Assembly (NCBI GenBank): GCA_019694755.1
Contig: JAIBBI010000010.1
Span: 1-64,000 of the forward strand
DNA from: Gemmataceae bacterium
GTDB lineage: Bacteria; Planctomycetota; Planctomycetia; Gemmatales; Gemmataceae
Direction: 5' to 3'
Length of the DNA stretch: 64,000 bases
Below the pieces are notes generated by a model. That model saw nothing but the letters and a program-made list of their open reading frames with translations. It was not told the DNA's origin and searched no databases. This document shows positions 1-64,000 of the stretch, in pieces (the first letter of the stretch is position 1; every line of letters begins with the position of its first letter). A program made the position numbers and the translations under genes.

Positions 1-332
1 TGGACCGCGGGCGGCCCGGCTGCCGATACATTCTGGGCGGCGCGAACCGGAGCACCGGGGCGTTCTTCGGCGAGCTCGCCCGCGTGGCCGGCCGGCCGAT
101 CCCGCGGTTCCGCCTGCCCGGCGCGGCCGCCCACGTCGTGGCGTGGGCCGAGGCGACCTTCGGGTCCGGTCGGCGCAAGCGGGCCTACCTCTCGCCGGGC
201 CAGGCCCGGCTGGCCGCGCGGTTCTTCTACTACGACACGGCCCGCGCCCGGGCGGAACTCGGATTCACCGCCCGCCCGCTGGCGGATACTCTGGCCGACG
301 CCTTCACGTTCTGGAGCGCCCGCGCGGCATGA
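1..332 (+). CDS. NAD-dependent epimerase/dehydratase, C-terminal part only
   Basis: This is the last 109 or so residues of an extended short-chain dehydrogenase/reductase; the coding frame is open from base 3 and the gene begins before the window. The visible part contains RYILGGANRS and ends in an ELGFTARPLADTL stretch, which matches the C-terminal substrate-binding part of dihydroflavonol-4-reductase-like and HpnA-like sugar epimerases. The same landmarks (RYILGGTNLS, ELGYNPRPLEETV) occur in the next gene, so the two are tandem paralogues. Its TGA overlaps the ATG of the next gene (ATGA), which suggests coupled translation. The Rossmann domain and catalytic residues are outside the window, so the substrate cannot be judged. 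Confidence 0.85.
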   Translation, partial: DRGRPGCRYILGGANRSTGAFFGELARVAGRPIPRFRLPGAAAHVVAWAEATFGSGRRKRAYLSPGQARLAARFFYYDTARARAELGFTARPLADTLADAFTFWSARAA

Positions 333-1378
333 CCATGGCCCAGTTCTGGAAACATCGACGCGCGCTCGTGACCGGCGGGACGGGGTTCCTCGGCTGGCAC
401 CTGACGCACGCGCTGCTGAAGGCCGGGGCACGCGTCCGCACGTTCTCGCTGCCGCCACGGGGCGACCACCCGATCACCGGCCTGCCGGTCGAAAACCAGT
501 TCGGCGACATCCGCAACTACGCCGCCGTGCGCAAGGCCGTCGCCGGGTGCGACGTCGTCTTCCACACCGCGGGGTCGGTGGCCGTGTGGGGCCCGGCCAT
601 CGCCACCATGCACGCCGTCCACGTCGAGGGCACGCGCAACGTGCTGGCCTCGGCCGACGACTCGGCCCGCGTCGTCCACACCTCCAGCATCGTGGCCGTC
701 GGCGCGACCCGGCAACGGACCGCGCTCAACGAAGACTCCCCGTTCACGCTCGACGACGAGGCGATCGACTACGTCACCGCCAAGCGCGGGGCGGAGCAGG
801 AAGCGCTCGACGTGGCCGGGCAGGGCCACGACGTCGTGATCGTGAACCCCGGCTACCTCGTGGGGCCGGAAGACTTCGAGCCGTCGGTGATGGGGAAGTT
901 CTGCGCCCGGGTGTGGAAGGGACGGATGGTGCTGGCCGCGCCCGGCGGATACAACCTCGTCGATGTGCGTGACGTGGCCGACGGGCACCTGCGTGCGGCC
1001 GAGCACGGGCAATCGGGCCGGCGGTACATCCTCGGCGGCACGAACCTGAGCCTGTCCGAGTTCCAGGGCCGGCTCGCCGAGGTGGCCCGGCTCTCGCCGC
1101 GGGCGACGCCGACATTGCCGCTTTCGGTCATGTGGATGATCGCCGGTCTGGCGGAGTTGCGGGCCCGGCGGACACAGCGCGAGCCGTACCCGTCGTTCCA
1201 GCACGTGCGACTGAACCGCTATCACTGGTTTGCGGACTCGGCGAGGGCGATCCGCGAGCTGGGATACAACCCGAGGCCATTGGAAGAGACCGTGCGCGAC
1301 ACGTTCGCGTGGTTCAGCGGTGCGGGGCACACGACGCTGCGGGGAATGTCGAAGTGGTGGATGCGCCCGGCCGCGTAA
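329..1378 (+). CDS. NAD-dependent epimerase/dehydratase (HpnA/DFR-like)
   Basis: This 349-residue extended SDR enzyme should bind NAD(P) and act on a nucleotide sugar or a similar carbonyl substrate in the cytoplasm. The dinucleotide-binding motif TGGTGFLG lies at about residues 15-22, a Ser-rich HTSS stretch follows near 110, and the YVTAK catalytic YxxxK is near residue 150. I chose the ATG at 329 because it overlaps the stop of the preceding paralogue; the frame stays open further upstream but would then run inside that gene. A second ATG two codons later is possible. HpnA family members are linked to hopanoid biosynthesis, but no hopanoid genes are visible here, so the pathway is unassigned. 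Confidence 0.88.
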   Translation: MTMAQFWKHRRALVTGGTGFLGWHLTHALLKAGARVRTFSLPPRGDHPITGLPVENQFGDIRNYAAVRKAVAGCDVVFHTAGSVAVWGPAIATMHAVHVEGTRNVLASADDSARVVHTSSIVAVGATRQRTALNEDSPFTLDDEAIDYVTAKRGAEQEALDVAGQGHDVVIVNPGYLVGPEDFEPSVMGKFCARVWKGRMVLAAPGGYNLVDVRDVADGHLRAAEHGQSGRRYILGGTNLSLSEFQGRLAEVARLSPRATPTLPLSVMWMIAGLAELRARRTQREPYPSFQHVRLNRYHWFADSARAIRELGYNPRPLEETVRDTFAWFSGAGHTTLRGMSKWWMRPAA

Positions 1379-1963
1379 CTACTCGGGCTTCTTCGTCCCG
1401 GCCTTGGCGGCACGGGCCGCGCGGATCACCTTTCGGGCCCGCGACAGGATCGGGCCGATACTGTTGACCGGCAGGTTCAGCCGGGTGGCAATCTCTTCGT
1501 AGCTCCGGCCTTCGATGTAGAAGAGTTGGACAACCTTGCGGTCGCGGGCCGGGAGTTGTTTCTTCAGCCGCTGCACTTCCTCGATCTGCTCGATGCCGCG
1601 CTCGACCCGAGGCCGGTCTTCGCGATCGACCTTGCCGTCGAGTTGCACTTCCTTCACCGATGCCCGCTTGGAAAGCTGCTGCACGCACACGCGACGGGCG
1701 ATGACGGTGAGGTAGGTGGCCAGACTCGATTGCCCGCGGAACTGCCGGAGCACGGCATAGTCCTTGGCGACGATGGCGAGGAGGACGTCACTGGCGAGGT
1801 CTTCGACGTCTTCCGGCTGAAGAGTCGCGCTGCGGTGGTAGGCGGTGAAGTGGATAACGTGGTAGATCAGGCCGATGAAGCGGTCGACGAAGTCGTTCCA
1901 CGCGCCGCTCTCGTGGCGGAGGCAGCGTTGCAAAAGTTGGTTGTCGACTTGCGTGAGAGGCAC
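1379..1963 (-). CDS. RNA polymerase sigma factor, sigma-70 family (ECF-like)
   Basis: This 194-residue protein has the two-helix layout of ECF-type sigma factors. Region 2 is around residues 15-85 (VDRFIGLIYHV, EDVEDLASDVLLAI, LATYLTVIARR) and region 4 is around 125-180 (LPARDRKVVQLFYIEGRSYEEIA, a helix-turn-helix). It should direct RNA polymerase to a regulon not identifiable here. I chose a GTG start at 1963, giving MPLTQVDNQLL, because an AAGGA lies about 10 bases upstream; the frame stays open to a GTG at 2038, which would add 25 residues. No anti-sigma factor or sensory kinase is adjacent. It converges on the epimerase gene with no gap. Confidence 0.87.
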   Translation of the reverse strand: MPLTQVDNQLLQRCLRHESGAWNDFVDRFIGLIYHVIHFTAYHRSATLQPEDVEDLASDVLLAIVAKDYAVLRQFRGQSSLATYLTVIARRVCVQQLSKRASVKEVQLDGKVDREDRPRVERGIEQIEEVQRLKKQLPARDRKVVQLFYIEGRSYEEIATRLNLPVNSIGPILSRARKVIRAARAAKAGTKKPE

Positions 1964-2136
1964 GGTCGGGTCATCCTTCCGGGTGACATCATGCCGCGAG
2001 TGACCGCTGACTCCATCATAGCCCGTCGGCCGGGCCACTCCTAGAGCAGACGCGGGCCGGGGGCGGCCGGTCGAACGGGTTCCGCGGGGTCGGTCGCGGT
2101 TGCGCGGGTCGTACCGGGAAATCCGCCGGGCCGTGG

Positions 2137-2520
2137 TCAGGGCGCGGGGTCTGCACTGGGCAATACCCGCTGGACCGCCTCCAGGAGTCGCTGCATGTCG
2201 AACGGCTTGCGCAAATAATCGATCACGCCGAGGTGCTCGGCATACGCCTTGTGCCGGGCCCCCTCGTTGGCCGTCATCATGATGACGGGCGGGGCGTCGG
2301 CCCGGCCCTGAAGCGATTCGAGCACCGGGTAGCCGCCCATCCGCGGCATCATCATGTCCATGACGACGAGGTCGGGCCGCTCTTCGCGGATGGCCCGCTG
2401 GGCGTCGAGGCCGTTGTTGGCGAGGACGCAGCGGAAGCCGTGCCGCTGCAGGAACACCCGCAGGCCGTCGGCCAATTCGCGGTCGTCGTCGACGATGAGA
2501 ACAGTCCTGGTATCCGGCAT
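2137..2520 (-). CDS. Single-domain response regulator (CheY-like receiver)
   Basis: This 127-residue protein is a stand-alone receiver domain. The acidic pocket DDD is at residues 11-13, the phospho-acceptor is D55 (VVMDMMMP), the switch Thr is T83 and the conserved Lys is K105 (LRKPFD). There is no output domain, so it probably acts by protein-protein contact or in a phosphorelay with a kinase coded elsewhere. It is transcribed away from the metallo-hydrolase gene with about 96 bp between the starts. No cognate kinase is adjacent. Confidence 0.92.
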   Translation of the reverse strand: MPDTRTVLIVDDDRELADGLRVFLQRHGFRCVLANNGLDAQRAIREERPDLVVMDMMMPRMGGYPVLESLQGRADAPPVIMMTANEGARHKAYAEHLGVIDYLRKPFDMQRLLEAVQRVLPSADPAP

Positions 2521-2616
2521 GAAGTAGTTCCGTCCGGGCGGGAGCGTCGTTTGTAAGATACCCGCCTTACCCGCGGGTCACAAGGCGGCGACCCGCCGGG
2601 GGGAGGAGTTCGGCGC

Positions 2617-3519
2617 ATGGCGGCGACAGTCACGGTGCTCGCGAGCGGGTCGGCGGGCAATGCCGCGCTGGTCCGCGACGGCGGGTTCGGCCTGCTGATC
2701 GACTGCGGGCTGGCCGCGCGGACCCTGTCGCAGCGACTCTCCGTCCGCGGCATGGGCTGGCGCCACGTCGACGCCGTCATCCTCACGCACACCCACGGCG
2801 ACCACTGGACCCGCTCGGCCTTGAGCGGGCTCTACCGGCACCGGGTCGCGCTCTGGTGCCACCCGGCCCATGCGGCCGACATCGAGCGGGCCGCGCCGCG
2901 CGAATGGTCGCCGATGCACGCCGCGGGTCTGGTCCGCTACTTCGCCGAGGGCGATTGGGCGATGATCGGGGCCGACGTGCGGGCGATGCCCCGCCGGGTG
3001 AACCACGATGCCGAGCCGACATTCAGCTTCCGCATCGAAGGAGCCACGAGCCTCTTCGGAGCGGGCTGGTCGGTCGGGTACGCTTCCGACCTGGGCGAGT
3101 GGGACGCCGGCTTGGCCGACCTGTTTGCCGGGGTCGATCTGCTGGCCGCCGAGTTCAATCACGACGTGCCGATGCAGCGCAATAGCCGGCGGTCGGCTCA
3201 TCTGATCCAGCGGGTGCTGGGCCCGCGGGGGCACCTCTCGAACGAGCAGGGGGCCGACTTCGCGAAGGCCGTGCAGGAACGGTGCGGCTCACCGCTGCGG
3301 TCGCTGATCCCCCTGCACCGGAGCAGGGAATGTAACACGACGGAGCTGGTGGATACGGCCGCCCGCGACAGCCTGCTCGACCCGGCCACGGTGGTCCACC
3401 TCGCCCACCAGAACGAGCCGACGCCGACCATCGACCTCGTGCCGCAGAAGACGGCCAGAAGCGTGTCCATGCCCCGCCGCACGCGGTCCCCGTCGGCGAC
3501 GCCCACGATGTTTGAATAG
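2617..3519 (+). CDS. Metallo-beta-lactamase fold hydrolase (WalJ/YycJ-like)
   Basis: This 300-residue cytoplasmic protein has the MBL fold. The di-metal motif THTHGDH is at residues 57-63, preceded by an opening LASGSAGNAALV strand and LLIDCGL near 27. The ASGSxGN opening is typical of the YycJ/WalJ group, for which nuclease activity has been proposed; other MBL-fold roles cannot be excluded. The ATG at 2617 has a strong GGGGGGAGGAG upstream. The last 30 or so residues are Arg/Ser/Pro-rich and look less conserved than the body. It converges with the DUF1624-like gene across a shared hairpin. Confidence 0.82.
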   Translation: MAATVTVLASGSAGNAALVRDGGFGLLIDCGLAARTLSQRLSVRGMGWRHVDAVILTHTHGDHWTRSALSGLYRHRVALWCHPAHAADIERAAPREWSPMHAAGLVRYFAEGDWAMIGADVRAMPRRVNHDAEPTFSFRIEGATSLFGAGWSVGYASDLGEWDAGLADLFAGVDLLAAEFNHDVPMQRNSRRSAHLIQRVLGPRGHLSNEQGADFAKAVQERCGSPLRSLIPLHRSRECNTTELVDTAARDSLLDPATVVHLAHQNEPTPTIDLVPQKTARSVSMPRRTRSPSATPTMFE

Positions 3520-3578
3520 AGCCCCTGATGAAGCACGGGGCAATTGACGCGGCCGCCCCTTACTTCGTGCGGGGCTCT
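3518..3578. terminator. Hairpin between convergent genes (bidirectional terminator)
   Basis: Arms at 3518-3540 and 3556-3578 can pair over 23 positions with a few mismatches or wobbles, and both ends are agagcccc/ggggctct. The hairpin starts inside the stop codon of the metallo-hydrolase gene and ends at the stop of the opposing gene, so it can serve both transcripts. There is no long T run. Confidence 0.6.
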
Positions 3579-4759
3579 TAAAGCCAGCTCAGAATCTTCG
3601 CTTTCGACGTGCGCTTCAGGCGGTCGTACCACGCGCACGCGGGGTACAGCAGTAGGACGACGACGCCTGTGACCAGATACACCACCGGCAGCCGGAATCC
3701 GTAGCCGTCCGGGGCCTGCGCGTCTTCGGGGCCGGAGATGAGCCAGGGCGCGACTCGTCCCGTCTCCACGTAGCTCGTCAGCACGGCCAGGCCGTGGATC
3801 AGCGGGATGTGCAGCAGGTAGAAGAAGAGCGGCACCCGGCCCAGCACCATCACCCGTTGCAGCAGCCAACCCGGGGATCTGTCGAAGATCGCCAGTGCGA
3901 GGAACGCCGGGCCCAGCGTCATCAGCAGGTAGCACAGCGACGGCGGGTACTTTTCGCAGTTGAAGAACGACATGACCGTCCGGGCCGGCTCCGGGTACGG
4001 GTGCCAGCCCCGCGGGTCGCCGTACAGGTTGCTGAAGCGAAACACCACAAATGCCGCAGTCATCAGCAGGCCCCACGTTGCGAAGAATCGCCGGCGATCG
4101 ACTTGCGGCTTCTGGAACACCGGGGCGAGGGCGTAGCCGAGCGCCATGACCCCGGACCACGGGATGAGCTTGTACGGCACGAAGAGTTCATGGCCGGCCT
4201 GGAGTTGGATCATCCCCCGGCCGTGGGCGACGATCCAGACCCACTCGAGCCGGCCGAGACAGCTCAGATCAACCCAGTCGGTGGCGTTGTGGATCAGCAC
4301 CGTGCCGAGACCGTACGCGATCAACCAGGCGCGCGGGGTGTATTGCAGCCCGGCGAGAAGCACCATCGACCAGCCGAGCGTCCAGATCACCAGGCCGATG
4401 ACGAGCTTGAAATCAAACGAGAACCAGAAGCTCAGGCGGACCAGCGTGAGTTCGAGCAGGACGAGCCAGAGCCCGCGGGTGACGAGGAAAAAGGCGACCC
4501 GTGACTTCGGCTGTCGGGTGGCGGAGAGCCCCGCGCCGACCCCGGCGAGCAGTAGAAACACCGGAGCGCAAAAGTGACTGACCCATCGCGTGACGAAGAG
4601 GGCCGGGTAGCTCGCGTCCGGTTCGGCCGGGTTGATCTGCAGGCTGTCGGAGAAGTAGTCGCGGACGTGGTCGAGCGCCATCAGGATCATGACGAGACCG
4701 CGGAGCACGTCGATCGATGCGACCCGGTCGGTCCGCGGGGCGGGGGCGGCATCGCTCAC
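3578..4759 (-). CDS. DUF1624 / HGSNAT-like acyltransferase, membrane protein
   Basis: This 393-residue polytopic membrane protein opens with the ASIDVLRGLVMILMALDHVRDYF motif of the DUF1624/heparan-alpha-glucosaminide N-acetyltransferase-like family. About ten hydrophobic segments follow. Members are thought to move acyl groups across or at the membrane, but no substrate can be read here. It starts with GTG, and GTGA overlaps the stop of the upstream lipoprotein gene by 4 bp, so the two are probably translated together. It is the last gene of the leftward run that begins near 11256. Confidence 0.8.
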   Translation of the reverse strand: MSDAAPAPRTDRVASIDVLRGLVMILMALDHVRDYFSDSLQINPAEPDASYPALFVTRWVSHFCAPVFLLLAGVGAGLSATRQPKSRVAFFLVTRGLWLVLLELTLVRLSFWFSFDFKLVIGLVIWTLGWSMVLLAGLQYTPRAWLIAYGLGTVLIHNATDWVDLSCLGRLEWVWIVAHGRGMIQLQAGHELFVPYKLIPWSGVMALGYALAPVFQKPQVDRRRFFATWGLLMTAAFVVFRFSNLYGDPRGWHPYPEPARTVMSFFNCEKYPPSLCYLLMTLGPAFLALAIFDRSPGWLLQRVMVLGRVPLFFYLLHIPLIHGLAVLTSYVETGRVAPWLISGPEDAQAPDGYGFRLPVVYLVTGVVVLLLYPACAWYDRLKRTSKAKILSWL

Positions 4760-5490
4760 GGCGCTTTGTCCGCGGGCTTCTTCGCGGGCTGCGGCTCGAA
4801 CGTGACAGTGACCTTGGTGCCGAGCGGCGGGATGTTGTCGGTGAACGCCTCGAACATCAGCTCCTCGTTCTCGGCCGAGCTGTTGATGGGCAGGTCGAGC
4901 ATCGCGGTCGTGAAGTTGGAGACGCAGACGACATCGCCGCCGTTGGCGAGGTAGAGCTTCGGCTTCTTGGGGTCGTCAGGGTTTTCGCGGAACGCGCTCC
5001 CGGCAAAGACCCAGTCCTTATCGAGCGCCTTCTTCGTCTTGAAGTCGCGGACCCACGTGCGGGCGTCGGCCGAGACTTCCTTGCCGTCGCGGGTGTATGT
5101 CACTTTGATGCGGATGACCGAGCCACTGGCCGGGCGGTACGCGGGCTCGAAGACGACGGGCGAGCCCGACTCCGCCCCGGCGGCGAGCAGGGCCTTGTGC
5201 AGGTCGCGGGCGTCGATGTCGGCCGAGAGGACGGATTCGTGTTCCTTCGTGCCCTTGCGGCACAGGAACATCTCGAGCGGCCCCTCGCGGAAGCAGACTT
5301 CCGCGGGGATGGAGATCCGCCGCCGGCCGTCGACCGTGGTCTCGAAGTGGACGTTCTTCCCGATCTCGACCTTCTGCTTCACGGCCCCGGGCGCAGGTTT
5401 CTGCGGCGGGGGAGCCTTGGGCGGCGTGATCGGCGGGGCGCAGCCGGTCAGGGCAAGTACGGCTCCGACGGCGAACGCAGCGGCTTTCAT
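4756..5490 (-). CDS. Lipoprotein with YdjY-like domain
   Basis: This 244-residue protein has a lipoprotein signal peptide with lipobox LTGC at residues 14-17, followed by a Pro-rich linker to about residue 36. The body contains a C-x-R-x-G pattern and KEHESVLSADIDARDLHKALLAAG, which resembles the YdjY domain common in planctomycetes. The function of that domain is unknown. It is probably membrane-anchored and faces out of the cytoplasm. It sits 18 bp after the 603-aa membrane protein and overlaps the DUF1624-like gene by 4 bp, which places it in the same operon. Confidence 0.78.
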   Translation of the reverse strand: MKAAAFAVGAVLALTGCAPPITPPKAPPPQKPAPGAVKQKVEIGKNVHFETTVDGRRRISIPAEVCFREGPLEMFLCRKGTKEHESVLSADIDARDLHKALLAAGAESGSPVVFEPAYRPASGSVIRIKVTYTRDGKEVSADARTWVRDFKTKKALDKDWVFAGSAFRENPDDPKKPKLYLANGGDVVCVSNFTTAMLDLPINSSAENEELMFEAFTDNIPPLGTKVTVTFEPQPAKKPADKAP

Positions 5491-5508
5491 GCGACTCTCC
5501 CGACGATG

Positions 5509-7320
5509 TTAGCGGTGCGACACGGGCTCGGGCCGACGGCCGAAGTCGAACGGGCTGTCGGACAGGGCTTCGTCGCCGCCGCGGTCGCGGAACACGTGGA
5601 GGATGCGGGCCCGGCCAAGGAACTCGTACTTCGGCTCCGGGTACGTGTTCGACGAGTACGGCTCATCGAACTGGTACTCGTGAATCACCGAGCGGATGCC
5701 GGGCAGGCCGCGGAAATCGATCTCCTCGATGGGCCGCGTACCGCCGTGGATATCGTACACCTCGAACAGCGTCCGCAACACCCGGCGGAAGCGTTTGAAG
5801 CTGACGCCGTCTTCGAGGAAGATCAAGTCGATCTGAGTGCCGCGGAGAATCTGGTGCAGGTGATGGCGGACGGGCCGGGGAAACACCCGGCTGAATGGCA
5901 CGCCGACGAACGGGCTCAGGATCGGGTCGTCGCGGAAATTGAAGTCGCCGTCTTCGCCCGGCGCGCTGTCGCGGAGCAGGCCCGAGACGAACCAGTAGTG
6001 CGGCGAGACCCACAGGCCGCACCCGCCGCCCGCCTTCTGCCGTGCAAGCTTGAGCAGCGATTCGAGCGCGCCAAGAAACTGCCGGCGCTTCTGGATCTCA
6101 TCCCGGCGGGCCAGGCGGACGAAGGTGCCGTCCTGATCCAGGTCCGCGAGTGCGATCGTCCGCGGCCAGCGGTCATCTTCGGTAGCGCGGGGCAGTGACT
6201 CGCCGACAAGGGCGATGCGCACGTCGAGCGGGGCCGGCTTCGCGGCGAACGATACGCCCCAACCCCGGCGGGCGAAGATCTGGCGGACCTGCCCGCGGTC
6301 GCCGGCGTGAAGTGTCACATGCGCTACGGGCCGGGCCGGGCGGGCGGGGTCGCGGAACCGGCCGAGCAACATCTGCGTACACAGCAGGCCGAGGAAGCCC
6401 GGCCCGAGCCACGCCAGCGCGACGCCGAGCAGCGTCGTCACGGGCATCACGTTCGCAGCCAGTTCGTCGCCGCGGATCATCGCGCCGCACGAGAGTAGCG
6501 TGAGCGCGACGATCCCGTACCCGATGAGCAGGAATTCGTACGTCACCCACGTTGTCCAGGTCAGCGAGCGGACGCGAATCGACTCGCGGGGCCGCCAGAG
6601 GAACGACACCGTGGCCGGGCGCGAGGGCATCGAGCCGACGAGATACGCGAGCAGCAGTACGGCACACAGGGCGGGCGCGAGCCACAGCGGCGCGGCCGCC
6701 CCGAGAAGGAACAGCCCGCCGAACCAAACTGTCATCGCGGCAACTTCGCCGCGCCGCGACCGCCGGCCCTTGCCCGAGTGCCGGCTGACGAACCAGTCGT
6801 GAATGAACGCGAACGGCACGAACGCGGTGAGCAGCGTCGCGGCGGAGAGTAAAACCCAGAACACGACCAGCCCCGCGAGATAGCCGAGGTAGGTGACTTG
6901 AATCAGGACCGCGCGGAAGCCGTGCGGCAAATAGGCCGATGCGAGCCCGGCGACGGCGCAGATGACGATGAGGCCGGCCAACCCGAGGCTGACCGCGGGC
7001 GGTGTGCCACGCTTGACCGGGGGTTGGCCGCGGAAGTCAAAGCCCATCTGAAAGGTGAAGCCGCGGACCGACTGGACCGCGCGGAGCATGGCCGATGCCA
7101 GGGCCGCGATGCCGGGCACGGGCCGCTTGCGGTTCTGGGCGGCGACGAGCAGGCCGAGCGGCACGAGCAGCAGCAGGGCAATGACGTCGTAGAGGTCGGA
7201 GGGGGAATGTCGCCCGGCGGTCTCGATGGCGAGCAGACCGAGGACGACGAACGCCAGCGTGGCCACGCCGGGCTCGGTCAACCTTCGCAAACTGGTCCAG
7301 GCCCGGACAACGACATTCAT
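5509..7320 (-). CDS. Hypothetical polytopic membrane protein with soluble C-terminal domain
   Basis: I do not recognise this 603-residue protein. The first half has hydrophobic segments at about residues 18-35, 45-62, 110-130, 140-175, 200-235 and 265-325, so probably eight or more helices. From about 330 to 603 it is soluble and rich in charged and aromatic residues, with GGGCGLWVSPHYWF near 430 and FLEDGVSFKRF near 505. No nucleotide-binding or catalytic signature is visible. It lies 32 bp downstream of xylA and 18 bp upstream of the YdjY-like lipoprotein gene, so an envelope role within the same transcription unit is plausible. Confidence 0.7.
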   Translation of the reverse strand: MNVVVRAWTSLRRLTEPGVATLAFVVLGLLAIETAGRHSPSDLYDVIALLLLVPLGLLVAAQNRKRPVPGIAALASAMLRAVQSVRGFTFQMGFDFRGQPPVKRGTPPAVSLGLAGLIVICAVAGLASAYLPHGFRAVLIQVTYLGYLAGLVVFWVLLSAATLLTAFVPFAFIHDWFVSRHSGKGRRSRRGEVAAMTVWFGGLFLLGAAAPLWLAPALCAVLLLAYLVGSMPSRPATVSFLWRPRESIRVRSLTWTTWVTYEFLLIGYGIVALTLLSCGAMIRGDELAANVMPVTTLLGVALAWLGPGFLGLLCTQMLLGRFRDPARPARPVAHVTLHAGDRGQVRQIFARRGWGVSFAAKPAPLDVRIALVGESLPRATEDDRWPRTIALADLDQDGTFVRLARRDEIQKRRQFLGALESLLKLARQKAGGGCGLWVSPHYWFVSGLLRDSAPGEDGDFNFRDDPILSPFVGVPFSRVFPRPVRHHLHQILRGTQIDLIFLEDGVSFKRFRRVLRTLFEVYDIHGGTRPIEEIDFRGLPGIRSVIHEYQFDEPYSSNTYPEPKYEFLGRARILHVFRDRGGDEALSDSPFDFGRRPEPVSHR

Positions 7321-7352
7321 GACGCGAGTCAGTTCCTTACCGGATTCGGAGG

Positions 7353-8513
7353 TCAGAGCACGCCGAGCAGCAACTCGGTGAACAACTGGTCGAGGCGTTC
7401 GAGGGGCAGTCGCCGGGCGGCCAGGTGGTCCGGGTCGAGTTCAAGGTTTTTGAGCTTGGTCGCAGTCGCCGACGAGTACTTCTTCGTCATGTCGGCAAGC
7501 TCGGGATGAGCCCCGTGGAGTTCGGCGAGCAGATCCTGAATCTGGCGGTTTTCGTTAAACTGCCGGACCTTGTCCATGAGGATCTTCGCCGTGCGCAGGT
7601 TCCGCTCGACGAAGTCCCACGGGTCGCTCTCGGTCCGGTACGGGTGGGCGTCGAAACCGATCGTGCCGGAATAATCGTGATCCTTCAGCAGCTTGATTGT
7701 CAGAAATGCCTCACGCAGGTCGTCGGAGCCGAAGCTGAGGTCCTGATCGTACCGCAGCGGCTTCTGGCCGTTGAGGTGGACGTCGAGCAGTTTGCCGGCA
7801 TCGAGGGCCTGGGCGAACTCGTGATACGGGTTGAGCCCGGCCATCTTGATGTGGGCGGTCTCGGGGTTCACGCCGACCATCTCGGGGTTGTCGAGCGTGC
7901 CGATGAACGCCAGCATGCTGCCGACGGTGGGCAGGTACAGGTCGCCGCGGGGCTCGTTGGGCTTGGGCTCGAGGCTGAACTTGATGTCGTAGCCCTGCGT
8001 GAGCACGTACTCGCAGAGGAAGTTGAGCGCGTCGCGGAACCAACCGGCCGTGGTGATCGGGTCCTTGGCCACGTCGACCTCGACGCCCTCGCGCCCGCCC
8101 CAGAAGACGTATACTCCCGCACCGAGTTCGGCGGCCACGTCGAGGCAGCGCATCACCTTCTGCGTGGCGTACAGGCGCACGGCCGGGTCGGTGCTGGTAA
8201 ACGCGCCGTCCTTGAAGACGGGGTGATAGAAGCAGTTGGTGGTGGCCATGGTGGCCTTGATACCGGTGTCGGCCATGACCTTGCGGACGTCACGGAGGAC
8301 AGCGTCGCGAGCGGCCGGCGTGGCATCGATCGGCCAGAGGTCGTTGTCGTGAAACTCGAAGCCGTAACAGCCGCGCTCGGCCAGGCCGCGGATGGCGTCG
8401 ATCGCGCTGACGGCCGGGCGGGTCGCGTCGCCGAACGGGTCCCGCCCGCGGTTCTGGATGCCCCAGATTCCGAAGGCGAACTTGTCGTTCGGCGTGGGTG
8501 CGAATTTGCTCAT
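7353..8513 (-). CDS. xylA: Xylose isomerase
   Basis: This 386-residue enzyme interconverts D-xylose and D-xylulose (and usually glucose and fructose) in the cytoplasm with two divalent metals. Its length matches the short, Streptomyces-type (class I) group. Visible active-site residues include H55 in FEFHDND, E182 and K184 in SLEPKPNEP, E218 and H221 in NPETAHIK, and D288 in GFDAH. The start is ATG at 8513. No xylulokinase or sugar transporter is adjacent; instead it lies 14 bp after the PfpI-family gene, so its pathway partners must be elsewhere. Confidence 0.95.
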   Translation of the reverse strand: MSKFAPTPNDKFAFGIWGIQNRGRDPFGDATRPAVSAIDAIRGLAERGCYGFEFHDNDLWPIDATPAARDAVLRDVRKVMADTGIKATMATTNCFYHPVFKDGAFTSTDPAVRLYATQKVMRCLDVAAELGAGVYVFWGGREGVEVDVAKDPITTAGWFRDALNFLCEYVLTQGYDIKFSLEPKPNEPRGDLYLPTVGSMLAFIGTLDNPEMVGVNPETAHIKMAGLNPYHEFAQALDAGKLLDVHLNGQKPLRYDQDLSFGSDDLREAFLTIKLLKDHDYSGTIGFDAHPYRTESDPWDFVERNLRTAKILMDKVRQFNENRQIQDLLAELHGAHPELADMTKKYSSATATKLKNLELDPDHLAARRLPLERLDQLFTELLLGVL

Positions 8514-8527
8514 GATCTGGGTTGGCC

Positions 8528-9055
8528 TCAGTGACGCTCGGAGAGCGCCTGGAAGATGGTGGTCATAAAGGCGGGCAGGTCGTCAGGCTTGCGGCTCGTA
8601 ATCAGCCGGCCGTCGCGGATCACCTCGGCGTCTTCGTATTCCGCCCCGGCATTTATCACGTCGTCCCGGATCGCCATGAAGCAGGTCGCCTTCTTGCCGC
8701 GGAGTGCGGTGGTCGAACACAGCACCCACGGCCCGTGGCAGATCGCCGCCAGGATCGTGTCGCGGGCTGCGAGCGCCCGGGTGAACGCGAGCATCCCGTC
8801 GTGCCGGCGGATGAAGTCCGGGGCGAACCCGCCGGGGATCACAAGCAGGTCGTACTTCTCCGGGTCGGCATCGACCGCGGCGACGGTGCAGTGTGCGGGA
8901 TAGCCCAGCTTGGAAGGATAGTTCTTCCCCTTCTCGGGGCCGACGAGGTCGACGTGGCAGCCGGCCTCGATCAGGCGGTAATACGGATACCACACCTCGA
9001 GTTCCTGATACTGCTGCTCGAGGAGGATGGCCGCGTGGACTTTTCTGCGGTTCAT
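8528..9055 (-). CDS. DJ-1/PfpI family protein
   Basis: This 175-residue protein has the class-I glutamine-amidotransferase-like fold of the DJ-1/PfpI superfamily. The nucleophile elbow AAICHGPW places Cys at 106 with His at 107, and an upstream Glu is near residue 20. The PGG motif near 75 is also conserved. Relatives act as deglycases, stress chaperones or proteases, and the exact activity cannot be read. Its ATG overlaps the stop of the FIST gene by 4 bp (ATGA), so the two are translationally coupled. An upstream stress or redox link is inference only. Confidence 0.9.
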   Translation of the reverse strand: MNRRKVHAAILLEQQYQELEVWYPYYRLIEAGCHVDLVGPEKGKNYPSKLGYPAHCTVAAVDADPEKYDLLVIPGGFAPDFIRRHDGMLAFTRALAARDTILAAICHGPWVLCSTTALRGKKATCFMAIRDDVINAGAEYEDAEVIRDGRLITSRKPDDLPAFMTTIFQALSERH

Positions 9056-10233
9056 GTTTCTTCTCCTCCGGCTCCGAACAGGGCGACGCTGGCGGTGAAG
9101 CCGTGCAGGAAGTTCCGCCCGGCAACAGGGCCGATCTCACCGGCGGCGTGAAGCCCGGCGACCGGGATCGCGCCGAACGCACTCTGCACCGCGGCCGCGT
9201 CGTGGTCGGGCTTGCCAAAGAGGCGGGTGCCCCGGCCGTTGCAGGTGAACAGCAGAGCGGCTTCCGCGCCGCCGACCTGCCGCTCGGCCTGCAGCATCTC
9301 ACGCAGGTCGTCGTCCGCGCTGGTCGCATCGCGGACGAGGAACTGCACGGTTTGGCCGGTACGGACGCGGTCGGTCACGGCGATCGAGCCGTTCTGCGGG
9401 TCGAGCCCGATCAGGTTGCGGACGAGGAAGTCGCCCCGGCCGAACACATCCTTGTACTCCGTCATCGCCAGGCCCAGGTGCGGCCCGGCCTGGAACAACT
9501 CGCGGTCGCGGACCGGAAGGCTTTCGAGCAGGTCGCGCAGGTGTCGCACCGGCGGCTGGCCGCCGATCTCAAAGATCACGTTTTCCTTGGCTTTGGTCAC
9601 GACGAGCGGGCGACCGACGGGCCGGCACCCCTGCGACACGACGCCGCGGAGACGGGTCGGCCCGCGGAGCAGCGCGCCGACCGCGCCGCGTTCGATCGCT
9701 TCGTCGCCTTGAAAGAGCACGGTGGTTCCCTGTTCGGACATGCCGCTGGCCATTCCGCCGAACACGCGCAGGCCTTCGTAATCTTCGTTGACCCGGGGCA
9801 GGAACAATTCGACGGCGGGGAAGGTGAACGGGTCGCCCAGCAGGAGCATCGCCGCGTCACCCGGGTCTGCGTCGACGAGCGAGTCGGGCCAGCCGAAGAG
9901 TGAAGGGCCATCCGGTGTGCGCTCGGCATCGAGGTGGATCGGGTCGACCTGCACCTGGCCGCCCCAGTGCGCGAGCCAGAGGCTGATCGCGGGCTTCCCT
10001 TCGACCTCCCGGCCGGTGCCGATCACGGCGTCGCCCTGCGCCCCGAACAGGCAGCCCGGCTGGAGTTCGCTCTGAAGCCAGCGGGCGATCCGGCCCAGTT
10101 CGTCGGCATGGTGCGGGGAGTACACGGCAATCGCGAGGTCGGCCGGGCCCGGAAGGCTGTCGGCGGTCGCGACCACCTCGGCGAGCGCTTGCCGGGTGTC
10201 GGGATTCGTGGAAAGTGCTGCCGCGAATGGCAT
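9052..10233 (-). CDS. FIST domain sensor protein
   Basis: This 393-residue protein has the two-part FIST layout, with a FIST-N region in about the first 200 residues and FIST-C in about 210-370. FIST domains are proposed to sense small ligands such as amino acids. Landmarks include ALLFTCNGRGTRLFG near 330 and GLHAAGEIGPV near 357, which are typical of the C-terminal half. No kinase, GGDEF or other output domain is fused, so it would signal through a partner. It begins 16 bp after the 79-aa gene and overlaps the PfpI-family gene by 4 bp. Confidence 0.85.
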   Translation of the reverse strand: MPFAAALSTNPDTRQALAEVVATADSLPGPADLAIAVYSPHHADELGRIARWLQSELQPGCLFGAQGDAVIGTGREVEGKPAISLWLAHWGGQVQVDPIHLDAERTPDGPSLFGWPDSLVDADPGDAAMLLLGDPFTFPAVELFLPRVNEDYEGLRVFGGMASGMSEQGTTVLFQGDEAIERGAVGALLRGPTRLRGVVSQGCRPVGRPLVVTKAKENVIFEIGGQPPVRHLRDLLESLPVRDRELFQAGPHLGLAMTEYKDVFGRGDFLVRNLIGLDPQNGSIAVTDRVRTGQTVQFLVRDATSADDDLREMLQAERQVGGAEAALLFTCNGRGTRLFGKPDHDAAAVQSAFGAIPVAGLHAAGEIGPVAGRNFLHGFTASVALFGAGGEET

Positions 10234-10249
10234 GTGTGTCCTTGTGTCC

Positions 10250-10489
10250 TCAGCTTTCGATCACGCGCCGGCCCGCGACGCGGACTTCGCAGCTCACCGG
10301 CGTGTTGCCCAGCCACGCGTCCCACGCGCCGTGGTCCGACACGTCGACGCCTTCGGCCCGCGCCATACGCTGCAGGCTCTTCTGCAGGTCGAGCAGGAAG
10401 TCGCCGTCCATCAACTCGGGATGGTCCGTGAGCCGGGCGTGCAGCAGACGATACACCAGTTTGCGCTCAGCGAGCGTGTAGGATTCCAT
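10250..10489 (-). CDS. Small hypothetical protein (79 aa)
   Basis: This 79-residue protein begins MESYTLAERKLVYRLLHARL and is charged and mostly helical by appearance, with no signal peptide or membrane segment. I do not recognise the family. The start at 10489 is supported by GGAGG seven bases upstream. Its first 79 bases overlap, in another frame, the 3' end of the upstream membrane-protein gene. It lies 16 bp before the FIST gene and belongs to the same leftward run. It could be a small regulatory partner, but that is only a guess. Confidence 0.65.
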   Translation of the reverse strand: MESYTLAERKLVYRLLHARLTDHPELMDGDFLLDLQKSLQRMARAEGVDVSDHGAWDAWLGNTPVSCEVRVAGRRVIES

Positions 10490-11256
10490 GCGGCAGCCTC
10501 CGGGCGTGCGTTTATTGTAGCCCGCACGCGGTCCTGGAGCGGCGGCCAGATCACCAGTAGCATCACCACCCAGCCGATCAGGCCCAGGATCGTGGCCCGG
10601 CCCCAGTCGAACCCGAGGGCCACGGCCATCGTCGCGATCCACGCAGCCAGCAGGAGCAGATTGAAGATCAGGTTGACGAAGAACCCGCCGAGCCGGGACG
10701 AGTGGATCGTGCCGATGTCCGACTCGGTCATCACGCGGCGTTTGCCGCCGTCCTCGACGTATTCAACTTCGAGCGTCTTGTTTCTATCGGAGGGGTCGCG
10801 GAGGAAGGTGCCGTCGGGGTTCAGGCGGGCGACGAACCGTCGCTTTTCGCCGGCTTCGTCGACGACGATCGCCGTGACAACGCCGGAGTCGGACCGCCGC
10901 CAGGGCTTGCCCGCGGCATCGACGTACTCGACCCGGCCGGGCGGTACGACCCGCTTGTGGAAGACCGTCTCGACCGTCCGGCCGTCGGCCTGCTTCTCGG
11001 AGGTGAACTGCTCGTATGACACCGAGTCGGCCGCGCTGAAGCGGAACAGGCTGTCGAACCGGCCCGGCGCTTTGGATTCGATGAACGCCCACAGGGCAAG
11101 GACGACGGTGAGGGCGGCCGCGCCGATCGCGGCGCGGACGGGCATGCCGTCCTGCACCGATTCGTAGAACCAGCCCTGCGCCCAGGTGCCCGTGAAGTAC
11201 AGGCCGATCGCCAGTCCGAACGCCACGAGGGCCAGGAACAGGATCACGTATGTCAT
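10411..11256 (-). CDS. Hypothetical membrane protein
   Basis: This 281-residue protein has hydrophobic segments at about residues 1-25, 42-62 and two adjacent ones at 190-235. The loop between (about 65-185) is soluble, with a beta-rich VVTAIVVDEAGEKRRF region. No family is recognised. Its 3' end overlaps the 79-aa gene by 79 bp in a different frame; the overlapped tail (Cys and Ser rich, from about residue 255) looks like extension past the last helix. It is the first gene of the leftward run. Confidence 0.68.
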   Translation of the reverse strand: MTYVILFLALVAFGLAIGLYFTGTWAQGWFYESVQDGMPVRAAIGAAALTVVLALWAFIESKAPGRFDSLFRFSAADSVSYEQFTSEKQADGRTVETVFHKRVVPPGRVEYVDAAGKPWRRSDSGVVTAIVVDEAGEKRRFVARLNPDGTFLRDPSDRNKTLEVEYVEDGGKRRVMTESDIGTIHSSRLGGFFVNLIFNLLLLAAWIATMAVALGFDWGRATILGLIGWVVMLLVIWPPLQDRVRATINARPEAAAWNPTRSLSANWCIVCCTPGSRTIPS

Positions 11257-11412
11257 TGCGCCCTCCCGCCAATCCGCGCCGCGATGGGCAGTGTATGAAT
11301 CGGGCGGCCCGGCGTTTCACGGCCCCGGGATTCGGGTTGCGTCGCGGGCCGGCCTCGATTATTCCCTCTCGCGCCCGAGTTTCCCGCCCTGATTTTCCGA
11401 ACGAGCAGCGCG

Positions 11413-13845
11413 ATGAAAAAGTTCCGATTCTGGCTGACCCCCGCAACCCGTCCGGCCCGCCCCGTACGTCGGCGGCTGGGAGTCCAGTTGCTCGAAGACC
11501 GCACCGTGCCCGCCGCCTCGGGTCTGGTCGATCCCGGCTTCGAGGCACCCGCGCTCACCGCGGGCCAGTTCCGGTATCTGCCCACCGGGTCGGCATGGAC
11601 GTTCGGCGGTAATGCCGGCATCTCGGCCAACGGTAGCGGCTTTACCGCGGGCAATCCCGGCGCGCCCGAGGGCCGTCAGGTCGCCTTCTTGCAACAATCG
11701 TCCACGATGAGCCAGTCGGCGACGTTCGCGGCCGGTGCGTATGCCGTCACCTTCAATGCGGCCCAGCGCGGCAACGTGCCCGGCACGCAGACGCTCCAGG
11801 TGCTCGTCGACGGCGCGGTCGTCGGCAGCTTCAACACCGTCAGCGGCACCGGCTACACGTCGCTGACTTCGACGACATTCAACCTCTCGGCCGGGACACA
11901 CACGATCACGTTCAAGGGCACCAATCTCTACGGCGTCGACGCGACGATGCTGATTGACAACGTCGGGGTCACGCCCGTGGTGGCCGGGATCGTCGATACC
12001 GGCTTCGAGCGGCCCGCCCTCGCGCTCGGCGCGTTTCAGTACAACCCCACCGGCGGGAGTTGGAGTTATTCCGGCACCGCCGGGATCGCGACCAACTACA
12101 GCCCCTTCACCGGGGCCAATCCGCCGACGCCGCAGGGCAACCAGGTCTTGTTCCTTCAGGGCAACGGTGCGGCCACGCAGTCCGGCGTTTTCGCGGCCGG
12201 CACGTATACCATCGGCTTCGCTTTCGCCCAGCGCGCCAACGGCGGCGGCCAGCAGACGATCAACGTGCTCGTCGACGGCAAGGTCGTCGGTACCTTCAAC
12301 AACTTCGGAAACCAGACCTATGCCGCGGTCAATACGTCGAGTTTCACGCTCTCGGCGGGAAGCCACACAGTTTCGTTCCAGGGGACCAACCTCGTCGGCG
12401 GCGACAACACCGCGTTTATCGATCAGGTCACAGTGATGCAGCAGGCGGCCGGCCTCGCCGACTCCGCGTTCGAACTGCCGGCCATTGCCGCGGGCACGTT
12501 CCGGTACAACCCTTCGGGCGGGCCGTGGGCGTTTACCGGCACCTCGGGCGTCGCCACCAACTACAGCGCGTTCACATCGGGCAACCCGATCGCCCCGCAG
12601 GGTAATCAGGTGCTGTTCCTGCAGGGCACCGGCGCGGTGAGCCAGGTCGTCAACTTCCCCGCGGGCAGCTACGCGATCCAGTTCTCGGCGGCGCAGCGCG
12701 GCAACGGCGGCGGCAAGCAGACCTTCAACATCCTGCTCGACGGCCAGGTGCTCGGCGTCGTCAACAACCTCTCCGGCACCGGCTACTCCGCGCTGACGAC
12801 GACGACATTCACCGCGACGGCCGGCAACCACACGATCACGCTCGTGGGTACAAACCTCAACGGCGGCGACAACACCGCCTTCGTCGATCAGCTGGCCGTC
12901 GTCCGCTCGGCTGCCGGGTTCGCCGACTCCGCGTTCGAACTGGTCAGCCTCCCGGCCGGCTCGTTCCGGTACAACCCGACCGGCAGCGGCTGGACCTTTG
13001 CCGGCACCTCGGGCCTCGCGGCCAACAACAGCGGCTTCACGGCCGGCAACGCCGCGGCCCCGGACGGCTCGCAGGTCGCGTTCCTCCAGCGCAACGGGTC
13101 CATCAGCCAGGTCACGAACTTCGCGGCCGGTACGTACACCATCAACTTCCTCGCCGCCCAGCGTGCGCTCTACTCCACGCACCAGACCTTCCAGGTGCTC
13201 GTCGATGGCAAAGTCGTCGGCTCGTACAACTCCGTGACCGGGCCGGGCTACAGCGAATACGCCAGCTCGAGCTTTAACGTCGCGGCCGGCAATCACACCG
13301 TGACCTTCCAGGGCACTAATCTCGCCGGCGGCGACAACACCGCCTTCATCGATCAGATCACGATCGTCCAGCAACCCGCGGGCCTCGGCGATTCCGGCTT
13401 CGAGCAATCCGCGCTGGCGTACGGGACGTTCCTGTACGCCCCGACGACTTCGCCCTGGGTGTTCACCGGCACCGCCGGCGTCTCCACCGACAACAGCGCG
13501 TTTACCTCGCGCAACCAAGTCGCTCCGCAGGGCGGGCAGGTCGCCTTCCTGCAGCAGTTCGGCAGCTTCAGCCAGGTCGTGAATTTCACCGCGGGCATCT
13601 ACGACATCAGCTTCTTCGCGGCCCAGCGGGCCAATGCCGGCAGCACCCAGACCTTCCGCGTGCTCGTCGACGGCGTCGTCGTCGGCATCTACAACGGGTT
13701 GACGGAAACCACCTACGTGAGCTTCGTGACCGACGAGTTCAGCGTCTCCGCGGGCAACCACACCATCACGTTCCAGGGCACGAACCTGGCCGGCGGCGAC
13801 AACACCGTGTTCCTCGACCAGATTACGATCACGGCATTGTCGTGA
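11413..13845 (+). CDS. Secreted protein with five 155-residue repeats
   Basis: This 810-residue protein is a short N-terminal part plus five tandem domains. Residues 1-36 are basic and contain the planctomycete LLEDRTVPA motif (LExRxxPA type) just before the first repeat. Each repeat runs GxxDxGFE, a YNPTGxxW strand, NxVxFLQ, an AGxYxIxFxAAQR strand, VLVDGKVVG, and ends GTNLxGGDNTAFIDQ. This resembles galactose-binding-like jelly-roll domains (DUF642-like), known for glycan or cell-wall binding; that assignment is inference. There is no enzyme domain and no C-terminal anchor after the last repeat. It converges with the double-VWA gene with only 4 bp between stops. Confidence 0.82.
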   Translation: MKKFRFWLTPATRPARPVRRRLGVQLLEDRTVPAASGLVDPGFEAPALTAGQFRYLPTGSAWTFGGNAGISANGSGFTAGNPGAPEGRQVAFLQQSSTMSQSATFAAGAYAVTFNAAQRGNVPGTQTLQVLVDGAVVGSFNTVSGTGYTSLTSTTFNLSAGTHTITFKGTNLYGVDATMLIDNVGVTPVVAGIVDTGFERPALALGAFQYNPTGGSWSYSGTAGIATNYSPFTGANPPTPQGNQVLFLQGNGAATQSGVFAAGTYTIGFAFAQRANGGGQQTINVLVDGKVVGTFNNFGNQTYAAVNTSSFTLSAGSHTVSFQGTNLVGGDNTAFIDQVTVMQQAAGLADSAFELPAIAAGTFRYNPSGGPWAFTGTSGVATNYSAFTSGNPIAPQGNQVLFLQGTGAVSQVVNFPAGSYAIQFSAAQRGNGGGKQTFNILLDGQVLGVVNNLSGTGYSALTTTTFTATAGNHTITLVGTNLNGGDNTAFVDQLAVVRSAAGFADSAFELVSLPAGSFRYNPTGSGWTFAGTSGLAANNSGFTAGNAAAPDGSQVAFLQRNGSISQVTNFAAGTYTINFLAAQRALYSTHQTFQVLVDGKVVGSYNSVTGPGYSEYASSSFNVAAGNHTVTFQGTNLAGGDNTAFIDQITIVQQPAGLGDSGFEQSALAYGTFLYAPTTSPWVFTGTAGVSTDNSAFTSRNQVAPQGGQVAFLQQFGSFSQVVNFTAGIYDISFFAAQRANAGSTQTFRVLVDGVVVGIYNGLTETTYVSFVTDEFSVSAGNHTITFQGTNLAGGDNTVFLDQITITALS
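11521..13845 (+). repeat. Five in-frame tandem repeats of exactly 465 bp
   Basis: Repeat units begin at 11521, 11986, 12451, 12916 and 13381, each at the Gly codon of the GxxDxxFE motif. Each unit is 465 bp (155 codons), with no insertion or deletion between units, and the last one ends at the stop codon. The units differ at many positions, so they are old enough to have diverged. Confidence 0.9.
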
Positions 13846-13849
13846 TGGT

Positions 13850-16800
13850 CTACAGCAACTGAAGTCGCTTGCGGAGCAGCCACTCGCCTCCCGCGAGCGC
13901 AAGGCCCAGCGCGACCACCAGCGGCGTGTTCCACAGCGGCCAGGGCGGCCGGGGCTGGTGCAGCGTCACCCGCGGCGGCGGCGGCAGGTCGTCCGGCAGC
14001 TTGTCCGCGTCCGCCGTGGAGTAGTAGCGACCCCGGCTGATCTGCGCGGCCCGCTCCATCTCGCCGCGATTGAGCTGCAGCCGGTCCATCTCGCCCGGCG
14101 GCGGCAGCACCCGGGCCTGCACCGTCGGCGTGCGCCCGTCCACTCCTTGCAGCATGAACGTGTAATCGCCTTCCGGTGTCCGCGTGACCAGCGTTTCGTA
14201 AGTCGCGCGCGAGCCCGGCACGGCCGCCAGTGTGAGCGTCTGCCGGGGCTGACCCGTACGGTCGAGTGCAACGCGGATCACCGCGTCGCTGGTCGGCGGC
14301 GGACGATCGTCGGGGTACTGCACCGTCACGCGGATCGGCTCGCCCCGGCGGTACGGCGTCTGCCGGTCGAGCCGGACTTCGGGCCGGGATGGCCGAGTCC
14401 GGGCGACGTGCCGGACGAGTTGCAGCCAGAATTGATTGAAACGCGGCTCCTGGTCCCGCCACCGCCAGCGCCACGACTCCTCGAATCCGATCAGCACGAC
14501 GCGACCCGCCCCGACGAATTGTTGCAGAACCAGCGGCTCCGACTGGCTGCCGCCCGGCTCCGGCGGGAGTGTTGCGAGTACTTCGGCCGCGGGCTTCGGC
14601 ACGAGTCCGCCCGCGGCCCAGAACATCGGCTTGAGCCGCTCCCAGATCGCCGCATTCTCGGCTTCATCGGGCGCGAAGCGGAACGCGGGGTGCAGCCGGC
14701 CGGTGGCGGTGAGTGCGAATCGATAACCCGCCGTGCGGGAGACGCCGCCGGGCCGGGCCACATCGGCGGGCAGGACCGCGGCCAGCGGCGTGCCGCGGTA
14801 CAGGTGCGGCATCGCCTGCGGGCCGGCCATCACCAGCAGGCCGCCGCCCTTCTCTTTCACGAACTCCGCAAGCCACTGCAGCCGCTTCTCGCCGAGTATC
14901 GGATGGTCCGGCGCGATATCGCCGAGAATCACGGCATCGAACCGCGCGAACAACTCGTCGCGCGACGGCGGAAACGCCTCGATCGCGGTGCGGTCCTGCC
15001 GCGGGTAATCAGGCGACGCGTCGCCGAGCAGGACTTTTAACTCGATCGACTTGTTACCGCGGACGGCCTCGGTCTCGCGCTCGAACAGTGTCTTGACGAA
15101 ACGGAAGTCGTAGCGTGGCCGGCTCTCGATGTAAAGGACGCGGGTCCGCTTGAACTCATCGACGGTGATCGTGCGCTCGATGCGGTTGTTGGCCAGGTCG
15201 GCCTCGCCGGGCTGATCGGGGATACTGAGCACGAAGACGCGGTCGCCGGGCTCCAGGGCCGTGTGCGCGACCCGGACCTTGACCGGGCTGCCGAGGGGAT
15301 CCGGAGTGACTTCCGTGCGGGCGACCTCCACCAGATTGCCGTTCACCTTTTCGGAGAGGATGACCGGCACCGGCCCGGCCGAGCCACCCCGGCTGGTCAG
15401 ACGGGCTTCGAACACGAGGCGGTCGCCGACGTGGACGGCATCGTCGACGCGGAGGTCGCCGAGCGCGACGTCGCGTGGCTCGCGGGCCTCGCCGACGCCG
15501 ACGAACCAGAGCGGCACGCCCGCGCGGGCGGCATGCCGGGCGGCGGCTGACAGGTCTTCGCCGTCGGTCGTGATCCCGTCGGTGAGGAAGACGATGCCGC
15601 CAAGCGACGAGCCGCGAAACTCCTGCAGCACGCCCTCGACGGCCTCGCCGAGCCGCGACGCGCCGGCAATCGGCTTCAACTCGGCGACCTGCTTCGCGAT
15701 GGCGGGCAGACTCTCCGGGCTGTCGATCTCCCCGACGCGGCTCAGTCTGTCGCCGGCTCGGAAGACGTGCAGCCGGGCCTGCTTGCCCGCGGAGAGGCGA
15801 GTGAGCCAGTCGTTGCCTTTCGGGTCGAGCCACTGGCGGATACGGGCGAGCCGGTCGGGACCGGTGTCGCCCTCGCGCGAACTCATGCTGCGCGAATCAT
15901 CGATGACGACGGCGAGATCGGGCCAACCCTCGCGCTCGAAGACGAGGCGGAGTTGTGGCAGCAGGACGTACAGCGTCAGGGCGGTGAGCCCGAGTCGGAG
16001 TGTGATGGGGGGCAGGGCGGCGACCCACGACGACCCGCGAAGCTCCTTCCGGTACAGCAGGCCGACGGCCGTCACGACGAGCAACGTCGCGCCGACGGCC
16101 CACCAGAAGTCGGTCGATGCGTCACCGCTGAAGGCCGGCATGCGGTCGAACCGCCAGCGGGTGCCTTCGCCCGGTGCGGCCGGTGGAACGCCGAGGAGCT
16201 GCTCGATGCCCGAGCGCATCCTCGCGGGCAGGAACCCGAGCGGCATGCCCGTGAGCGTGGCATGGATGGCAACGCCGAGGGCAACGACGGCGAGAAGAAT
16301 CGGCAACACGGCCACGCCGACCAGCAGGCGGTTGCGCCAGCGTCTGCCGGGCGTGTCGGCTGGGCGATCGATCGACTGGCTCGGCCCGCGTGCCGACCCG
16401 TACTGCCAGGCCAGGAACGGCTCGATGACGAGCAACCCGAGCACGAGCAGGAGCGGCCAGCGTGCGACCGCCGAGCCGAGTTCGCCGGTGGCCGGGGCGA
16501 TGTCTCCGACGTGATCGCTGGCAATGATCCGGCGACGCACCTCGGAGGGGTCGCCGACGATCTGGGCCGGATCGCCGGTGCCGGTGGGCGGCAGGTCCGT
16601 CGGTGTGATCCGCGCCAGATCGCTCTCGAGACCTGCGGCCACGTTCACGGCGAACACGCGGTCGGGCTGGCCGGCCACTTTGGCCGTGTAAAGCCCGCTG
16701 CGGTCGGTTTCGGTCCAGCGGAGCCTCGGGCCATCGTCGCCCGGCGTGAGCGGTACAGTGTTGCTCGTGCCGTCCGGCAATGTCAGGGTCGCCTGCAGTG

Positions 16801-18652
16801 CCGTGACGTTGTCGCCAAGCGATTCGTCGATCGCCTCGCCGACGAGGAAGTCGCGCCGCGGTGAGGGTCGGGCGGCGAAACGCAACAACTCCTGAACGAA
16901 CGGCGGGTAACTCGGGGAGACCGGCCAACTCGTCCAGTCGGTGTTGAACGTCGTGGTGAAAAGCAGCACTCGGCCGCGCCCGCGCGACCACTCGTACAGC
17001 ACTGCATCGGTCGCCGGCGCGGGCGATGCGAGGCCGAGCAGCCGGCGGACGGTCGCGCCCGGTTGCGGCTCGACGCGCCAGTACTCGCGGATGCGGACCG
17101 AGGTGAGCGCGGCCCGGTCGTCGTCGCCGACGAAGGCGGCGAGCGGTGGCCGGCGGTAGGCGTCGTCGCCGGCCGCGGGACTGTACGCGGAATCGCCCTC
17201 GGCCCGCTGCCGGCCCGTGAGCTTGGCGGGCTTCCACTCGGCAAACGCCCGGCGATACGCCTCGGGGTCGCACTGCGGGCCGAGGCCGAGTACGACGGTG
17301 CCGCCGCGGCGCAGGTAGGCGTCGAGCCGTTCGCCGTCGCGGGCGGTGGGGCGGGCGACGTCGCAGAGCCAGACGGCGTCGTACTCGTCGAGGTTGATGC
17401 CCGGGTCGCCGAGTCGGACGGCCTCGATGACCCGCGGCCGGGCGGGCGTGACGAAAGTGCGGCTGTCCGCAAACGGATTGAGAGCGGCCACCAGCCAGGC
17501 GGAGGCCGAGCGAAACGGCTCGGGCGATGGCCGGCCGTCGACAATCAGCGTCGGCAGCGTTGCCCGCACGTTGACGCTCAGCATGCGCCGATCATCGGCC
17601 GTGAGTCGGTCGCCGGGCAGGCGGACTTCGTAGCGATGTTCGCCGGCCGCCCTGCACTCGACGGGGAACGCGACGGTCGCGGTGCCGCCCGCGGGCAGTT
17701 CGGCGAGTTCCTCGCGGACCAGTCGGTCGGTCGCTCCCGGCGTCGATTCACGGAGCTGGACTTTGACCTGCTTGCGGTCGGATGGACCAAAGTTATGCAG
17801 CGTGGCAGTGAGGGCGGGTCGGCTGCCGACGGTCGGAAGCGTGTCGTCGATGGCGAGCGATGTGACGGCGAGGTTGTCGGTGTCGGCCGAGCCGACATCG
17901 ACGAGTGCGATGTCGGCCTTCTGATGCAGGAGTTGCCAGGGCTCGGACCACGATCCGGTGGGGGTGGGTGGGGCCGACCACTGCCCGCGCTGCAGGTCGG
18001 TGAAGATGGTGACGCGCCGGCGGTCGTACCGGCCCGGGGCGCGGACGAGGGCGTCGTCGGCAAACTGGAGCGCCTGCAGTACGTCGGCGGAGCCGTGCGT
18101 GCCGCGGAGGTCGGCGAGTTCGCGGGCGACGCGGGCCGGGTCGTGCGAGGGGCCGGGCACGACAACCCGTGCGGGAGCTGCCAGGAAGATGACGGTGAAT
18201 GCATCGCCGGCCGGGGCGGCGGCGACATAGCGGGCGGCCCGCGACTGGGCCCGCTCGAACAGCGTGCCGTCGTCGCGCTGGGCCGACATGCTGAGCGATC
18301 CATCGACGATGATGACGTGGTGCGACCGGCCTGAGAAGGTGGCCGCCCCGGCCGCGTTGGGGAACAGCCGTCGCCAGGCCGGTTCGGCCCACGACGCGGC
18401 CGCGATCATCGCGAGGATCGGCAGCAGGACCAGGAGCGTGCGCGCGAGCAGCAGGAGCCATTGCTCGAGGCGAAGTCGGCGGTTGGTCCGCTTGAGCGCG
18501 GCCTGCAGGAACCGCATGGCCGCCCAATCGACGACGCGGTAGCGTCGCCGGCTGAGCAGGTGAATGGCAACAGGTACGGCGACAGCCGCCGCCGCGGTCG
18601 CCAGAGCGGCGGCGGGGGTGGTGAAGAGCACGGCGAGGACGATCGGAATCAT
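13850..18652 (-). CDS. BatA-type / double VWA membrane protein (fusion)
   Basis: This 1600-residue membrane protein looks like two planctomycete VWA proteins joined. The N-terminal part has a BatA-like double transmembrane region (residues about 1-90, with IHLLSRRRYRVVDWAAMRFL), then a VWA domain with MIDAS DGSLS at 117-121 and a beta-sandwich and glutamine-amidotransferase-like part to about 710. Further membrane segments follow at about 720-860. A second VWA domain has MIDAS DDSRS near 916-920, then another amidotransferase-like region (GGGLLVMAGPQAMP near 1260) and a last helix near 1580. Its ATG overlaps the DUF58 stop (ATGA). Such VWA proteins usually work with MoxR ATPases, none of which is visible. 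Confidence 0.82.
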   Translation of the reverse strand: MIPIVLAVLFTTPAAALATAAAAVAVPVAIHLLSRRRYRVVDWAAMRFLQAALKRTNRRLRLEQWLLLLARTLLVLLPILAMIAAASWAEPAWRRLFPNAAGAATFSGRSHHVIIVDGSLSMSAQRDDGTLFERAQSRAARYVAAAPAGDAFTVIFLAAPARVVVPGPSHDPARVARELADLRGTHGSADVLQALQFADDALVRAPGRYDRRRVTIFTDLQRGQWSAPPTPTGSWSEPWQLLHQKADIALVDVGSADTDNLAVTSLAIDDTLPTVGSRPALTATLHNFGPSDRKQVKVQLRESTPGATDRLVREELAELPAGGTATVAFPVECRAAGEHRYEVRLPGDRLTADDRRMLSVNVRATLPTLIVDGRPSPEPFRSASAWLVAALNPFADSRTFVTPARPRVIEAVRLGDPGINLDEYDAVWLCDVARPTARDGERLDAYLRRGGTVVLGLGPQCDPEAYRRAFAEWKPAKLTGRQRAEGDSAYSPAAGDDAYRRPPLAAFVGDDDRAALTSVRIREYWRVEPQPGATVRRLLGLASPAPATDAVLYEWSRGRGRVLLFTTTFNTDWTSWPVSPSYPPFVQELLRFAARPSPRRDFLVGEAIDESLGDNVTALQATLTLPDGTSNTVPLTPGDDGPRLRWTETDRSGLYTAKVAGQPDRVFAVNVAAGLESDLARITPTDLPPTGTGDPAQIVGDPSEVRRRIIASDHVGDIAPATGELGSAVARWPLLLVLGLLVIEPFLAWQYGSARGPSQSIDRPADTPGRRWRNRLLVGVAVLPILLAVVALGVAIHATLTGMPLGFLPARMRSGIEQLLGVPPAAPGEGTRWRFDRMPAFSGDASTDFWWAVGATLLVVTAVGLLYRKELRGSSWVAALPPITLRLGLTALTLYVLLPQLRLVFEREGWPDLAVVIDDSRSMSSREGDTGPDRLARIRQWLDPKGNDWLTRLSAGKQARLHVFRAGDRLSRVGEIDSPESLPAIAKQVAELKPIAGASRLGEAVEGVLQEFRGSSLGGIVFLTDGITTDGEDLSAAARHAARAGVPLWFVGVGEAREPRDVALGDLRVDDAVHVGDRLVFEARLTSRGGSAGPVPVILSEKVNGNLVEVARTEVTPDPLGSPVKVRVAHTALEPGDRVFVLSIPDQPGEADLANNRIERTITVDEFKRTRVLYIESRPRYDFRFVKTLFERETEAVRGNKSIELKVLLGDASPDYPRQDRTAIEAFPPSRDELFARFDAVILGDIAPDHPILGEKRLQWLAEFVKEKGGGLLVMAGPQAMPHLYRGTPLAAVLPADVARPGGVSRTAGYRFALTATGRLHPAFRFAPDEAENAAIWERLKPMFWAAGGLVPKPAAEVLATLPPEPGGSQSEPLVLQQFVGAGRVVLIGFEESWRWRWRDQEPRFNQFWLQLVRHVARTRPSRPEVRLDRQTPYRRGEPIRVTVQYPDDRPPPTSDAVIRVALDRTGQPRQTLTLAAVPGSRATYETLVTRTPEGDYTFMLQGVDGRTPTVQARVLPPPGEMDRLQLNRGEMERAAQISRGRYYSTADADKLPDDLPPPPRVTLHQPRPPWPLWNTPLVVALGLALAGGEWLLRKRLQLL

Positions 18653-19521
18653 GACCGCCCGCTCAGGAACTGTGCCAGCGTGCGGCCGGGGTCGATGTCC
18701 GTTCTCGCTTCGAGGACGTCGGCACCCAGGTCGCGGAGGCCCGTGACGAGTTCGCGGTGGTGGGCCGCGTACTCTTCGCGGTAGGCCTGCCGGAGGCCGC
18801 GGGGGTCGGTGATCATCTCCAGCGGGATCTCCAGACCGCGGAACAGCGTCGGCGAGGCAAAGGGGAAGTCCTCCTCGGCCGGGTCAATGACCCGCACGGC
18901 AATCATTTCGTGCCGGTCAAACCGCAGACGGCGGAAGCCCTCGAGCGTCTCGACGGCGTCGTCGAGGAAGTCGCTGACGACGATGACGATCCCGCGGCGG
19001 TCAATCCGGCCCGCCAGTTCGGAGAGGGCCGCCCCGAGTTTCGCCTCGGTCGTGCCGGGGCCGGCGACCAGCGCACGCAAGATTTCCTGAAGCTGACCCG
19101 ACTGCCCGGCCGCGCGGACCAGACGGCGGACGCGGTCGTCGACGGCAGCGAAGCCGACGCGGTCGCCCTGTCGCACGGCCAGGTGGGCGAGCGTAGCCAC
19201 GAGCGTGGACGCGTAGTCGTATTTCGATATCTCGCCCGATTGATACTTCAATGAAGCGGACGTGTCGAGCACGAGCCAGGCCGTGAGGTCGGTCTCGAGT
19301 TCGTACTGCTTGAGGTAATAGCGCTCGGTCCGGCCGAAGACCTTCCAGTCGAGGTGCTTCACGTCGTCGCCGGGCACGTATTCTCGGTGCTGGGCGAATT
19401 CGACCGCGAACCCGTGCCGGGGCGACCGGTGCGCCCCGGCGAGTAGTCCGTCAACGGTTCGTCGGGCCGACAGGTCCAGGGCCCGGACCCGCGCCAGCAC
19501 ATCGGGGTCGAGATAGGTCAT
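18649..19521 (-). CDS. DUF58 domain-containing protein
   Basis: This 290-residue protein carries the DUF58 signature (REYVPGDDVKHLDWKVFGRTE near residue 47) followed by a VWA-like metal site DTSAS near residue 86 and VVSDFLDD near 185. DUF58 proteins are partners of MoxR AAA ATPases and VWA proteins, probably as chaperone or assembly factors. I chose the ATG at 19521 (MTYLDPDVL), with a GGGGG stretch upstream; a GTG at 19527 would add two residues. It overlaps the following double-VWA gene by 4 bp. A MoxR gene is normally next to it, but here an acyl-CoA dehydrogenase lies upstream. Confidence 0.9.
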   Translation of the reverse strand: MTYLDPDVLARVRALDLSARRTVDGLLAGAHRSPRHGFAVEFAQHREYVPGDDVKHLDWKVFGRTERYYLKQYELETDLTAWLVLDTSASLKYQSGEISKYDYASTLVATLAHLAVRQGDRVGFAAVDDRVRRLVRAAGQSGQLQEILRALVAGPGTTEAKLGAALSELAGRIDRRGIVIVVSDFLDDAVETLEGFRRLRFDRHEMIAVRVIDPAEEDFPFASPTLFRGLEIPLEMITDPRGLRQAYREEYAAHHRELVTGLRDLGADVLEARTDIDPGRTLAQFLSGRS

Positions 19522-19532
19522 GGACACCCCCA

Positions 19533-19637
19533 GTTAGCCGCGACGCGGAGGCCTGGCGGAGCGGAGCGCGGCGGCCGAGGGCGTTGTCGCCATCGGCCGA
19601 AGCGCTCCCCTTCGCTGCGCTGCGGGTCGCGGCTAAC
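19533..19637. repeat. Long imperfect hairpin between acyl-CoA dehydrogenase and DUF58 genes
   Basis: Perfect 12-bp inverted ends (gttagccgcgac at 19533-19544, gtcgcggctaac at 19626-19637) enclose an inner stem of 16 positions with two mismatches (19563-19578 with 19593-19608). The right end reaches into the stop codon of the upstream gene. It could act as a terminator-like barrier or be a dispersed repeat; there is no T run. Confidence 0.6.
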
Positions 19638-21400
19638 TAATTGACGGAGAGGGCGGCATCGGCGGCGGCCAGGTTGAACTGGTCGTCGTTGTCCTTGAGA
19701 GCGGCGAAGTTGGCCCCGATCCGGCGGTCGGCGATCTTGAGGAAGTACCGGCCCGCGGAGATTTCCGCCTGGGTCTGCCGGGGGTCGCCGTTGCCGTGGG
19801 TCATCAGCGAATCGAGCCGGCTCAGCGTGCAAGACGCCGCGTACAGGTCGAGCGCGATGTCCGCCAGCCGTTCGTGGACCAACTGGGCCTGGATGAACCG
19901 CTCTTCGGTACCCGCCTTCAGGAACACCCACGGCAGTGCGAGGCCGAGTTGCTTGATCCGCTTGCCGAGTGCCGTGGCGGCCGGCTTGAGGTCCTTGCTC
20001 TGAACCGGCACGTCGGTCGAGCCATAGCGACCGCCGGTCTGCTCCCACGTGACCTGGAACAGCTTCGAGCGATGCTTAAGCGGGTTCTTCCGGGCGGCGT
20101 CGAGCTGCATGCCGGGCGCGCGGCAGCCGACCACGGCGATGAACGCCTTGAGGACGTCGTTCGCGCCTTCGCCGATCGTGTTGATGCGGGCGTCGCGCAT
20201 CATCCGCTCGTACGGCTCGTTCGAGAAGTAGCCCTGGCCGCCGAAGATCTGGATCGTATCGTTCACGATCGTCCACAGGTGCTCGGTCGCAAAGACCTTG
20301 AGCATCGCGGTTTCGAGCATGTAGTCTTCCGCGCCGCTGTCGATCAGCTTGGCACAGACGGTGGTCATCGCTTCCATGGCGAAGGCGTGGGCGGCCATGA
20401 AGCCGATCTTCTTCTTGACCAGCTCGAACTCGCTGAGTGTCTGCTGGAACTGGACGCGCGACTTGGCGTGCTTCGTCGCGGCCTGAATGCAGGTCTTGGC
20501 CGCGCCGGTGCAGGTCGCACCGAAGGTCGTCCGGCCGAAGTCGAGTACGGTGAGGGCGACGCGGAGGCCCTTGCCGATCGGCCCGAGGATGTTGGCCGCG
20601 GGCACCTTCATGTTCTCGAAGGCGAGCCAGGCGGTCGCGGTGCCGCGGATGCCGCACTTCGGGGCGCGGGGCTCGACGACCTTGAAGCCCGGCATGTCGG
20701 GCGTGACGAGGAACGCGGTGACTTTGCTCTCGCCGCCCTTCGGGTCCGGCGTGCGGGCCATCACGGTCAACACGTCGGCGATCGCGCCGTTGGTGATGTA
20801 CCGCTTCGTGCCGTTCAGAATCCATCCGCCTTCGCACGGTTCGGCTTTGGTCTGCACGTTGCCCGCGTCGGAGCCGGCCTTCTCTTCGGTGAGGGCGAAC
20901 GCACCGAGCTTTTCGCCCTTGCACAATCCGGGAAGCCATGTCTTCTTCTGCTCGGGTGTGCCAAAGAGCATCAGGGCGCGGATGCCGATCGAGCCGTGGG
21001 CGTTGACAAAAACGGCAGTGCTGGAACAGTGCCCGCCGAGCACTTCGAGGACTTTGCAATACTGCTGTTGATTGAAGCCCAGTCCGTTGGAATCAGTCGG
21101 CCCGGTCATGCCGAGCACGCCGATGTCGGCGAGGCCCTGCACGACGGACTTGGGGATATCGGCAATGCGGTCAATCTCGGCAGCGTCGATCTTGGTCCGG
21201 CAAAACTCGCGGGTCTTGGCGACCGCTTCGTCGGTGACTTTCTGCTCGGCCGGAGTCAGCACGGGGTAGGGCATCATCTGGTCGGCGCGGAAGTGGCCGA
21301 AGAACAGCCGCTTCGCAAATCCCAGGTGCTCCGGACCCGAAAACAACAGCTCTTCGGCCTGCTTCTTTTGTTGCGCAATTTGCGCGGCTGACAACGCCAT
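19637..21400 (-). CDS. Acyl-CoA dehydrogenase, long (VLCAD/ACAD9-like)
   Basis: This 587-residue FAD enzyme catalyses alpha-beta dehydrogenation of an acyl-CoA. It is about 200 residues longer than ordinary acyl-CoA dehydrogenases and has the extra C-terminal domain of VLCAD/ACAD9-type enzymes. Visible motifs are FALTEEKAGSDAG (flavin and substrate contact, near residue 172), WILNGTKRYITNG near 193, and IQIFGGQGYF near 382. RDARINTIGEGANDVL near 402 carries the probable catalytic Glu. The residues from about 430 on are the extension. No other beta-oxidation gene is adjacent, so electron acceptor and chain length are unknown. Confidence 0.92.
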   Translation of the reverse strand: MALSAAQIAQQKKQAEELLFSGPEHLGFAKRLFFGHFRADQMMPYPVLTPAEQKVTDEAVAKTREFCRTKIDAAEIDRIADIPKSVVQGLADIGVLGMTGPTDSNGLGFNQQQYCKVLEVLGGHCSSTAVFVNAHGSIGIRALMLFGTPEQKKTWLPGLCKGEKLGAFALTEEKAGSDAGNVQTKAEPCEGGWILNGTKRYITNGAIADVLTVMARTPDPKGGESKVTAFLVTPDMPGFKVVEPRAPKCGIRGTATAWLAFENMKVPAANILGPIGKGLRVALTVLDFGRTTFGATCTGAAKTCIQAATKHAKSRVQFQQTLSEFELVKKKIGFMAAHAFAMEAMTTVCAKLIDSGAEDYMLETAMLKVFATEHLWTIVNDTIQIFGGQGYFSNEPYERMMRDARINTIGEGANDVLKAFIAVVGCRAPGMQLDAARKNPLKHRSKLFQVTWEQTGGRYGSTDVPVQSKDLKPAATALGKRIKQLGLALPWVFLKAGTEERFIQAQLVHERLADIALDLYAASCTLSRLDSLMTHGNGDPRQTQAEISAGRYFLKIADRRIGANFAALKDNDDQFNLAAADAALSVN

Positions 21401-21489
21401 GACTTCACCGCTCCAGATAAGATTCGTTCACGGAATTATAGTGAGTTATCCGCAGATTTCCCGGCCCGCGCAACCACCCCGCGGACCCG

Positions 21490-22770
21490 TCAGTCAGGGG
21501 GGCCGATTTTCGCATCGGCGATGGTGTACAGGAATTCCTCGGGGTCTTTCGTGTTGAGCCGGAGCCGGCCTTCGACGCGGACCAGTTCCCGCGTCAACCG
21601 GATTAGTTTCCCTTCCGGCGCCTCCACGAGCACGATGCCGGTCGGCTCCGGAATCTCGCAGAACCAGCAGCCCACGGGGTACTCGATGAGCAGCACCGCC
21701 TGCTGTTCCAGCCCTTCGCCCGTCGGCTGGAGAAAGCCGAGCATCGAGACCCGGGTGTTGTCGAGCTTCTTGAGGTGCGGATGGGTCGTGACGCGGAACG
21801 GCTTTTCCAGCGTCGTTTCCGAAAGGACGAACCAGGGCAGTGTGTTGATCCCGTCGGGCCGGATCGGCGGCAGGGCGAAGCGCGAAATGTCGCGGACCAG
21901 CGGCCGGGGCGATTTGAACCGCACGACCGACGCGGCATCGTGTCCGGAGTGGGCGGCCGAGTCGCGGGTCGGCGGGGCAGCGGCCTTCTTGTCGGCATCA
22001 GCCCTGTACGCTTGACGTCGCTGGCGGAGCAGGGGATCGCCCATGCCGAACTCGGTGACGCAGCCGTCGAGGATGGCGGCGGCGGTGGCGGCGTCGCCGG
22101 TGGCGCGGGCGAGCTCGCCGAGCTGCCCGAGCAGCCGACCGTCGGCCGGGAGCCAGAGGCCCAGCGTCTGTGCCGCGCTCACGGCATCGCCGGGCAGCCC
22201 GGCGGGAAGCGTCGCCTCGCCCGAGTACGTCACCCCGAAGAGGTCGTCGAGCCCGGCCGTGCCGCGTCGCTCGGCCTTGCGTTGCCGGACCAGTTTCAGT
22301 TGCAGCTCTTCCGCCCGTTTCCAGCGCGGCGGCGCGAGCCGCGCAGCAAGTTCCAGTGCCGCGACGGCCTGGTCCGCATCGCCGGAGAGTTGGCACGCGG
22401 TTCCCAGGTTGCTGGCGCAGCGGAAGTGGTCGGGCGCGGTGCGGAGCCCCGCCCGCAGCACGGCGACGGCCTTGTCGAACTCGCCGAGGCGGTCGAGCAG
22501 GGCGCCCAGGTCGGCGGCCTCGTCGGCTGAGAGCGGACGGGTGAGTGCTAGCAATTTGTTGCGATCCGTACGGTAGCTTTCGCGGAGCGGCAGGGGCGGT
22601 GCGCCGGGCACGGCCGGCAGCGCGAGGGCCCGCAGCGACCGCTGGTCGATCAGGTAGCCGCGCCACTGGCTCGGTAGCTCGGCCCAGTTTTCCCCGGAAT
22701 AATGGAGCCCGGCCGGGGCCGCCGGGGCCAATGCGAGTACGACAAACAGTGACGCGAGGCTGCGGAGCAT
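21490..22770 (-). CDS. Exported TPR protein with DUF3299-like C-terminal domain
   Basis: This 426-residue protein has a signal peptide (residues about 1-20, ending APAAPA). TPR-like helical repeats occupy about 75-160 (LGEFDKAVAVLRAGLRTAPDHF and the following unit). The C-terminal part (about 310-420), with GFLQPTGEGL and GCWFCEIPEPTGIVLVE, resembles DUF3299, a family of periplasmic proteins of unknown role. It is transcribed away from the response-regulator gene with 77 bp between starts. Its function is unknown; TPRs suggest protein-protein contact in the periplasm. Confidence 0.76.
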   Translation of the reverse strand: MLRSLASLFVVLALAPAAPAGLHYSGENWAELPSQWRGYLIDQRSLRALALPAVPGAPPLPLRESYRTDRNKLLALTRPLSADEAADLGALLDRLGEFDKAVAVLRAGLRTAPDHFRCASNLGTACQLSGDADQAVAALELAARLAPPRWKRAEELQLKLVRQRKAERRGTAGLDDLFGVTYSGEATLPAGLPGDAVSAAQTLGLWLPADGRLLGQLGELARATGDAATAAAILDGCVTEFGMGDPLLRQRRQAYRADADKKAAAPPTRDSAAHSGHDAASVVRFKSPRPLVRDISRFALPPIRPDGINTLPWFVLSETTLEKPFRVTTHPHLKKLDNTRVSMLGFLQPTGEGLEQQAVLLIEYPVGCWFCEIPEPTGIVLVEAPEGKLIRLTRELVRVEGRLRLNTKDPEEFLYTIADAKIGPPD

Positions 22771-22847
22771 CCCGTCATCTTACCGGACTTTTCATTCCCA
22801 TCTCACGCCGAGGCCGGGATAATGAGAAAGTCCGGAGGGAGATCGAA

Positions 22848-23555
22848 ATGCGTGTACTCGTCGTGGAAGACAACAAGTCGCTGGCCCGCGCACTCCGCCA
22901 GGGGATCGAGGAAGAGGGCTACGCCGTCGACTGCGCCCACGACGGCGAAGAGGCCGACCACAAGGTCCGCGGCACCGACTACGACGTGATCGTCCTCGAC
23001 CTCATGCTGCCCAAGATCGACGGGATCACCCTGTTGAAGCAGTGGCGGGGTGCCGGCCGGGAGTCGTGCGTGCTGGTGCTCACGGCCAAGGACACGACGG
23101 CCGACAAAATCACCGGCCTCGACGTCGGGGCGGACGACTACCTGACCAAGCCGTTTGAACTGGATGAACTGCTCGCGCGGGTGCGGGCGCTGGTCCGGCG
23201 GAAGCATGCGGTGAAGGACCCGGTCCTGCGCTGCCACGACATGGAACTCGACACGGCGGCCCGGACGGTGAAGCGGGGCGGCCGGCCGATCTACCTCACC
23301 CCCCGCGAGTACGGCCTGCTCGAATTCCTCGCCTTCCACCGCGGCCGGGTCGTCACCCGCTCGATGATCTGGGAGCACCTCTACGACGAGCACGACGAAT
23401 CGACTTCCAACGTGGTCGACGTCTACATTCGCTACCTGCGGAATAAGATCGATAAGGGGTTCGAGCTTCCGTTGATCCTGACCCGCTGGGGCGAGGGCTA
23501 CATGCTCCGCGGCGACGACGACCCGGGCCCCGTCGACTCCGAGAGTGACGAATGA
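22848..23555 (+). CDS. OmpR-family response regulator
   Basis: This 235-residue transcription regulator has a receiver domain (residues 1-115) with phospho-acceptor D51 (VLDLMLP), T79 and K101 (LTKPFE), and a winged-helix DNA-binding domain (about 130-225) with YLTPREYGLLEFLA and VDVYIRYLRNKID. I chose the ATG at 22848 because GGAGGGA precedes it by seven bases; the frame is open further upstream. Its stop overlaps the ATG of the histidine kinase gene (ATGA), so the two form a two-component operon. The target genes are not known; the divergent TPR/DUF3299-like gene is the nearest candidate. Confidence 0.93.
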   Translation: MRVLVVEDNKSLARALRQGIEEEGYAVDCAHDGEEADHKVRGTDYDVIVLDLMLPKIDGITLLKQWRGAGRESCVLVLTAKDTTADKITGLDVGADDYLTKPFELDELLARVRALVRRKHAVKDPVLRCHDMELDTAARTVKRGGRPIYLTPREYGLLEFLAFHRGRVVTRSMIWEHLYDEHDESTSNVVDVYIRYLRNKIDKGFELPLILTRWGEGYMLRGDDDPGPVDSESDE

Positions 23556-25372
23556 AGTCGATCCGGCTTTCGCTGGTCGTTTATCTCATTCTGCTGCAAT
23601 CGCTCGCGCTGGGCGCGTCGGGCTGGCTCGCCTACAGGACCGCCGACGAAAAGCTCTCGACCGAGCAGGTCTCCCACTACGCGCTCCTCGCCAAGCAGCA
23701 CGACGAGAAGGCCAAGGCGATCCGCGACCGGTTCGACGAGGAGCTGCTGGCGATCGCCCGGCGTATCGCGAAGAACGCGGCCGAGCAGCCGCAATTCCGC
23801 CAGCACCAGGCGACGCAGGTCATCCCCGTCGGCCTGATCACGGCCGGCCTCGCCCCGCACGGCGAGGTGCTGATGCCCGTGTGGGTGGCCAGCGGCTCGC
23901 GCTCCTCGCTGCACCTGCAGATCCTCCGCCGGCTGGTGACGGAAATCGTCGTGCCCGAGGAGCAGTTGCCCCGCGATGTGGAATTTGCCGGCTCGGAGTT
24001 CTTCCAGATCAACAGCGAATGGGCGAGCCTCCCGGCCTGGCGGTCGCGCAGCCTCGGCGCGGAATCGCTCCCATTCGACCCGGGCCAGGTGTCGTCGCTG
24101 CAAGTGGTCGACTGGGCCTACGACGACATTACGCTGCCCAACGGCGAGCCCGGCCGGCGGATCCAGTTCAAGACGCCGGTCTCCCGGTTCCGCTTCCTGC
24201 GGACTCCAGGCCTGCCGCCCGTTCCACCGACTTCCGACACGGCGATCCCGCCGGTCCAGCAGCCACCCGTTACGCCGGCGGAGGGTCGGCCCGAGCGACT
24301 GGCCGAGATGGGCGTGCCGTTCATCGTGATCCAGTGCGCGTTTCAGGTGGATCAACGCGACCGCCAACTCGATCGGCTTAATGCCTCCACGACCTCGGAA
24401 ATGAAAGACGTCGTGATCCAGGGGGCGGACGCCCGGTGGGTCCTGACCCAGCGACTCGTCTTGATCGGTCTGGCGACATTCGCGGCCATTACGTTCGGCG
24501 CACTCTTTCTGATCAATCATGGCCTCGCCCCGCTGCGACGGCTGGGCGACGCGGTCAGCCAGGTGACGCCGCAGAGCCTGCGATTGCAGTTTGAGGAGGC
24601 TGAGCTTCCCCGGGAGCTGGACCCGATCGTCGACCGGCTGCGGGCGACGCTGGAGCAGTTGCGCTCGGCCTTCGAGCGGGAGAAGCAGGCGGTAGCCGAC
24701 ATCTCGCACGAGTTGCGGACGCCCGTGACCGCGCTCCTGGCGACGCTGGATGTAACGCTGAAGAAGCAGCGGTCGGCCGAGGAGTATCGTGCAGCACTCG
24801 TCGACGCGCGGGCGGCCGGGGGACACCTCCGCACGCTCGTGGAGCGGCTGCTCGCGCTGGCCCGGCTCGATGCGGGCGTAGTGCCGACCAGGATCGAGGA
24901 AGTGGACCTGAACGACGCGGTGGAGCGGGTGGCCGGGCTGATCCGCCCGCTAGCCGCCGAGAAAGGGCTGACACTTCAAACGCACTGCCCGGCCGGCCTG
25001 CAATGGACAACAGACGGCGACAAGTTTCGCGAGGTCCTGGTCAACCTGTTGCACAACGCGGTGCAGTACAACCAGCCCGGCGGGCTGATCGACCTGCGAG
25101 TGAGCTCCGAGGCGGGGCGACTGGTCGCCGTGATCCGTGACACGGGAAAGGGGATCGACCCGCAGCAGTTGCCGCACCTGTTCGAGCGGTTTTACCGGGC
25201 CGACCCGTCGCGCGAGGAGGCGGCCCTGCATGCCGGGCTGGGGCTGGCCATCGTCCGCGGTTACCTCGACCTGATGGGCGGTGACATTCAGGTCGACAGC
25301 GTACCCGGGCAGGGCACGACGTTCCGGATTTCCCTGCCGCCCGCCCCGCTGCCCCGCCGGGAAGCGGCGTAG
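23552..25372 (+). CDS. Sensor histidine kinase
   Basis: This 606-residue membrane kinase has a first helix at about residues 5-25, a long extracytoplasmic region (about 26-300), a second helix at about 302-322 and a HAMP-like stretch after it. The HisKA domain contains phospho-acceptor H386 (DISHELRTP). The HATPase domain has the N box (LLHNAVQYNQ), G1 (DTGKGID), F box (FERFYR) and G2 (GLGLAIV). The sensor region of about 275 residues does not match a family I recognise. It is coupled to the OmpR-type regulator through a 4-bp overlap. Confidence 0.93.
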   Translation: MKSIRLSLVVYLILLQSLALGASGWLAYRTADEKLSTEQVSHYALLAKQHDEKAKAIRDRFDEELLAIARRIAKNAAEQPQFRQHQATQVIPVGLITAGLAPHGEVLMPVWVASGSRSSLHLQILRRLVTEIVVPEEQLPRDVEFAGSEFFQINSEWASLPAWRSRSLGAESLPFDPGQVSSLQVVDWAYDDITLPNGEPGRRIQFKTPVSRFRFLRTPGLPPVPPTSDTAIPPVQQPPVTPAEGRPERLAEMGVPFIVIQCAFQVDQRDRQLDRLNASTTSEMKDVVIQGADARWVLTQRLVLIGLATFAAITFGALFLINHGLAPLRRLGDAVSQVTPQSLRLQFEEAELPRELDPIVDRLRATLEQLRSAFEREKQAVADISHELRTPVTALLATLDVTLKKQRSAEEYRAALVDARAAGGHLRTLVERLLALARLDAGVVPTRIEEVDLNDAVERVAGLIRPLAAEKGLTLQTHCPAGLQWTTDGDKFREVLVNLLHNAVQYNQPGGLIDLRVSSEAGRLVAVIRDTGKGIDPQQLPHLFERFYRADPSREEAALHAGLGLAIVRGYLDLMGGDIQVDSVPGQGTTFRISLPPAPLPRREAA

Positions 25373-25409
25373 CCGGCCTATCACCGCGGGGCGGCATGAG
25401 AGGGCCGGT

Positions 25410-26981
25410 TTATCCCTTCAGTATCACGCGGGCGGCGTTGCGGCCGGCCGCGGCGATGACGCCTCCGCCGGGGTGGGCGGCCGCGCCGCAGAGATACAGC
25501 TCCTTGACCGGTGTGCGGTAGTCGCCGAAGCCCATCGCCGGGCGCATGAAGAAGAGCTGATTGAGCCCCATGCCGCCCTGGAAGATGTTGCCGCCCGTCA
25601 GCCCGTAGACGCGCTCGAGGTCGACCGGCGTGAGCACCTGCCGGCCCAGCACGCTCTTTGAGAAATTTGGCGCGTAGCGGTCGACCACGGCGAAGCAGCG
25701 GTCCGCGAACTTTTCCCGCTCGGCGTCCCACGTCGTGCCGCGGAGGTGGTACGGCGCGTATTGCACGAACATGGAGATCAGGTGCCGGCCCGGCGGCGTC
25801 AGCGTGTTGTCGAGCGAGGTCGGCATCGTCATCTCGACGATCGGCGTCTCCGACCACCGGCCGTACTTGCCGTCGTCGTACGCCTTCTCCAGCGTGTCGA
25901 AGTCCGGGCACAGGTGCATCGTGCCGCGGTGGTGCGACATGACCCCGCTGCCGGGCCGGGCGGTGAATTGCGGCGGCTCCGACACCAGCACGTTGATCTT
26001 GCACGTGGCCGAGGAGTAGTCGATCGCGTCGATGGCCTTCACGAAGTCGCCTGGCAACTCCGAGTCGTGCAGGAAGCAGCGGAACGTCGTACGGGCGTCG
26101 ACGCACGAAGCGACGGACTTGGCCATGATCTCCTTGCCGTCGGCGAGCACGACGCCCGTCGCCCGACCCCCCTTCACCAGGATCTTCTGCACGGCCGCGT
26201 TGGTCTGGATCTCGACGCCGTGACTGCGACCGGCCTCGGCGATGGCATGGCTGATGCCACCCATGCCGCCGCGGACGTAACCCCACACGCCGCGGGCCCC
26301 GTCGCACTCGCCCATCACATGGTGGAATAGCACGTAGGCGGTGCCGGGCATCGAGGGCGAGGCGAACGCGCCGATGACGGCATCGGTGGCGAGCGTGACC
26401 TTGAGTTGCTCAGACTCGAACCAGCGGTCGAGGATCGGCCTGGCCGCCCCGGTGAGCACTTCGATCGTCGCGGCCGCGTCGGTGCCCAGTTTGCGGAAGC
26501 GCATGCCGAGCTTCATCAGCCGCCAGAGCTGTCCCGGGTGCATGGACATCGGGTTGGGCGGCACCTCGTCGAGCGTGGGCTCGAGGAACTCGGCGGCCTT
26601 CAGCAGCATCGCCTCGTACTTCGGCAGGTTGTCCGCGTCGCGGGTCGAGAACTTCCCCACCTCGGCGTGGTTGAGCGTCGGGTCGGGGCCGAGCATGAGG
26701 TAGCGGTTGTCGGGAAACGGCGTGAACGACGACGGATTCCGCGGCAGCATCTCGAAGCCGTGCTTCTTCAGATCCAGCTCGCGGATGATCTCGGGCCGGA
26801 GCAGCGAGTTGACGTAGGCCGCGGTCGAGACTTTGCACCCGGGCCAGATCTCCTCGGTGACGCAGCAGCCGCCGAGGACCTCCCGGCGTTCGAGAACGAG
26901 GACCTTCTTGCCGGCTTTGGCGAGGTAGGCTGCGCACGTCAGGCCGTTGTGGCCCGCGCCGATGATGATCGTGTCGTACAT
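25410..26981 (-). CDS. FAD-dependent oxidoreductase (PYROXD2 / phytoene desaturase-like)
   Basis: This 523-residue flavoprotein has an N-terminal FAD-binding motif IIIGAGHNGL (GxGxxG at about residues 8-13) and a C-terminal FAD contact ELYLCGAAAHPGGGV near 495. The overall pattern matches the PYROXD2/phytoene-desaturase-like amine oxidase superfamily. I chose ATG at 26981 (MYDTIII); a GTG two codons upstream is possible. It lies 9 bp after the permease gene and should be co-transcribed with it. The substrate is unknown. No phytoene synthase is nearby, so a carotenoid role is not supported. Confidence 0.87.
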   Translation of the reverse strand: MYDTIIIGAGHNGLTCAAYLAKAGKKVLVLERREVLGGCCVTEEIWPGCKVSTAAYVNSLLRPEIIRELDLKKHGFEMLPRNPSSFTPFPDNRYLMLGPDPTLNHAEVGKFSTRDADNLPKYEAMLLKAAEFLEPTLDEVPPNPMSMHPGQLWRLMKLGMRFRKLGTDAAATIEVLTGAARPILDRWFESEQLKVTLATDAVIGAFASPSMPGTAYVLFHHVMGECDGARGVWGYVRGGMGGISHAIAEAGRSHGVEIQTNAAVQKILVKGGRATGVVLADGKEIMAKSVASCVDARTTFRCFLHDSELPGDFVKAIDAIDYSSATCKINVLVSEPPQFTARPGSGVMSHHRGTMHLCPDFDTLEKAYDDGKYGRWSETPIVEMTMPTSLDNTLTPPGRHLISMFVQYAPYHLRGTTWDAEREKFADRCFAVVDRYAPNFSKSVLGRQVLTPVDLERVYGLTGGNIFQGGMGLNQLFFMRPAMGFGDYRTPVKELYLCGAAAHPGGGVIAAAGRNAARVILKG

Positions 26982-26990
26982 ACCCACAGG

Positions 26991-28307
26991 TTAGCGACGG
27001 CGCGAAGTCGCGGACATCGCCAGGAAGTACACCATGCCCGCGGCGAGCAGGCCGGCCGTCAGCCAGGTCTCCGGCCCGAGTTGCGTCATGGCGTAGTCGA
27101 CCGACATGTACAGCATGAACGCGCAGCCGGCGCAATAGACCAGCGGCACGACCGGGTACAGCGGTACGCGGTACGGCCGGTCGCGCTCGGGCTCGCGCCA
27201 GCGCAGCACGAACAGGGCCAGCCCCGCGAGCAGGAACACGAGCCAGAGCGCGGGCGACGTGGCCGCCAGCACGCGCTCGAAGCCGTCGGCATCGGACGTC
27301 AGTTCGAGTGCAGCGACCATCGCCAGGCACAGCCCGGCCTGTACGAGCAGCGAGGCGAGCGGCGCGTTGCGGCGGGAGCGGGCTTTCGCGAGCAGACCGA
27401 AGCCGACGTGGCGGTCACCGGCCGACGCCAGCAGGCGCGAGCCGCTGAGGATGGTGCCGTTGATCGAGCCTAACGTGACGAGAACGACCACGGCGGCGAA
27501 CCACCGGCCGTCGTACCCGGCATGGCGCATCAGGTCGGTGCCGAAGGTCCGCGTTTCGCGAATCCCGGCGAAGCCGAGCACGGCCAGCGCGGCGACGTTC
27601 ACGGCCAGGTAGATCACAGTTACGAGGCCGACCCCGAGGATCAGGGCCTGCGGCAGGCTGCGGCGCGGGTCGCGCAAGTCGCTCACAATGTACGCGGCCT
27701 CGTGCCAGCCCGAATACGTGTACATGATGGTCACGAGCGCGAGGGCGAACGGCTTGACCGGTGCGATCTTAGTTGTCGGCCCCGGGTCGCGGACTACGGT
27801 GAAGGCCAGCGCGACGACAGCGACCACGGCCGTGACTTTCGCGACGGCGAGCAGGTTCTGCGTCCACCGGCCCGGCTGAAGCCCGAGCATGTTGATGCAG
27901 GTCAGTACAGCGATAACGCCGGCGACGTAAGCCCACGCCGGCGCAGGCGACAGTTCGCGGGCGTAGGCGGCAAAGACGTAGGCGATGCTCACGATCGCGG
28001 CCGCCGTGCGGATGCAGACGAGTTGAATCCAGGTGAAGTACCACCCGGCAAACCGGCCGAACGCCCGGGTGAGGTATTCGCCCTCGCCCGAATCGGTCGG
28101 GTAGGCCGCGGCCAACTCGGCGTAGCACAGCGCGCCGCACAGCGAGACGCCCGCGCCGGCCGCCCAGAGCCACAAACCCTGCGCCGGCAGACTCACGGCC
28201 GCGAACACGTCGGACGGCGAGCGGAAGATCCCCGCGCCGATGATGATCCCGACGATCAGTGCGACCGCATCGAACGGGCCCAGGGTTTTGCAGTCGCCGC
28301 TATTCAT
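26991..28307 (-). CDS. APC family amino acid/amine permease
   Basis: This 438-residue inner-membrane transporter has about 12 hydrophobic segments. The first helix carries GIIIGAGIFRSPS, the substrate-binding signature of the amino acid-polyamine-organocation (APC) superfamily. It should move an amino acid or amine by secondary transport. The ATG at 28307 overlaps the end of the spermidine synthase-like gene by 8 bp; a TTG two codons upstream is less likely. The coupled arrangement suggests that transporter and enzyme share a substrate or product. The substrate itself cannot be read from sequence. Confidence 0.9.
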   Translation of the reverse strand: MNSGDCKTLGPFDAVALIVGIIIGAGIFRSPSDVFAAVSLPAQGLWLWAAGAGVSLCGALCYAELAAAYPTDSGEGEYLTRAFGRFAGWYFTWIQLVCIRTAAAIVSIAYVFAAYARELSPAPAWAYVAGVIAVLTCINMLGLQPGRWTQNLLAVAKVTAVVAVVALAFTVVRDPGPTTKIAPVKPFALALVTIMYTYSGWHEAAYIVSDLRDPRRSLPQALILGVGLVTVIYLAVNVAALAVLGFAGIRETRTFGTDLMRHAGYDGRWFAAVVVLVTLGSINGTILSGSRLLASAGDRHVGFGLLAKARSRRNAPLASLLVQAGLCLAMVAALELTSDADGFERVLAATSPALWLVFLLAGLALFVLRWREPERDRPYRVPLYPVVPLVYCAGCAFMLYMSVDYAMTQLGPETWLTAGLLAAGMVYFLAMSATSRRR

Positions 28308-30546
28308 TTTCAAACTGGAAGACGCTGAGCAGGTTGGAGTAGTCGTCGGTCCAGGTGCGGAAGCCGGGGCGGAGCTGCGGCAGTCGGTTCCACCGGCCGG
28401 CCAGCGGCCCCAGGTCGTCCTCGGTGCGGGCGAGCGTCACCCAGATCGACGTAATGGTACCCGTGCGGTTGGCGACGTCCGCGGTGACATCTTCCTGACG
28501 ATAGCGGGCGGCGAGGCCCAGTTCGCGGGCGGCGGCCTGGAGCACCGGCCGGAGTTCGAGGTACCGGTTCGACACGTGGAAAGTCAGCAGTCCCCCGGGT
28601 GCGAGCTTGCTGAGGTACATCTGGATCGCCTCGCGGGTCAGCAGGTGGACGGGGATCGAGTCGGAGCTGAAGGCGTCGAGGATGATGACGCCGAAGCTGC
28701 CGTCGGCCGCGCGGGCCAGCTCGAGCCGGGCGTCGCCGAGTACCACGTCGAGGTTCGCGCCGCCGGGGAAATTGTCACTCAGATAGGTGAACAGGTTCGG
28801 GTCGCGGGCTACGGCGGCGACGGTCGGGTCGATCTCGTAAAAGGTCCATTTCTGGCCCGGCGAAGCGTAGGCGGCAACGCTGCCCGCGCCGAGTCCGCAG
28901 GCGGCGACGGGGCGTGGCCCGCGACTGGCCGCGACGCGCATCACGTCACCGATCGGTCCCGGCCGGCCGTAATAGCTCAGCGGCTCGTTGACGCCCTTGC
29001 CGTCGCGCCAGAACTGCCGGCCGTGGAGCGTGCTGCCGTGGACCATGATGTGGCTGCCGTCGGCCAGCTCGGCCGCGACCTTCACCGGGCCGAAGAAGTT
29101 ACGCTCGTAGAACAGCGCGGGGCCGGACGACCCGACGAAGAGCAGGCTCGCGAGCCAAAGCCCCGCGAGGCCGACGGCGAAGCGCCGGGGGCGGTCGACG
29201 AGCAGGAACAGCAGCACGAGCGGGATGCCGAACAGCACGCCGCCGAGCAGGTCGCTGGGGATCTGGAAGATGGTCAGGCCGAACGGCAGGCCGTCGCGCA
29301 CGGCCGGGTTCGTGCGGATGAGCCGGACGAGGCCGATCATGCCGGCGGCCAGCCCCGCGACGGCCAGCGGGAATAGGAGCGTGCGCCAGCCGGTCGCCTC
29401 GGGTAGATTCGCAAGGAACTTGGCGCGGGGTCGCGACGGCAGCAGGCCCGCGGCCAGCGCGAGCATCAGTGGGTACTCGGCCATGCCGACCCGGGAAAAC
29501 AGCAGCGGAGCGATGATGGCATTGAACACACCTCCCAATGCGCCGCCGACGGAGATCACGAGGTAGTACCGGGTGAGGCTCGTGGGTGGCGGCTTGAGCA
29601 GCGCAAGTTCTCCATGGCAGGCGAGCGCGATGACGAACAGGCCGGACAGGTGGATGAGCAGGATCGCCCACCACGGCGTGGTCGACATTGTGAACAGGAC
29701 GTAGGCCACGGCCAGTGACGCGATCGGCGCGAGCCGGAGAACCAGCCAGTGGGGTACGACCGGCCGACCGGCAAAGGCAAGGATGAAAGTGATCAGGTAA
29801 AGCGCGAGCGGCACCACCCAGAGCAGGGGCACCGGCGTGATGTCGGTGGTCACGGCCGAGGTCGCGGCCATCAGCAGGCTCGACGGCGCGAGCGAGAGTA
29901 GGAGCCATCGGCCCCAGGGGAGCGCCCCGTTGGTCGTATCCGCGCGGGCCGGCGTCACGTCCGCGGCCGGGGCGTTCCGCAGGTACATGGCACAGCCGAG
30001 CACGAGCACGGCAAAGATGCCGTACCCGATTGCCCACCACAGCCCCTGCGCCGCGAGGCCGAGCGACGGCTCGACGAGGAACGGATACGCCGCCAACCCG
30101 ATCAGGCTGCCGGCATTCGACGCGGCATAGAGCGGGTACGGGTTGGCCTTCGGTTGCGCGAGGGCGAACCACCGCTGCATCAGCGGCGCGGTCGTCGCCA
30201 GCGCGAAAAACGGCAGGCCGATCGTTTGCAGGAGCAACGGCAGCAGCGTCAGGACGGGCCGATCGACCCGCAACTCCGCGCTGGCCGGCAGGGCGATGGG
30301 GAATGTCAGCACCGCGACGCCGAGCACAACCATGTGCAACGGCACCTGGATCCGCGGCATCAGCCGGCCGACCGCGTCGGCGTAGGCGTAGCCCGCGAGC
30401 ATCAACACCTGATAGACGAGCAGGCAGGTCGTCCATACGGCCGGGGTGCCGCCGGCGTGCGGCAGCACGAGTCGGCCCGTGAGCGGCTCGAGCAGGAACA
30501 GCAGGACCGCCCCGACAAACACCGTGATTGCAAACGCCCGTGCCAC
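28300..30546 (-). CDS. Fused MFS/spermidine synthase-like membrane protein
   Basis: This 748-residue protein has an N-terminal membrane half of about 13 or more helices (residues 1-480) fused to a spermidine/spermine synthase-like methyltransferase-fold domain (about 555-740). The latter has GLGAGSVAAY, YEIDP, VLGDARLEL and ILDAFSSDSIP, the landmarks of the aminopropyltransferase fold. Whether this domain makes polyamines is not certain, since many such fusions are uncharacterised. It begins with GTG at 30546 and is the first gene of a coupled trio with the permease and the FAD enzyme. The divergent PQQ-like gene starts 112 bp away. Confidence 0.87.
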   Translation of the reverse strand: MARAFAITVFVGAVLLFLLEPLTGRLVLPHAGGTPAVWTTCLLVYQVLMLAGYAYADAVGRLMPRIQVPLHMVVLGVAVLTFPIALPASAELRVDRPVLTLLPLLLQTIGLPFFALATTAPLMQRWFALAQPKANPYPLYAASNAGSLIGLAAYPFLVEPSLGLAAQGLWWAIGYGIFAVLVLGCAMYLRNAPAADVTPARADTTNGALPWGRWLLLSLAPSSLLMAATSAVTTDITPVPLLWVVPLALYLITFILAFAGRPVVPHWLVLRLAPIASLAVAYVLFTMSTTPWWAILLIHLSGLFVIALACHGELALLKPPPTSLTRYYLVISVGGALGGVFNAIIAPLLFSRVGMAEYPLMLALAAGLLPSRPRAKFLANLPEATGWRTLLFPLAVAGLAAGMIGLVRLIRTNPAVRDGLPFGLTIFQIPSDLLGGVLFGIPLVLLFLLVDRPRRFAVGLAGLWLASLLFVGSSGPALFYERNFFGPVKVAAELADGSHIMVHGSTLHGRQFWRDGKGVNEPLSYYGRPGPIGDVMRVAASRGPRPVAACGLGAGSVAAYASPGQKWTFYEIDPTVAAVARDPNLFTYLSDNFPGGANLDVVLGDARLELARAADGSFGVIILDAFSSDSIPVHLLTREAIQMYLSKLAPGGLLTFHVSNRYLELRPVLQAAARELGLAARYRQEDVTADVANRTGTITSIWVTLARTEDDLGPLAGRWNRLPQLRPGFRTWTDDYSNLLSVFQFENE

Positions 30547-30658
30547 TCCGTCGCCCCTCGCCCGCGGTAACTATGGTGTAGCGACTCCCCCGGCGACGGA
30601 CCCGTTGGCCGGCTCCTATACTGACGGGACGCGCCCGGAACTCCTGAGAGTCCGACTT

Positions 30659-31942
30659 ATGAAGCGATTCCTCGCCGCTTGCATACTGCTCAGCGTTGCC
30701 ACCGCCTGCCCCGCGGCCGACTGGCCGCAATGGCGCGGGCCCAACCGCGATGGCAAGTCGGCCGAGACCGGCTTGCTTCAATCCTGGCCGAAGTCCGGGC
30801 CGCGCCTCCTTTGGACGTTTGAAGGCGCCGGGTTGGGTTATTCCGGCCCGGCCGTCGTGGGTAATGTTCTGTACTCGATGGGCGGCGACGACGGCAAGGA
30901 AGAGTTCATCTTCGCCGTTGATACCACCACCGGGAAGCAACTCTGGAAGACGCCCATCGGCAAATGGTTCAAGAACGGCTGGGGCGGCGGCCCCCGCGGC
31001 ACCCCGGCCGTCGACGGCGATCACGTCTTCGGCCTGTCGGCCGATGGCGACGTCGCCTGCGTGACCAGGGACACCGGTACGCTCGTCTGGAAGAAGAACG
31101 TCAAGAAGGATCTCAAAGGCAAGCTGATGTCGATGTGGGGTTACTCGGAATCCGTCCTCGTCGACGGCGACCGCGTGATCTGCACGCCCGGCGGTGAGGA
31201 GGGCACGCTGGCGGCCCTCAACAAGAAGACCGGCGAAGTTATGTGGCGCAGCGAGGGCGTCACCGACGACGCGGCCTATTCCTCCGTCGTGATCAGCGAG
31301 GCGTGCGGCATTCGGCAGTACATCCAACTCACGGGCAAGGGTCTGGCCGGGGTCGATGCTGCCACTGGCAAAAAGCTCTGGTACGTCGCCGGCGAGGGCT
31401 ACAAGATCGCCGTCATCCCGACGCCGTGCGTGCAGGGCGACATGGTCTATGCCACCACCGACTACGGCGCGAAAGGCATGCTGGTCAAGCTTTCCAAGTC
31501 GGCCGATGGCATCAAGGCCGAGAAGGTCTACAGCAACAAGTTGCTCGAAAACCATCACGGTGGCGTGATCCTGCACGAGGGCCACGTCTACGGCTCGCAC
31601 GGCAACGCCAACCAGCGGAAATCGCTGCCGTTCGTCTGCATGAACGTCGAATCGGGCAAGGTCGCATGGACCGAGGAGAAGAAGGTCGAACCCAGCGGTA
31701 TCACCTTTGCCGACGGCCATTTCTACTGCTACGGGCAGGAGACCGGCGCGCTGGTCAAGATTGCGGCCAAGTCCGACGGCTTCCGGGAGGTCGCCCGGTT
31801 CACGATCCCGAGAGAGACGAAGAACCGCAACCCGCAGGGCGCGATCTGGACCCACCCGGTCATCGCCAACGGCAAGCTGTATCTTCGCGATCAGGAACTG
31901 CTGTTCTGTTTCGACCTGAGCGGCGCGCGGGCCGCGAAGTGA
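30659..31942 (+). CDS. Exported PQQ-like beta-propeller protein
   Basis: This 427-residue protein has a signal peptide (about residues 1-20) followed by the WPQWRGPNRDGKS opening that is common in planctomycete PQQ-binding-like repeat proteins. Propeller blades show the recurring DxxTGxxLW pattern (for example DTTTGKQLWK, DTGTLVWKK, NKKTGEVMWR, DAATGKKLWY, NVESGKVAWT). Relatives include BamB and PQQ dehydrogenases, but no dehydrogenase catalytic site is visible, so a scaffold or binding role in the periplasm is more likely. I chose ATG at 30659 because it precedes the signal peptide. The TatD gene follows after 4 bp. Confidence 0.85.
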   Translation: MKRFLAACILLSVATACPAADWPQWRGPNRDGKSAETGLLQSWPKSGPRLLWTFEGAGLGYSGPAVVGNVLYSMGGDDGKEEFIFAVDTTTGKQLWKTPIGKWFKNGWGGGPRGTPAVDGDHVFGLSADGDVACVTRDTGTLVWKKNVKKDLKGKLMSMWGYSESVLVDGDRVICTPGGEEGTLAALNKKTGEVMWRSEGVTDDAAYSSVVISEACGIRQYIQLTGKGLAGVDAATGKKLWYVAGEGYKIAVIPTPCVQGDMVYATTDYGAKGMLVKLSKSADGIKAEKVYSNKLLENHHGGVILHEGHVYGSHGNANQRKSLPFVCMNVESGKVAWTEEKKVEPSGITFADGHFYCYGQETGALVKIAAKSDGFREVARFTIPRETKNRNPQGAIWTHPVIANGKLYLRDQELLFCFDLSGARAAK

Positions 31943-31946
31943 CCCC

Positions 31947-32726
31947 ATGCTGACCGACACGCACGCCCACCTGTGCGACGAACGCCTGCGGGGCCAACTC
32001 CCCGGCGTGCTCGACCGGGCCCGCGCGGCGGGAGTCGGGCGGATCATCTGCGTCGCCACGACTGCGGCCGACAGCGCGGAATGCCTGGCCGTCGCCGGGG
32101 AGTATCCGGACCTCGTCGCGCCGACCGTCGGCGTCCACCCCAACCACGCGGCCGAGGCCGCTGACGGCGACTGGGACCGCGTGGTCGCGCTGGCCGCCGA
32201 CCCCGCCGTAGTCGCCCTCGGCGAGACGGGCTTGGACCGGCACTGGGACTTCACGCCGTTCGACGTGCAGGAAGACTGGTTTGCCCGGCACCTGACCCTG
32301 AGCCGGGCGACCGGCAAGCCGGTGGTCATTCATTGCCGGGAGGCGGATGCCGACGTGGAGCGTATGCTCCGCGCCGATTTCGACCGGCACGGGCCCGTCC
32401 GGGGCGTGTTGCACTCGTTCTGCGGGTCGTGGGCGACGGCTGAGGCGTGCCTGGCGATGGGCCTTTATGTGTCGTTTGCCGGCATGATCACCTACAAGAC
32501 GGCGGACAACGTGCGGGAGGTGGCCGGGCGGGTGCCCTCCGACCGCCTGCTCGTCGAGACCGATTGTCCGTTCCTCGCCCCCGTCCCGTTCCGCGGAAAA
32601 ACCAACGAACCGGCCCATGTCGCCCTCACCGCCGCCGAATTGGCCCGCGTCCGGGGGCTCGACCCAGACTCCCTATTTTCCCTCACTTCCGCGAATGCGG
32701 CCCGATTGTTCTTCCCCGTGAGCTAA
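31947..32726 (+). CDS. TatD family metal-dependent hydrolase / DNase
   Basis: This 259-residue amidohydrolase-fold enzyme shows the TatD motifs: metal-binding THAHL at residues 5-9, GETGLD near 92, VIHCREAD near 126, LHSFCGS near 152 and VETDCPFLAP near 207. TatD enzymes are 3'-to-5' exonucleases or related hydrolases in the cytoplasm. The length is normal. It starts 4 bp after the PQQ-like gene and is probably co-transcribed. The ABC protein gene begins 46 bp downstream. Confidence 0.94.
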   Translation: MLTDTHAHLCDERLRGQLPGVLDRARAAGVGRIICVATTAADSAECLAVAGEYPDLVAPTVGVHPNHAAEAADGDWDRVVALAADPAVVALGETGLDRHWDFTPFDVQEDWFARHLTLSRATGKPVVIHCREADADVERMLRADFDRHGPVRGVLHSFCGSWATAEACLAMGLYVSFAGMITYKTADNVREVAGRVPSDRLLVETDCPFLAPVPFRGKTNEPAHVALTAAELARVRGLDPDSLFSLTSANAARLFFPVS

Positions 32727-32772
32727 ACTCCCGCTATACGCCTGTGCTTCCATCCGTCCGCACGAGGCTGCC

Positions 32773-34458
32773 ATGCCGTCATGGCTCCCGAATCCCCTGC
32801 CGACCTACCGGCGGTTCCGCCGGATGTTCGGCTATTTCATCAAGTCGAAGGACTTCCCGAAATCGGCAGCCCTGTTCGGCATCCTGTTCTCCGTTCTCAT
32901 CATCACGGCGTACGTCAACGGTATCAACAACCGCATCGGCGGCGACATCACCACGGCCATCGACCACAAGCAACCCGACGCCTACACAATTCTCGCCTTC
33001 CAGTACATCGGCTTCTTCTTCCTGCTCACTCTGCTCGGCACCTCGGCCCGGTTCCTCGAGGAGCGGCTGAGCCTGCTCCTGCGCCGCGGCCTGACCGAAG
33101 ACCTGATCCAGAATTACCTCAACAACCGGTCGTATCTCAAGCTCCGCGGCCGGCCCGAAATCGACAACCCGGACCAGCGCATCACCGAAGACGTGAAGAC
33201 GCTCACGACCAACGCCGTGTCGTTTGTCATTGTCGTCACGCGGTCGAGCCTGAATTTCTTCGTGTTCTGGATGGTGCTCTGGCGGATCACGCCGTCACTC
33301 AACTGGGCCGCCGCGATCTATGCCGCGGTCGGGAGCATCATGACCGTGCTCATCGGTCGGAAGCTTGTGGGCCTGAACATCGATCAGCTACACAAGGAAG
33401 CGGACCTGCGCTACGAACTCGTCCGCACCCGCGACCATGCCGAGGCCATCGCGCTCCAGCACGACGAGTGCCGGCAATGTCCCCGGCTGCTGAGCCGGAT
33501 GGGCATCGTCGTTGAGAACATGCGGAAGATCATTCTCCGCACGGCCGGGCTGACCATCTTCACGACGGCCTACAGCTACATGATCATCGTCGTGCCGATC
33601 ATGATCGTCGCGCCGCTCGTCATGCGGGGCGACAAGGCGATCGGCGCGATCACCCAGGCCGCCGACGCGTTCCGTTTCGTCGTCGACGCCTTCAGCGTGT
33701 TCATCACGGAGTTCCCCCGGCTGACGCTGCTCACGGCGGTGCTCGCCCGGCTCGGTGAACTCACCGGCGCGATCCGCGCGAAGGAGCCGGAAAACGGCCT
33801 GAAGCTCATCGAGAACGGCGACGTGCTCGAAGTCCGCGAGCTGGCTCTGACCGACCCGACCGACGGCCACCATTTCTTCGCCGGGGGCAAGATCGGCTTC
33901 AAGATCGAGCGGAACCAGCACACCCTGATCGTCGGCAAGCCCGGCTCGGGGAAGAGTGAACTGCTGCAGGCGCTGGCGGGGCTGTGGAAATCGGGCCACG
34001 GCTGGATCATTAGGCCGACGCTCGACCGCATCGCGTTCGTGTCGCCGAACCCGTACCTCACGCCGAGTTCACTGCGGGCACTGTTCACTCCCGACAACGG
34101 GTCGCCGCCCGGCGACCGGGAACTGCTCGCCGCCCTCGACACCGTGGGCCTCGACGAGTTGGCCGGTCGCGTCGGCGGGCTCGACGAGGAGCGCGACTGG
34201 AACGCCCGGCTCCCGCTCAACGAACGCCAGGCACTCGCACTCGCCCGGCTCCTGATCCTGAAACCGACGTTCGCGGTCTTGAACGAAGCCACGGGCAACT
34301 TCGACGGCGATACCCGCCAGGCCTACTACGACCAACTCGCCGGCTACGGCGTGACCATTGTCACGCTCAGCATGCGCAAGATCCTGCCCGACTTCCACCA
34401 TCAATTCATCCAGATCCCCGGCGGCAGCGTCACGCTGGCGGGGCCGGCCGCGGCGTGA
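32773..34458 (+). CDS. ABC transporter-like protein (ABCD/YddA type) with degenerate ATPase
   Basis: This 561-residue protein has a membrane domain (about residues 1-330, six likely helices, with the EERLSLLLRRGLTEDLIQNYL motif of the ABCD/YddA/SbmA group) and a C-terminal nucleotide-binding domain. Walker A is intact (GKPGSGKS, 388-395). The other motifs are changed: the Q-loop position reads SPNPYL with Pro425, the signature reads LPLNE at 480-484, the Walker B Asp is Asn504 (AVLNEAT; Glu505 kept), and the H-loop His is Met534 (TLSMRK). GAGG five bases upstream supports the ATG. It may bind but not hydrolyse ATP. It converges with queF with an 8-bp gap. Confidence 0.85.
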   Translation: MPSWLPNPLPTYRRFRRMFGYFIKSKDFPKSAALFGILFSVLIITAYVNGINNRIGGDITTAIDHKQPDAYTILAFQYIGFFFLLTLLGTSARFLEERLSLLLRRGLTEDLIQNYLNNRSYLKLRGRPEIDNPDQRITEDVKTLTTNAVSFVIVVTRSSLNFFVFWMVLWRITPSLNWAAAIYAAVGSIMTVLIGRKLVGLNIDQLHKEADLRYELVRTRDHAEAIALQHDECRQCPRLLSRMGIVVENMRKIILRTAGLTIFTTAYSYMIIVVPIMIVAPLVMRGDKAIGAITQAADAFRFVVDAFSVFITEFPRLTLLTAVLARLGELTGAIRAKEPENGLKLIENGDVLEVRELALTDPTDGHHFFAGGKIGFKIERNQHTLIVGKPGSGKSELLQALAGLWKSGHGWIIRPTLDRIAFVSPNPYLTPSSLRALFTPDNGSPPGDRELLAALDTVGLDELAGRVGGLDEERDWNARLPLNERQALALARLLILKPTFAVLNEATGNFDGDTRQAYYDQLAGYGVTIVTLSMRKILPDFHHQFIQIPGGSVTLAGPAAA

Positions 34459-34466
34459 CGCCGGCT

Positions 34467-34829
34467 TCAGGGATAGTGGACCGTCACCGTCGTCGTAATG
34501 CCGCCGCGTGCGGTGAACGCCCCGATCAGCTCCAGCTTTTTCGGCTGGATCACGCTCACGATGTCGTCGAGCAACCGGTTGCACACCTGCTCGTAGAAGA
34601 TCCCTTCGTTGCGGAACCGCTGCAGGTACAACTTCAGCGACTTCAGCTCCACGCAGGTCGCCCCCGGCGTGTAGCGGTAAGTCAGCGTGCCGAAATCCGG
34701 GTGTCCCGTCTTCGGGCACAGGCTCGTGAACTCGGGGCAGACGATCTCGATCACGTAGTCGCGCTCGGGCCGCGGGTTTGGAAACGTCTCGAGTTGTTCC
34801 TTGGCGGGCTTCTCGTTGGCCGTGCTCAT
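34467..34829 (-). CDS. queF: NADPH-dependent 7-cyano-7-deazaguanine reductase
   Basis: This 120-residue enzyme reduces preQ0 to preQ1 in the queuosine tRNA-modification pathway. It is of the short (unimodular, type I) form. The catalytic Cys is C38 and the proton donor D45 in [12 protein letters not shown], and the substrate/NADPH motif reads ELKSLK at 61-66 (usual ESKSLK). A GGAGG four to five bases upstream supports the start. It is divergent from queC across 35 bp. queD and queE are not in the window. Confidence 0.95.
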
Positions 34830-34864
34830 CGGTACCTCCGGGGTGTCCCTGTATCATAGTCACG

Positions 34865-35545
34865 ATGAAGCAGGCAGTCGTACTCCTGAGCGGCGGACTC
34901 GACAGCGCAACCGTCCTGGCGTCGGCCCGGGCCGACGGCTTCGCCTGCTACTGCCTCAGTGTCGATTACGGGCAGCGGCACCGCGTCGAACTCGACCGGG
35001 CCCGCGAACAGGTCGCCCTCCAGCATGCCGCCGAGCACCGCGTCGTCACGATCGACCTGCGGACCATCGGCGGCTCGGCCCTCACGGCCGACCTGCCCGT
35101 ACCGAAAGACTCGGCCGACGCGGGCATACCGGTCACCTACGTCCCCGCCCGCAATACCGTCCTGCTCGCACTCTGCCTGGGCTATGCCGAGGTGGTCGGC
35201 GCGTTCGACCTGTTCATCGGGGCGAATGCCGTGGACTACAGCGGCTACCCGGACTGCCGGCCGGATTTCCTCGCCGCGTTCGAGTCGCTGGCCAATCTGG
35301 CGACGAAAGCCGGCGTCGAGGGGGCAGGCCGGTTCCGCGTCCACGCGCCGCTCGTTCACCTCACCAAGGCCGAGATCATCCAACTCGGCACAAGCCTGGG
35401 CGTCGATTATTCGCGGACGGTGAGTTGCTACGACCCGGATACCGCGGGCCGGGCGTGTGGCCACTGCGACTCCTGCACCATCCGCCGGAAGGGCTTCGCC
35501 GCCGCCGGCGTGCCGGACGCGACGCGGTATCAGGAGTCCCGCTGA
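34865..35545 (+). CDS. queC: 7-cyano-7-deazaguanine synthase
   Basis: This 226-residue enzyme makes preQ0 from 7-carboxy-7-deazaguanine, ATP and ammonia in the queuosine pathway. The PP-loop SGGLDS is at residues 9-14, and the Zn site is formed by C188, C198, C201 and C204 (SCYDPD then CGHCDSC). I chose the ATG at 34865 because it gives the typical [14 protein letters not shown] opening; the upstream frame would run into queF. No strong ribosome site is visible. It shares the short 35-bp intergenic region with queF, so the two are probably regulated from one place. Confidence 0.96.
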
Positions 35546-35935
35546 TTCCTGTGTGTTGGTCGCGGGCGAAAGTCTGGCCTGTTGAACCGCGTCGGTTGCA
35601 GCATCCTCGAATGCCGATAAATGCGCCGACATGATTGCGTGCAGGTCCGAAGGACCTACCTTCCTTAGCCCGGCCCATCGGGCCGGGAGCCTGTTCAGTT
35701 CAGTTCAGCGGCCTGAAGGGCCGCGCTCGATGTAGCGCGGCCCTTCAGGCCGCCAACCCTCTGCTTCATGTCCCGGCCCGATGGGCCGGGCTAAGGAAGG
35801 TTGGCCCTTTGGGCCAAGACCGTAATTGGCTTGAAAGCCACCTCGGTCAACGACGATCGTCTCCGCCGGTCCTGTTTCAGTCCGGTGAGGCCAATCGATG
35901 ACGATCCTCCCCGTTCCAACGGCGTGGGAACAGCT
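35546..35935. other. 390-bp intergenic region carrying palindromes
   Basis: No coding gene is visible here. The middle is filled by the palindrome cluster described separately; the flanks (35546-35642 and 35818-35935) show nothing I can identify. It lies between the 3' ends of two convergent genes (queC and the UbiD gene). Confidence 0.6.
35643..35817. repeat. Nested palindrome cluster (REP/BIME-like)
   Basis: A perfect 31-bp inverted repeat (35658-35688 with 35771-35801) encloses a perfect 20-bp inverted repeat (35708-35727 with 35734-35753, 6-base loop). Each 31-base arm holds its own cccggccc/gggccggg-type hairpin. Small palindromes flank the set: aggtcc/ggacct at 35643-35657 and ttggccc/gggccaa at 35801-35817. 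The GC-rich gcccggcc and ggcctgaagggcc units look like REP sequences. No RAYT-type transposase is in the window. Confidence 0.75.
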
Positions 35936-37705
35936 TCATACAATCCCGTGCAGCGGCCCACCGGGCTTGCCGAGTTCGTCGACCCGCTTTTCGACGGTCG
36001 GGTCGGGCTCGACGGGCGGGGCGTGCCGTGGCTTGATCCGCGCGTCGATCACCAGCGGCCCGGTACAGCCCCAATGCTTGTCGCGGACGAACGCACCCCC
36101 GCCGTGGATGTCGGTAGCCGGGTCGCTGCGCGTAAACGTTACCCAGAGCCAGTTGTTCAAGGCCTGGCTGCAGAAGTCCGGATCGTCCACCAGCAACACC
36201 AGCGGGAACCCGTCGAGCGCGGGCAGTTGGGCCGCGAACGCACCCGCATCGCCAGTACCGCGAACGGCGAGGATGCCCGGCGCGCACACCCGGGCGTCGG
36301 GGAGCGACAGCCCCGCGGGTAGCGATGTCGCCAGCGTCCGCCGTGGCATGCCCGCGGCCGCGATCACCACCTTCGACCCTTCGTTGATGGCGGTGCCGCT
36401 GTAGTCGAGCGTGTCGATCGTCGTACAGGTCTGGAAGTGGAGATCTCTGGACCAGTCGACACGTTCCAGCACGTGGCGGAAGAAAGCGCCGATGTCGCGG
36501 ACGCCCGGCGGGTTGTCTTCTTTCGCCACGATCACGAGGTACTTGGCCAGCGAAAGCTGCCCCTGGCCGAGCAGGGCGTTGGCGATGGTGAGCAGTTCCA
36601 TCGGCTTGCGCTCGGCCGCGTACGGCACGTACCGCTCGCTGCCCGTGGCCAGCAGCAGCGGGTGGACCCCGGCCGCGTCGACGGCGTTGACTTCGTGCAG
36701 GCCGGCGACGACGGTCGGCAGCACCGGCCCGGTGAGTTCGTGGATCAGATCGCCGAAGCTGGTGTCTTCCTGCGGCGGCCGGCCGACGACGGTGAACGGC
36801 CAGACCGCGTCGGGCCGGGCGAACACGCCGTCGACCCGTAGCACCGGGAAGTCGTGCGTCAGACTGTAGTAGCCGAGATGATCGCCGAACGGCCCCTCGG
36901 GCTTGAGCCCCTCGGCAATCGTGCCGGTGATGACGAAGTCGGCATCGGCGAAGACCGGGCCGCCCTTCATCAGGCGGACCCGCCGGCCGCCCAGCGCGCC
37001 GGCGAACGCCAACTCGGGCAGCCCCTCCGGCAGCGGCATGACGGCGGCGACGGCCAGCGCGCGCGGCCCGCCCACGGCGACGGCGACCCGCAGCGATTCG
37101 CCGCGGGCCTTGGCTTTCGCATGGTGGACGCCGATGCCGCGATGGATCTGGTAATGCAGACCGACTTCGTGATCGGGGTCGAACTGGTTGCCGGCGATCT
37201 GCACGCGGTACATGCCGAGGTTGGCGTGACGCCAGCCGGGCCGGCCGGGCTCTTCGGTATAAACCTGCGGCAGCGTGACGAACGGCCCGCCGTCGCGGGG
37301 CCAGCACACGACCGGCGGCAAGTCGCGCAGCGACACGGGCACGAGCGGCGACGACCGCACGTACTTCGGCCGGGCGTGCCAGAGCGTCCGCGGGACGCCG
37401 CGATACTTCCACGGCTCGCGGAAGAACCGCCCGGGATCGACCTTGAGATCGACGAGTCGCTCGACGGCGTGCAGGGTGTCGCGGAACAGGAAGCGGGCCC
37501 GGTCGAGCGTGCCGAACATGTTGCTGACCAGCGGCCAGCGGCAGCCCCGCGCCCGGGTGAAGAGAAGGGCCGGCCCCCCGGCCTGGTAGACCCGCCGGTG
37601 AACGGCCGCGACTTCCAGATAGGGGTCGAGTTCCGCGTCGATCCGGACCAGCCGCCCGGACCGCTCGAGATCGGCAATGCACAGTCGCAGCGACGCGTAA
37701 CCCAT
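35936..37705 (-). CDS. UbiD family decarboxylase
   Basis: This 589-residue protein matches the UbiD family of prenylated-FMN-dependent (de)carboxylases. Landmarks are the EGPFGDHLGYYS motif near residue 300, GNQFDPDHEVGLHYQIHRG near 170, and the C-terminal DIHGGGAFVRDKHWG region near 545. Family members decarboxylate aromatic or alpha,beta-unsaturated acids, including a ubiquinone or menaquinone precursor. No UbiX (prFMN synthase) or quinone gene is next to it, so the substrate is unknown. It begins with ATG at 37705. Confidence 0.9.
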   Translation of the reverse strand: MGYASLRLCIADLERSGRLVRIDAELDPYLEVAAVHRRVYQAGGPALLFTRARGCRWPLVSNMFGTLDRARFLFRDTLHAVERLVDLKVDPGRFFREPWKYRGVPRTLWHARPKYVRSSPLVPVSLRDLPPVVCWPRDGGPFVTLPQVYTEEPGRPGWRHANLGMYRVQIAGNQFDPDHEVGLHYQIHRGIGVHHAKAKARGESLRVAVAVGGPRALAVAAVMPLPEGLPELAFAGALGGRRVRLMKGGPVFADADFVITGTIAEGLKPEGPFGDHLGYYSLTHDFPVLRVDGVFARPDAVWPFTVVGRPPQEDTSFGDLIHELTGPVLPTVVAGLHEVNAVDAAGVHPLLLATGSERYVPYAAERKPMELLTIANALLGQGQLSLAKYLVIVAKEDNPPGVRDIGAFFRHVLERVDWSRDLHFQTCTTIDTLDYSGTAINEGSKVVIAAAGMPRRTLATSLPAGLSLPDARVCAPGILAVRGTGDAGAFAAQLPALDGFPLVLLVDDPDFCSQALNNWLWVTFTRSDPATDIHGGGAFVRDKHWGCTGPLVIDARIKPRHAPPVEPDPTVEKRVDELGKPGGPLHGIV

Positions 37706-37866
37706 CCGCCCGGTTGCTCCAACGTAATCGTGTCACGATAGGAACCGCAGGCGGGTGCGGATGGGTAACGAGAAGTCCGTGGCGATGAAAGACCGATCAG
37801 CTGGGTGTGCAGCGACACAACATCGCATGCCTACCCAACCGATCGAAACTACCGCCTCATCCCCCG

Positions 37867-37895
37867 AAACAAAAACACCCGGCGTTGCCGGGTGT
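37867..37895 (-). terminator. Rho-independent terminator of the ACT-domain gene
   Basis: On the minus strand, a perfect 9-bp stem (37887-37895 with 37875-37883, loop of three) is followed by a T-rich tail (complement of 37867-37874). It lies just downstream of the ACT-domain gene stop. Confidence 0.85.
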
Positions 37896-37906
37896 GTAGG
37901 GTTGGC

Positions 37907-38380
37907 TCAGGCCATGGCGGGTTCTTTGACGGCCATTTCCTTGGCTTTGGCTTCGGTGCCGATCTGGGCCAGAATCGTGGCCGCCTTGTTGGCGTCGACG
38001 GGGTTATCGAAAGCGGCATATCCGATGAACTTGGGGCCGAGCACGGTCATGGTCAGACCGGTGAAACTGATGTCGGCCAGCGCCCATTCCTTGGTCAGCC
38101 GGGCGGCCAGGCCGGACTGGTTGTCGCCTTCGACGCGGACGATGACCGGCGAGAACACTTCGCGCAGTCCGACGGCCTTGGCGGCCCGCGTCTGTTCGGG
38201 TCCGGTGACCGGAGCGATGTAAAGGATGCCGGTGCCCGGGCGGTCGGGCTGACGGCGCGTACCGACGTATTGAAGATTGGCCCCGGCTTCGGCCAGAGCA
38301 TGAAGCTTGTTCGCGACGCCGCCGGCCTCGTCGGGCACTTCGCAGGCCCAGACATGGACACGGTCGAGGTGGAAACTCAT
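37907..38380 (-). CDS. ACT domain-containing protein
   Basis: This 157-residue protein opens MSFHLDRVHVWACEVPDEAGGVANKLHALAEAGANLQYV, a regulatory ACT-domain pattern (DxxGxxxxxxxxLAxxGxN). A second ACT-like unit runs from about 70 to 140 (VEGDNQSGLAARLTKEWALADISFTGLTM). No enzyme domain is attached, so it may bind an amino acid and act as a sensor or subunit of another protein. I chose the ATG at 38380, with GAGGG upstream, because upstream sequence lacks coding character. A strong terminator follows. Confidence 0.82.
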   Translation of the reverse strand: MSFHLDRVHVWACEVPDEAGGVANKLHALAEAGANLQYVGTRRQPDRPGTGILYIAPVTGPEQTRAAKAVGLREVFSPVIVRVEGDNQSGLAARLTKEWALADISFTGLTMTVLGPKFIGYAAFDNPVDANKAATILAQIGTEAKAKEMAVKEPAMA

Positions 38381-38503
38381 TGGAGAACCCTCGCCAGAGG
38401 AGAAGGGCGACACCGGGGCGATTGTATCACGACGGCGACCGCGATGAAACATCCGCATGGGGAATTGGAGAAGATTTTTGGAAGGTTGTGGAAACTCCGC
38501 GGC

Positions 38504-38536
38504 AAAAAAAAGCGGAGCGGGATAATCCCGCTCCGC
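38504..38536 (-). terminator. Rho-independent terminator of the first DUF1559 gene
   Basis: On the minus strand, a perfect 11-bp stem (38526-38536 with 38512-38522, loop of three) is followed by eight T residues (complement of 38504-38511). It lies about 30 bp after the gene's stop. Confidence 0.9.
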
Positions 38537-38565
38537 CGGTGGTTTCGATTGTCGGACCGATAGCG

Positions 38566-39507
38566 TCAATCGACGTAGTCGGTGCCCGGGTTGATCCCCG
38601 CCTGGCGTGTATACAGGGCAAGGAAGGTCGCCGGCTTGAGGTTGGCCTTCAGGAAGTGAACTGAGCCATCGCCGAACAAGTAATTCGCTCCACCCTGGTG
38701 GAAGCTGTAAATTTCGTTGTTGTTGTGGCAGTTCACGGTCGAGTTGTTGCACCATACCTGCAGGTAGATGGCGTGAATATCGCTCGACCAGACTGAAGAA
38801 CTGTCGGTCCCGACGGAGCCGTTGGATGCGGAGCTGCCCGCGACGTAGTAGATCGGCCGACCGACATCTTCCACAAACACCATAGTCTGAGCCAAGCCGT
38901 CTTCGACATCAGCCACGCGAGTCGGCGGCGTCGGCGGGTATGTGCTGCCGCTGAAATTTGGCGGCGGGTTCCACGCTTCCCATGGGTGGTGCCAGAAGCC
39001 GCGGCCCTTCTTCTGGCGATTCTCATTGCCCGTCAGGCCGACGCCGGTCATTGCGGTCGAATCCCACGCGATGGCGACGGCGTAGTCGCAAGGACCTTTC
39101 GCGCGTTCCCTTGGCACGGACGGGCAAATCAGAATATCAATCTTCTGATCACCCAGCGGCAGGTTGGCCGCGCTGTCCCAGTCGGCACGGTAGTTATACT
39201 TCGCTGCAAGTGCACCCTGGTCCATGTACGCCAGGAGATCAGGAATGATGGACCGGCCGTAATGCTGCTTGCCGTCCAATTCGAGTCGCTGATATTCCAA
39301 GCCGACCCCGAAGTCGCCCTTTTCACTGTTCTTGTTGTGCAGGGCAATGCCCAATTGCTTCATGTTGTTGTAGCAGCGAACCTTGGCGGCCGCTTCACGG
39401 ACTTTCTGTACGGCCGGCAGCAGCAGGCCGATCAGAATCGCGATGATGGCAATCACCACGAGTAACTCGATCAGGGTAAAACCCCGTCGGCGGACGACGC
39501 GCACCAT
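38566..39507 (-). CDS. DUF1559 domain-containing protein (pseudopilin-like)
   Basis: This 313-residue protein starts [25 protein letters not shown], a type II/IV pseudopilin-like methylation and membrane segment, followed by the [12 protein letters not shown] continuation typical of planctomycete DUF1559 proteins. The C-terminal end has the conserved [19 protein letters not shown] block. These proteins are abundant in planctomycetes and thought to be surface or secretion-related, but their function is unknown. The ATG at 39507 is favoured by GGAGGG six bases upstream. It stands alone with its own terminator. Confidence 0.93.
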
Positions 39508-39639
39508 GCGACACCCTCCCGAATGCGATGTGGACGGACTACCCAACACTGAATTGTTGGAGTACGTTCTCAGATTACACTCATGACCCGGAAAGAGCAA
39601 CAGAAATCTCACAATTTTTTCCCGAAGCCCGAAACAAAG

Positions 39640-39666
39640 AAACCCCGCGGGCGTTCCGCGGGGTTT
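39640..39666 (-). terminator. Hairpin terminator of the second DUF1559 gene
   Basis: Arms 39640-39650 and 39656-39666 pair perfectly over 11 bp (loop of five). On the minus strand the stem is followed by a CTTTG-type T-rich stretch. It follows the stop of the DUF1559 gene at 39699. Confidence 0.85.
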
Positions 39667-39698
39667 CGGGATTGTTCAGGATGTCAGCCGAACGATTC

Positions 39699-40787
39699 TT
39701 ACCAGTCCTGGCCGAGCGTTTCGTTGCCGCTCGGGGTGACGACCGCGAAGAAGGTGTTCGGGCTGATGTTGCCCGGGATGGTGCGGGTCGAGACGTCGCC
39801 CATGCACACGATCATACCACCGGTGTGCGGGGTCTGCGGCATACGGGCGTCGCAGACGATCGTGCCGCGGGGAGCGACCTGGAAGCCGCTGGGAGCCGAG
39901 ATGCCGGCCACGGAGCCGACCGTCGCCCAGCTGGCGACCGCGGTGCCACCGCTCGAGCCGTTGCCACCCCACGTGCCGGGGACGGCCGAACCGGCCACCG
40001 ACGGAACCGGGGAACGCGGCACGAACTGGATGCAGTTCGGGGCGGCCTGCGGGAAGGTGCCGGTGGTCGGCATCTTGGTCGCGAAGCTCGCGGTCTGAGC
40101 GCTGTAGGCGCCGAGACCCCAGAGGCACAGCACGTCGGCGCCAGTCGAGGTGGGAGCGGTCGAGCCGTTACCCATCTTGCAGACCTGGTACCGTTCGGCG
40201 AGCATGATCGTGGTGCTGGTTCCGTCGATCATGGTCTTGATGCCGGCGCCCGATTCAAAGAGCGAGCCGTTGGCCGGGTAGCTGGTGGTGGCGTAGGTGC
40301 CGTTCGAGATGGCCGGGGTCGCACCGGTCACAGTGACGGCGGTGTAGCTGCCGGGCGCACCGGCCTGAGCTCCGTCCGGAGCTGACGGGTCGGCGGGGCT
40401 GATGTAGGCGCGAACGATGGTGCCGGCGGCTCCCGGAGGAGTCGTGGCAGTGCCGGCCTTCCAGTAGGTGTTGCCGGTCGCGGGGACCCACAACTGGTAG
40501 ATGTTGCCCGCTTCCATCTGGGGCAGGATCTGGAAGTGCAGTGACGCGTAGCCACCACCGGTCGGAGCGCCGGTGCCGAAGTCAGCGATGGTCGGGAAGC
40601 GACCGTTGCTGCTGTCGTGGAACGAGTGGATCGCGATGCCGATCTGCCGGATGTTGTTCTGGCTCCGGGTACGGTTGGCAGCCTCGCGGACCTTCTGCAC
40701 CGCGGGCAGGAGCAGGCCGATGAGGATCGCGATGATCGCGATCACCACCAGCAGCTCGATGAGGGTGAAACCCTTCCGACGAATCAT
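39699..40787 (-). CDS. DUF1559 domain-containing protein (pseudopilin-like), second copy
   Basis: This 362-residue protein begins [22 protein letters not shown] and continues [34 protein letters not shown], the DUF1559 pattern. The rest is Gly/Thr/Ser/Ala-rich and differs much from the neighbouring DUF1559 protein apart from the N-terminal third. The C-terminal block [13 protein letters not shown] occupies the place of the usual GDGSV block. An AGGAG site six bases before ATG at 40787 supports the start. It likely sits in the envelope or outside the cell with its N-terminal helix in the membrane. Confidence 0.93.
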
Positions 40788-41262
40788 GACAGTCTCCTGA
40801 TAGAAAAGGCCAAATGCACCGGCCCGACCTACGGACCGATCATTACGGATAGATGACGACGTGCGGCGAGGACCGCCTGTCCTCTCATTGTATCGGCACG
40901 GGAGTAACCGGACCGCGCAGGATCCGAATCATCTCTGTGCTGATTTTTGCATGGTACTCCGTCGGTATCCCCGGATCAATGGGGTGTTTCAAAAAAATGG
41001 GTCTTTCCGTCCCGACGGGGGAAAAGGGGCCGCCTCGGGTAATTCGGGTAATCTCTCGAATAATGGCGATTCCGTGGTATTTTTCCGATTGACCGCCGAA
41101 TTCTTCACGTTTGACCCGGGAAATGCCGACAGACTCCGGCTTGACAGGACCGTCCCACGGGTTATGGTGCGCCCACGAATCGACGCCCCCCGCATCGATT
41201 CGGGCGGTCGGCAGGAATCCCTTCTGCGATCGCGTCCCGCTGAATCCAGGAAGGATCCTGCC
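40788..41262. other. 475-bp divergent regulatory region
   Basis: No gene is supported here. It separates the divergent DUF1559 and PEP-CTERM genes and should carry promoters for both. A TACAAT-like -10 on the minus strand is at 40887-40892 (weak, no clear -35). A good plus-strand promoter is listed separately. An A-run near 40990 and the rest show nothing I can identify. Confidence 0.5.
41141..41168 (+). promoter_or_regulatory. Candidate sigma-70 promoter of the PEP-CTERM gene
   Basis: TTGACA at 41141-41146 and TATGGT at 41163-41168 are separated by 16 bp. The start codon is about 95 bp downstream. The match to -35 is perfect, to -10 moderate. Confidence 0.5.
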
Positions 41263-41922
41263 ATGAACCGCTGGTGGACGGCCGCGGCCCTGTTGTCTTC
41301 GCCCGTCATTCTCGGACTCGAGGCGAGCCCCGCCGCGGCCCAATCGCAGTATGCGATCTCAATCATCATGACCACGCTGGGGACCGACGGCACCCCGGTC
41401 ACTACCGCGATGGAACTGCCACCCGGCTCGTCGGTCACCGTGAAGACCGGCCCGGCCGACATGGCCTGCCAGAATATGCCGCCTGCCCCTCCCACCAACG
41501 CCGGCAACACGCCCGGCGCACCGGGTGGCGGCGGATCAGGCGGTGGAGCCGGCGGCTCGAATGCGGGTAGCAACACCTCCATGCCAACACCGAACACTCC
41601 TTCGGTCCCCAGCGGTGCGACCGGCAACCCGGCCTCCGGGGGCGGTACGAACGAAACGCCGACCCCTCCTGCCACTTCAGAAACTCCGACCGGCGAACCG
41701 GAAGTTCCCGCGCCGCCGGTCGTCCTGCCACCGGTCACCGATCCGGTGCCGACTCCGGTGGACCCGCCGCCGACCGTTCCGGTGGACGACGGTGGCACTC
41801 CGACCGTCCCGGTGCCGACCTCTCCCCCCGGACCGAACGAGACGCCGGAACCCGCGACGCTCACCCTCGCGGCCCTCGGCATCCTGGGTGCGGCCGGCTA
41901 CTCCCGCCGTCGCAAGTCCTGA
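41263..41922 (+). CDS. PEP-CTERM sorting domain protein, Pro/Thr/Gly-rich
   Basis: This 219-residue exported protein has a signal peptide (cleavage probably after about residue 26, SPAAAQS). A short folded stretch (about 27-70) with MTTLGTDGTPVTTAMELPPGSSVTV is followed by a low-complexity Gly/Ser/Asn and then Pro/Thr/Val spacer (about 75-190). It ends with the PEP-CTERM sorting signal: TPEPATLTLAALGILGAAGYSRRRKS, with PEP motif, hydrophobic helix and basic tail. The signal is normally processed by an exosortase, which is not in the window. The AAGGA upstream and the ATG at 41263 fit. Confidence 0.85.
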   Translation: MNRWWTAAALLSSPVILGLEASPAAAQSQYAISIIMTTLGTDGTPVTTAMELPPGSSVTVKTGPADMACQNMPPAPPTNAGNTPGAPGGGGSGGGAGGSNAGSNTSMPTPNTPSVPSGATGNPASGGGTNETPTPPATSETPTGEPEVPAPPVVLPPVTDPVPTPVDPPPTVPVDDGGTPTVPVPTSPPGPNETPEPATLTLAALGILGAAGYSRRRKS

Positions 41923-41944
41923 GTCTTCACTCGACCCGTTGAAA

Positions 41945-41983
41945 CACGAAAGCCGTGGCGAATGTGCCGCGGCTTTTTTCGTG
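41945..41983 (+). terminator. Rho-independent terminator of the PEP-CTERM gene
   Basis: Arms 41949-41959 and 41966-41976 pair over 11 bp with one G-T wobble, and a T run at 41974-41979 follows. Outer cacg/cgtg bases at the ends extend the stem. Confidence 0.85.
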
Positions 41984-42060
41984 CGCGCGACCGCCCGGCC
42001 CCTCCCGCTTTTGACCGCCGGTGCCGCCTCTGATACTGTGAACACATGATCCGGAGGCCG

Positions 42061-43302
42061 ATGATGTCCCGATTTGCGATTGCCTGTCTGCTCCTCATCC
42101 CCGCGCTGGCCCCGGCCCAAAGCTCTTCGCCGGAGCCGCTCAAGGGCCCCGAACGGGCGATGTTTCAGGACATCCGCGGCGGGAAAGAGAAAGTCACCGA
42201 CGCCAATCGCGGCGTCATCGAGAAGCAGGCGAAGTATTTCGCCGGCCAGCTCACCGACCCCGTCCGACTCCGCAACGACTCCCTGGCCCAGGTGATTGAA
42301 GACGCGATCATTGAGTTCGGCGTCATCCGCTCGAACCGGCCCAAGGTCATCAAGCAGGAATCGCTCGACTTTGCGTACGAGTTGGGCAACGCGCTCGTGA
42401 AAGAACTGGGCCCGGCCCTCAAGCACAACCGCAGCGTGGTCCGGATGAATGCCGCCCGCATGCTCTATGTGCTTGGGCTCATCGGCTACGACAAGGGCGT
42501 CGAGCCCGCGCTGGCCATGATCAACGATCCGAAGGAAAACGACGCCGTCAAACTCTGGGCACTGTCCGCGTTGACCTCCGCGCTCGGCTTCGAGATCGAC
42601 GCGGCCCTTCCCGAGCAGTCGGCGTTCCGCAAAGAGAACCGCGGACTCGAACACAAGTCGATCGTGGCGCTGTGCGACTTTATCATGAAGCCGCGTGACG
42701 TGACCAACCTGCCGCCCGAACAGGCCGCCGCATATCAATACGTGCGGTTGGAAGCCGTCAAAGCGCTCGGCTTCGCTCGGACGCCGCGGCTGGAGTTCGG
42801 CGGGCAGACGCTCGCGCGGCCGGCTCTGGTGCTGCTCAAAGTCGCGAATCGCGACGGCCTCGTGCCCGAGCCCTCGATCAAGGAGCGTGCGATGGCAATC
42901 GAAGGGTTTGGCCGACTGTTCCCGGTCGTCCGCACCAACGCGCCGCGCTCGGTGCAGTGCGACTACGCGGCCTTCGCCCTCGGGGCAGCCACGCTCGATC
43001 TCGCGACGGTGAAGATCAATAACCCGGCCGACATCATGATCCCTTGGAAAGTGAAGGCGGCGTGGATCGACTTCGGCCTGCAGACCTTCGCGGCCAATGC
43101 CGGCGGGATGAACCTCGACGGGGCGGCTGCCGCCAAAGACCTGGCCACCCACGCCAAGACCGACCTGCTCGACCCGATCTTCCAGGGCAATGCCGCCAAC
43201 GCCCAGGGGTTCCGCGAGTGGCTTACGGGCAACAAGCCGAAGTCTGCGTCGCTGTACAAAGACGAACCGGATTCGACCGTAAAACCGGCCGGCCTGCAGT
43301 GA
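42061..43302 (+). CDS. Exported hypothetical protein, HEAT-like helical
   Basis: This 413-residue protein starts with a signal peptide (MMSRFAIACLLLIPALAPAQS). The rest is helix-rich, with several units that resemble HEAT or armadillo repeats (for example VVRMNAARMLYVLGLIGYDKGVEPALAMI near 125-155, and VRLEAVKALGFAR near 225), but no family is certain. The N-terminal region has a GKEKVTDANRGVIEKQAKYF stretch. GGAGG at 42053-42057 sits just upstream; ATG at 42061 or 42064 are both possible. The zinc-ribbon/TPR gene follows 57 bp later, so the two may be one unit. Function unknown. Confidence 0.72.
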   Translation: MMSRFAIACLLLIPALAPAQSSSPEPLKGPERAMFQDIRGGKEKVTDANRGVIEKQAKYFAGQLTDPVRLRNDSLAQVIEDAIIEFGVIRSNRPKVIKQESLDFAYELGNALVKELGPALKHNRSVVRMNAARMLYVLGLIGYDKGVEPALAMINDPKENDAVKLWALSALTSALGFEIDAALPEQSAFRKENRGLEHKSIVALCDFIMKPRDVTNLPPEQAAAYQYVRLEAVKALGFARTPRLEFGGQTLARPALVLLKVANRDGLVPEPSIKERAMAIEGFGRLFPVVRTNAPRSVQCDYAAFALGAATLDLATVKINNPADIMIPWKVKAAWIDFGLQTFAANAGGMNLDGAAAAKDLATHAKTDLLDPIFQGNAANAQGFREWLTGNKPKSASLYKDEPDSTVKPAGLQ

Positions 43303-43359
43303 CCACCGGCGACGGGGGGCCGTACACTGGCCCCATTCCCGTCGAGTCTCCGGTGCGCC

Positions 43360-45900
43360 ATGCCTCACGTCGTCAACGGAATCGGTACCTGGCACTACGG
43401 CCGCGATCGGGCCCACACGCTCAAGGGCACCTGCGAACATTGCAACGCCTACGGTAATCTCACGTCGTACGACACGACGCTTTACATCGTCGTGTTCTTC
43501 ATCCCAATCATCCCGCTCGCGAAGCGACGCATAATCGAAGAGTGCCAGGCGTGTCAACGGCACCGCTACATGAAGCTGGCCGATTGGGAAAAGGCCAAGG
43601 CCAATGTCTTCGGCGACCTTTCCGAGGCGATGCGGACCGGCGGCGACACCGACGGCGCGATCGTCAAGGCGCTCGGGGCGGCCAGCGGCTTCCAGGACGA
43701 GCCGCTTTATGAGCAGGTGGCGGCAGCCGCCGCCGGGCGGAACAGCGTGGCCGTGCAGGGCGCGCTGGGCGAGGGCTACGCCTACTTCGCCCGCTGGCCC
43801 GAGGCCGAGGCCGCCTTCCGCAAGGCGATGGCCGCGACCGATTCGCCGATGGTTCGCGAGCAACTCGCCCACGCGCTCCTGAAGCAGGGCCGGCCCGACG
43901 ACGCCCTTCCATTCATCCAGCACACTCTCACCGGCAAGATCGTCGACCGGGCCTGGCTTTCGTACCAGACCGTAGAGGCTTATCAGGCGCAGGGCCGGCA
44001 CGTCGAAGCACTCGCCCTCATGGATGCCCGCGACGAGGCGTTTCCGCAGTTTCTGAATGACAAGGGTTACATCAAGCAGCGCAAGCTCTCGGAAAAGCAC
44101 AAGGACAGCGGCAAGCCGATCCCCGCGGCCATCCTGGGCGAGGCCAAGACGGCCGGCTACCGCGAAGCCGGGGCGACCCGCCGGTGGCTGCCGCGGATCG
44201 TCGGCCCCGCGATCGGCCTGGGCCTGCTCGCGCTGTATTTCGGCTCGGCCTGGTATATCGGCGAACACCGCAAGGTGTATCTCGTGAATGGCGGCACCCG
44301 CCCTTACGACGTCGTGGTCGCCGGGCAGAAGTACACGCTGCAGCCCGACCGCCAGCAGGCGATCGATGTGCCCGAAGGCACCGTCGCGCTGGCCTCGGCG
44401 GGGACGGATCTGAACCTGCCGCCGTCCGTCGACATCAACACCAGCTTCTGGTCCCGGCCGTTTGTCAAGCACACGTTTGTCATCAACCCGGATCGGCTCG
44501 CGCTCGTGGTGTGGGAGGAGGTCGAGTACGCCAAACAGCACCGCAACGACAACCGGCCCCCCAAGCCGCACATCGGGGAGTTGTTTCTGCACTTCCAGGG
44601 AGTCGACTTCGAGTTTCAGCCGTTCCCCGCGTCGCTGACAGCCAAGCAGGGCTCCCGCCTGATGAAGGAGCGCATTTATCAGGAGCCGCTGGGCGCGACC
44701 GAGAAGCGATTGCGGATCGTGAACGCGATCGTCCCGGCCGACAAGCAGCCGGAGTACGCCTTGCAACTCACGCGGGTGAACCCCGACGACAGCATGGCCG
44801 TGAACTGGCTGAACAACCTGATGGACCCGGAAAAGATCCTGCAGGAGTTGAAGCCCCGGCTGGCGACCCGGCCCGTGCTGCCGGCCATCCACCGCGCCTG
44901 CCAGATCGCGACGGAAGACGCGCACCCCGAGACCGACCAGCGGCCGACCTACCGCAAGCTGGTGGAGGAGACGCAGCGCACGCCCGACGCGCTGTATTTG
45001 CTTGGCCGGGTCGAAGACGAACCGGAAGCCGAGAAGGTCTACCGTGAGGCGATCGCGGCCGCACCGTCGAGCTATGCGTACTACGGGTGGGCCTACCGGC
45101 AACTCGCCCGCGGTGACGCTGCCGAAGCTGCCAAGTGGATGAAGAAGGCGTACGACATGAAGCCGACCGATGGCCTCATCAAGCACATGCTGATCGAGGC
45201 GACCGCCGCGGCCGGGCAGTATCAGGAACTCGACCTGCTCGTGGGCGGCGAGCCCGACTGGTCGCTGCTCCGCGATCGGCTGCTGGCCCGGATCGGCCGG
45301 GGCGACAAAGCCGGCGCGGACCAGATCATGGCGGAGTATCTCGGCCAGTTGCGCCCCGGACAGGGCGACGCGGCCGAGATCAAGAAGAGTATCGAGATAC
45401 TTCGCGCGTGCCTAGCACGCGACCGGGCGGCGTACGTCGGCCTGCTGGGCAACGACGCAAAGAACTTCGAGGGGCTGTTCCTGGCCGGGAAGTACAAGGA
45501 GGCCGCCGAACTGGTCGACAGCATGCCGAAAGACAAGAACGGCCGCAACCGCCGGGCAGAGGTCCAGCAGCGTGGCCTGCTGTATGTGGCCGCGCTGCGA
45601 GCCAAACAGGGCGACCTGGCCGAGGAACAGTGGAAGAAGCTGCTCGCGGCCCTCGGCAGCAAGGGCCGGCGCGACAAGCAACTCGGTGACCTGATTTCCG
45701 GTGCGATCCCGTTCGAGATGGAGTTGTTCCGCAACCTTCCGACGGAGCCGCAGCAGAAACGCGTGCTGGCCCTGGTGATGTCGCGGAAGCAGCCGGACCA
45801 CTCGGCCGCGCTGATCGAGTTCGCTCGCACGCTCGACTACGAGCGCGACGGCCTGTCGTTCTGCCTCCGGCAGTTGCTGCCCCCCGCGCCCGGCCGATAG
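43360..45900 (+). CDS. Zinc-ribbon and TPR membrane protein
   Basis: This 846-residue protein starts with a zinc-ribbon-like unit: C25xxC28 and C62xxC65 with a hydrophobic LYIVVFFIPIIPLAKR segment between, as in the zinc_ribbon_15 type. TPR-like helices run from about 80 to 260, a single membrane helix is at about 283-300, then a probable beta-rich extracytoplasmic part with FVKHTFVINPDR (about 305-460), and more TPR-like helices to the end. I do not recognise the full architecture. It could be a membrane scaffold in which the cytoplasmic part has the metal site. Start at ATG 43360. Confidence 0.75.
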   Translation: MPHVVNGIGTWHYGRDRAHTLKGTCEHCNAYGNLTSYDTTLYIVVFFIPIIPLAKRRIIEECQACQRHRYMKLADWEKAKANVFGDLSEAMRTGGDTDGAIVKALGAASGFQDEPLYEQVAAAAAGRNSVAVQGALGEGYAYFARWPEAEAAFRKAMAATDSPMVREQLAHALLKQGRPDDALPFIQHTLTGKIVDRAWLSYQTVEAYQAQGRHVEALALMDARDEAFPQFLNDKGYIKQRKLSEKHKDSGKPIPAAILGEAKTAGYREAGATRRWLPRIVGPAIGLGLLALYFGSAWYIGEHRKVYLVNGGTRPYDVVVAGQKYTLQPDRQQAIDVPEGTVALASAGTDLNLPPSVDINTSFWSRPFVKHTFVINPDRLALVVWEEVEYAKQHRNDNRPPKPHIGELFLHFQGVDFEFQPFPASLTAKQGSRLMKERIYQEPLGATEKRLRIVNAIVPADKQPEYALQLTRVNPDDSMAVNWLNNLMDPEKILQELKPRLATRPVLPAIHRACQIATEDAHPETDQRPTYRKLVEETQRTPDALYLLGRVEDEPEAEKVYREAIAAAPSSYAYYGWAYRQLARGDAAEAAKWMKKAYDMKPTDGLIKHMLIEATAAAGQYQELDLLVGGEPDWSLLRDRLLARIGRGDKAGADQIMAEYLGQLRPGQGDAAEIKKSIEILRACLARDRAAYVGLLGNDAKNFEGLFLAGKYKEAAELVDSMPKDKNGRNRRAEVQQRGLLYVAALRAKQGDLAEEQWKKLLAALGSKGRRDKQLGDLISGAIPFEMELFRNLPTEPQQKRVLALVMSRKQPDHSAALIEFARTLDYERDGLSFCLRQLLPPAPGR

Positions 45901-45939
45901 AGTGACCCCCTGCCCGCACATTCATCGAGATCACCTGCT

Positions 45940-47124
45940 ATGGGCGTGAACGCACCGTTGAACCGTAAGCTGCGGATGGGTCTGGTCGGTGGCGGCCAGG
46001 GAAGCTTCATCGGCAAGGTCCACTCGATCGCCGCGTGCCTCGACAACCGTGCTTACGTCGCCGCCGGCGCGCTTTCGAGCGACCCGGCCCGCGCGAAAGC
46101 GTCGGCCCCGGATTACGACATCCCGGCCGACCGGGCCTACGGCAGCTTCACCGAGATGCTCGCCGCGGAGGCCAAACGGCCCGACCGCATCGACTTCGTC
46201 GCCATCACCACGCCGAACCACGTCCACTACCCGGTGGCCAAGGCCGCACTTGAGGCCGGCTTCCACGTCGTCTGCGACAAGCCCATGACGTTCGACCTCG
46301 CGGAAGCTGAGAAGCTCGTCGAGCTCGCGCAGAAGTCGTCGGTCGTGTTCGCGCTGACGCATAACTACACCGGCAACCCGCTCGTCCGGCAGGCCCGCGA
46401 CATGGTGGCCGGCGGTGAACTCGGCGAAGTCCAGGCCGTCCGCGCGTCGTACATCCAGGGCTGGCTCCGCACCCGTCTCGAGACCGGCGACCAGAAGCAG
46501 GCCGCCTGGCGCACCGACCCGGCCCGCAGCGGCCTCGCCGGCTGCTGGGGCGACATCGGCACGCACGCCTACAACCTCGCCCGGTTCATCACCGGCTTGC
46601 TACCCGATCAGGTGTCGGCCCACCTGAAGACGTTCGAAGCGGGCCGGGCCCTCGACGACTACGGCACGGCTGTCGTGAAGTTCGCGAACGGCTGCCTCGG
46701 CACCGTGACCGCGTCGCAGATCTCCCACGGCCGGGAGAACGACGTCCGTATCGAGATTGACGGCACCAAAGCCTCGCTGGAATGGCACCAGGAGAATCCG
46801 AACGTGCTCTGGGTGCGGAAGAACGGCTCGCCGCACCAGACATACACCCGCGCCGGCGGCCCGTACCTGAGCGCGACCGCAGCCGGTTCGTGCCGCATTC
46901 CGTCGGGGCACCCTGAGGGCTACCTGGAAGCCTTCGCCAACATTTACACGGCCGCCTTCGACGACATGGCCCGCCGACTCTCGGGCGACAAGTCGCCCGG
47001 CAAATCCGGGCTCTACCCCACCGTCGTCGACGGCCTCGACGGCATGAACTTCATCACGCAGTGCGTCACCTCCAGCAAGGAAGGCGGCGCGTGGCGAAGT
47101 CTCAAACACCCGCTGTTGAAGTGA
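45940..47124 (+). CDS. Gfo/Idh/MocA family oxidoreductase
   Basis: This 394-residue enzyme has an N-terminal NAD(P)-binding fold with [12 protein letters not shown] near residues 14-25 and the CDKP motif near 110 (the EKP-type catalytic Lys of the family). The C-terminal domain has [16 protein letters not shown] near 208. Family members oxidise or reduce sugars, inositols or related compounds; the substrate is not known. It is 39 bp after the TPR gene and ends before a hairpin that precedes ftsH. Confidence 0.92.
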
Positions 47125-47133
47125 CATGCGCCA

Positions 47134-47152
47134 GGCGGGGTTTTTCCCCGCC
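47134..47152. terminator. Short hairpin between the oxidoreductase and ftsH
   Basis: ggcgggg at 47134-47140 pairs with ccccgcc at 47146-47152 around a five-T loop. It is 9 bp past the oxidoreductase stop. There is no T tail, so termination is only possible. Confidence 0.5.
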
Positions 47153-47176
47153 GCCCTGCGCTCTAACCTAACTTCG

Positions 47177-49075
47177 ATGCCCCCCAAGCGACTCAACGAC
47201 CGCGGGCGATCCTGGCTCGCGGGGCCGCGACTGTTTCTCCTTCTCCTGGGCGGGCTCATTGCCCTGTCGTGGTTGACCGCGCGCGACCCGTCATCCTCCG
47301 GCATGCGGTACGGCGAGTACCGCCGGATCATCGACCTTCCGGGCGTGACACTCCGCAACGTGAAAGTCTCCCGGGCCGAGGTCCGTGGCGACATCGTGAC
47401 CCGCGATCGCGTCAGTGGCCTGGGCACTGATGAATACGCCGAGAGCGCGCCGACGCCGTTCCGCGTGGCGCGGGTCGGGCTGGAACTCGACGAGAAGTTT
47501 GTCGATAACCTCGACCGGGCGGCCGGGCCTGCGTACTCCGCCGAAGACGACGATGCAGCGATGAAGGGCCTCGCGTCGATGCTGTACACGCTGTTCCTCA
47601 TCGGACTGATGCTGGTGGGGACGCTGTTCCTGATGCGCTGGCTCTCGGGTGGCGGAGCCGGGCCGTTGAGTTTCGGCCGGAGCCGACACAAGGTCTACGC
47701 GCAGCGCGACCACAAGACCACGTTTGCCGACGTCGCCGGGATCGACGAGGCGGTAGCGGAGTTGCGCGAGGTCGTCGACTTCCTTAAACGGCCCGCCAAG
47801 TATCAGGCTTTGGGCGGGCGGATTCCCAAGGGCGTGTTGCTCGTCGGACCGCCGGGCACGGGCAAGACGCTGCTCGCCAAGGCCGTCGCCGGCGAGGCCG
47901 AGGTGCCCTTCTTCACGCTCTCGGGCAGCGACTTCGTCGAGATGTTTGTCGGGGTCGGGGCCGCCCGGGTCCGCGACCTGTTCCGCGAGGCCGAGTCGAA
48001 AGCCCCCTGCATCATCTTCATTGACGAACTCGACGCGCTCGGCAAGTCTCGCGGCGGCGCGGCCGTCGGCGGCCACGACGAGCGCGAGCAGACACTCAAC
48101 GCCTTGCTCGTGGAGATGGACGGCTTCGAGAGCAACCGCGGCGTGATCATCATGGCCGCGACCAACCGGCCCGAAACGCTGGATCAGGCGCTGCTCCGGC
48201 CCGGCCGGTTCGACCGCACCGTGGTCGTCGACCGACCGGACATCGATGGCCGGGAGGCCATCCTGAAAGTCCATGCCCGCAACATCAAGCTGGGCGAGGA
48301 CGTCAACCTCCGGCAGGTGGCCGCCCTGACGCCCGGCAGCGCGGGGGCGGATCTGGCCAATCTCGTCAACGAGGCGGCCCTGCTCGCCGCCCGCCGGGAA
48401 AAGGCCGCCGTCGGCATGTCCGAATTCAACGAGGCGATCGAGCGCGACACCGTCGGCCTCGAGCGCAAGAGCCGGATCATGAAGCCCGACGAGAAGCGGC
48501 GGGTCGCGGTCCACGAGGCCGGCCATGCGCTCGTCGCGCTCAGCCTGCCCAACTCCGACCCCGTCCACAAGGTCAGCATCATTCCTCGCGGCATGGCGGC
48601 GGGTTACGTGCTCAGCCGGCCCGACGAAGACCGCACGATGATGACGCGATCGATGCTCGAGTCGCACATCCGGCGGATGCTCGGCGGCACGCTGGCCGAG
48701 GAACTCGTGTTCGGCGACATCAGCACCGGGGCGACCAGCGACCTCAACGCGGCGACGAAGATCGCGTCGAGCATGGTGAAGGAATACGGCATGAGCCCGT
48801 TGGGGCGGGTTTACCTCAGCGAAGGCGAGGGGGCCGCGTTCCTGAAGGCGTTCGGCGGCGGCGACGGCCGGGATTACAGCGAAGCCACGGCCCGCGAAGT
48901 CGACCTGGAAATGCGGAAGATCATCGAGACGGCGACGGCGGACGTCCGCAAGATCCTGACGGAACGCCGCCGGGCACTGGATCGGCTCGCCGACCGCCTC
49001 GTGGAAGTGGAAGTGATCGAAGGGGCGAATTTGAAGGAGTTGCTGGAAGAGCCGGGCGCACCGGTAGTCAATTAA
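47177..49075 (+). CDS. ftsH: ATP-dependent zinc metalloprotease FtsH
   Basis: This 632-residue membrane protease degrades membrane and some soluble proteins using ATP. TM1 is at about 18-34 and TM2 at about 136-154, with a short periplasmic loop. The AAA domain has Walker A GPPGTGKT (224-231), Walker B FIDE (281-284) and the SRH arginines in LRPGRFDR near 340. The zinc site is HEAGH at 446-450 with a third ligand probably D522 (TSDLNAAT). I chose ATG at 47177; an ATG at 47126 would run across a hairpin and is less likely. It converges on a beta-helix gene 13 bp away. Confidence 0.96.
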
Positions 49076-49088
49076 TTCACCGACTCGA

Positions 49089-52000
49089 TCACACCGATTT
49101 CAGAAACCGCAGTCGAAATTGCAGGATGTCGAAGGCGTCAACGGTACCGTCGCCGTTGAAATCGAAGGTCTTGTTTGGTGATACCAGTACGAGACGCAAG
49201 GCGAGCCACTCGTCCGATGTTACCTTCCGATCGCCGTTGGCGTCGCCGAAGAGTCGGTGCAGTTGCGTCGAATAATCTCCTCCCGCTTTGCCGTCCTGAT
49301 TGCCGTCGAGCGGGCCATCGGCCGCGAGGACATCCGCGGCCCGGATCGTCAGCGTGTAACGACCGTCGGCGAGGCTGTCGTACTCAACGAGCCCGCCGTG
49401 AAACTGCAACGTCACACTGTTCCCGCTGACGCTGGCGATGAGTTTGACCCCGGCCGAATCGCTGTTGCGGACCAGCGAAAACGCGCTGGCCGGGTCGGTC
49501 GGGAGCGTGACCGGCTGGCTGAATTCGACGACGATCCGCTCGACCCGCGATCTCTGGACGGTGCCGTCGTTGATGCGTACTGCGGTCACAGTTACCGGCT
49601 GAGTCTCGTAAGCGCCGATATCGGTTTTGCCGTTCGACCGCGGGAACCCGCGCTGGTCGGTGGTCGCGGAGCCGGGGTTCGACCCGGCATTAATGCACGG
49701 GCTGTCGGGGAGCAGGGAATAGGTGGCTGTCGGGCCGCCGTGATCGCCGAGCGGCCCCAGTTTCAGATTCGTCCCGGCCGGAAGGTTGCCGCCGAGGTTG
49801 GTGTAGGCCGGAATGCCGACGTAAGAGCCGATGGCGGAGTTTTTTAAGGACAGAAAGCCGCCACCCCGAATGTCGGGAAACTTTCCGTAGTTTTTGGCTA
49901 CGATGCAGCTCTCGAGCCTTGAACTACCTTCGAGTCCCCCCGCGCCGTTGCCAGCCGAGTTGCCCACAATTGTTGAATTGCGAATGTTCACAAAATTTGT
50001 TTCGCCAATCAGAAATGGCAGCCGAATTGCGCCGGCTGATCCATACGCGAGGTTGCCTGTAAATGTCGAGTTTTCAACATAGATGGTGCCGCCCGAAGTA
50101 GTCCCAAACGACAAAGCACCGGCGGTCTGAGACGAATTGCCTGTGAACAGCGATCGTCGAATGACCAGCGAAGAATTGGAACTGGAAACTGAGACGGCAC
50201 CGGCCGCATAGTCAGCTGTGTTTTCGGCAAAAGTGCAATTAGTGATGTTCGTGTTTCCCATCCAGTAGACAGCCCCACCTACTCCGGCCGCGCTGTTGCC
50301 GGCAAATACACAGCCGTCAAGTATCAAATTACTACTGCCGCTACTTCCTCCAGTGATGGCGCCTCCCGAATTTGTCGTGGAATCAACATTCGCGCTGTTG
50401 CCTTGAAATCGCGAATTATTGATCTTGATACCGTTGAAGGAACTGGCCTTGATGGCTCCGCCGGAGTCAAGGGCCGAGTTGTCGACGAATGTACAGCCGT
50501 CTATCAGCGTGTATCCGGTGGTCTGGATCGCCCCGCCCGCTCGTGCGGAGTTGTCGCGAAATGTGCAGTTGTTCATAGTCGGCGTCGTCGCACTGATCGC
50601 GCCGCCTTCCAGGTCGGCCACGCAATTCGTGATTGTCATATCGTTGAGCGTTAGAAGGGTTGCCGAGATCGCGCCGCCATAGTCTGCCGCGGCCCGGCCG
50701 TTGGTCAGCGTGAGGCCGGACATCGTCAGCCGGCCTGCGGTGAAGTGTCGGCTCTGAGACATCGCGTCGATTGTCAATTTGCCCGCGCCGGGGCCGGTCA
50801 CCGTTACCTCTTCGGTGAATCGCAAGCCCCCTCCGGTAAGCGTTATGGTCTGTGAACCGGCGAATACACCCGGGTCGAATGCGATCGTGTCCTTTGTCAG
50901 GAAGCTGTCGTTGGCGTCGAGCACCGCCTGGCGGAGGCTACCCGGACCGGAATCGGCGACGGTCGTGACCAGAAATGTCCTCGGGATTGTAACCCGAGTC
51001 AATCCGACGGCTCCCGGGAGCGCGGCATGACCGGAAGCATCGAACACAGAACCTGCCTGAAGCACGTGCCGATAGTTTCCGTAGTCACTGCCGTCCCAAC
51101 TTCCCCCCGGCGGCGTGTATGTGTATCGAGCCACGACCGTCGGCGCGTTGGAAGATTGATCGATGCTGACCAGTTTGGCCGGCACATCGAAGCCGCCCGG
51201 GCCGACGACACGGATGTCGTTGTCGCCGAGGCTGGAGATGTCAATGGCGGCGTCGTCGCTGTAGGTGACGCTGAAACTCGTCGACGTTCCCCCGCCGGCC
51301 AACACGTTGAGCGCAGTTTCGACCACACCGAGCGCTACCGGAACACCAGTCGGGTCGGTGGATTCGATGCTCCCGACATCGGATCGGGTACCCAGCAATC
51401 GCACGAATCCGGAGCCGCGTTGATCGAATGCCGTCGTTGTGGAGGTAAGGCCGCGGTCGCGAACGGGGCTACCAGGCAACGGCAGCATCGTCGGAGTGGG
51501 CCCACCGTTGTCGGCCAGTGGCCCGAGCCGCGGGTCGATCCCGACGGCATTACTATTGGTCGAGGTGAAGTAACCGAGGGCCGTGCCGATCATGGTGTCG
51601 GTAAGCAGGCCGGCTCCCAGAGTCAGGATGTCCGGCCCGAGCGGGGCCGAGTTGAACACGATGCAGCCGTTCAAGGTGACGGATGGCGACTGAAACGCGG
51701 GACTGGCGAACCCACCGCCGCCGGCCGCCGAGTTGTCGACAATGGTGCATTGCGTGGCCGTGACGTGGCCCTTGGCCGCCGTCAGGAAGACCGCCCCGCC
51801 GCGGCCGGTCGCCGTATTGCGTGTAACGGTCGTTTGCTGGATTGTGAACTGTCGGGCGCCCGAGGCGATCGCGCCGCCGTCGGCCGCGATGTTGTCAGCC
51901 AGCGTGCAGCCTGCGAATGCCAACCCGGAGATTGCCGTGTCGGGAGGCAACACTGCCACCGCGCCGCCCCGTCCTCCTGCGAAGTTGTTCTGGAATAGGG

Positions 52001-54101
52001 AATCGGTCAGATTCACACCCAGGACGGACGTCGCGAAGAGCGCACCCCCGTTGCCGGCTGAGCGGTTGTCGCGGAACCTCCCGCGGACGACGGTCAGTGG
52101 CCCGGCACTGGCGACCGCGCCGCCGTCACCGGCTGCGGTGTTGCCGGCAAACGTCACGTCGGTTAGCGTGACGGACTCATCTTGAATGAACAGGCCGCCG
52201 GGCCCGGACACGCTGCGGCCGTCCGCAATGGTAACACCGGAAATGGAGATCACCGCCATGTCCGCCGCGCTGATTTCGAGCGGTCGTACCAGACCGCCAC
52301 CGGAAATTGTCAGCAGGCCCGCGCCGGGCCCGAGGATCGTGAGCGAGTCGGCAATCGTCATGGGCGACGAAAGCGAAATGGTCGCCGGGCCGGAGAGATT
52401 GAAGACGATGGTATCAGCCGCCAGACCAGCGTTCGTATCCAGAATGGCCTGACGCAGAGAGCCCGGACCCGTGTCGTTCGCATTCGAAACGACCGCCGTC
52501 ATCGGGACCCGGACGCTGAACCGTCCGAGAGACGATTCGGGAATTGTGTTGCCCGCAAGGTCAGACACCTGCGCCGCCTCGACCGTAACGCGATAGTGAC
52601 CGGAGTCGCCGGCATCCCACGACCCGCCCGGCCCCGCCAGCGAGTAGGTGGCGACTCGCGGAGTTCCCGGACCCGGCTGGTTGATCGATACAAGCTGAGG
52701 GAATGCGTCGAAGCCGTTCGGCCCGATGACGCGCAGGTCGAGGCTATCGATGGTGGCCGTGTCGATCAGCGAGCCGCCGGCAAACGTGACGGTGATGGAA
52801 GCCGCCGATGTGGGCGCAGTGATATCGGCGAACTGCGCGATGGCGTACGGCTTGCCCGCGGGGATGTACTCAAATGCTCCGATGTCGGGGAGGCCGTAAG
52901 CCCGCGGTCGGCCCCGTTGGTCCATCGTCAGATCGGCCGGGTTCGCGCCGGCATCAATGCACGGACTGCCGGGCAGCAGGGCGTGAGTCGCCGTCGGGCC
53001 GCCGTTGTCGGCCAAAGGGCCGATGAACAGCAGCGCGCCGATGAGGTTCTGGCCGGCATCCACGAAATTGGTGACCCCGGCCGTGTTGCCGATAGCGCTG
53101 GCATGCGATTGAACTTGCACAGCGGACAGGTCCGGCCCGGTCGGGGCGGAGTTGTTGCTGACGATGCTGCTTTCGATGAGGAGATTCGGGGCCGGCACGC
53201 CAGTCAAGGCAACGCCACCGCCGGACCCGTTAGCCGAATTGCTGAAGAGAGTCGAGTTTTCGATCCGCACAGCTGCGGGGGGACCTGCTGAGGACACGCG
53301 GATCGCGCCGCCGGACCCGTATGTCGAATTGCCGGAGAACGTGGAGTTCCGGATCAACACGTTGAGGGGTAGGAAGCGGGTACTGACATCGATGGCACCG
53401 CCGCCCGAACTGGCGTAGTTACCCGCAAACAGACTGTTTTCGATCGTGAGGGATTGCGCGTCCCCGAGCGAGACTGCGCCCCCCAGCCCCTCGGCCCTAA
53501 AACCTGAAAAGGAACTGTCACGAATTGTAACACTGGCGGCTGCGGTCATTGAGATGCCAACGCCCGGGTACACGCCGGACGCATTGGCGAACCTGCAACC
53601 TTCGATCGAAAGTGTGCCGGACACGAGTGCCGTTTGGACTATTCCCTGTCCGCCGCCGTAATAGCCCCAAAAGTCGAAGAAGTTGCAATCCCTGACGGAT
53701 ACACGGTCGCTTGCGATTCGAATTCCGGAGCAGTCCTGTCCGCCGCGAAACGAGAGCCCGGACAGGTTCACGTCCAGGCTGCGCATGTTCCCGGTGCGGA
53801 TCACCGACCTCGACCACCCGATAGTGACGGTCAACGCGCAAAGACCACTACCCGGCCCTATGAGAGTGATATCGTCGCGGACCTCCCATCCATCGGTCGT
53901 GTTGATCGTTCGCGGTGTGGAGAAGTAGTTCGGATCGAAAACTACGGTATCTGGCCCAATCGCATTGTTCGCCGATGTGATCGCGGCCGTCAGCGACCCG
54001 ACGCCGCTCTCCGCATTGTTGGTGACTGTAAATACGGCAGGTGCGTATCGCGACTCCAACCGCTCGAGGCGGAGCCACCTGCGACGAAATTGCGCGGACA
54101 C
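49089..54101 (-). CDS. Giant beta-helix / choice-of-anchor Q protein with dockerin-like end
   Basis: This 1670-residue exported protein has a basic N-terminus with the LERLESRYAPA motif (LExRxxPA type). Three modules follow. Each starts with a CSLREA-like segment (GSLRQAILDxNxxxxxDTIVFD, near residues 30, 540 and 1044), goes through Asn/Gly-rich parallel beta-helix repeats and ends with a choice-of-anchor Q block (NGGPTxTxxLLPGSPCIDAG then TTDQRGxPR and DIGAxE; near 370, 870 and 1460). The last 50 residues hold two EF-hand-like loops (DANGDRKVTSDE and DFNGDGTVDAFD) as in dockerins, ending LQFRLRFLKSV. I chose a GTG at 54101 because GGGAG lies six bases upstream. Confidence 0.86.
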   Translation of the reverse strand: MSAQFRRRWLRLERLESRYAPAVFTVTNNAESGVGSLTAAITSANNAIGPDTVVFDPNYFSTPRTINTTDGWEVRDDITLIGPGSGLCALTVTIGWSRSVIRTGNMRSLDVNLSGLSFRGGQDCSGIRIASDRVSVRDCNFFDFWGYYGGGQGIVQTALVSGTLSIEGCRFANASGVYPGVGISMTAAASVTIRDSSFSGFRAEGLGGAVSLGDAQSLTIENSLFAGNYASSGGGAIDVSTRFLPLNVLIRNSTFSGNSTYGSGGAIRVSSAGPPAAVRIENSTLFSNSANGSGGGVALTGVPAPNLLIESSIVSNNSAPTGPDLSAVQVQSHASAIGNTAGVTNFVDAGQNLIGALLFIGPLADNGGPTATHALLPGSPCIDAGANPADLTMDQRGRPRAYGLPDIGAFEYIPAGKPYAIAQFADITAPTSAASITVTFAGGSLIDTATIDSLDLRVIGPNGFDAFPQLVSINQPGPGTPRVATYSLAGPGGSWDAGDSGHYRVTVEAAQVSDLAGNTIPESSLGRFSVRVPMTAVVSNANDTGPGSLRQAILDTNAGLAADTIVFNLSGPATISLSSPMTIADSLTILGPGAGLLTISGGGLVRPLEISAADMAVISISGVTIADGRSVSGPGGLFIQDESVTLTDVTFAGNTAAGDGGAVASAGPLTVVRGRFRDNRSAGNGGALFATSVLGVNLTDSLFQNNFAGGRGGAVAVLPPDTAISGLAFAGCTLADNIAADGGAIASGARQFTIQQTTVTRNTATGRGGAVFLTAAKGHVTATQCTIVDNSAAGGGGFASPAFQSPSVTLNGCIVFNSAPLGPDILTLGAGLLTDTMIGTALGYFTSTNSNAVGIDPRLGPLADNGGPTPTMLPLPGSPVRDRGLTSTTTAFDQRGSGFVRLLGTRSDVGSIESTDPTGVPVALGVVETALNVLAGGGTSTSFSVTYSDDAAIDISSLGDNDIRVVGPGGFDVPAKLVSIDQSSNAPTVVARYTYTPPGGSWDGSDYGNYRHVLQAGSVFDASGHAALPGAVGLTRVTIPRTFLVTTVADSGPGSLRQAVLDANDSFLTKDTIAFDPGVFAGSQTITLTGGGLRFTEEVTVTGPGAGKLTIDAMSQSRHFTAGRLTMSGLTLTNGRAAADYGGAISATLLTLNDMTITNCVADLEGGAISATTPTMNNCTFRDNSARAGGAIQTTGYTLIDGCTFVDNSALDSGGAIKASSFNGIKINNSRFQGNSANVDSTTNSGGAITGGSSGSSNLILDGCVFAGNSAAGVGGAVYWMGNTNITNCTFAENTADYAAGAVSVSSSNSSLVIRRSLFTGNSSQTAGALSFGTTSGGTIYVENSTFTGNLAYGSAGAIRLPFLIGETNFVNIRNSTIVGNSAGNGAGGLEGSSRLESCIVAKNYGKFPDIRGGGFLSLKNSAIGSYVGIPAYTNLGGNLPAGTNLKLGPLGDHGGPTATYSLLPDSPCINAGSNPGSATTDQRGFPRSNGKTDIGAYETQPVTVTAVRINDGTVQRSRVERIVVEFSQPVTLPTDPASAFSLVRNSDSAGVKLIASVSGNSVTLQFHGGLVEYDSLADGRYTLTIRAADVLAADGPLDGNQDGKAGGDYSTQLHRLFGDANGDRKVTSDEWLALRLVLVSPNKTFDFNGDGTVDAFDILQFRLRFLKSV

Positions 54102-54412
54102 TGCGATCTCCCATGAAGACGAGACGGATAACCCGATAATCGCCCACCGCACGACGTGATGATAAAGATGAGAAAGTCGTGAGGACTGGACCCGGGGGCA
54201 ATTGTAGCGCGGGGTGTGCCAATGTGCAAGGGATGAACCGGCGACACCCGGTGGGCGTCCCGCAATCCCAATCCCCAGTCCAGTTCTAACGATTGTCGGG
54301 ACCGTGCTCGTCGGGCAATCCGGGGGCGGGGGATCTGCCCGCTTTTCCCCGCGTGCCTAGTTATGTTAGAAGTGAAGCTCCTCCCAACCGGCATAGCTTA
54401 CCGCGAGGCACG
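54102..54412. other. 311-bp divergent intergenic region
   Basis: No gene is supported here. It separates the divergent beta-helix and metzincin genes and should contain both promoters, but I see no hexamer pair good enough to place them. A GC-rich stretch with several short palindromic words lies around 54220-54340. Confidence 0.4.
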
Positions 54413-56935
54413 ATGTATTCCCGATCGATCGCGCTCGTCCTGATGGTGACGGGCCTGTCCTTCCTGACCGGCGACATGCGCGGCCAGGAGAAAACCGACG
54501 TCCCCAAAGCCGACCTGTCGCAGTTGCGACGCAGCATGACCAAGGGCGGCGGCGGCCCCGGCGAACTCAAGAAGTACGACGACGTCATCACGAAGTCGGC
54601 CAAGAGTTACCCCGGCGTCTTCCTCGTCCACCGTATCGATGACAAGGTCTACTTCGAAATCCCGAAGGAAGGCCTCGACCGACTGATGCTCTGGCAGTCG
54701 GAAGTCGCCAAGGGCCCGGCCGGCGTGAGCTGGGGTGGCCAGTCGATCGGCAGTGTGTTTCTCCGCTGGGAGCGGCGCGGCAACAAAGTCGTGCTGTGGA
54801 AAGCCTCCTTCGCCAAGCGCGGCGACGGCAAGGCCCTGCAGACTGCCGTCGACTCCGCCAACATGGACGCGATCGTGGCCGCCTTTCCCGTCGAGTGCGA
54901 AGGCAAGGACCGCTCGTCCGTCATCAACGTCACCAACATGTACCTCGGCGACCTCACCGACCTTTCAGGCCGGGGCGGCGGGTCGAGCATCGATGCCGAG
55001 CGTTCGTTCCTGGAAGAGATCAAGGCGTTTCCGACGAACATTGAAGTCCGCTCGCTGCTCACCTCGCGGGGCTCGCCGGCCGGTGCCGGTGGAAATCTGC
55101 CGCAGATCCCGGGGCTGACTCCACGCGGCGGGCGGGGCGGCAACACCCAGCTCGTTCACTTCAGCCTGACCATGTTGCCCGAAAAGCCGATGATGCCCCG
55201 GCTGTTCGACCCGCGGGTCGGCTACTTCACCGAGGGCTTCGAGAGCTTCGGCTCGGACAAGAAATGGACCGAGACGAAGGAGTACATCGCCCGCTTCCGC
55301 CTCGAAAAGAAGGACCCCTCGGCCGACGTTTCGGAAGTGGTCAAGCCGATCACGTTCTACATCAGCCGGGAGGTGCCGGAGAAGTGGCGCCCGTACATCA
55401 TGAAGGGCGTCGAAGACTGGAAGGGCGCGTTCGAGAAGGCCGGCTTCAAGAACGCCATCGTGGCGAAGGAAGCCCCGGACGCCCGGCAGGACCCGACGTG
55501 GGATCCGGAAGACGCCCGCTACTCCGTGATTCGCTGGGTGGCCGAGCCGATCGCGAACGCGATGGGTCCGAACGTCCACGACCCGCGGTCCGGCGAGATC
55601 ATCTCGGCGCACATCATCTTCTGGCATGACATTCAGCGGCTCGCGCAGGAATGGTACTTCGTGCAGTGCTCCGCCCAGGACGAGCGGGCCCGTAAGTTGC
55701 CGTTCCCCGATGAGCTGACCGGCGACCTGATCCGGTACGTCGCCTGCCACGAGGTCGGCCACACGCTCGGCCTCCGGCACAATCACCGGGCCAGCTCCGC
55801 GTACACCATCGAACAACTCCGCGACCCCGCTTTCGCCGAGAAGTTCGGCACCGTGGCATCGATCATGGCTTACGGGCGGAACAACTACGTCGCACAGCCC
55901 GAGGACAAGGTCAAACGGCTGATTCCGGTCGTCGGGCCGTATGATTATTTCGCCATCGAATGGGGCTACCGCCCGATCCCGGATGCGAAGACACCCGAGG
56001 CCGAGATCCCGACGCTCGACAAGTGGGCGGCCCGGCAGATGGACGAGCCGCTCCTGCGGTTCGGCGGCGAGGACGGCCCGGCCTCGGTTGACCCGACCGT
56101 GAAGACCGAGAACATCGGCTCCGACTCGCTCAAGGCGACGGAACTCGGGCTGAAGAACGTCGACCGCGTCCTCGACTACCTGCTGAAGGCGACGACGACG
56201 ACGGGCGAAGATTACTCGCTGCTGCAGAGCACCTACGGTGTCATCCTGTCGCAGCGAGCGGGCTGGCTCCGGGCCGTGGCTTTGAACGTGGGCGGCGTCG
56301 TCGAGAGCCGGACACTCGCCGGCCGCGGCGGGGAAACTTTCAAACGCGTGCCGAAGGATCGGCAGAAGGAGGCGGTCGCCTTCTTGCTCAAGCACGCATT
56401 CACCACGCCGACGAAGCTCATGAACCCGGAGATCATCAACCGGTTCAAGTACACCAACGTCTCCAGTGACATCACCAGCTTCCAGAATTCGCTGCTCCGC
56501 AGCCTGCTCTCGGCCGGCCGGCTCAAACGGCTCCAGGACGGCGAAATCCAGGAAGGCGATAAGGCGTACACGCCTTCGGATCTGGTGGACGACCTGCAGG
56601 CCGGGATCTGGAGCGAGCTGAGCACGGATGGTGCCAAGATCGACCCGCTGCGGCGGAACCTTCAGCGGACGTATCTCGATATCATGAAGAATGCGATTTC
56701 GCCGAAGCCGGAAGAGCCGGCCCCGGCCACCCTGCCGACCGCGCCCGGCCCCCGCCGGGGCGGCCCCGGCGGCGAAAGCTCCAGTGGGCCGGAAGACCTG
56801 AAGGCCATCGGCCGCGACGCGCTCGGCCGGCTGCGGGAGAAGCTCACGGCGGCCAAGGCCGGCGACGCGATCACTCGCGTCCACATCAAGGACTGCCTGG
56901 CCGAGGTCGACGCGATCCTGAAAGAGAAGAAGTAA
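54413..56935 (+). CDS. Secreted zinc metalloprotease (DUF5117/DUF4953 metzincin)
   Basis: This 840-residue exported protein has a signal peptide (about residues 1-24). The N-terminal third is the DUF5117-like domain (KYDDVITKSAKSYPGVFLVHRIDDKVYFEIP near 55). The catalytic domain has the metzincin zinc motif HEVGHTLGLRH (about 445-455) and a probable Met-turn SIMAYGRNNYV near 483. The C-terminal part is helical, with a Pro/Gly-rich linker near 780. Its substrate is unknown. I chose ATG at 54413, with GAGG upstream, because the frame further upstream codes no signal peptide. It lies between two giant beta-helix genes of opposite strand. Confidence 0.9.
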   Translation: MYSRSIALVLMVTGLSFLTGDMRGQEKTDVPKADLSQLRRSMTKGGGGPGELKKYDDVITKSAKSYPGVFLVHRIDDKVYFEIPKEGLDRLMLWQSEVAKGPAGVSWGGQSIGSVFLRWERRGNKVVLWKASFAKRGDGKALQTAVDSANMDAIVAAFPVECEGKDRSSVINVTNMYLGDLTDLSGRGGGSSIDAERSFLEEIKAFPTNIEVRSLLTSRGSPAGAGGNLPQIPGLTPRGGRGGNTQLVHFSLTMLPEKPMMPRLFDPRVGYFTEGFESFGSDKKWTETKEYIARFRLEKKDPSADVSEVVKPITFYISREVPEKWRPYIMKGVEDWKGAFEKAGFKNAIVAKEAPDARQDPTWDPEDARYSVIRWVAEPIANAMGPNVHDPRSGEIISAHIIFWHDIQRLAQEWYFVQCSAQDERARKLPFPDELTGDLIRYVACHEVGHTLGLRHNHRASSAYTIEQLRDPAFAEKFGTVASIMAYGRNNYVAQPEDKVKRLIPVVGPYDYFAIEWGYRPIPDAKTPEAEIPTLDKWAARQMDEPLLRFGGEDGPASVDPTVKTENIGSDSLKATELGLKNVDRVLDYLLKATTTTGEDYSLLQSTYGVILSQRAGWLRAVALNVGGVVESRTLAGRGGETFKRVPKDRQKEAVAFLLKHAFTTPTKLMNPEIINRFKYTNVSSDITSFQNSLLRSLLSAGRLKRLQDGEIQEGDKAYTPSDLVDDLQAGIWSELSTDGAKIDPLRRNLQRTYLDIMKNAISPKPEEPAPATLPTAPGPRRGGPGGESSSGPEDLKAIGRDALGRLREKLTAAKAGDAITRVHIKDCLAEVDAILKEKK

Positions 56936-56951
56936 CAAGAGGTTGAATGAG

Positions 56952-56995
56952 AATCGGGTGCCGGATCGGCTGAGAGGCCGGTCCTGCACCCGATT
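56952..56995 (+). terminator. Hairpin between convergent metzincin and beta-helix genes
   Basis: Arms aatcgggtgc (56952-56961) and gcacccgatt (56986-56995) pair perfectly over 10 bp with a partly structured 24-base interior. A T-rich gttgtttg follows on the plus strand. It fits termination of the metzincin gene. Confidence 0.65.
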
Positions 56996-57004
56996 GTTGT
57001 TTGT

Positions 57005-60000
57005 CTACACCGACTGCAGGAACCGCAACCGGAACTGGAGTAGGTCACCGGCATCGACCTGACCGTTGTTGTCGAAGTCAAACACGGGGCTCGCACTCAG
57101 GAACGCCAGGCGGAATGCGAGGAAGTCAGTTGCCGTGACGGTCCCATCGCCGTCGGCGTCGCCGAACAGGCGGAACAGGCCATTGGTTGGAGTGCCGGTC
57201 AGGACGTAGTCGTCGCCAGGCGTCCCGTCACCATTTCCGTCGAGCGGCGTACCGCCGGCTGTCACCTGGGAGGCCAGGACTTTCAGGGTGTATCGACCAT
57301 CGACGAGCGAATTTGCGACGGTCGATGTTCCGCTGAACGTCAGTCTTGCGGAATTTCCAGTCCAGGTGACGCCGGCGATGGTAACCGTGCCGCCGCCTTG
57401 ACGGGCGAGCACGAAAGCATCGGCCGGGTTACCCGCCAGCGTGACGGGCATGTCGAAGTCGACGGTCAGGCTCGTGACGCGTGACCGCTGAGACGCTCCT
57501 TCGTTGACATGAACGGCCGCGACCCGCGGGGGTACTGGTGCCACGATGCTGAAGGTCTCCCCCGCGAACGGCAGCCCCGTAATTGCATTGCCGGCCGCGT
57601 CGCCGACGCCGGCCGAATTGACCAGATCGAGTCGAACCGTTCCTGTGCCCGTACCGCGATTCACGCGAACGGTGTATTGCGTCGGCCCCCCAATCACGCC
57701 AACGATTCCAGCTCCGGTCAGTCCTGTTGCCTGGATCGCGAAATGGCTCGCCGCGAGACCGGGGGCCGGCTGGCTGAGAGTGACCAGATAATCAACCGTG
57801 GCTGCGGCTGTCGGATTCGGGCCGACACGGACGATGGAGGCGACCGTCGGGTTATGTGTGTCAATGTCGAGGAGATCGCCGATCACAATGGCCGATTGCG
57901 GATTGCCGACCGCGTCCTGCGCGCCGGAAACCGATACATCGATATCAGCAAGTTCGATTCCGAGGTCGGCGACGGAGAAGGTTGCACTGAACGTGCGGGC
58001 ATCGATCCACTGCGCCATGGCCAAGGACAACGTCGCCCCGGGGTTCTCTACGGGGAACGCGACAGCCGGCAGGACTGCCTGGTTCATGGGCTCGTTGTAG
58101 GTCACCGTCAGCGTCAGGCCGGCGGGTCCGACCACGGCATCATTGAGCAACAGGTTATCCGCGGCGAGTTTCGCCACCGATGGCGCGACATGATCAATCG
58201 TGTAGGCGGGTCCGGTGACCGGGAGCGCGGCCAGCAGGTTGCCGGCCGAGTCTGTGATTCCCACGGGGCTGATCACATACAGCGCGAGAGTGCCGGTGCC
58301 CGCTCCGGTTGTCGCCTCCACTACCCAGGTCGTCCCCGATCCGGTCACACTGGTGATCGCGGGCGTGCCGCCGAGCGATCCGTTGAATAGCTGAAAATTC
58401 CCCGCAGCAGCGCCAATGACCGGTTCTGAGAATGTCACAGTCCAGGACACGTTTGTGAGGTTGTTTGCCGTGGCCTGATCGCGGACGATGGACGGTATGA
58501 TCGGGTTCTGCGTGTCGATGGAAAACACATCGGCCGCAGTGGTCTGACCATGGACGTTGCCCGCGAGGTCTTTTCCGCCGGCAACGCGCACATCGATAGC
58601 TGGTAGCGACTGGTTCAGGTCGTAAGCGTTGAACTTCGCGCGGTACTCGGTCGCACTAATCCACTGCCCGCCGGTGAAATGCAACGCGGCACCCGGAGTT
58701 TCCACCGGGAACGTGATAACCGGAGCGACGCCAATGTTCATCGGTTCGGAAAACTGCGCCGTCAGCGAAAACGATTCGGAGCCGGTGTTGTAATCGAAGA
58801 TCATTCCGGTACTGGCCAAAATGGCGACGGTCGGCGCGGATCGATCCACCTGAAATACTTCTCCGGCATACGGCACATTCGACACTTCCAGATCGAGGCC
58901 TGTCGAGTTCGCCGGTTGCAGCCCCAACGGTCCGTCGGCACCGACGCTGGCGGTAACGGTGTAGGAGGTTCCCGACCCGATGATCCCGGTCACGACCGCA
59001 CCGGCCGCGCCCGCACCGACGAGCGTGAAATTCGCGGTCGACAGACCGACTACAGGGGAAGCGAGAACCACGCTCCACGAAACACTGGCGGCGTTTGTGT
59101 ATTCGGCCCCCTGGCGCGTCACCCCGGTGATTGAGGTGATCGCGATTTCGACGGCCCCGATGTCCACGTTCGCGCCGACAATGCGGGCGTAGCCGCGCTG
59201 GTCCGTCGTCAACGAGCCGGGGTTGCTGCCGGCGTCGATCAGAGGGCTGCCGAAGAGCGGCTTGTGACTCGGGGTCGGGCCACCGTGAGCGCCCAGAGGG
59301 CTCAACTTGAGGTCCGCGCCGAACGGAAGATTGCCGGTGCCGGAAAAGGAGAAGCCCGCGGAACTGCCAACCGCGCTGGCATTCAACGTGATCGTCCCCG
59401 GCACCGAGATATCGCCACCCCCGTTCCCGCTAACAACGGAACTGTTGATGGTCACGGTCGGCGACCCGGACATGAAGACAATTCCCGACGGACCGGTAGT
59501 CGAAGTATTGCCGGCAATTGTGGAGTTGTTGATGTTTAGCACGCCGTTGAAGAGCGACGTGGTTGACGTACCTAATGCTATTCCGGCCGCGGCCGGGGCA
59601 GCGTTACCGGAAAGTGTCGTGTTCTCCAGCAGCACCGTCAGCGGAATCGAAGAACTGGAGAGCATGGCCAATCCGCCGCCGACGATTCCGGCCGTATTCC
59701 CTGCGACAGTCGTACGGCGCAATACCAGATTGGAATTCGGGAACACGACAATTCCGCCGCCCCATGTTGACGCGGTGTTATCCTCGATCGTGGAATCCGT
59801 GATTGTTGTCGGACCGAATGCCCCGACACCACCCCCGCCGAATCCCTTTGCACTGTTCCCGGAGATCACAGTCCGGGCGATCGATATGTTTCCATGATTG
59901 ACCACGCCGCCGCCCGAACTTCCTGACGTGTTGTTGGCAATCCGGGAATCCGAAATGGTCACGGTTCCATACGAGACGTAGATGCCACTCCCACCATAAG

Positions 60001-63000
60001 TCGAACTGCAATCGGAGACGTCGAGGTCGGTCAGCACAATAACTCCATTGCTGATCTTGATTCCGCCGCCATCGTCAAAACTCCGGGCATTTCTGATTGA
60101 CATGCCCGAGATAGTGACGCTGTCCGTCGCACCTAACTGAATTTCAAACATTCGACCGTAGTATGTCGTTCCATACTGTACGGTCAGCAGCTTCGAGCCG
60201 GGGCCGACAATGGCAAGGGAACTGTAAATCGTCGGAAGCTGCGTCGTGGTCAGGGTAATTGATTGGGGCGTAGAGAATACTGCGGGGTCGAAGACGATCG
60301 TATCCGTTCCTGGCACATAGTTCACATCGTACATCGCCTGCTGCAGCGATCCCGGCCCGGATTGATTGGCGTTCGTGACCGTGAATGTGTGCTGATCTTC
60401 GTACGCGCCGATGTCGGAGGCCGCTTCGTCGATTCGCGTGAATCCGACACCACGTTGATCGTAAGTCAGGCCGGCGGGGTTTGAGCCCGCATTGCGGAGC
60501 GGGCTGTCGGATGCGAAGGCGTATGTCTGCGTCAGGCCGCCGTAACTTCCGAGCGCGGTCAACTTCAGGTTCGTGCCGATCGGCAGGTTGTTGGTCCCGT
60601 TGAGCGTGAATCCGCTCGTCGAGCCAATCGCGCTGAAGTTGACGGCGACCGACTTGCCGCCCGCCGCGATATCCGGTTGGGAACCGGCCGAGTTGCCCGA
60701 GATTATGCTACTGTCGACCGATACGCTCCCGGTGCCGAACCGGAAATAGACGCCCGCTCCGACGCCAGAGGTCAGCGTGTTTTGGGTGATCGTACTGTTC
60801 TGGATGACGAGTGGGGCGTTGAACGGCTGACCGGAATCCCAACCGACCAGAAGGGCTCCGCCGCCCGCGCCGCCGGCGGTGTTTCTGGCCAATGTGGAAT
60901 TCCGGATGACATACGGAGTCGTCGTCGATGTGGTCGTCAGGAACAAGCCGCCCGTGTCGAGACTCGAAGTGTTGTTGACAATGGCGGACCGCTCCAGCAG
61001 GAGCCCGCCGGCGACCCGGCCGACCGCCTGCACCTGGGCCGTGTTGTTGGATATCTGCGAATCAGTAATGGTGAGCGAGGCAGTCGTGTAAAGAGCTCCA
61101 TAGCCGCTCGCCGCGGAGTTGGACGAGATCGTTGTACGCTCGATCGTGGCGGGTCCGTAGCTGGTGACGGCTCCGACATTGACGCTTGCGCTATTCGATT
61201 GGATGGTCGAATCACGGATCGTCAGGGCGGTGCTTGCGAAATGCGCGATCCCGCCGACGTAACTTCCCGTACTGAGACTGATCGTGGAATGGTCGATTGA
61301 CAAGGCACCGCCGACAGAGTAGATGGCTCCGCCACTGCCGCGTGTCCAGGCATCGGACACCCTCAGGTAGGAAAGGCTCACCGAAGTCGATGAGGACCCT
61401 CCTACCACAAAGACACGGTCCAAGTAATTTCCGCTGATCACGGGGCGGGGATAACTCGCGCCCTGAATTGCCACGTCGCTCGTAACTGTCAGAGCACCGG
61501 AGTTAAGAGTGATCGTCGGGGTGACGGCAAAGTCAAACGTGATCGTGTCTGCGCCGTTGACGGCGTTCGCCTCGACGATTGCTTGTCGCAGTGTGTTTGG
61601 CCCGCGGTCTTCCCGAGACGTGACGACCCACTGTCGCTCCACCGCTCCGATGTCGGCGGCCTTGCCGTTGACTCGGGCATAATCACCGCCACGTTGATCC
61701 GCGGTACTGCCGGCCGAGTTTGAACCTGCGTCGATGAGCGGACTGCCGGGTTGGGGGGCCAAGCTCAGGGCGAAGGTCGAACCGCCGTTCGAGGACAAGG
61801 ACGGTCCCAACTTGAGGTCGATCCCATACGCCAGATTGCCTCCTTTGTCCGTCTGAACATACCCCGCCGCTGAACCGATTGCGCTGGTACCCACGGCGAC
61901 CGCGTTTGCCGAGAAGATGTCTGGGCCCGACGGTGCGACATTGGCTGCGACGATGCTGCTTTCGACGGTGAGCTGCACCGAGCCCGCTTGCACATTGATT
62001 CCGCCGCCCGAGCTCGTGGCGGTATTGAGATACACAGTGCTGTTTTGAATCAAGACGGAGTCCACCGTGCCTCCGACAAGGATGGCTCCACCGACTCCTG
62101 CGACTGAGTTGCCGTAAAAGGTGCTGTTGCGAACAATCGCCGTGGTGCCGACGCTCCCGGCAACGGTTATGGCGGCGCCAAAGCCCGCCCCATTCGTGAC
62201 TCGGTTGAACTGGAAGTTGCTCTCGCTAACCACAAGACTGCCGCCGCCAAATCTCATGCCGCCACCACTGTTGGCTGCCGTATTGTTTTGGAAAGAAACT
62301 CCTGTCAGCGTGACAGTTGAAGCGTTCGTGATTCCAAGCCCGCCGCCATTAACCGTCGAGGTATTACCGAAGAAAAGGACGTTGCGCAGATCGAGTACCG
62401 CGCCCGTGCCCGCAACGTGAATGCCGCCGCCGTAGCCCGCCGTCGCCGAACTACTGCGAATTTGCGAGTCGAGAATGATCAGCCGCTCGTCATCAACAAG
62501 CAGCGCACCTCCAGTGCTCGCTTTTCCATTAGCTAACCGGATGTTGCGCAGCGTGATGGGAGTGCCAGCCGCAGCCGACGATGTATTGAAGACACGTCCT
62601 GCAAGATTGCCGGACACCGACAGAGCGCCTATGCTCGGTCCCTCGATAGTGACTTGGTCCGAAATCGCGAGTTCGCCCGTCGTCAGGGCGATCGTCTTTG
62701 CCACCCCGTAAAACGTGGCGTCGAACGTGATCGTGTCGGGACCGGGCGCGGCATTGGCATCGAGCACAGCCTGCCGCAGTGAGCCCGCGCCGCTATCGCC
62801 AGTATTGGTGACGAGAAAGCTGTACTGTGATTCGAACGCTCCCATGTCGGCTATCCCACCGACGACCCGCGGCAGGCCTCGCTGGTCTGTGGTCGCCCCC
62901 GTCGGATTCGAGCCGGCGTTGACATAAATACTGCCCGGCCGGAGGCGGTGTGTTTTCGTCGGTCCGCCGTTGTCGGCCAGTGGCTCGAGCGAGCCTAGCC

Positions 63001-64000
63001 CGGCCGTGACGTTGCCGCTACCCGACATCGTGAAACCGCCGACGTTACCGATAGCAGATTGATTGACCGTGACCTGCTGCTGAGAAAACACGTCAGGCCC
63101 TGACACGCTGTCGTAGGCCGAGTTGAATGCGATGATCGAGCTGGCAATGTCCAGGCTCGTCGTCGCACCGGCAGGGATACGAATGCCGCCACCTTGACCG
63201 TTCGCAACATTGCTGACAATGGTGGTGTTGCGCACCGAAAGAGCTGCTGTATTGTAAAGCTCGATGCCGGCCGCATCGCGAGCGCGATTGCCCGAAAGCG
63301 TACTTCGGACAATCGTGCCGCCGTCTGATGCGTAAAAGGAAATGGCGCCGCCCTGTCCCTTAGTCGCATAGTTCGCCTCGAAGGTGCAGCCATCGATGAC
63401 CAGCCCTTTGGCGACACGCGTATAGATCGCGCCACCCGCACCTTCAGATCCGTTATTGGTGAACGAACAATTGAGGAAACTGACTGGCGCGGGATTCTGG
63501 CTGATATACACGGCGCCACCACCCGTTCGGTTCGCCCGATTGTCGGCAAATGTGCACCGGACGAACGACGCGTTACTCTTGCTGACGTAAACAGCGCCAG
63601 CACCGACGAATCCGCTATCGTCCCAAGCTACATTTCCTGCTAGCTTGCAATCCGTCATGCTCAACGAGCTTGACTCGTAAACGTACAGGGCGCCGCCGGT
63701 ACGAGCATTGTTGTCGATGAATGTGCAGCGTTCGAGGGTCACATCTGACTGATACGCCTGGATCGCGCCGCCGAAGCTATTAAAAGTTCCTTCGTTTTCC
63801 TTGAAGACGCAATCGGTCGCAACCAGATCGTTGCTAATGGCGACGACACCGCTGCCGCCGGGGAAGTACCCGTTCTTCAACGTCAGATTGCGGAGCGTTA
63901 CTGGACCGCCGTCGGCCACGTTCGTTGTCAGAACACGCATTTGGCCCGAGAACTCGTCGCGCTCGATGGTCACATTGGCCGCAGACGTTCCGACGATCTC
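57005..64000 (-). CDS. Giant beta-helix / choice-of-anchor Q protein with Ig-like and dockerin-like end (N-terminus outside window)
   Basis: The gene runs off the right edge; 2331 residues are visible and the frame is open to the end. The visible part has four beta-helix modules closed by choice-of-anchor Q blocks (near residues 357, 747, 1163 and 1583 of the visible part; for example SPLIDAGSNPGSLTTDQRG). CSLREA-like GSLRQAVLDANA segments precede three of them. About 1617-2240 holds Ig-like repeats (VSWTVTFSEPVIG, IDTQNPIIPSIV). The end has two EF-hand-like loops (DADGDGTVTATD and DFDNNGQVDAGD) and finishes LQFRLRFLQSV, almost as in the other giant protein. It is probably an extracellular or surface protein. 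Confidence 0.85.
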   Translation of the reverse strand, partial: EIVGTSAANVTIERDEFSGQMRVLTTNVADGGPVTLRNLTLKNGYFPGGSGVVAISNDLVATDCVFKENEGTFNSFGGAIQAYQSDVTLERCTFIDNNARTGGALYVYESSSLSMTDCKLAGNVAWDDSGFVGAGAVYVSKSNASFVRCTFADNRANRTGGGAVYISQNPAPVSFLNCSFTNNGSEGAGGAIYTRVAKGLVIDGCTFEANYATKGQGGAISFYASDGGTIVRSTLSGNRARDAAGIELYNTAALSVRNTTIVSNVANGQGGGIRIPAGATTSLDIASSIIAFNSAYDSVSGPDVFSQQQVTVNQSAIGNVGGFTMSGSGNVTAGLGSLEPLADNGGPTKTHRLRPGSIYVNAGSNPTGATTDQRGLPRVVGGIADMGAFESQYSFLVTNTGDSGAGSLRQAVLDANAAPGPDTITFDATFYGVAKTIALTTGELAISDQVTIEGPSIGALSVSGNLAGRVFNTSSAAAGTPITLRNIRLANGKASTGGALLVDDERLIILDSQIRSSSATAGYGGGIHVAGTGAVLDLRNVLFFGNTSTVNGGGLGITNASTVTLTGVSFQNNTAANSGGGMRFGGGSLVVSESNFQFNRVTNGAGFGAAITVAGSVGTTAIVRNSTFYGNSVAGVGGAILVGGTVDSVLIQNSTVYLNTATSSGGGINVQAGSVQLTVESSIVAANVAPSGPDIFSANAVAVGTSAIGSAAGYVQTDKGGNLAYGIDLKLGPSLSSNGGSTFALSLAPQPGSPLIDAGSNSAGSTADQRGGDYARVNGKAADIGAVERQWVVTSREDRGPNTLRQAIVEANAVNGADTITFDFAVTPTITLNSGALTVTSDVAIQGASYPRPVISGNYLDRVFVVGGSSSTSVSLSYLRVSDAWTRGSGGAIYSVGGALSIDHSTISLSTGSYVGGIAHFASTALTIRDSTIQSNSASVNVGAVTSYGPATIERTTISSNSAASGYGALYTTASLTITDSQISNNTAQVQAVGRVAGGLLLERSAIVNNTSSLDTGGLFLTTTSTTTPYVIRNSTLARNTAGGAGGGALLVGWDSGQPFNAPLVIQNSTITQNTLTSGVGAGVYFRFGTGSVSVDSSIISGNSAGSQPDIAAGGKSVAVNFSAIGSTSGFTLNGTNNLPIGTNLKLTALGSYGGLTQTYAFASDSPLRNAGSNPAGLTYDQRGVGFTRIDEAASDIGAYEDQHTFTVTNANQSGPGSLQQAMYDVNYVPGTDTIVFDPAVFSTPQSITLTTTQLPTIYSSLAIVGPGSKLLTVQYGTTYYGRMFEIQLGATDSVTISGMSIRNARSFDDGGGIKISNGVIVLTDLDVSDCSSTYGGSGIYVSYGTVTISDSRIANNTSGSSGGGVVNHGNISIARTVISGNSAKGFGGGGVGAFGPTTITDSTIEDNTASTWGGGIVVFPNSNLVLRRTTVAGNTAGIVGGGLAMLSSSSIPLTVLLENTTLSGNAAPAAAGIALGTSTTSLFNGVLNINNSTIAGNTSTTGPSGIVFMSGSPTVTINSSVVSGNGGGDISVPGTITLNASAVGSSAGFSFSGTGNLPFGADLKLSPLGAHGGPTPSHKPLFGSPLIDAGSNPGSLTTDQRGYARIVGANVDIGAVEIAITSITGVTRQGAEYTNAASVSWSVVLASPVVGLSTANFTLVGAGAAGAVVTGIIGSGTSYTVTASVGADGPLGLQPANSTGLDLEVSNVPYAGEVFQVDRSAPTVAILASTGMIFDYNTGSESFSLTAQFSEPMNIGVAPVITFPVETPGAALHFTGGQWISATEYRAKFNAYDLNQSLPAIDVRVAGGKDLAGNVHGQTTAADVFSIDTQNPIIPSIVRDQATANNLTNVSWTVTFSEPVIGAAAGNFQLFNGSLGGTPAITSVTGSGTTWVVEATTGAGTGTLALYVISPVGITDSAGNLLAALPVTGPAYTIDHVAPSVAKLAADNLLLNDAVVGPAGLTLTVTYNEPMNQAVLPAVAFPVENPGATLSLAMAQWIDARTFSATFSVADLGIELADIDVSVSGAQDAVGNPQSAIVIGDLLDIDTHNPTVASIVRVGPNPTAAATVDYLVTLSQPAPGLAASHFAIQATGLTGAGIVGVIGGPTQYTVRVNRGTGTGTVRLDLVNSAGVGDAAGNAITGLPFAGETFSIVAPVPPRVAAVHVNEGASQRSRVTSLTVDFDMPVTLAGNPADAFVLARQGGGTVTIAGVTWTGNSARLTFSGTSTVANSLVDGRYTLKVLASQVTAGGTPLDGNGDGTPGDDYVLTGTPTNGLFRLFGDADGDGTVTATDFLAFRLAFLSASPVFDFDNNGQVDAGDLLQFRLRFLQSV

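Follow-up and report, generated by a model that had tools for sequence, protein, structure and literature searches.

Mirrored three-hairpin arms shared by a gene-less intergenic element and a Y1 transposase gene in a Gemmataceae bacterium: a probable REPIN-like mini-element

A composite palindrome between queC and ubiD

The window analyzed here is a 64-kb stretch of DNA from a Gemmataceae bacterium. Within it, the convergent genes queC and ubiD are separated by 390 bp, of which 176 bp are taken up by an element made of two mirror-image arms with three hairpins (H1, H2 and H3) in each (Table 1). Among the matches listed, no queC-ubiD adjacency was seen in relatives. Read inwards, an arm consists of H1 (stem of 5-7 bp), a linker of 11-12 nt that ends in AG, H2 (8-bp stem and 3-nt loop), about 20 nt, and H3 (6-bp stem), and the opposite arm mirrors this order. 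The left and right H1 differ in sequence, and the same difference is present in 7/7 of the host loci described below.

The outer arms are perfect over 31 nt (35658-35688 and 35771-35801) and, when mismatches are allowed, extend to 45 nt with 91% complementarity (35644-35688 and 35771-35815); the inner palindrome is made of both H3 hairpins. These coordinates confirm the original prediction of nested perfect palindromes with outer arms of 31 nt and inner arms of 20 nt. Each outer arm had also been predicted to contain a hairpin of its own. Hairpins are indeed present, but there are two complete ones (H1 and H2) plus H3 per arm. With a spacer of at most 150, perfect inverted repeats elsewhere in the 64-kb window reach at most 13 nt, and the longest in random Markov-1 windows (n = 8) was 11-15 nt. 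The window palindromes are far above chance.

As a single strand, the element has a folding energy of -86.8 kcal/mol (z = -15.2), a value reached by 0 of 200 shuffles. Two folds are possible: one long hairpin with H1 at each foot, which gives the -86.8, or separate arms, which give -24.1 and -27.1. Matches of the element to micro-RNA families in Rfam were below gathering and were rejected; they most likely reflect the long hairpin.

Table 1. Features of the intergenic element and its neighboring genes, in window coordinates
Feature	Position	Strand	Remark
queC, upstream neighbor	34865..35545	+	Pfam QueC 1.9e-69
Whole mini-element, gene-less, mirror arms	35642..35817	.	start and stop shared by other genome copies
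Arms by R1 model	35642-35724; 35737-35817	+; -	matches to R1 model
Left outer H1, GGTCC-GAA-GGACC	35644..35656	+	present in 7/7 host loci
12-nt linker, ends in TAG foot of H2	35657..35668	+	AG invariant in 53/53 aligned triads
Left H2, 8-bp stem, loop ATC	35669..35687	+	with H1 matches RF01687
Left H3, GCGGCC-TGAAG-GGCCGC	35708..35724	+	half of inner palindrome
Inner palindrome	35708..35753	.	perfect 20-nt arms 35708-35727 and 35734-35753, 6-nt loop
Right H3	35737..35753	-	
Right H2	35772..35790	-	with H1 matches RF01687
Right outer H1, TTGGCCC-TTT-GGGCCAA	35801..35817	-	sequence unlike left H1
ubiD-family decarboxylase, convergent neighbor	35936..37705	-	Pfam UbiD 3.7e-59

Repeats of other kinds are also present in the window. 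At 11725-13830 there are five tandem 465-bp units, about 66-82% alike, which probably belong to a repeat-domain protein. Direct repeats of 33-54 bp are dispersed over 51496-53183 and 61919-62990, at distances of about 1.5 kb and of 9-10 kb, and perhaps mark a large repetitive protein.

Copies with and without a transposase gene

The element sequence occurs at seven loci in the host genome (5.6 Mb, 335 contigs). The family Gemmataceae is also indicated by gene flanks from genomes of this family, such as L093 of G009 and L155 of Zavarzinella formosa, that are found unchanged in named Gemmataceae records. Four are mini-elements of 176-179 bp, located on contigs C232 (the window), C115, C72 (locus L032) and C208 (L033). 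At a fifth locus, C42 (L034, 9326-9654), the arms lie back to back: their H1 hairpins face each other across about 150 bp, in which no gene remnant was noticed. In the remaining two, copies of about 0.7 kb on C178 and C251 (L035), the arms enclose an ORF, and the transposase gene that it represents separates the two halves of the inner palindrome. All 13 copies of the exact H3 18-mer in the host genome (13/13) fall within the seven loci.

The ORF of the C178 and C251 copies encodes 150 aa with an HUH motif and matches PF01797 (Y1_Tnp, 3e-21). The NCBIfam IS200 model scored the host transposase at 53.5 bits, below its cut-off of 55. The assignment to a family is made from Pfam and motifs. The motifs are DHVH, HWQ and YIDQQPEHH; the last contains Y---Q--HH, which is present in 93/99 distinct homologue genes. 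In the part of Quentin et al. (2018, PMC6006769) that deals with it, TnpA_Y1 subclass 1.2 is defined by DH[IV]H, WQ, Y---Q--HH and a length of ~148 aa, is drawn mostly from Cyanobacteria and Bacteroidetes, and is entered as 'no' for REP and as not sharing IS properties. By motif, the host transposase would belong to this subclass. Three more Y1_Tnp-like genes, with weaker matches, are present in the host (L040, L041 and L042, on C89, C194 and C5).

The arms are the ends of an element of ~0.7 kb that encodes a 150-aa transposase, and the mini-element has both ends without the gene. The original prediction had remarked that no RAYT-type gene is near. This holds locally but is misleading, since an IS200-like transposase lies inside 2/7 of the host loci. 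The two states coexist in the host, though gene-bearing copies within a genome have diverged (77% aa in the host) and any recent movement of the gene itself is putative.

Further repeats accompany some of these loci. At L033 (C208:7496-7601 onward), tandem H2-H1 half-arm units of ~60 bp stand beside the full mini-element in a BIME-like array; at L035 (C251:14586-14668), tandem units of ~41 bp that contain only the right H1 hairpin stand beside the gene-bearing copy. A second type of mini-element, distinct in sequence, is found at L234 (host C77:647-865).

Opposed pairs of arms without room for a gene, 156-234 bp in size, were also found in other genomes. There are at least 5 in the host, at least 15 in G031 (a single-contig genome), at least 6 in G075 and at least 29 in G069, and 2, 0, 0 and 1 pairs, respectively, lie at gene distance among the matches listed; the pair counts are lower bounds, drawn from at most 150 scored candidates per genome and from 150 of 187 matches. 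The hairpins of the G031 mini-elements are conserved and the H2-H3 linkers are variable, as expected if hairpin recognition is what is kept. A complete mini-element lies upstream of the G031 gene; downstream of the gene, no triad was found. Conservation ends ~4-5 nt outside H1, and the outer borders are sharp.

At one site, a stretch of DNA that carries a ~195-bp mini-element in G069 (C10:96999-97193) is uninterrupted in two related species, G072 and G075. In pairwise alignments, the site measures 10 bp in G072 versus 232 in G069, and 8 bp in G075 versus 230. Because these two relatives lack the element, its insertion in G069 is the simpler reading. For a second G069 mini-element (C67:14762-14952), G072 has 38 bp versus 298 in G069, with a middle that does not align; this is consistent with an empty site in G072, and in G075 the site is filled by other sequence. 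G069 also has a gene-bearing copy, at C10:67195-67859. Mini-elements lie wholly inside long stop-free stretches less often than random placements do (20/36 versus 302/360). Other dispersed repeats, in several copies of ~80-98% identity, are present in G069 at L238 (12891-13028 and 13891-14013) and L239 (12940-13235).

Mirror-image ends, miniature size and dispersal would also characterize a DDE-type MITE with terminal inverted repeats. However, 4-nt direct repeats, looked for as target-site duplications in 36 of the 44 pairs from G031 and G069, flank 4/36 mini-elements versus 3.4 expected from shuffled pairs. This is no excess, which agrees with transposition by Y1 HUH enzymes and not with that of DDE elements. 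Furthermore, the gene found between these arms encodes a Y1 HUH transposase, and the ends are hairpins with variable stems at fixed spacing. We regard a DDE origin as very improbable.

Triads beside related genes and the Rfam family RF01687

We collected 110 loci with related genes, including host C251. Dropping 11 with identical genes left 99 distinct loci, and dropping four with short flanks left 95 for a test of the flanks with a strict descriptor (three perfect stems at set spacings). A strict triad was found upstream of the gene at 36/95 loci and, mirrored, downstream at 41/95; both were present at 27/95, and the two-sided descriptor failed at the other 68/95. In dinucleotide shuffles (n = 950) the descriptor was matched once upstream and never downstream, and in control tiles at least 700 nt away it was matched in 9/1323. 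Mirrored triads are often found beside relatives of the gene in planctomycetes, verrucomicrobia, acidobacteria and others, with lineage-specific stems and, at most of the loci, an H1-H2 spacing of 11-13 nt. The triad was lacking at the two Bacteroidota loci inspected (L146 and L164), in agreement with the earlier report for Bacteroidota.

An alignment was built from 52 of 62 non-redundant triads and the window row; the other 10, with unusual spacing or stems, were omitted on visual inspection. Two-sided compensating changes occur in 13/19 stem pairs, a count that leans towards structure because the rows were picked for perfect stems; the shuffle and tile controls are free of bias from this choice. 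The base that precedes the AG foot of H2 is T in 23 of the 53 rows, C in 23, A in 5 and G in 2.

The variable foot bears on whether the element is a canonical REPIN or BIME of a class-2 RAYT, that is, of GTAG REPs with a Y---NP transposase. The two inverted palindromic units, the intergenic position, the non-autonomous character and the presence of a cognate Y1 transposase in the genome would all suit such an assignment. However, the foot of H2 is NNAG with AG alone invariant, so that a GT[AG]G foot is absent; the transposase motif is YIDQQPEHH rather than Y---NP; and each arm has three hairpins, not one. The foot and the transposase motif rule out a canonical GTAG REP, and we find membership in the class-2 RAYT system improbable. 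The original description of a REP- or BIME-like composite between queC and UbiD is accurate as to the composite and, by Pfam, the convergent genes; the arm anatomy and the transposase class differ from those of a canonical GTAG REP or BIME.

The triad covariance model had matches in at least 73/102 genomes of the order, host included, and the gene was found in 57/102. Of these genomes, 54 had both, 3 had the gene without triads, 19 had triads without the gene and 26 had neither, with triad counts that are lower bounds from at most 44 candidates scored per genome. Triads were found in 54/57 genomes with the gene versus 19/45 without it (Fisher p 3.7e-9, kinship ignored). The original prediction had named a single copy, with nothing similar in relatives, as the outcome that would speak against it; the seven host loci and this shared architecture are a different outcome. 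When the DNA of the window element was compared with 58 relatives, the single match was weak and partial (G033, query 62-124), indicating that relatives have the architecture in common but not the letters.

Both arms match the full model of Rfam family RF01687 (Acido-Lenti-1), the left at 35643-35687 on the minus strand with 27.6 bits and the right at 35772-35816 on the plus strand with 27.5 bits, each below the gathering threshold of 37. The 46-nt model corresponds to H2, linker and H1 read outwards. Two sibling loci are above gathering, the C72 mini-element (L032, 39.8) and the gene-bearing C251 copy (L035, 37.3). Among 60 scanned loci, RF01687 was above cut-off in 18 (11/20, 3/20 and 4/20 by set); the scans started from these loci, which we chose, so the association runs in one direction, towards RF01687. 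The sets with 11/20 and 4/20 contain 26 hits, 22 of which are within ~370 nt of the gene. The other four form an array farther out (L141, 1355-2089), in one orientation and ~220-250 bp apart, downstream of the gene.

Weinberg et al. (2010, PMC2864571) entered Acido-Lenti-1 as a probable RNA that is not cis-regulatory, and their description, unlike the results here, makes no link to mobile elements in the part that concerns this family. A 2026 paper proposes, in its passage on Acido-Lenti-1 'ncRNAs' near Tannerella proteases, that they may regulate those genes (PMC13298647); mobile-element ends offer another reading of them.

The element might likewise be a structured ncRNA of RF01687, or a bidirectional 3' end or terminator in the queC and ubiD transcripts. 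The full-length H1-H2 match, above gathering at L032 and L035, the covarying stems and the convergent gene ends would fit. Covariation, however, fits RNA and DNA hairpins alike, the RF01687 matches lie on mirrored strands around a transposase gene, and a gene-less pair occupies a site that is empty in relatives. There is no T-tract terminator, and a search for intrinsic terminators returned 0 sites, which gives no support to the double terminator suggested in the original prediction. A role confined to RNA or to transcript ends thus has little probability. We lean instead towards the view that the Acido-Lenti-1 'RNA' mainly represents the DNA end of a mobile system that has been overlooked, in which subclass-1.2 Y1 transposases have mirrored ends of three hairpins and move REPIN-like mini-elements in trans.

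A probable REPIN-like element of the IS200 class

Taken together, the window element is very probably a REPIN-like mini-element that is non-autonomous and belongs to a transposon family of the IS200 class (Y1 HUH, subclass-1.2-like), and the mobile palindromic element that the original prediction had considered is plausible. What was observed is the anatomy, the copies with and without the gene, the association across genomes, the insertion at one site, and the absence of target duplication. What we infer concerns cleavage, strand choice, recognition of folded single-stranded ends and mobilization in trans. In single-stranded form, such as on the lagging-strand template, the element would fold into its hairpins, and a transposase dimer acting in trans may recognize them, probably through H2 and its NNAG foot. 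In IS608 a guide tetranucleotide is present, and a counterpart of it is suggested for the AG foot of H2; by the same analogy, the NNAG foot may correspond to the GTAG foot of REPs. The transposase tyrosine would then cut, and the strand would be joined elsewhere without target duplication. The mirror symmetry also makes the second fold possible, in which the element forms one long hairpin and the ends may be hidden.

REPINs and BIMEs, in the features treated by Bertels and Rainey (2011, PMC3116915) and Nunvar (2010, PMC2817692), are similar in being non-autonomous inverted palindromic pairs, in that the same units border a cognate Y1 transposase, and in occurring as singles, pairs and arrays for which long-hairpin or clover folds have been proposed. 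They differ in that, as described there, they are built on one 20-40-bp REP with a GTAG foot, whereas here a triad of fixed spacing forms pairs of ~175-235 bp; here, too, the transposase is of the class-1 type (Y---Q--HH), the gene lies inside the same mirrored pair, and gene-bearing and gene-less forms coexist. Subclass 1.2, as far as its account in PMC6006769 goes, has the same motifs, a length of ~148-150 aa, a conserved C-terminal tail and a low number of diverged copies; in contrast to that account, the relatives in PVC, Acidobacteria and other phyla studied here have mirrored triads and gene-less derivatives.

The Y1 HUH transposase, hairpin ends and absence of target duplication are shared with IS200/IS605 elements, which in the relevant statement of PMC2817692 have no terminal inverted repeats, whereas the ends here are mirror images with three hairpins each. 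TIRtrons (TIRYT; Di Nocera et al. 2013, PMC3733652) are described in the pertinent sections as Y1 transposases bordered by long inverted repeats, in part self-complementary, which are also dispersed as dimers. They differ, however, in that their proteins are classed mostly in subclass 2.1 (in the corresponding part of PMC6006769) and in their GGGGWSAS motif, and a conserved triad is not among the features that those sections of PMC3733652 describe. In the literature covered, which included few subscription papers and no preprints, we found neither a prior report of three-hairpin mirrored ends for subclass 1.2 nor a prior reading of Acido-Lenti-1 as a mobile element.

The REPIN-like reading connects three observations that had stood apart: a transposase subclass described as lacking ends, an Rfam RNA family that had no explanation, and nested palindromes dispersed in planctomycete and related genomes. 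If it is right, RF01687 annotations are to be read as mobile-element ends. In discussing the origin of REPINs, Bertels and Rainey (2011, PMC3116915) proposed an autonomous, IS200-like ancestral element whose ends gave rise to them. Because the arms here are common to gene-bearing and gene-less forms in one genome, the family may be a living example of this ancestral state of REPINs and RAYTs, in phyla where none had been described. Since both forms coexist and the arm sequence is particular to each lineage, it would provide a test bed for the origin of REPINs from IS200-like elements.
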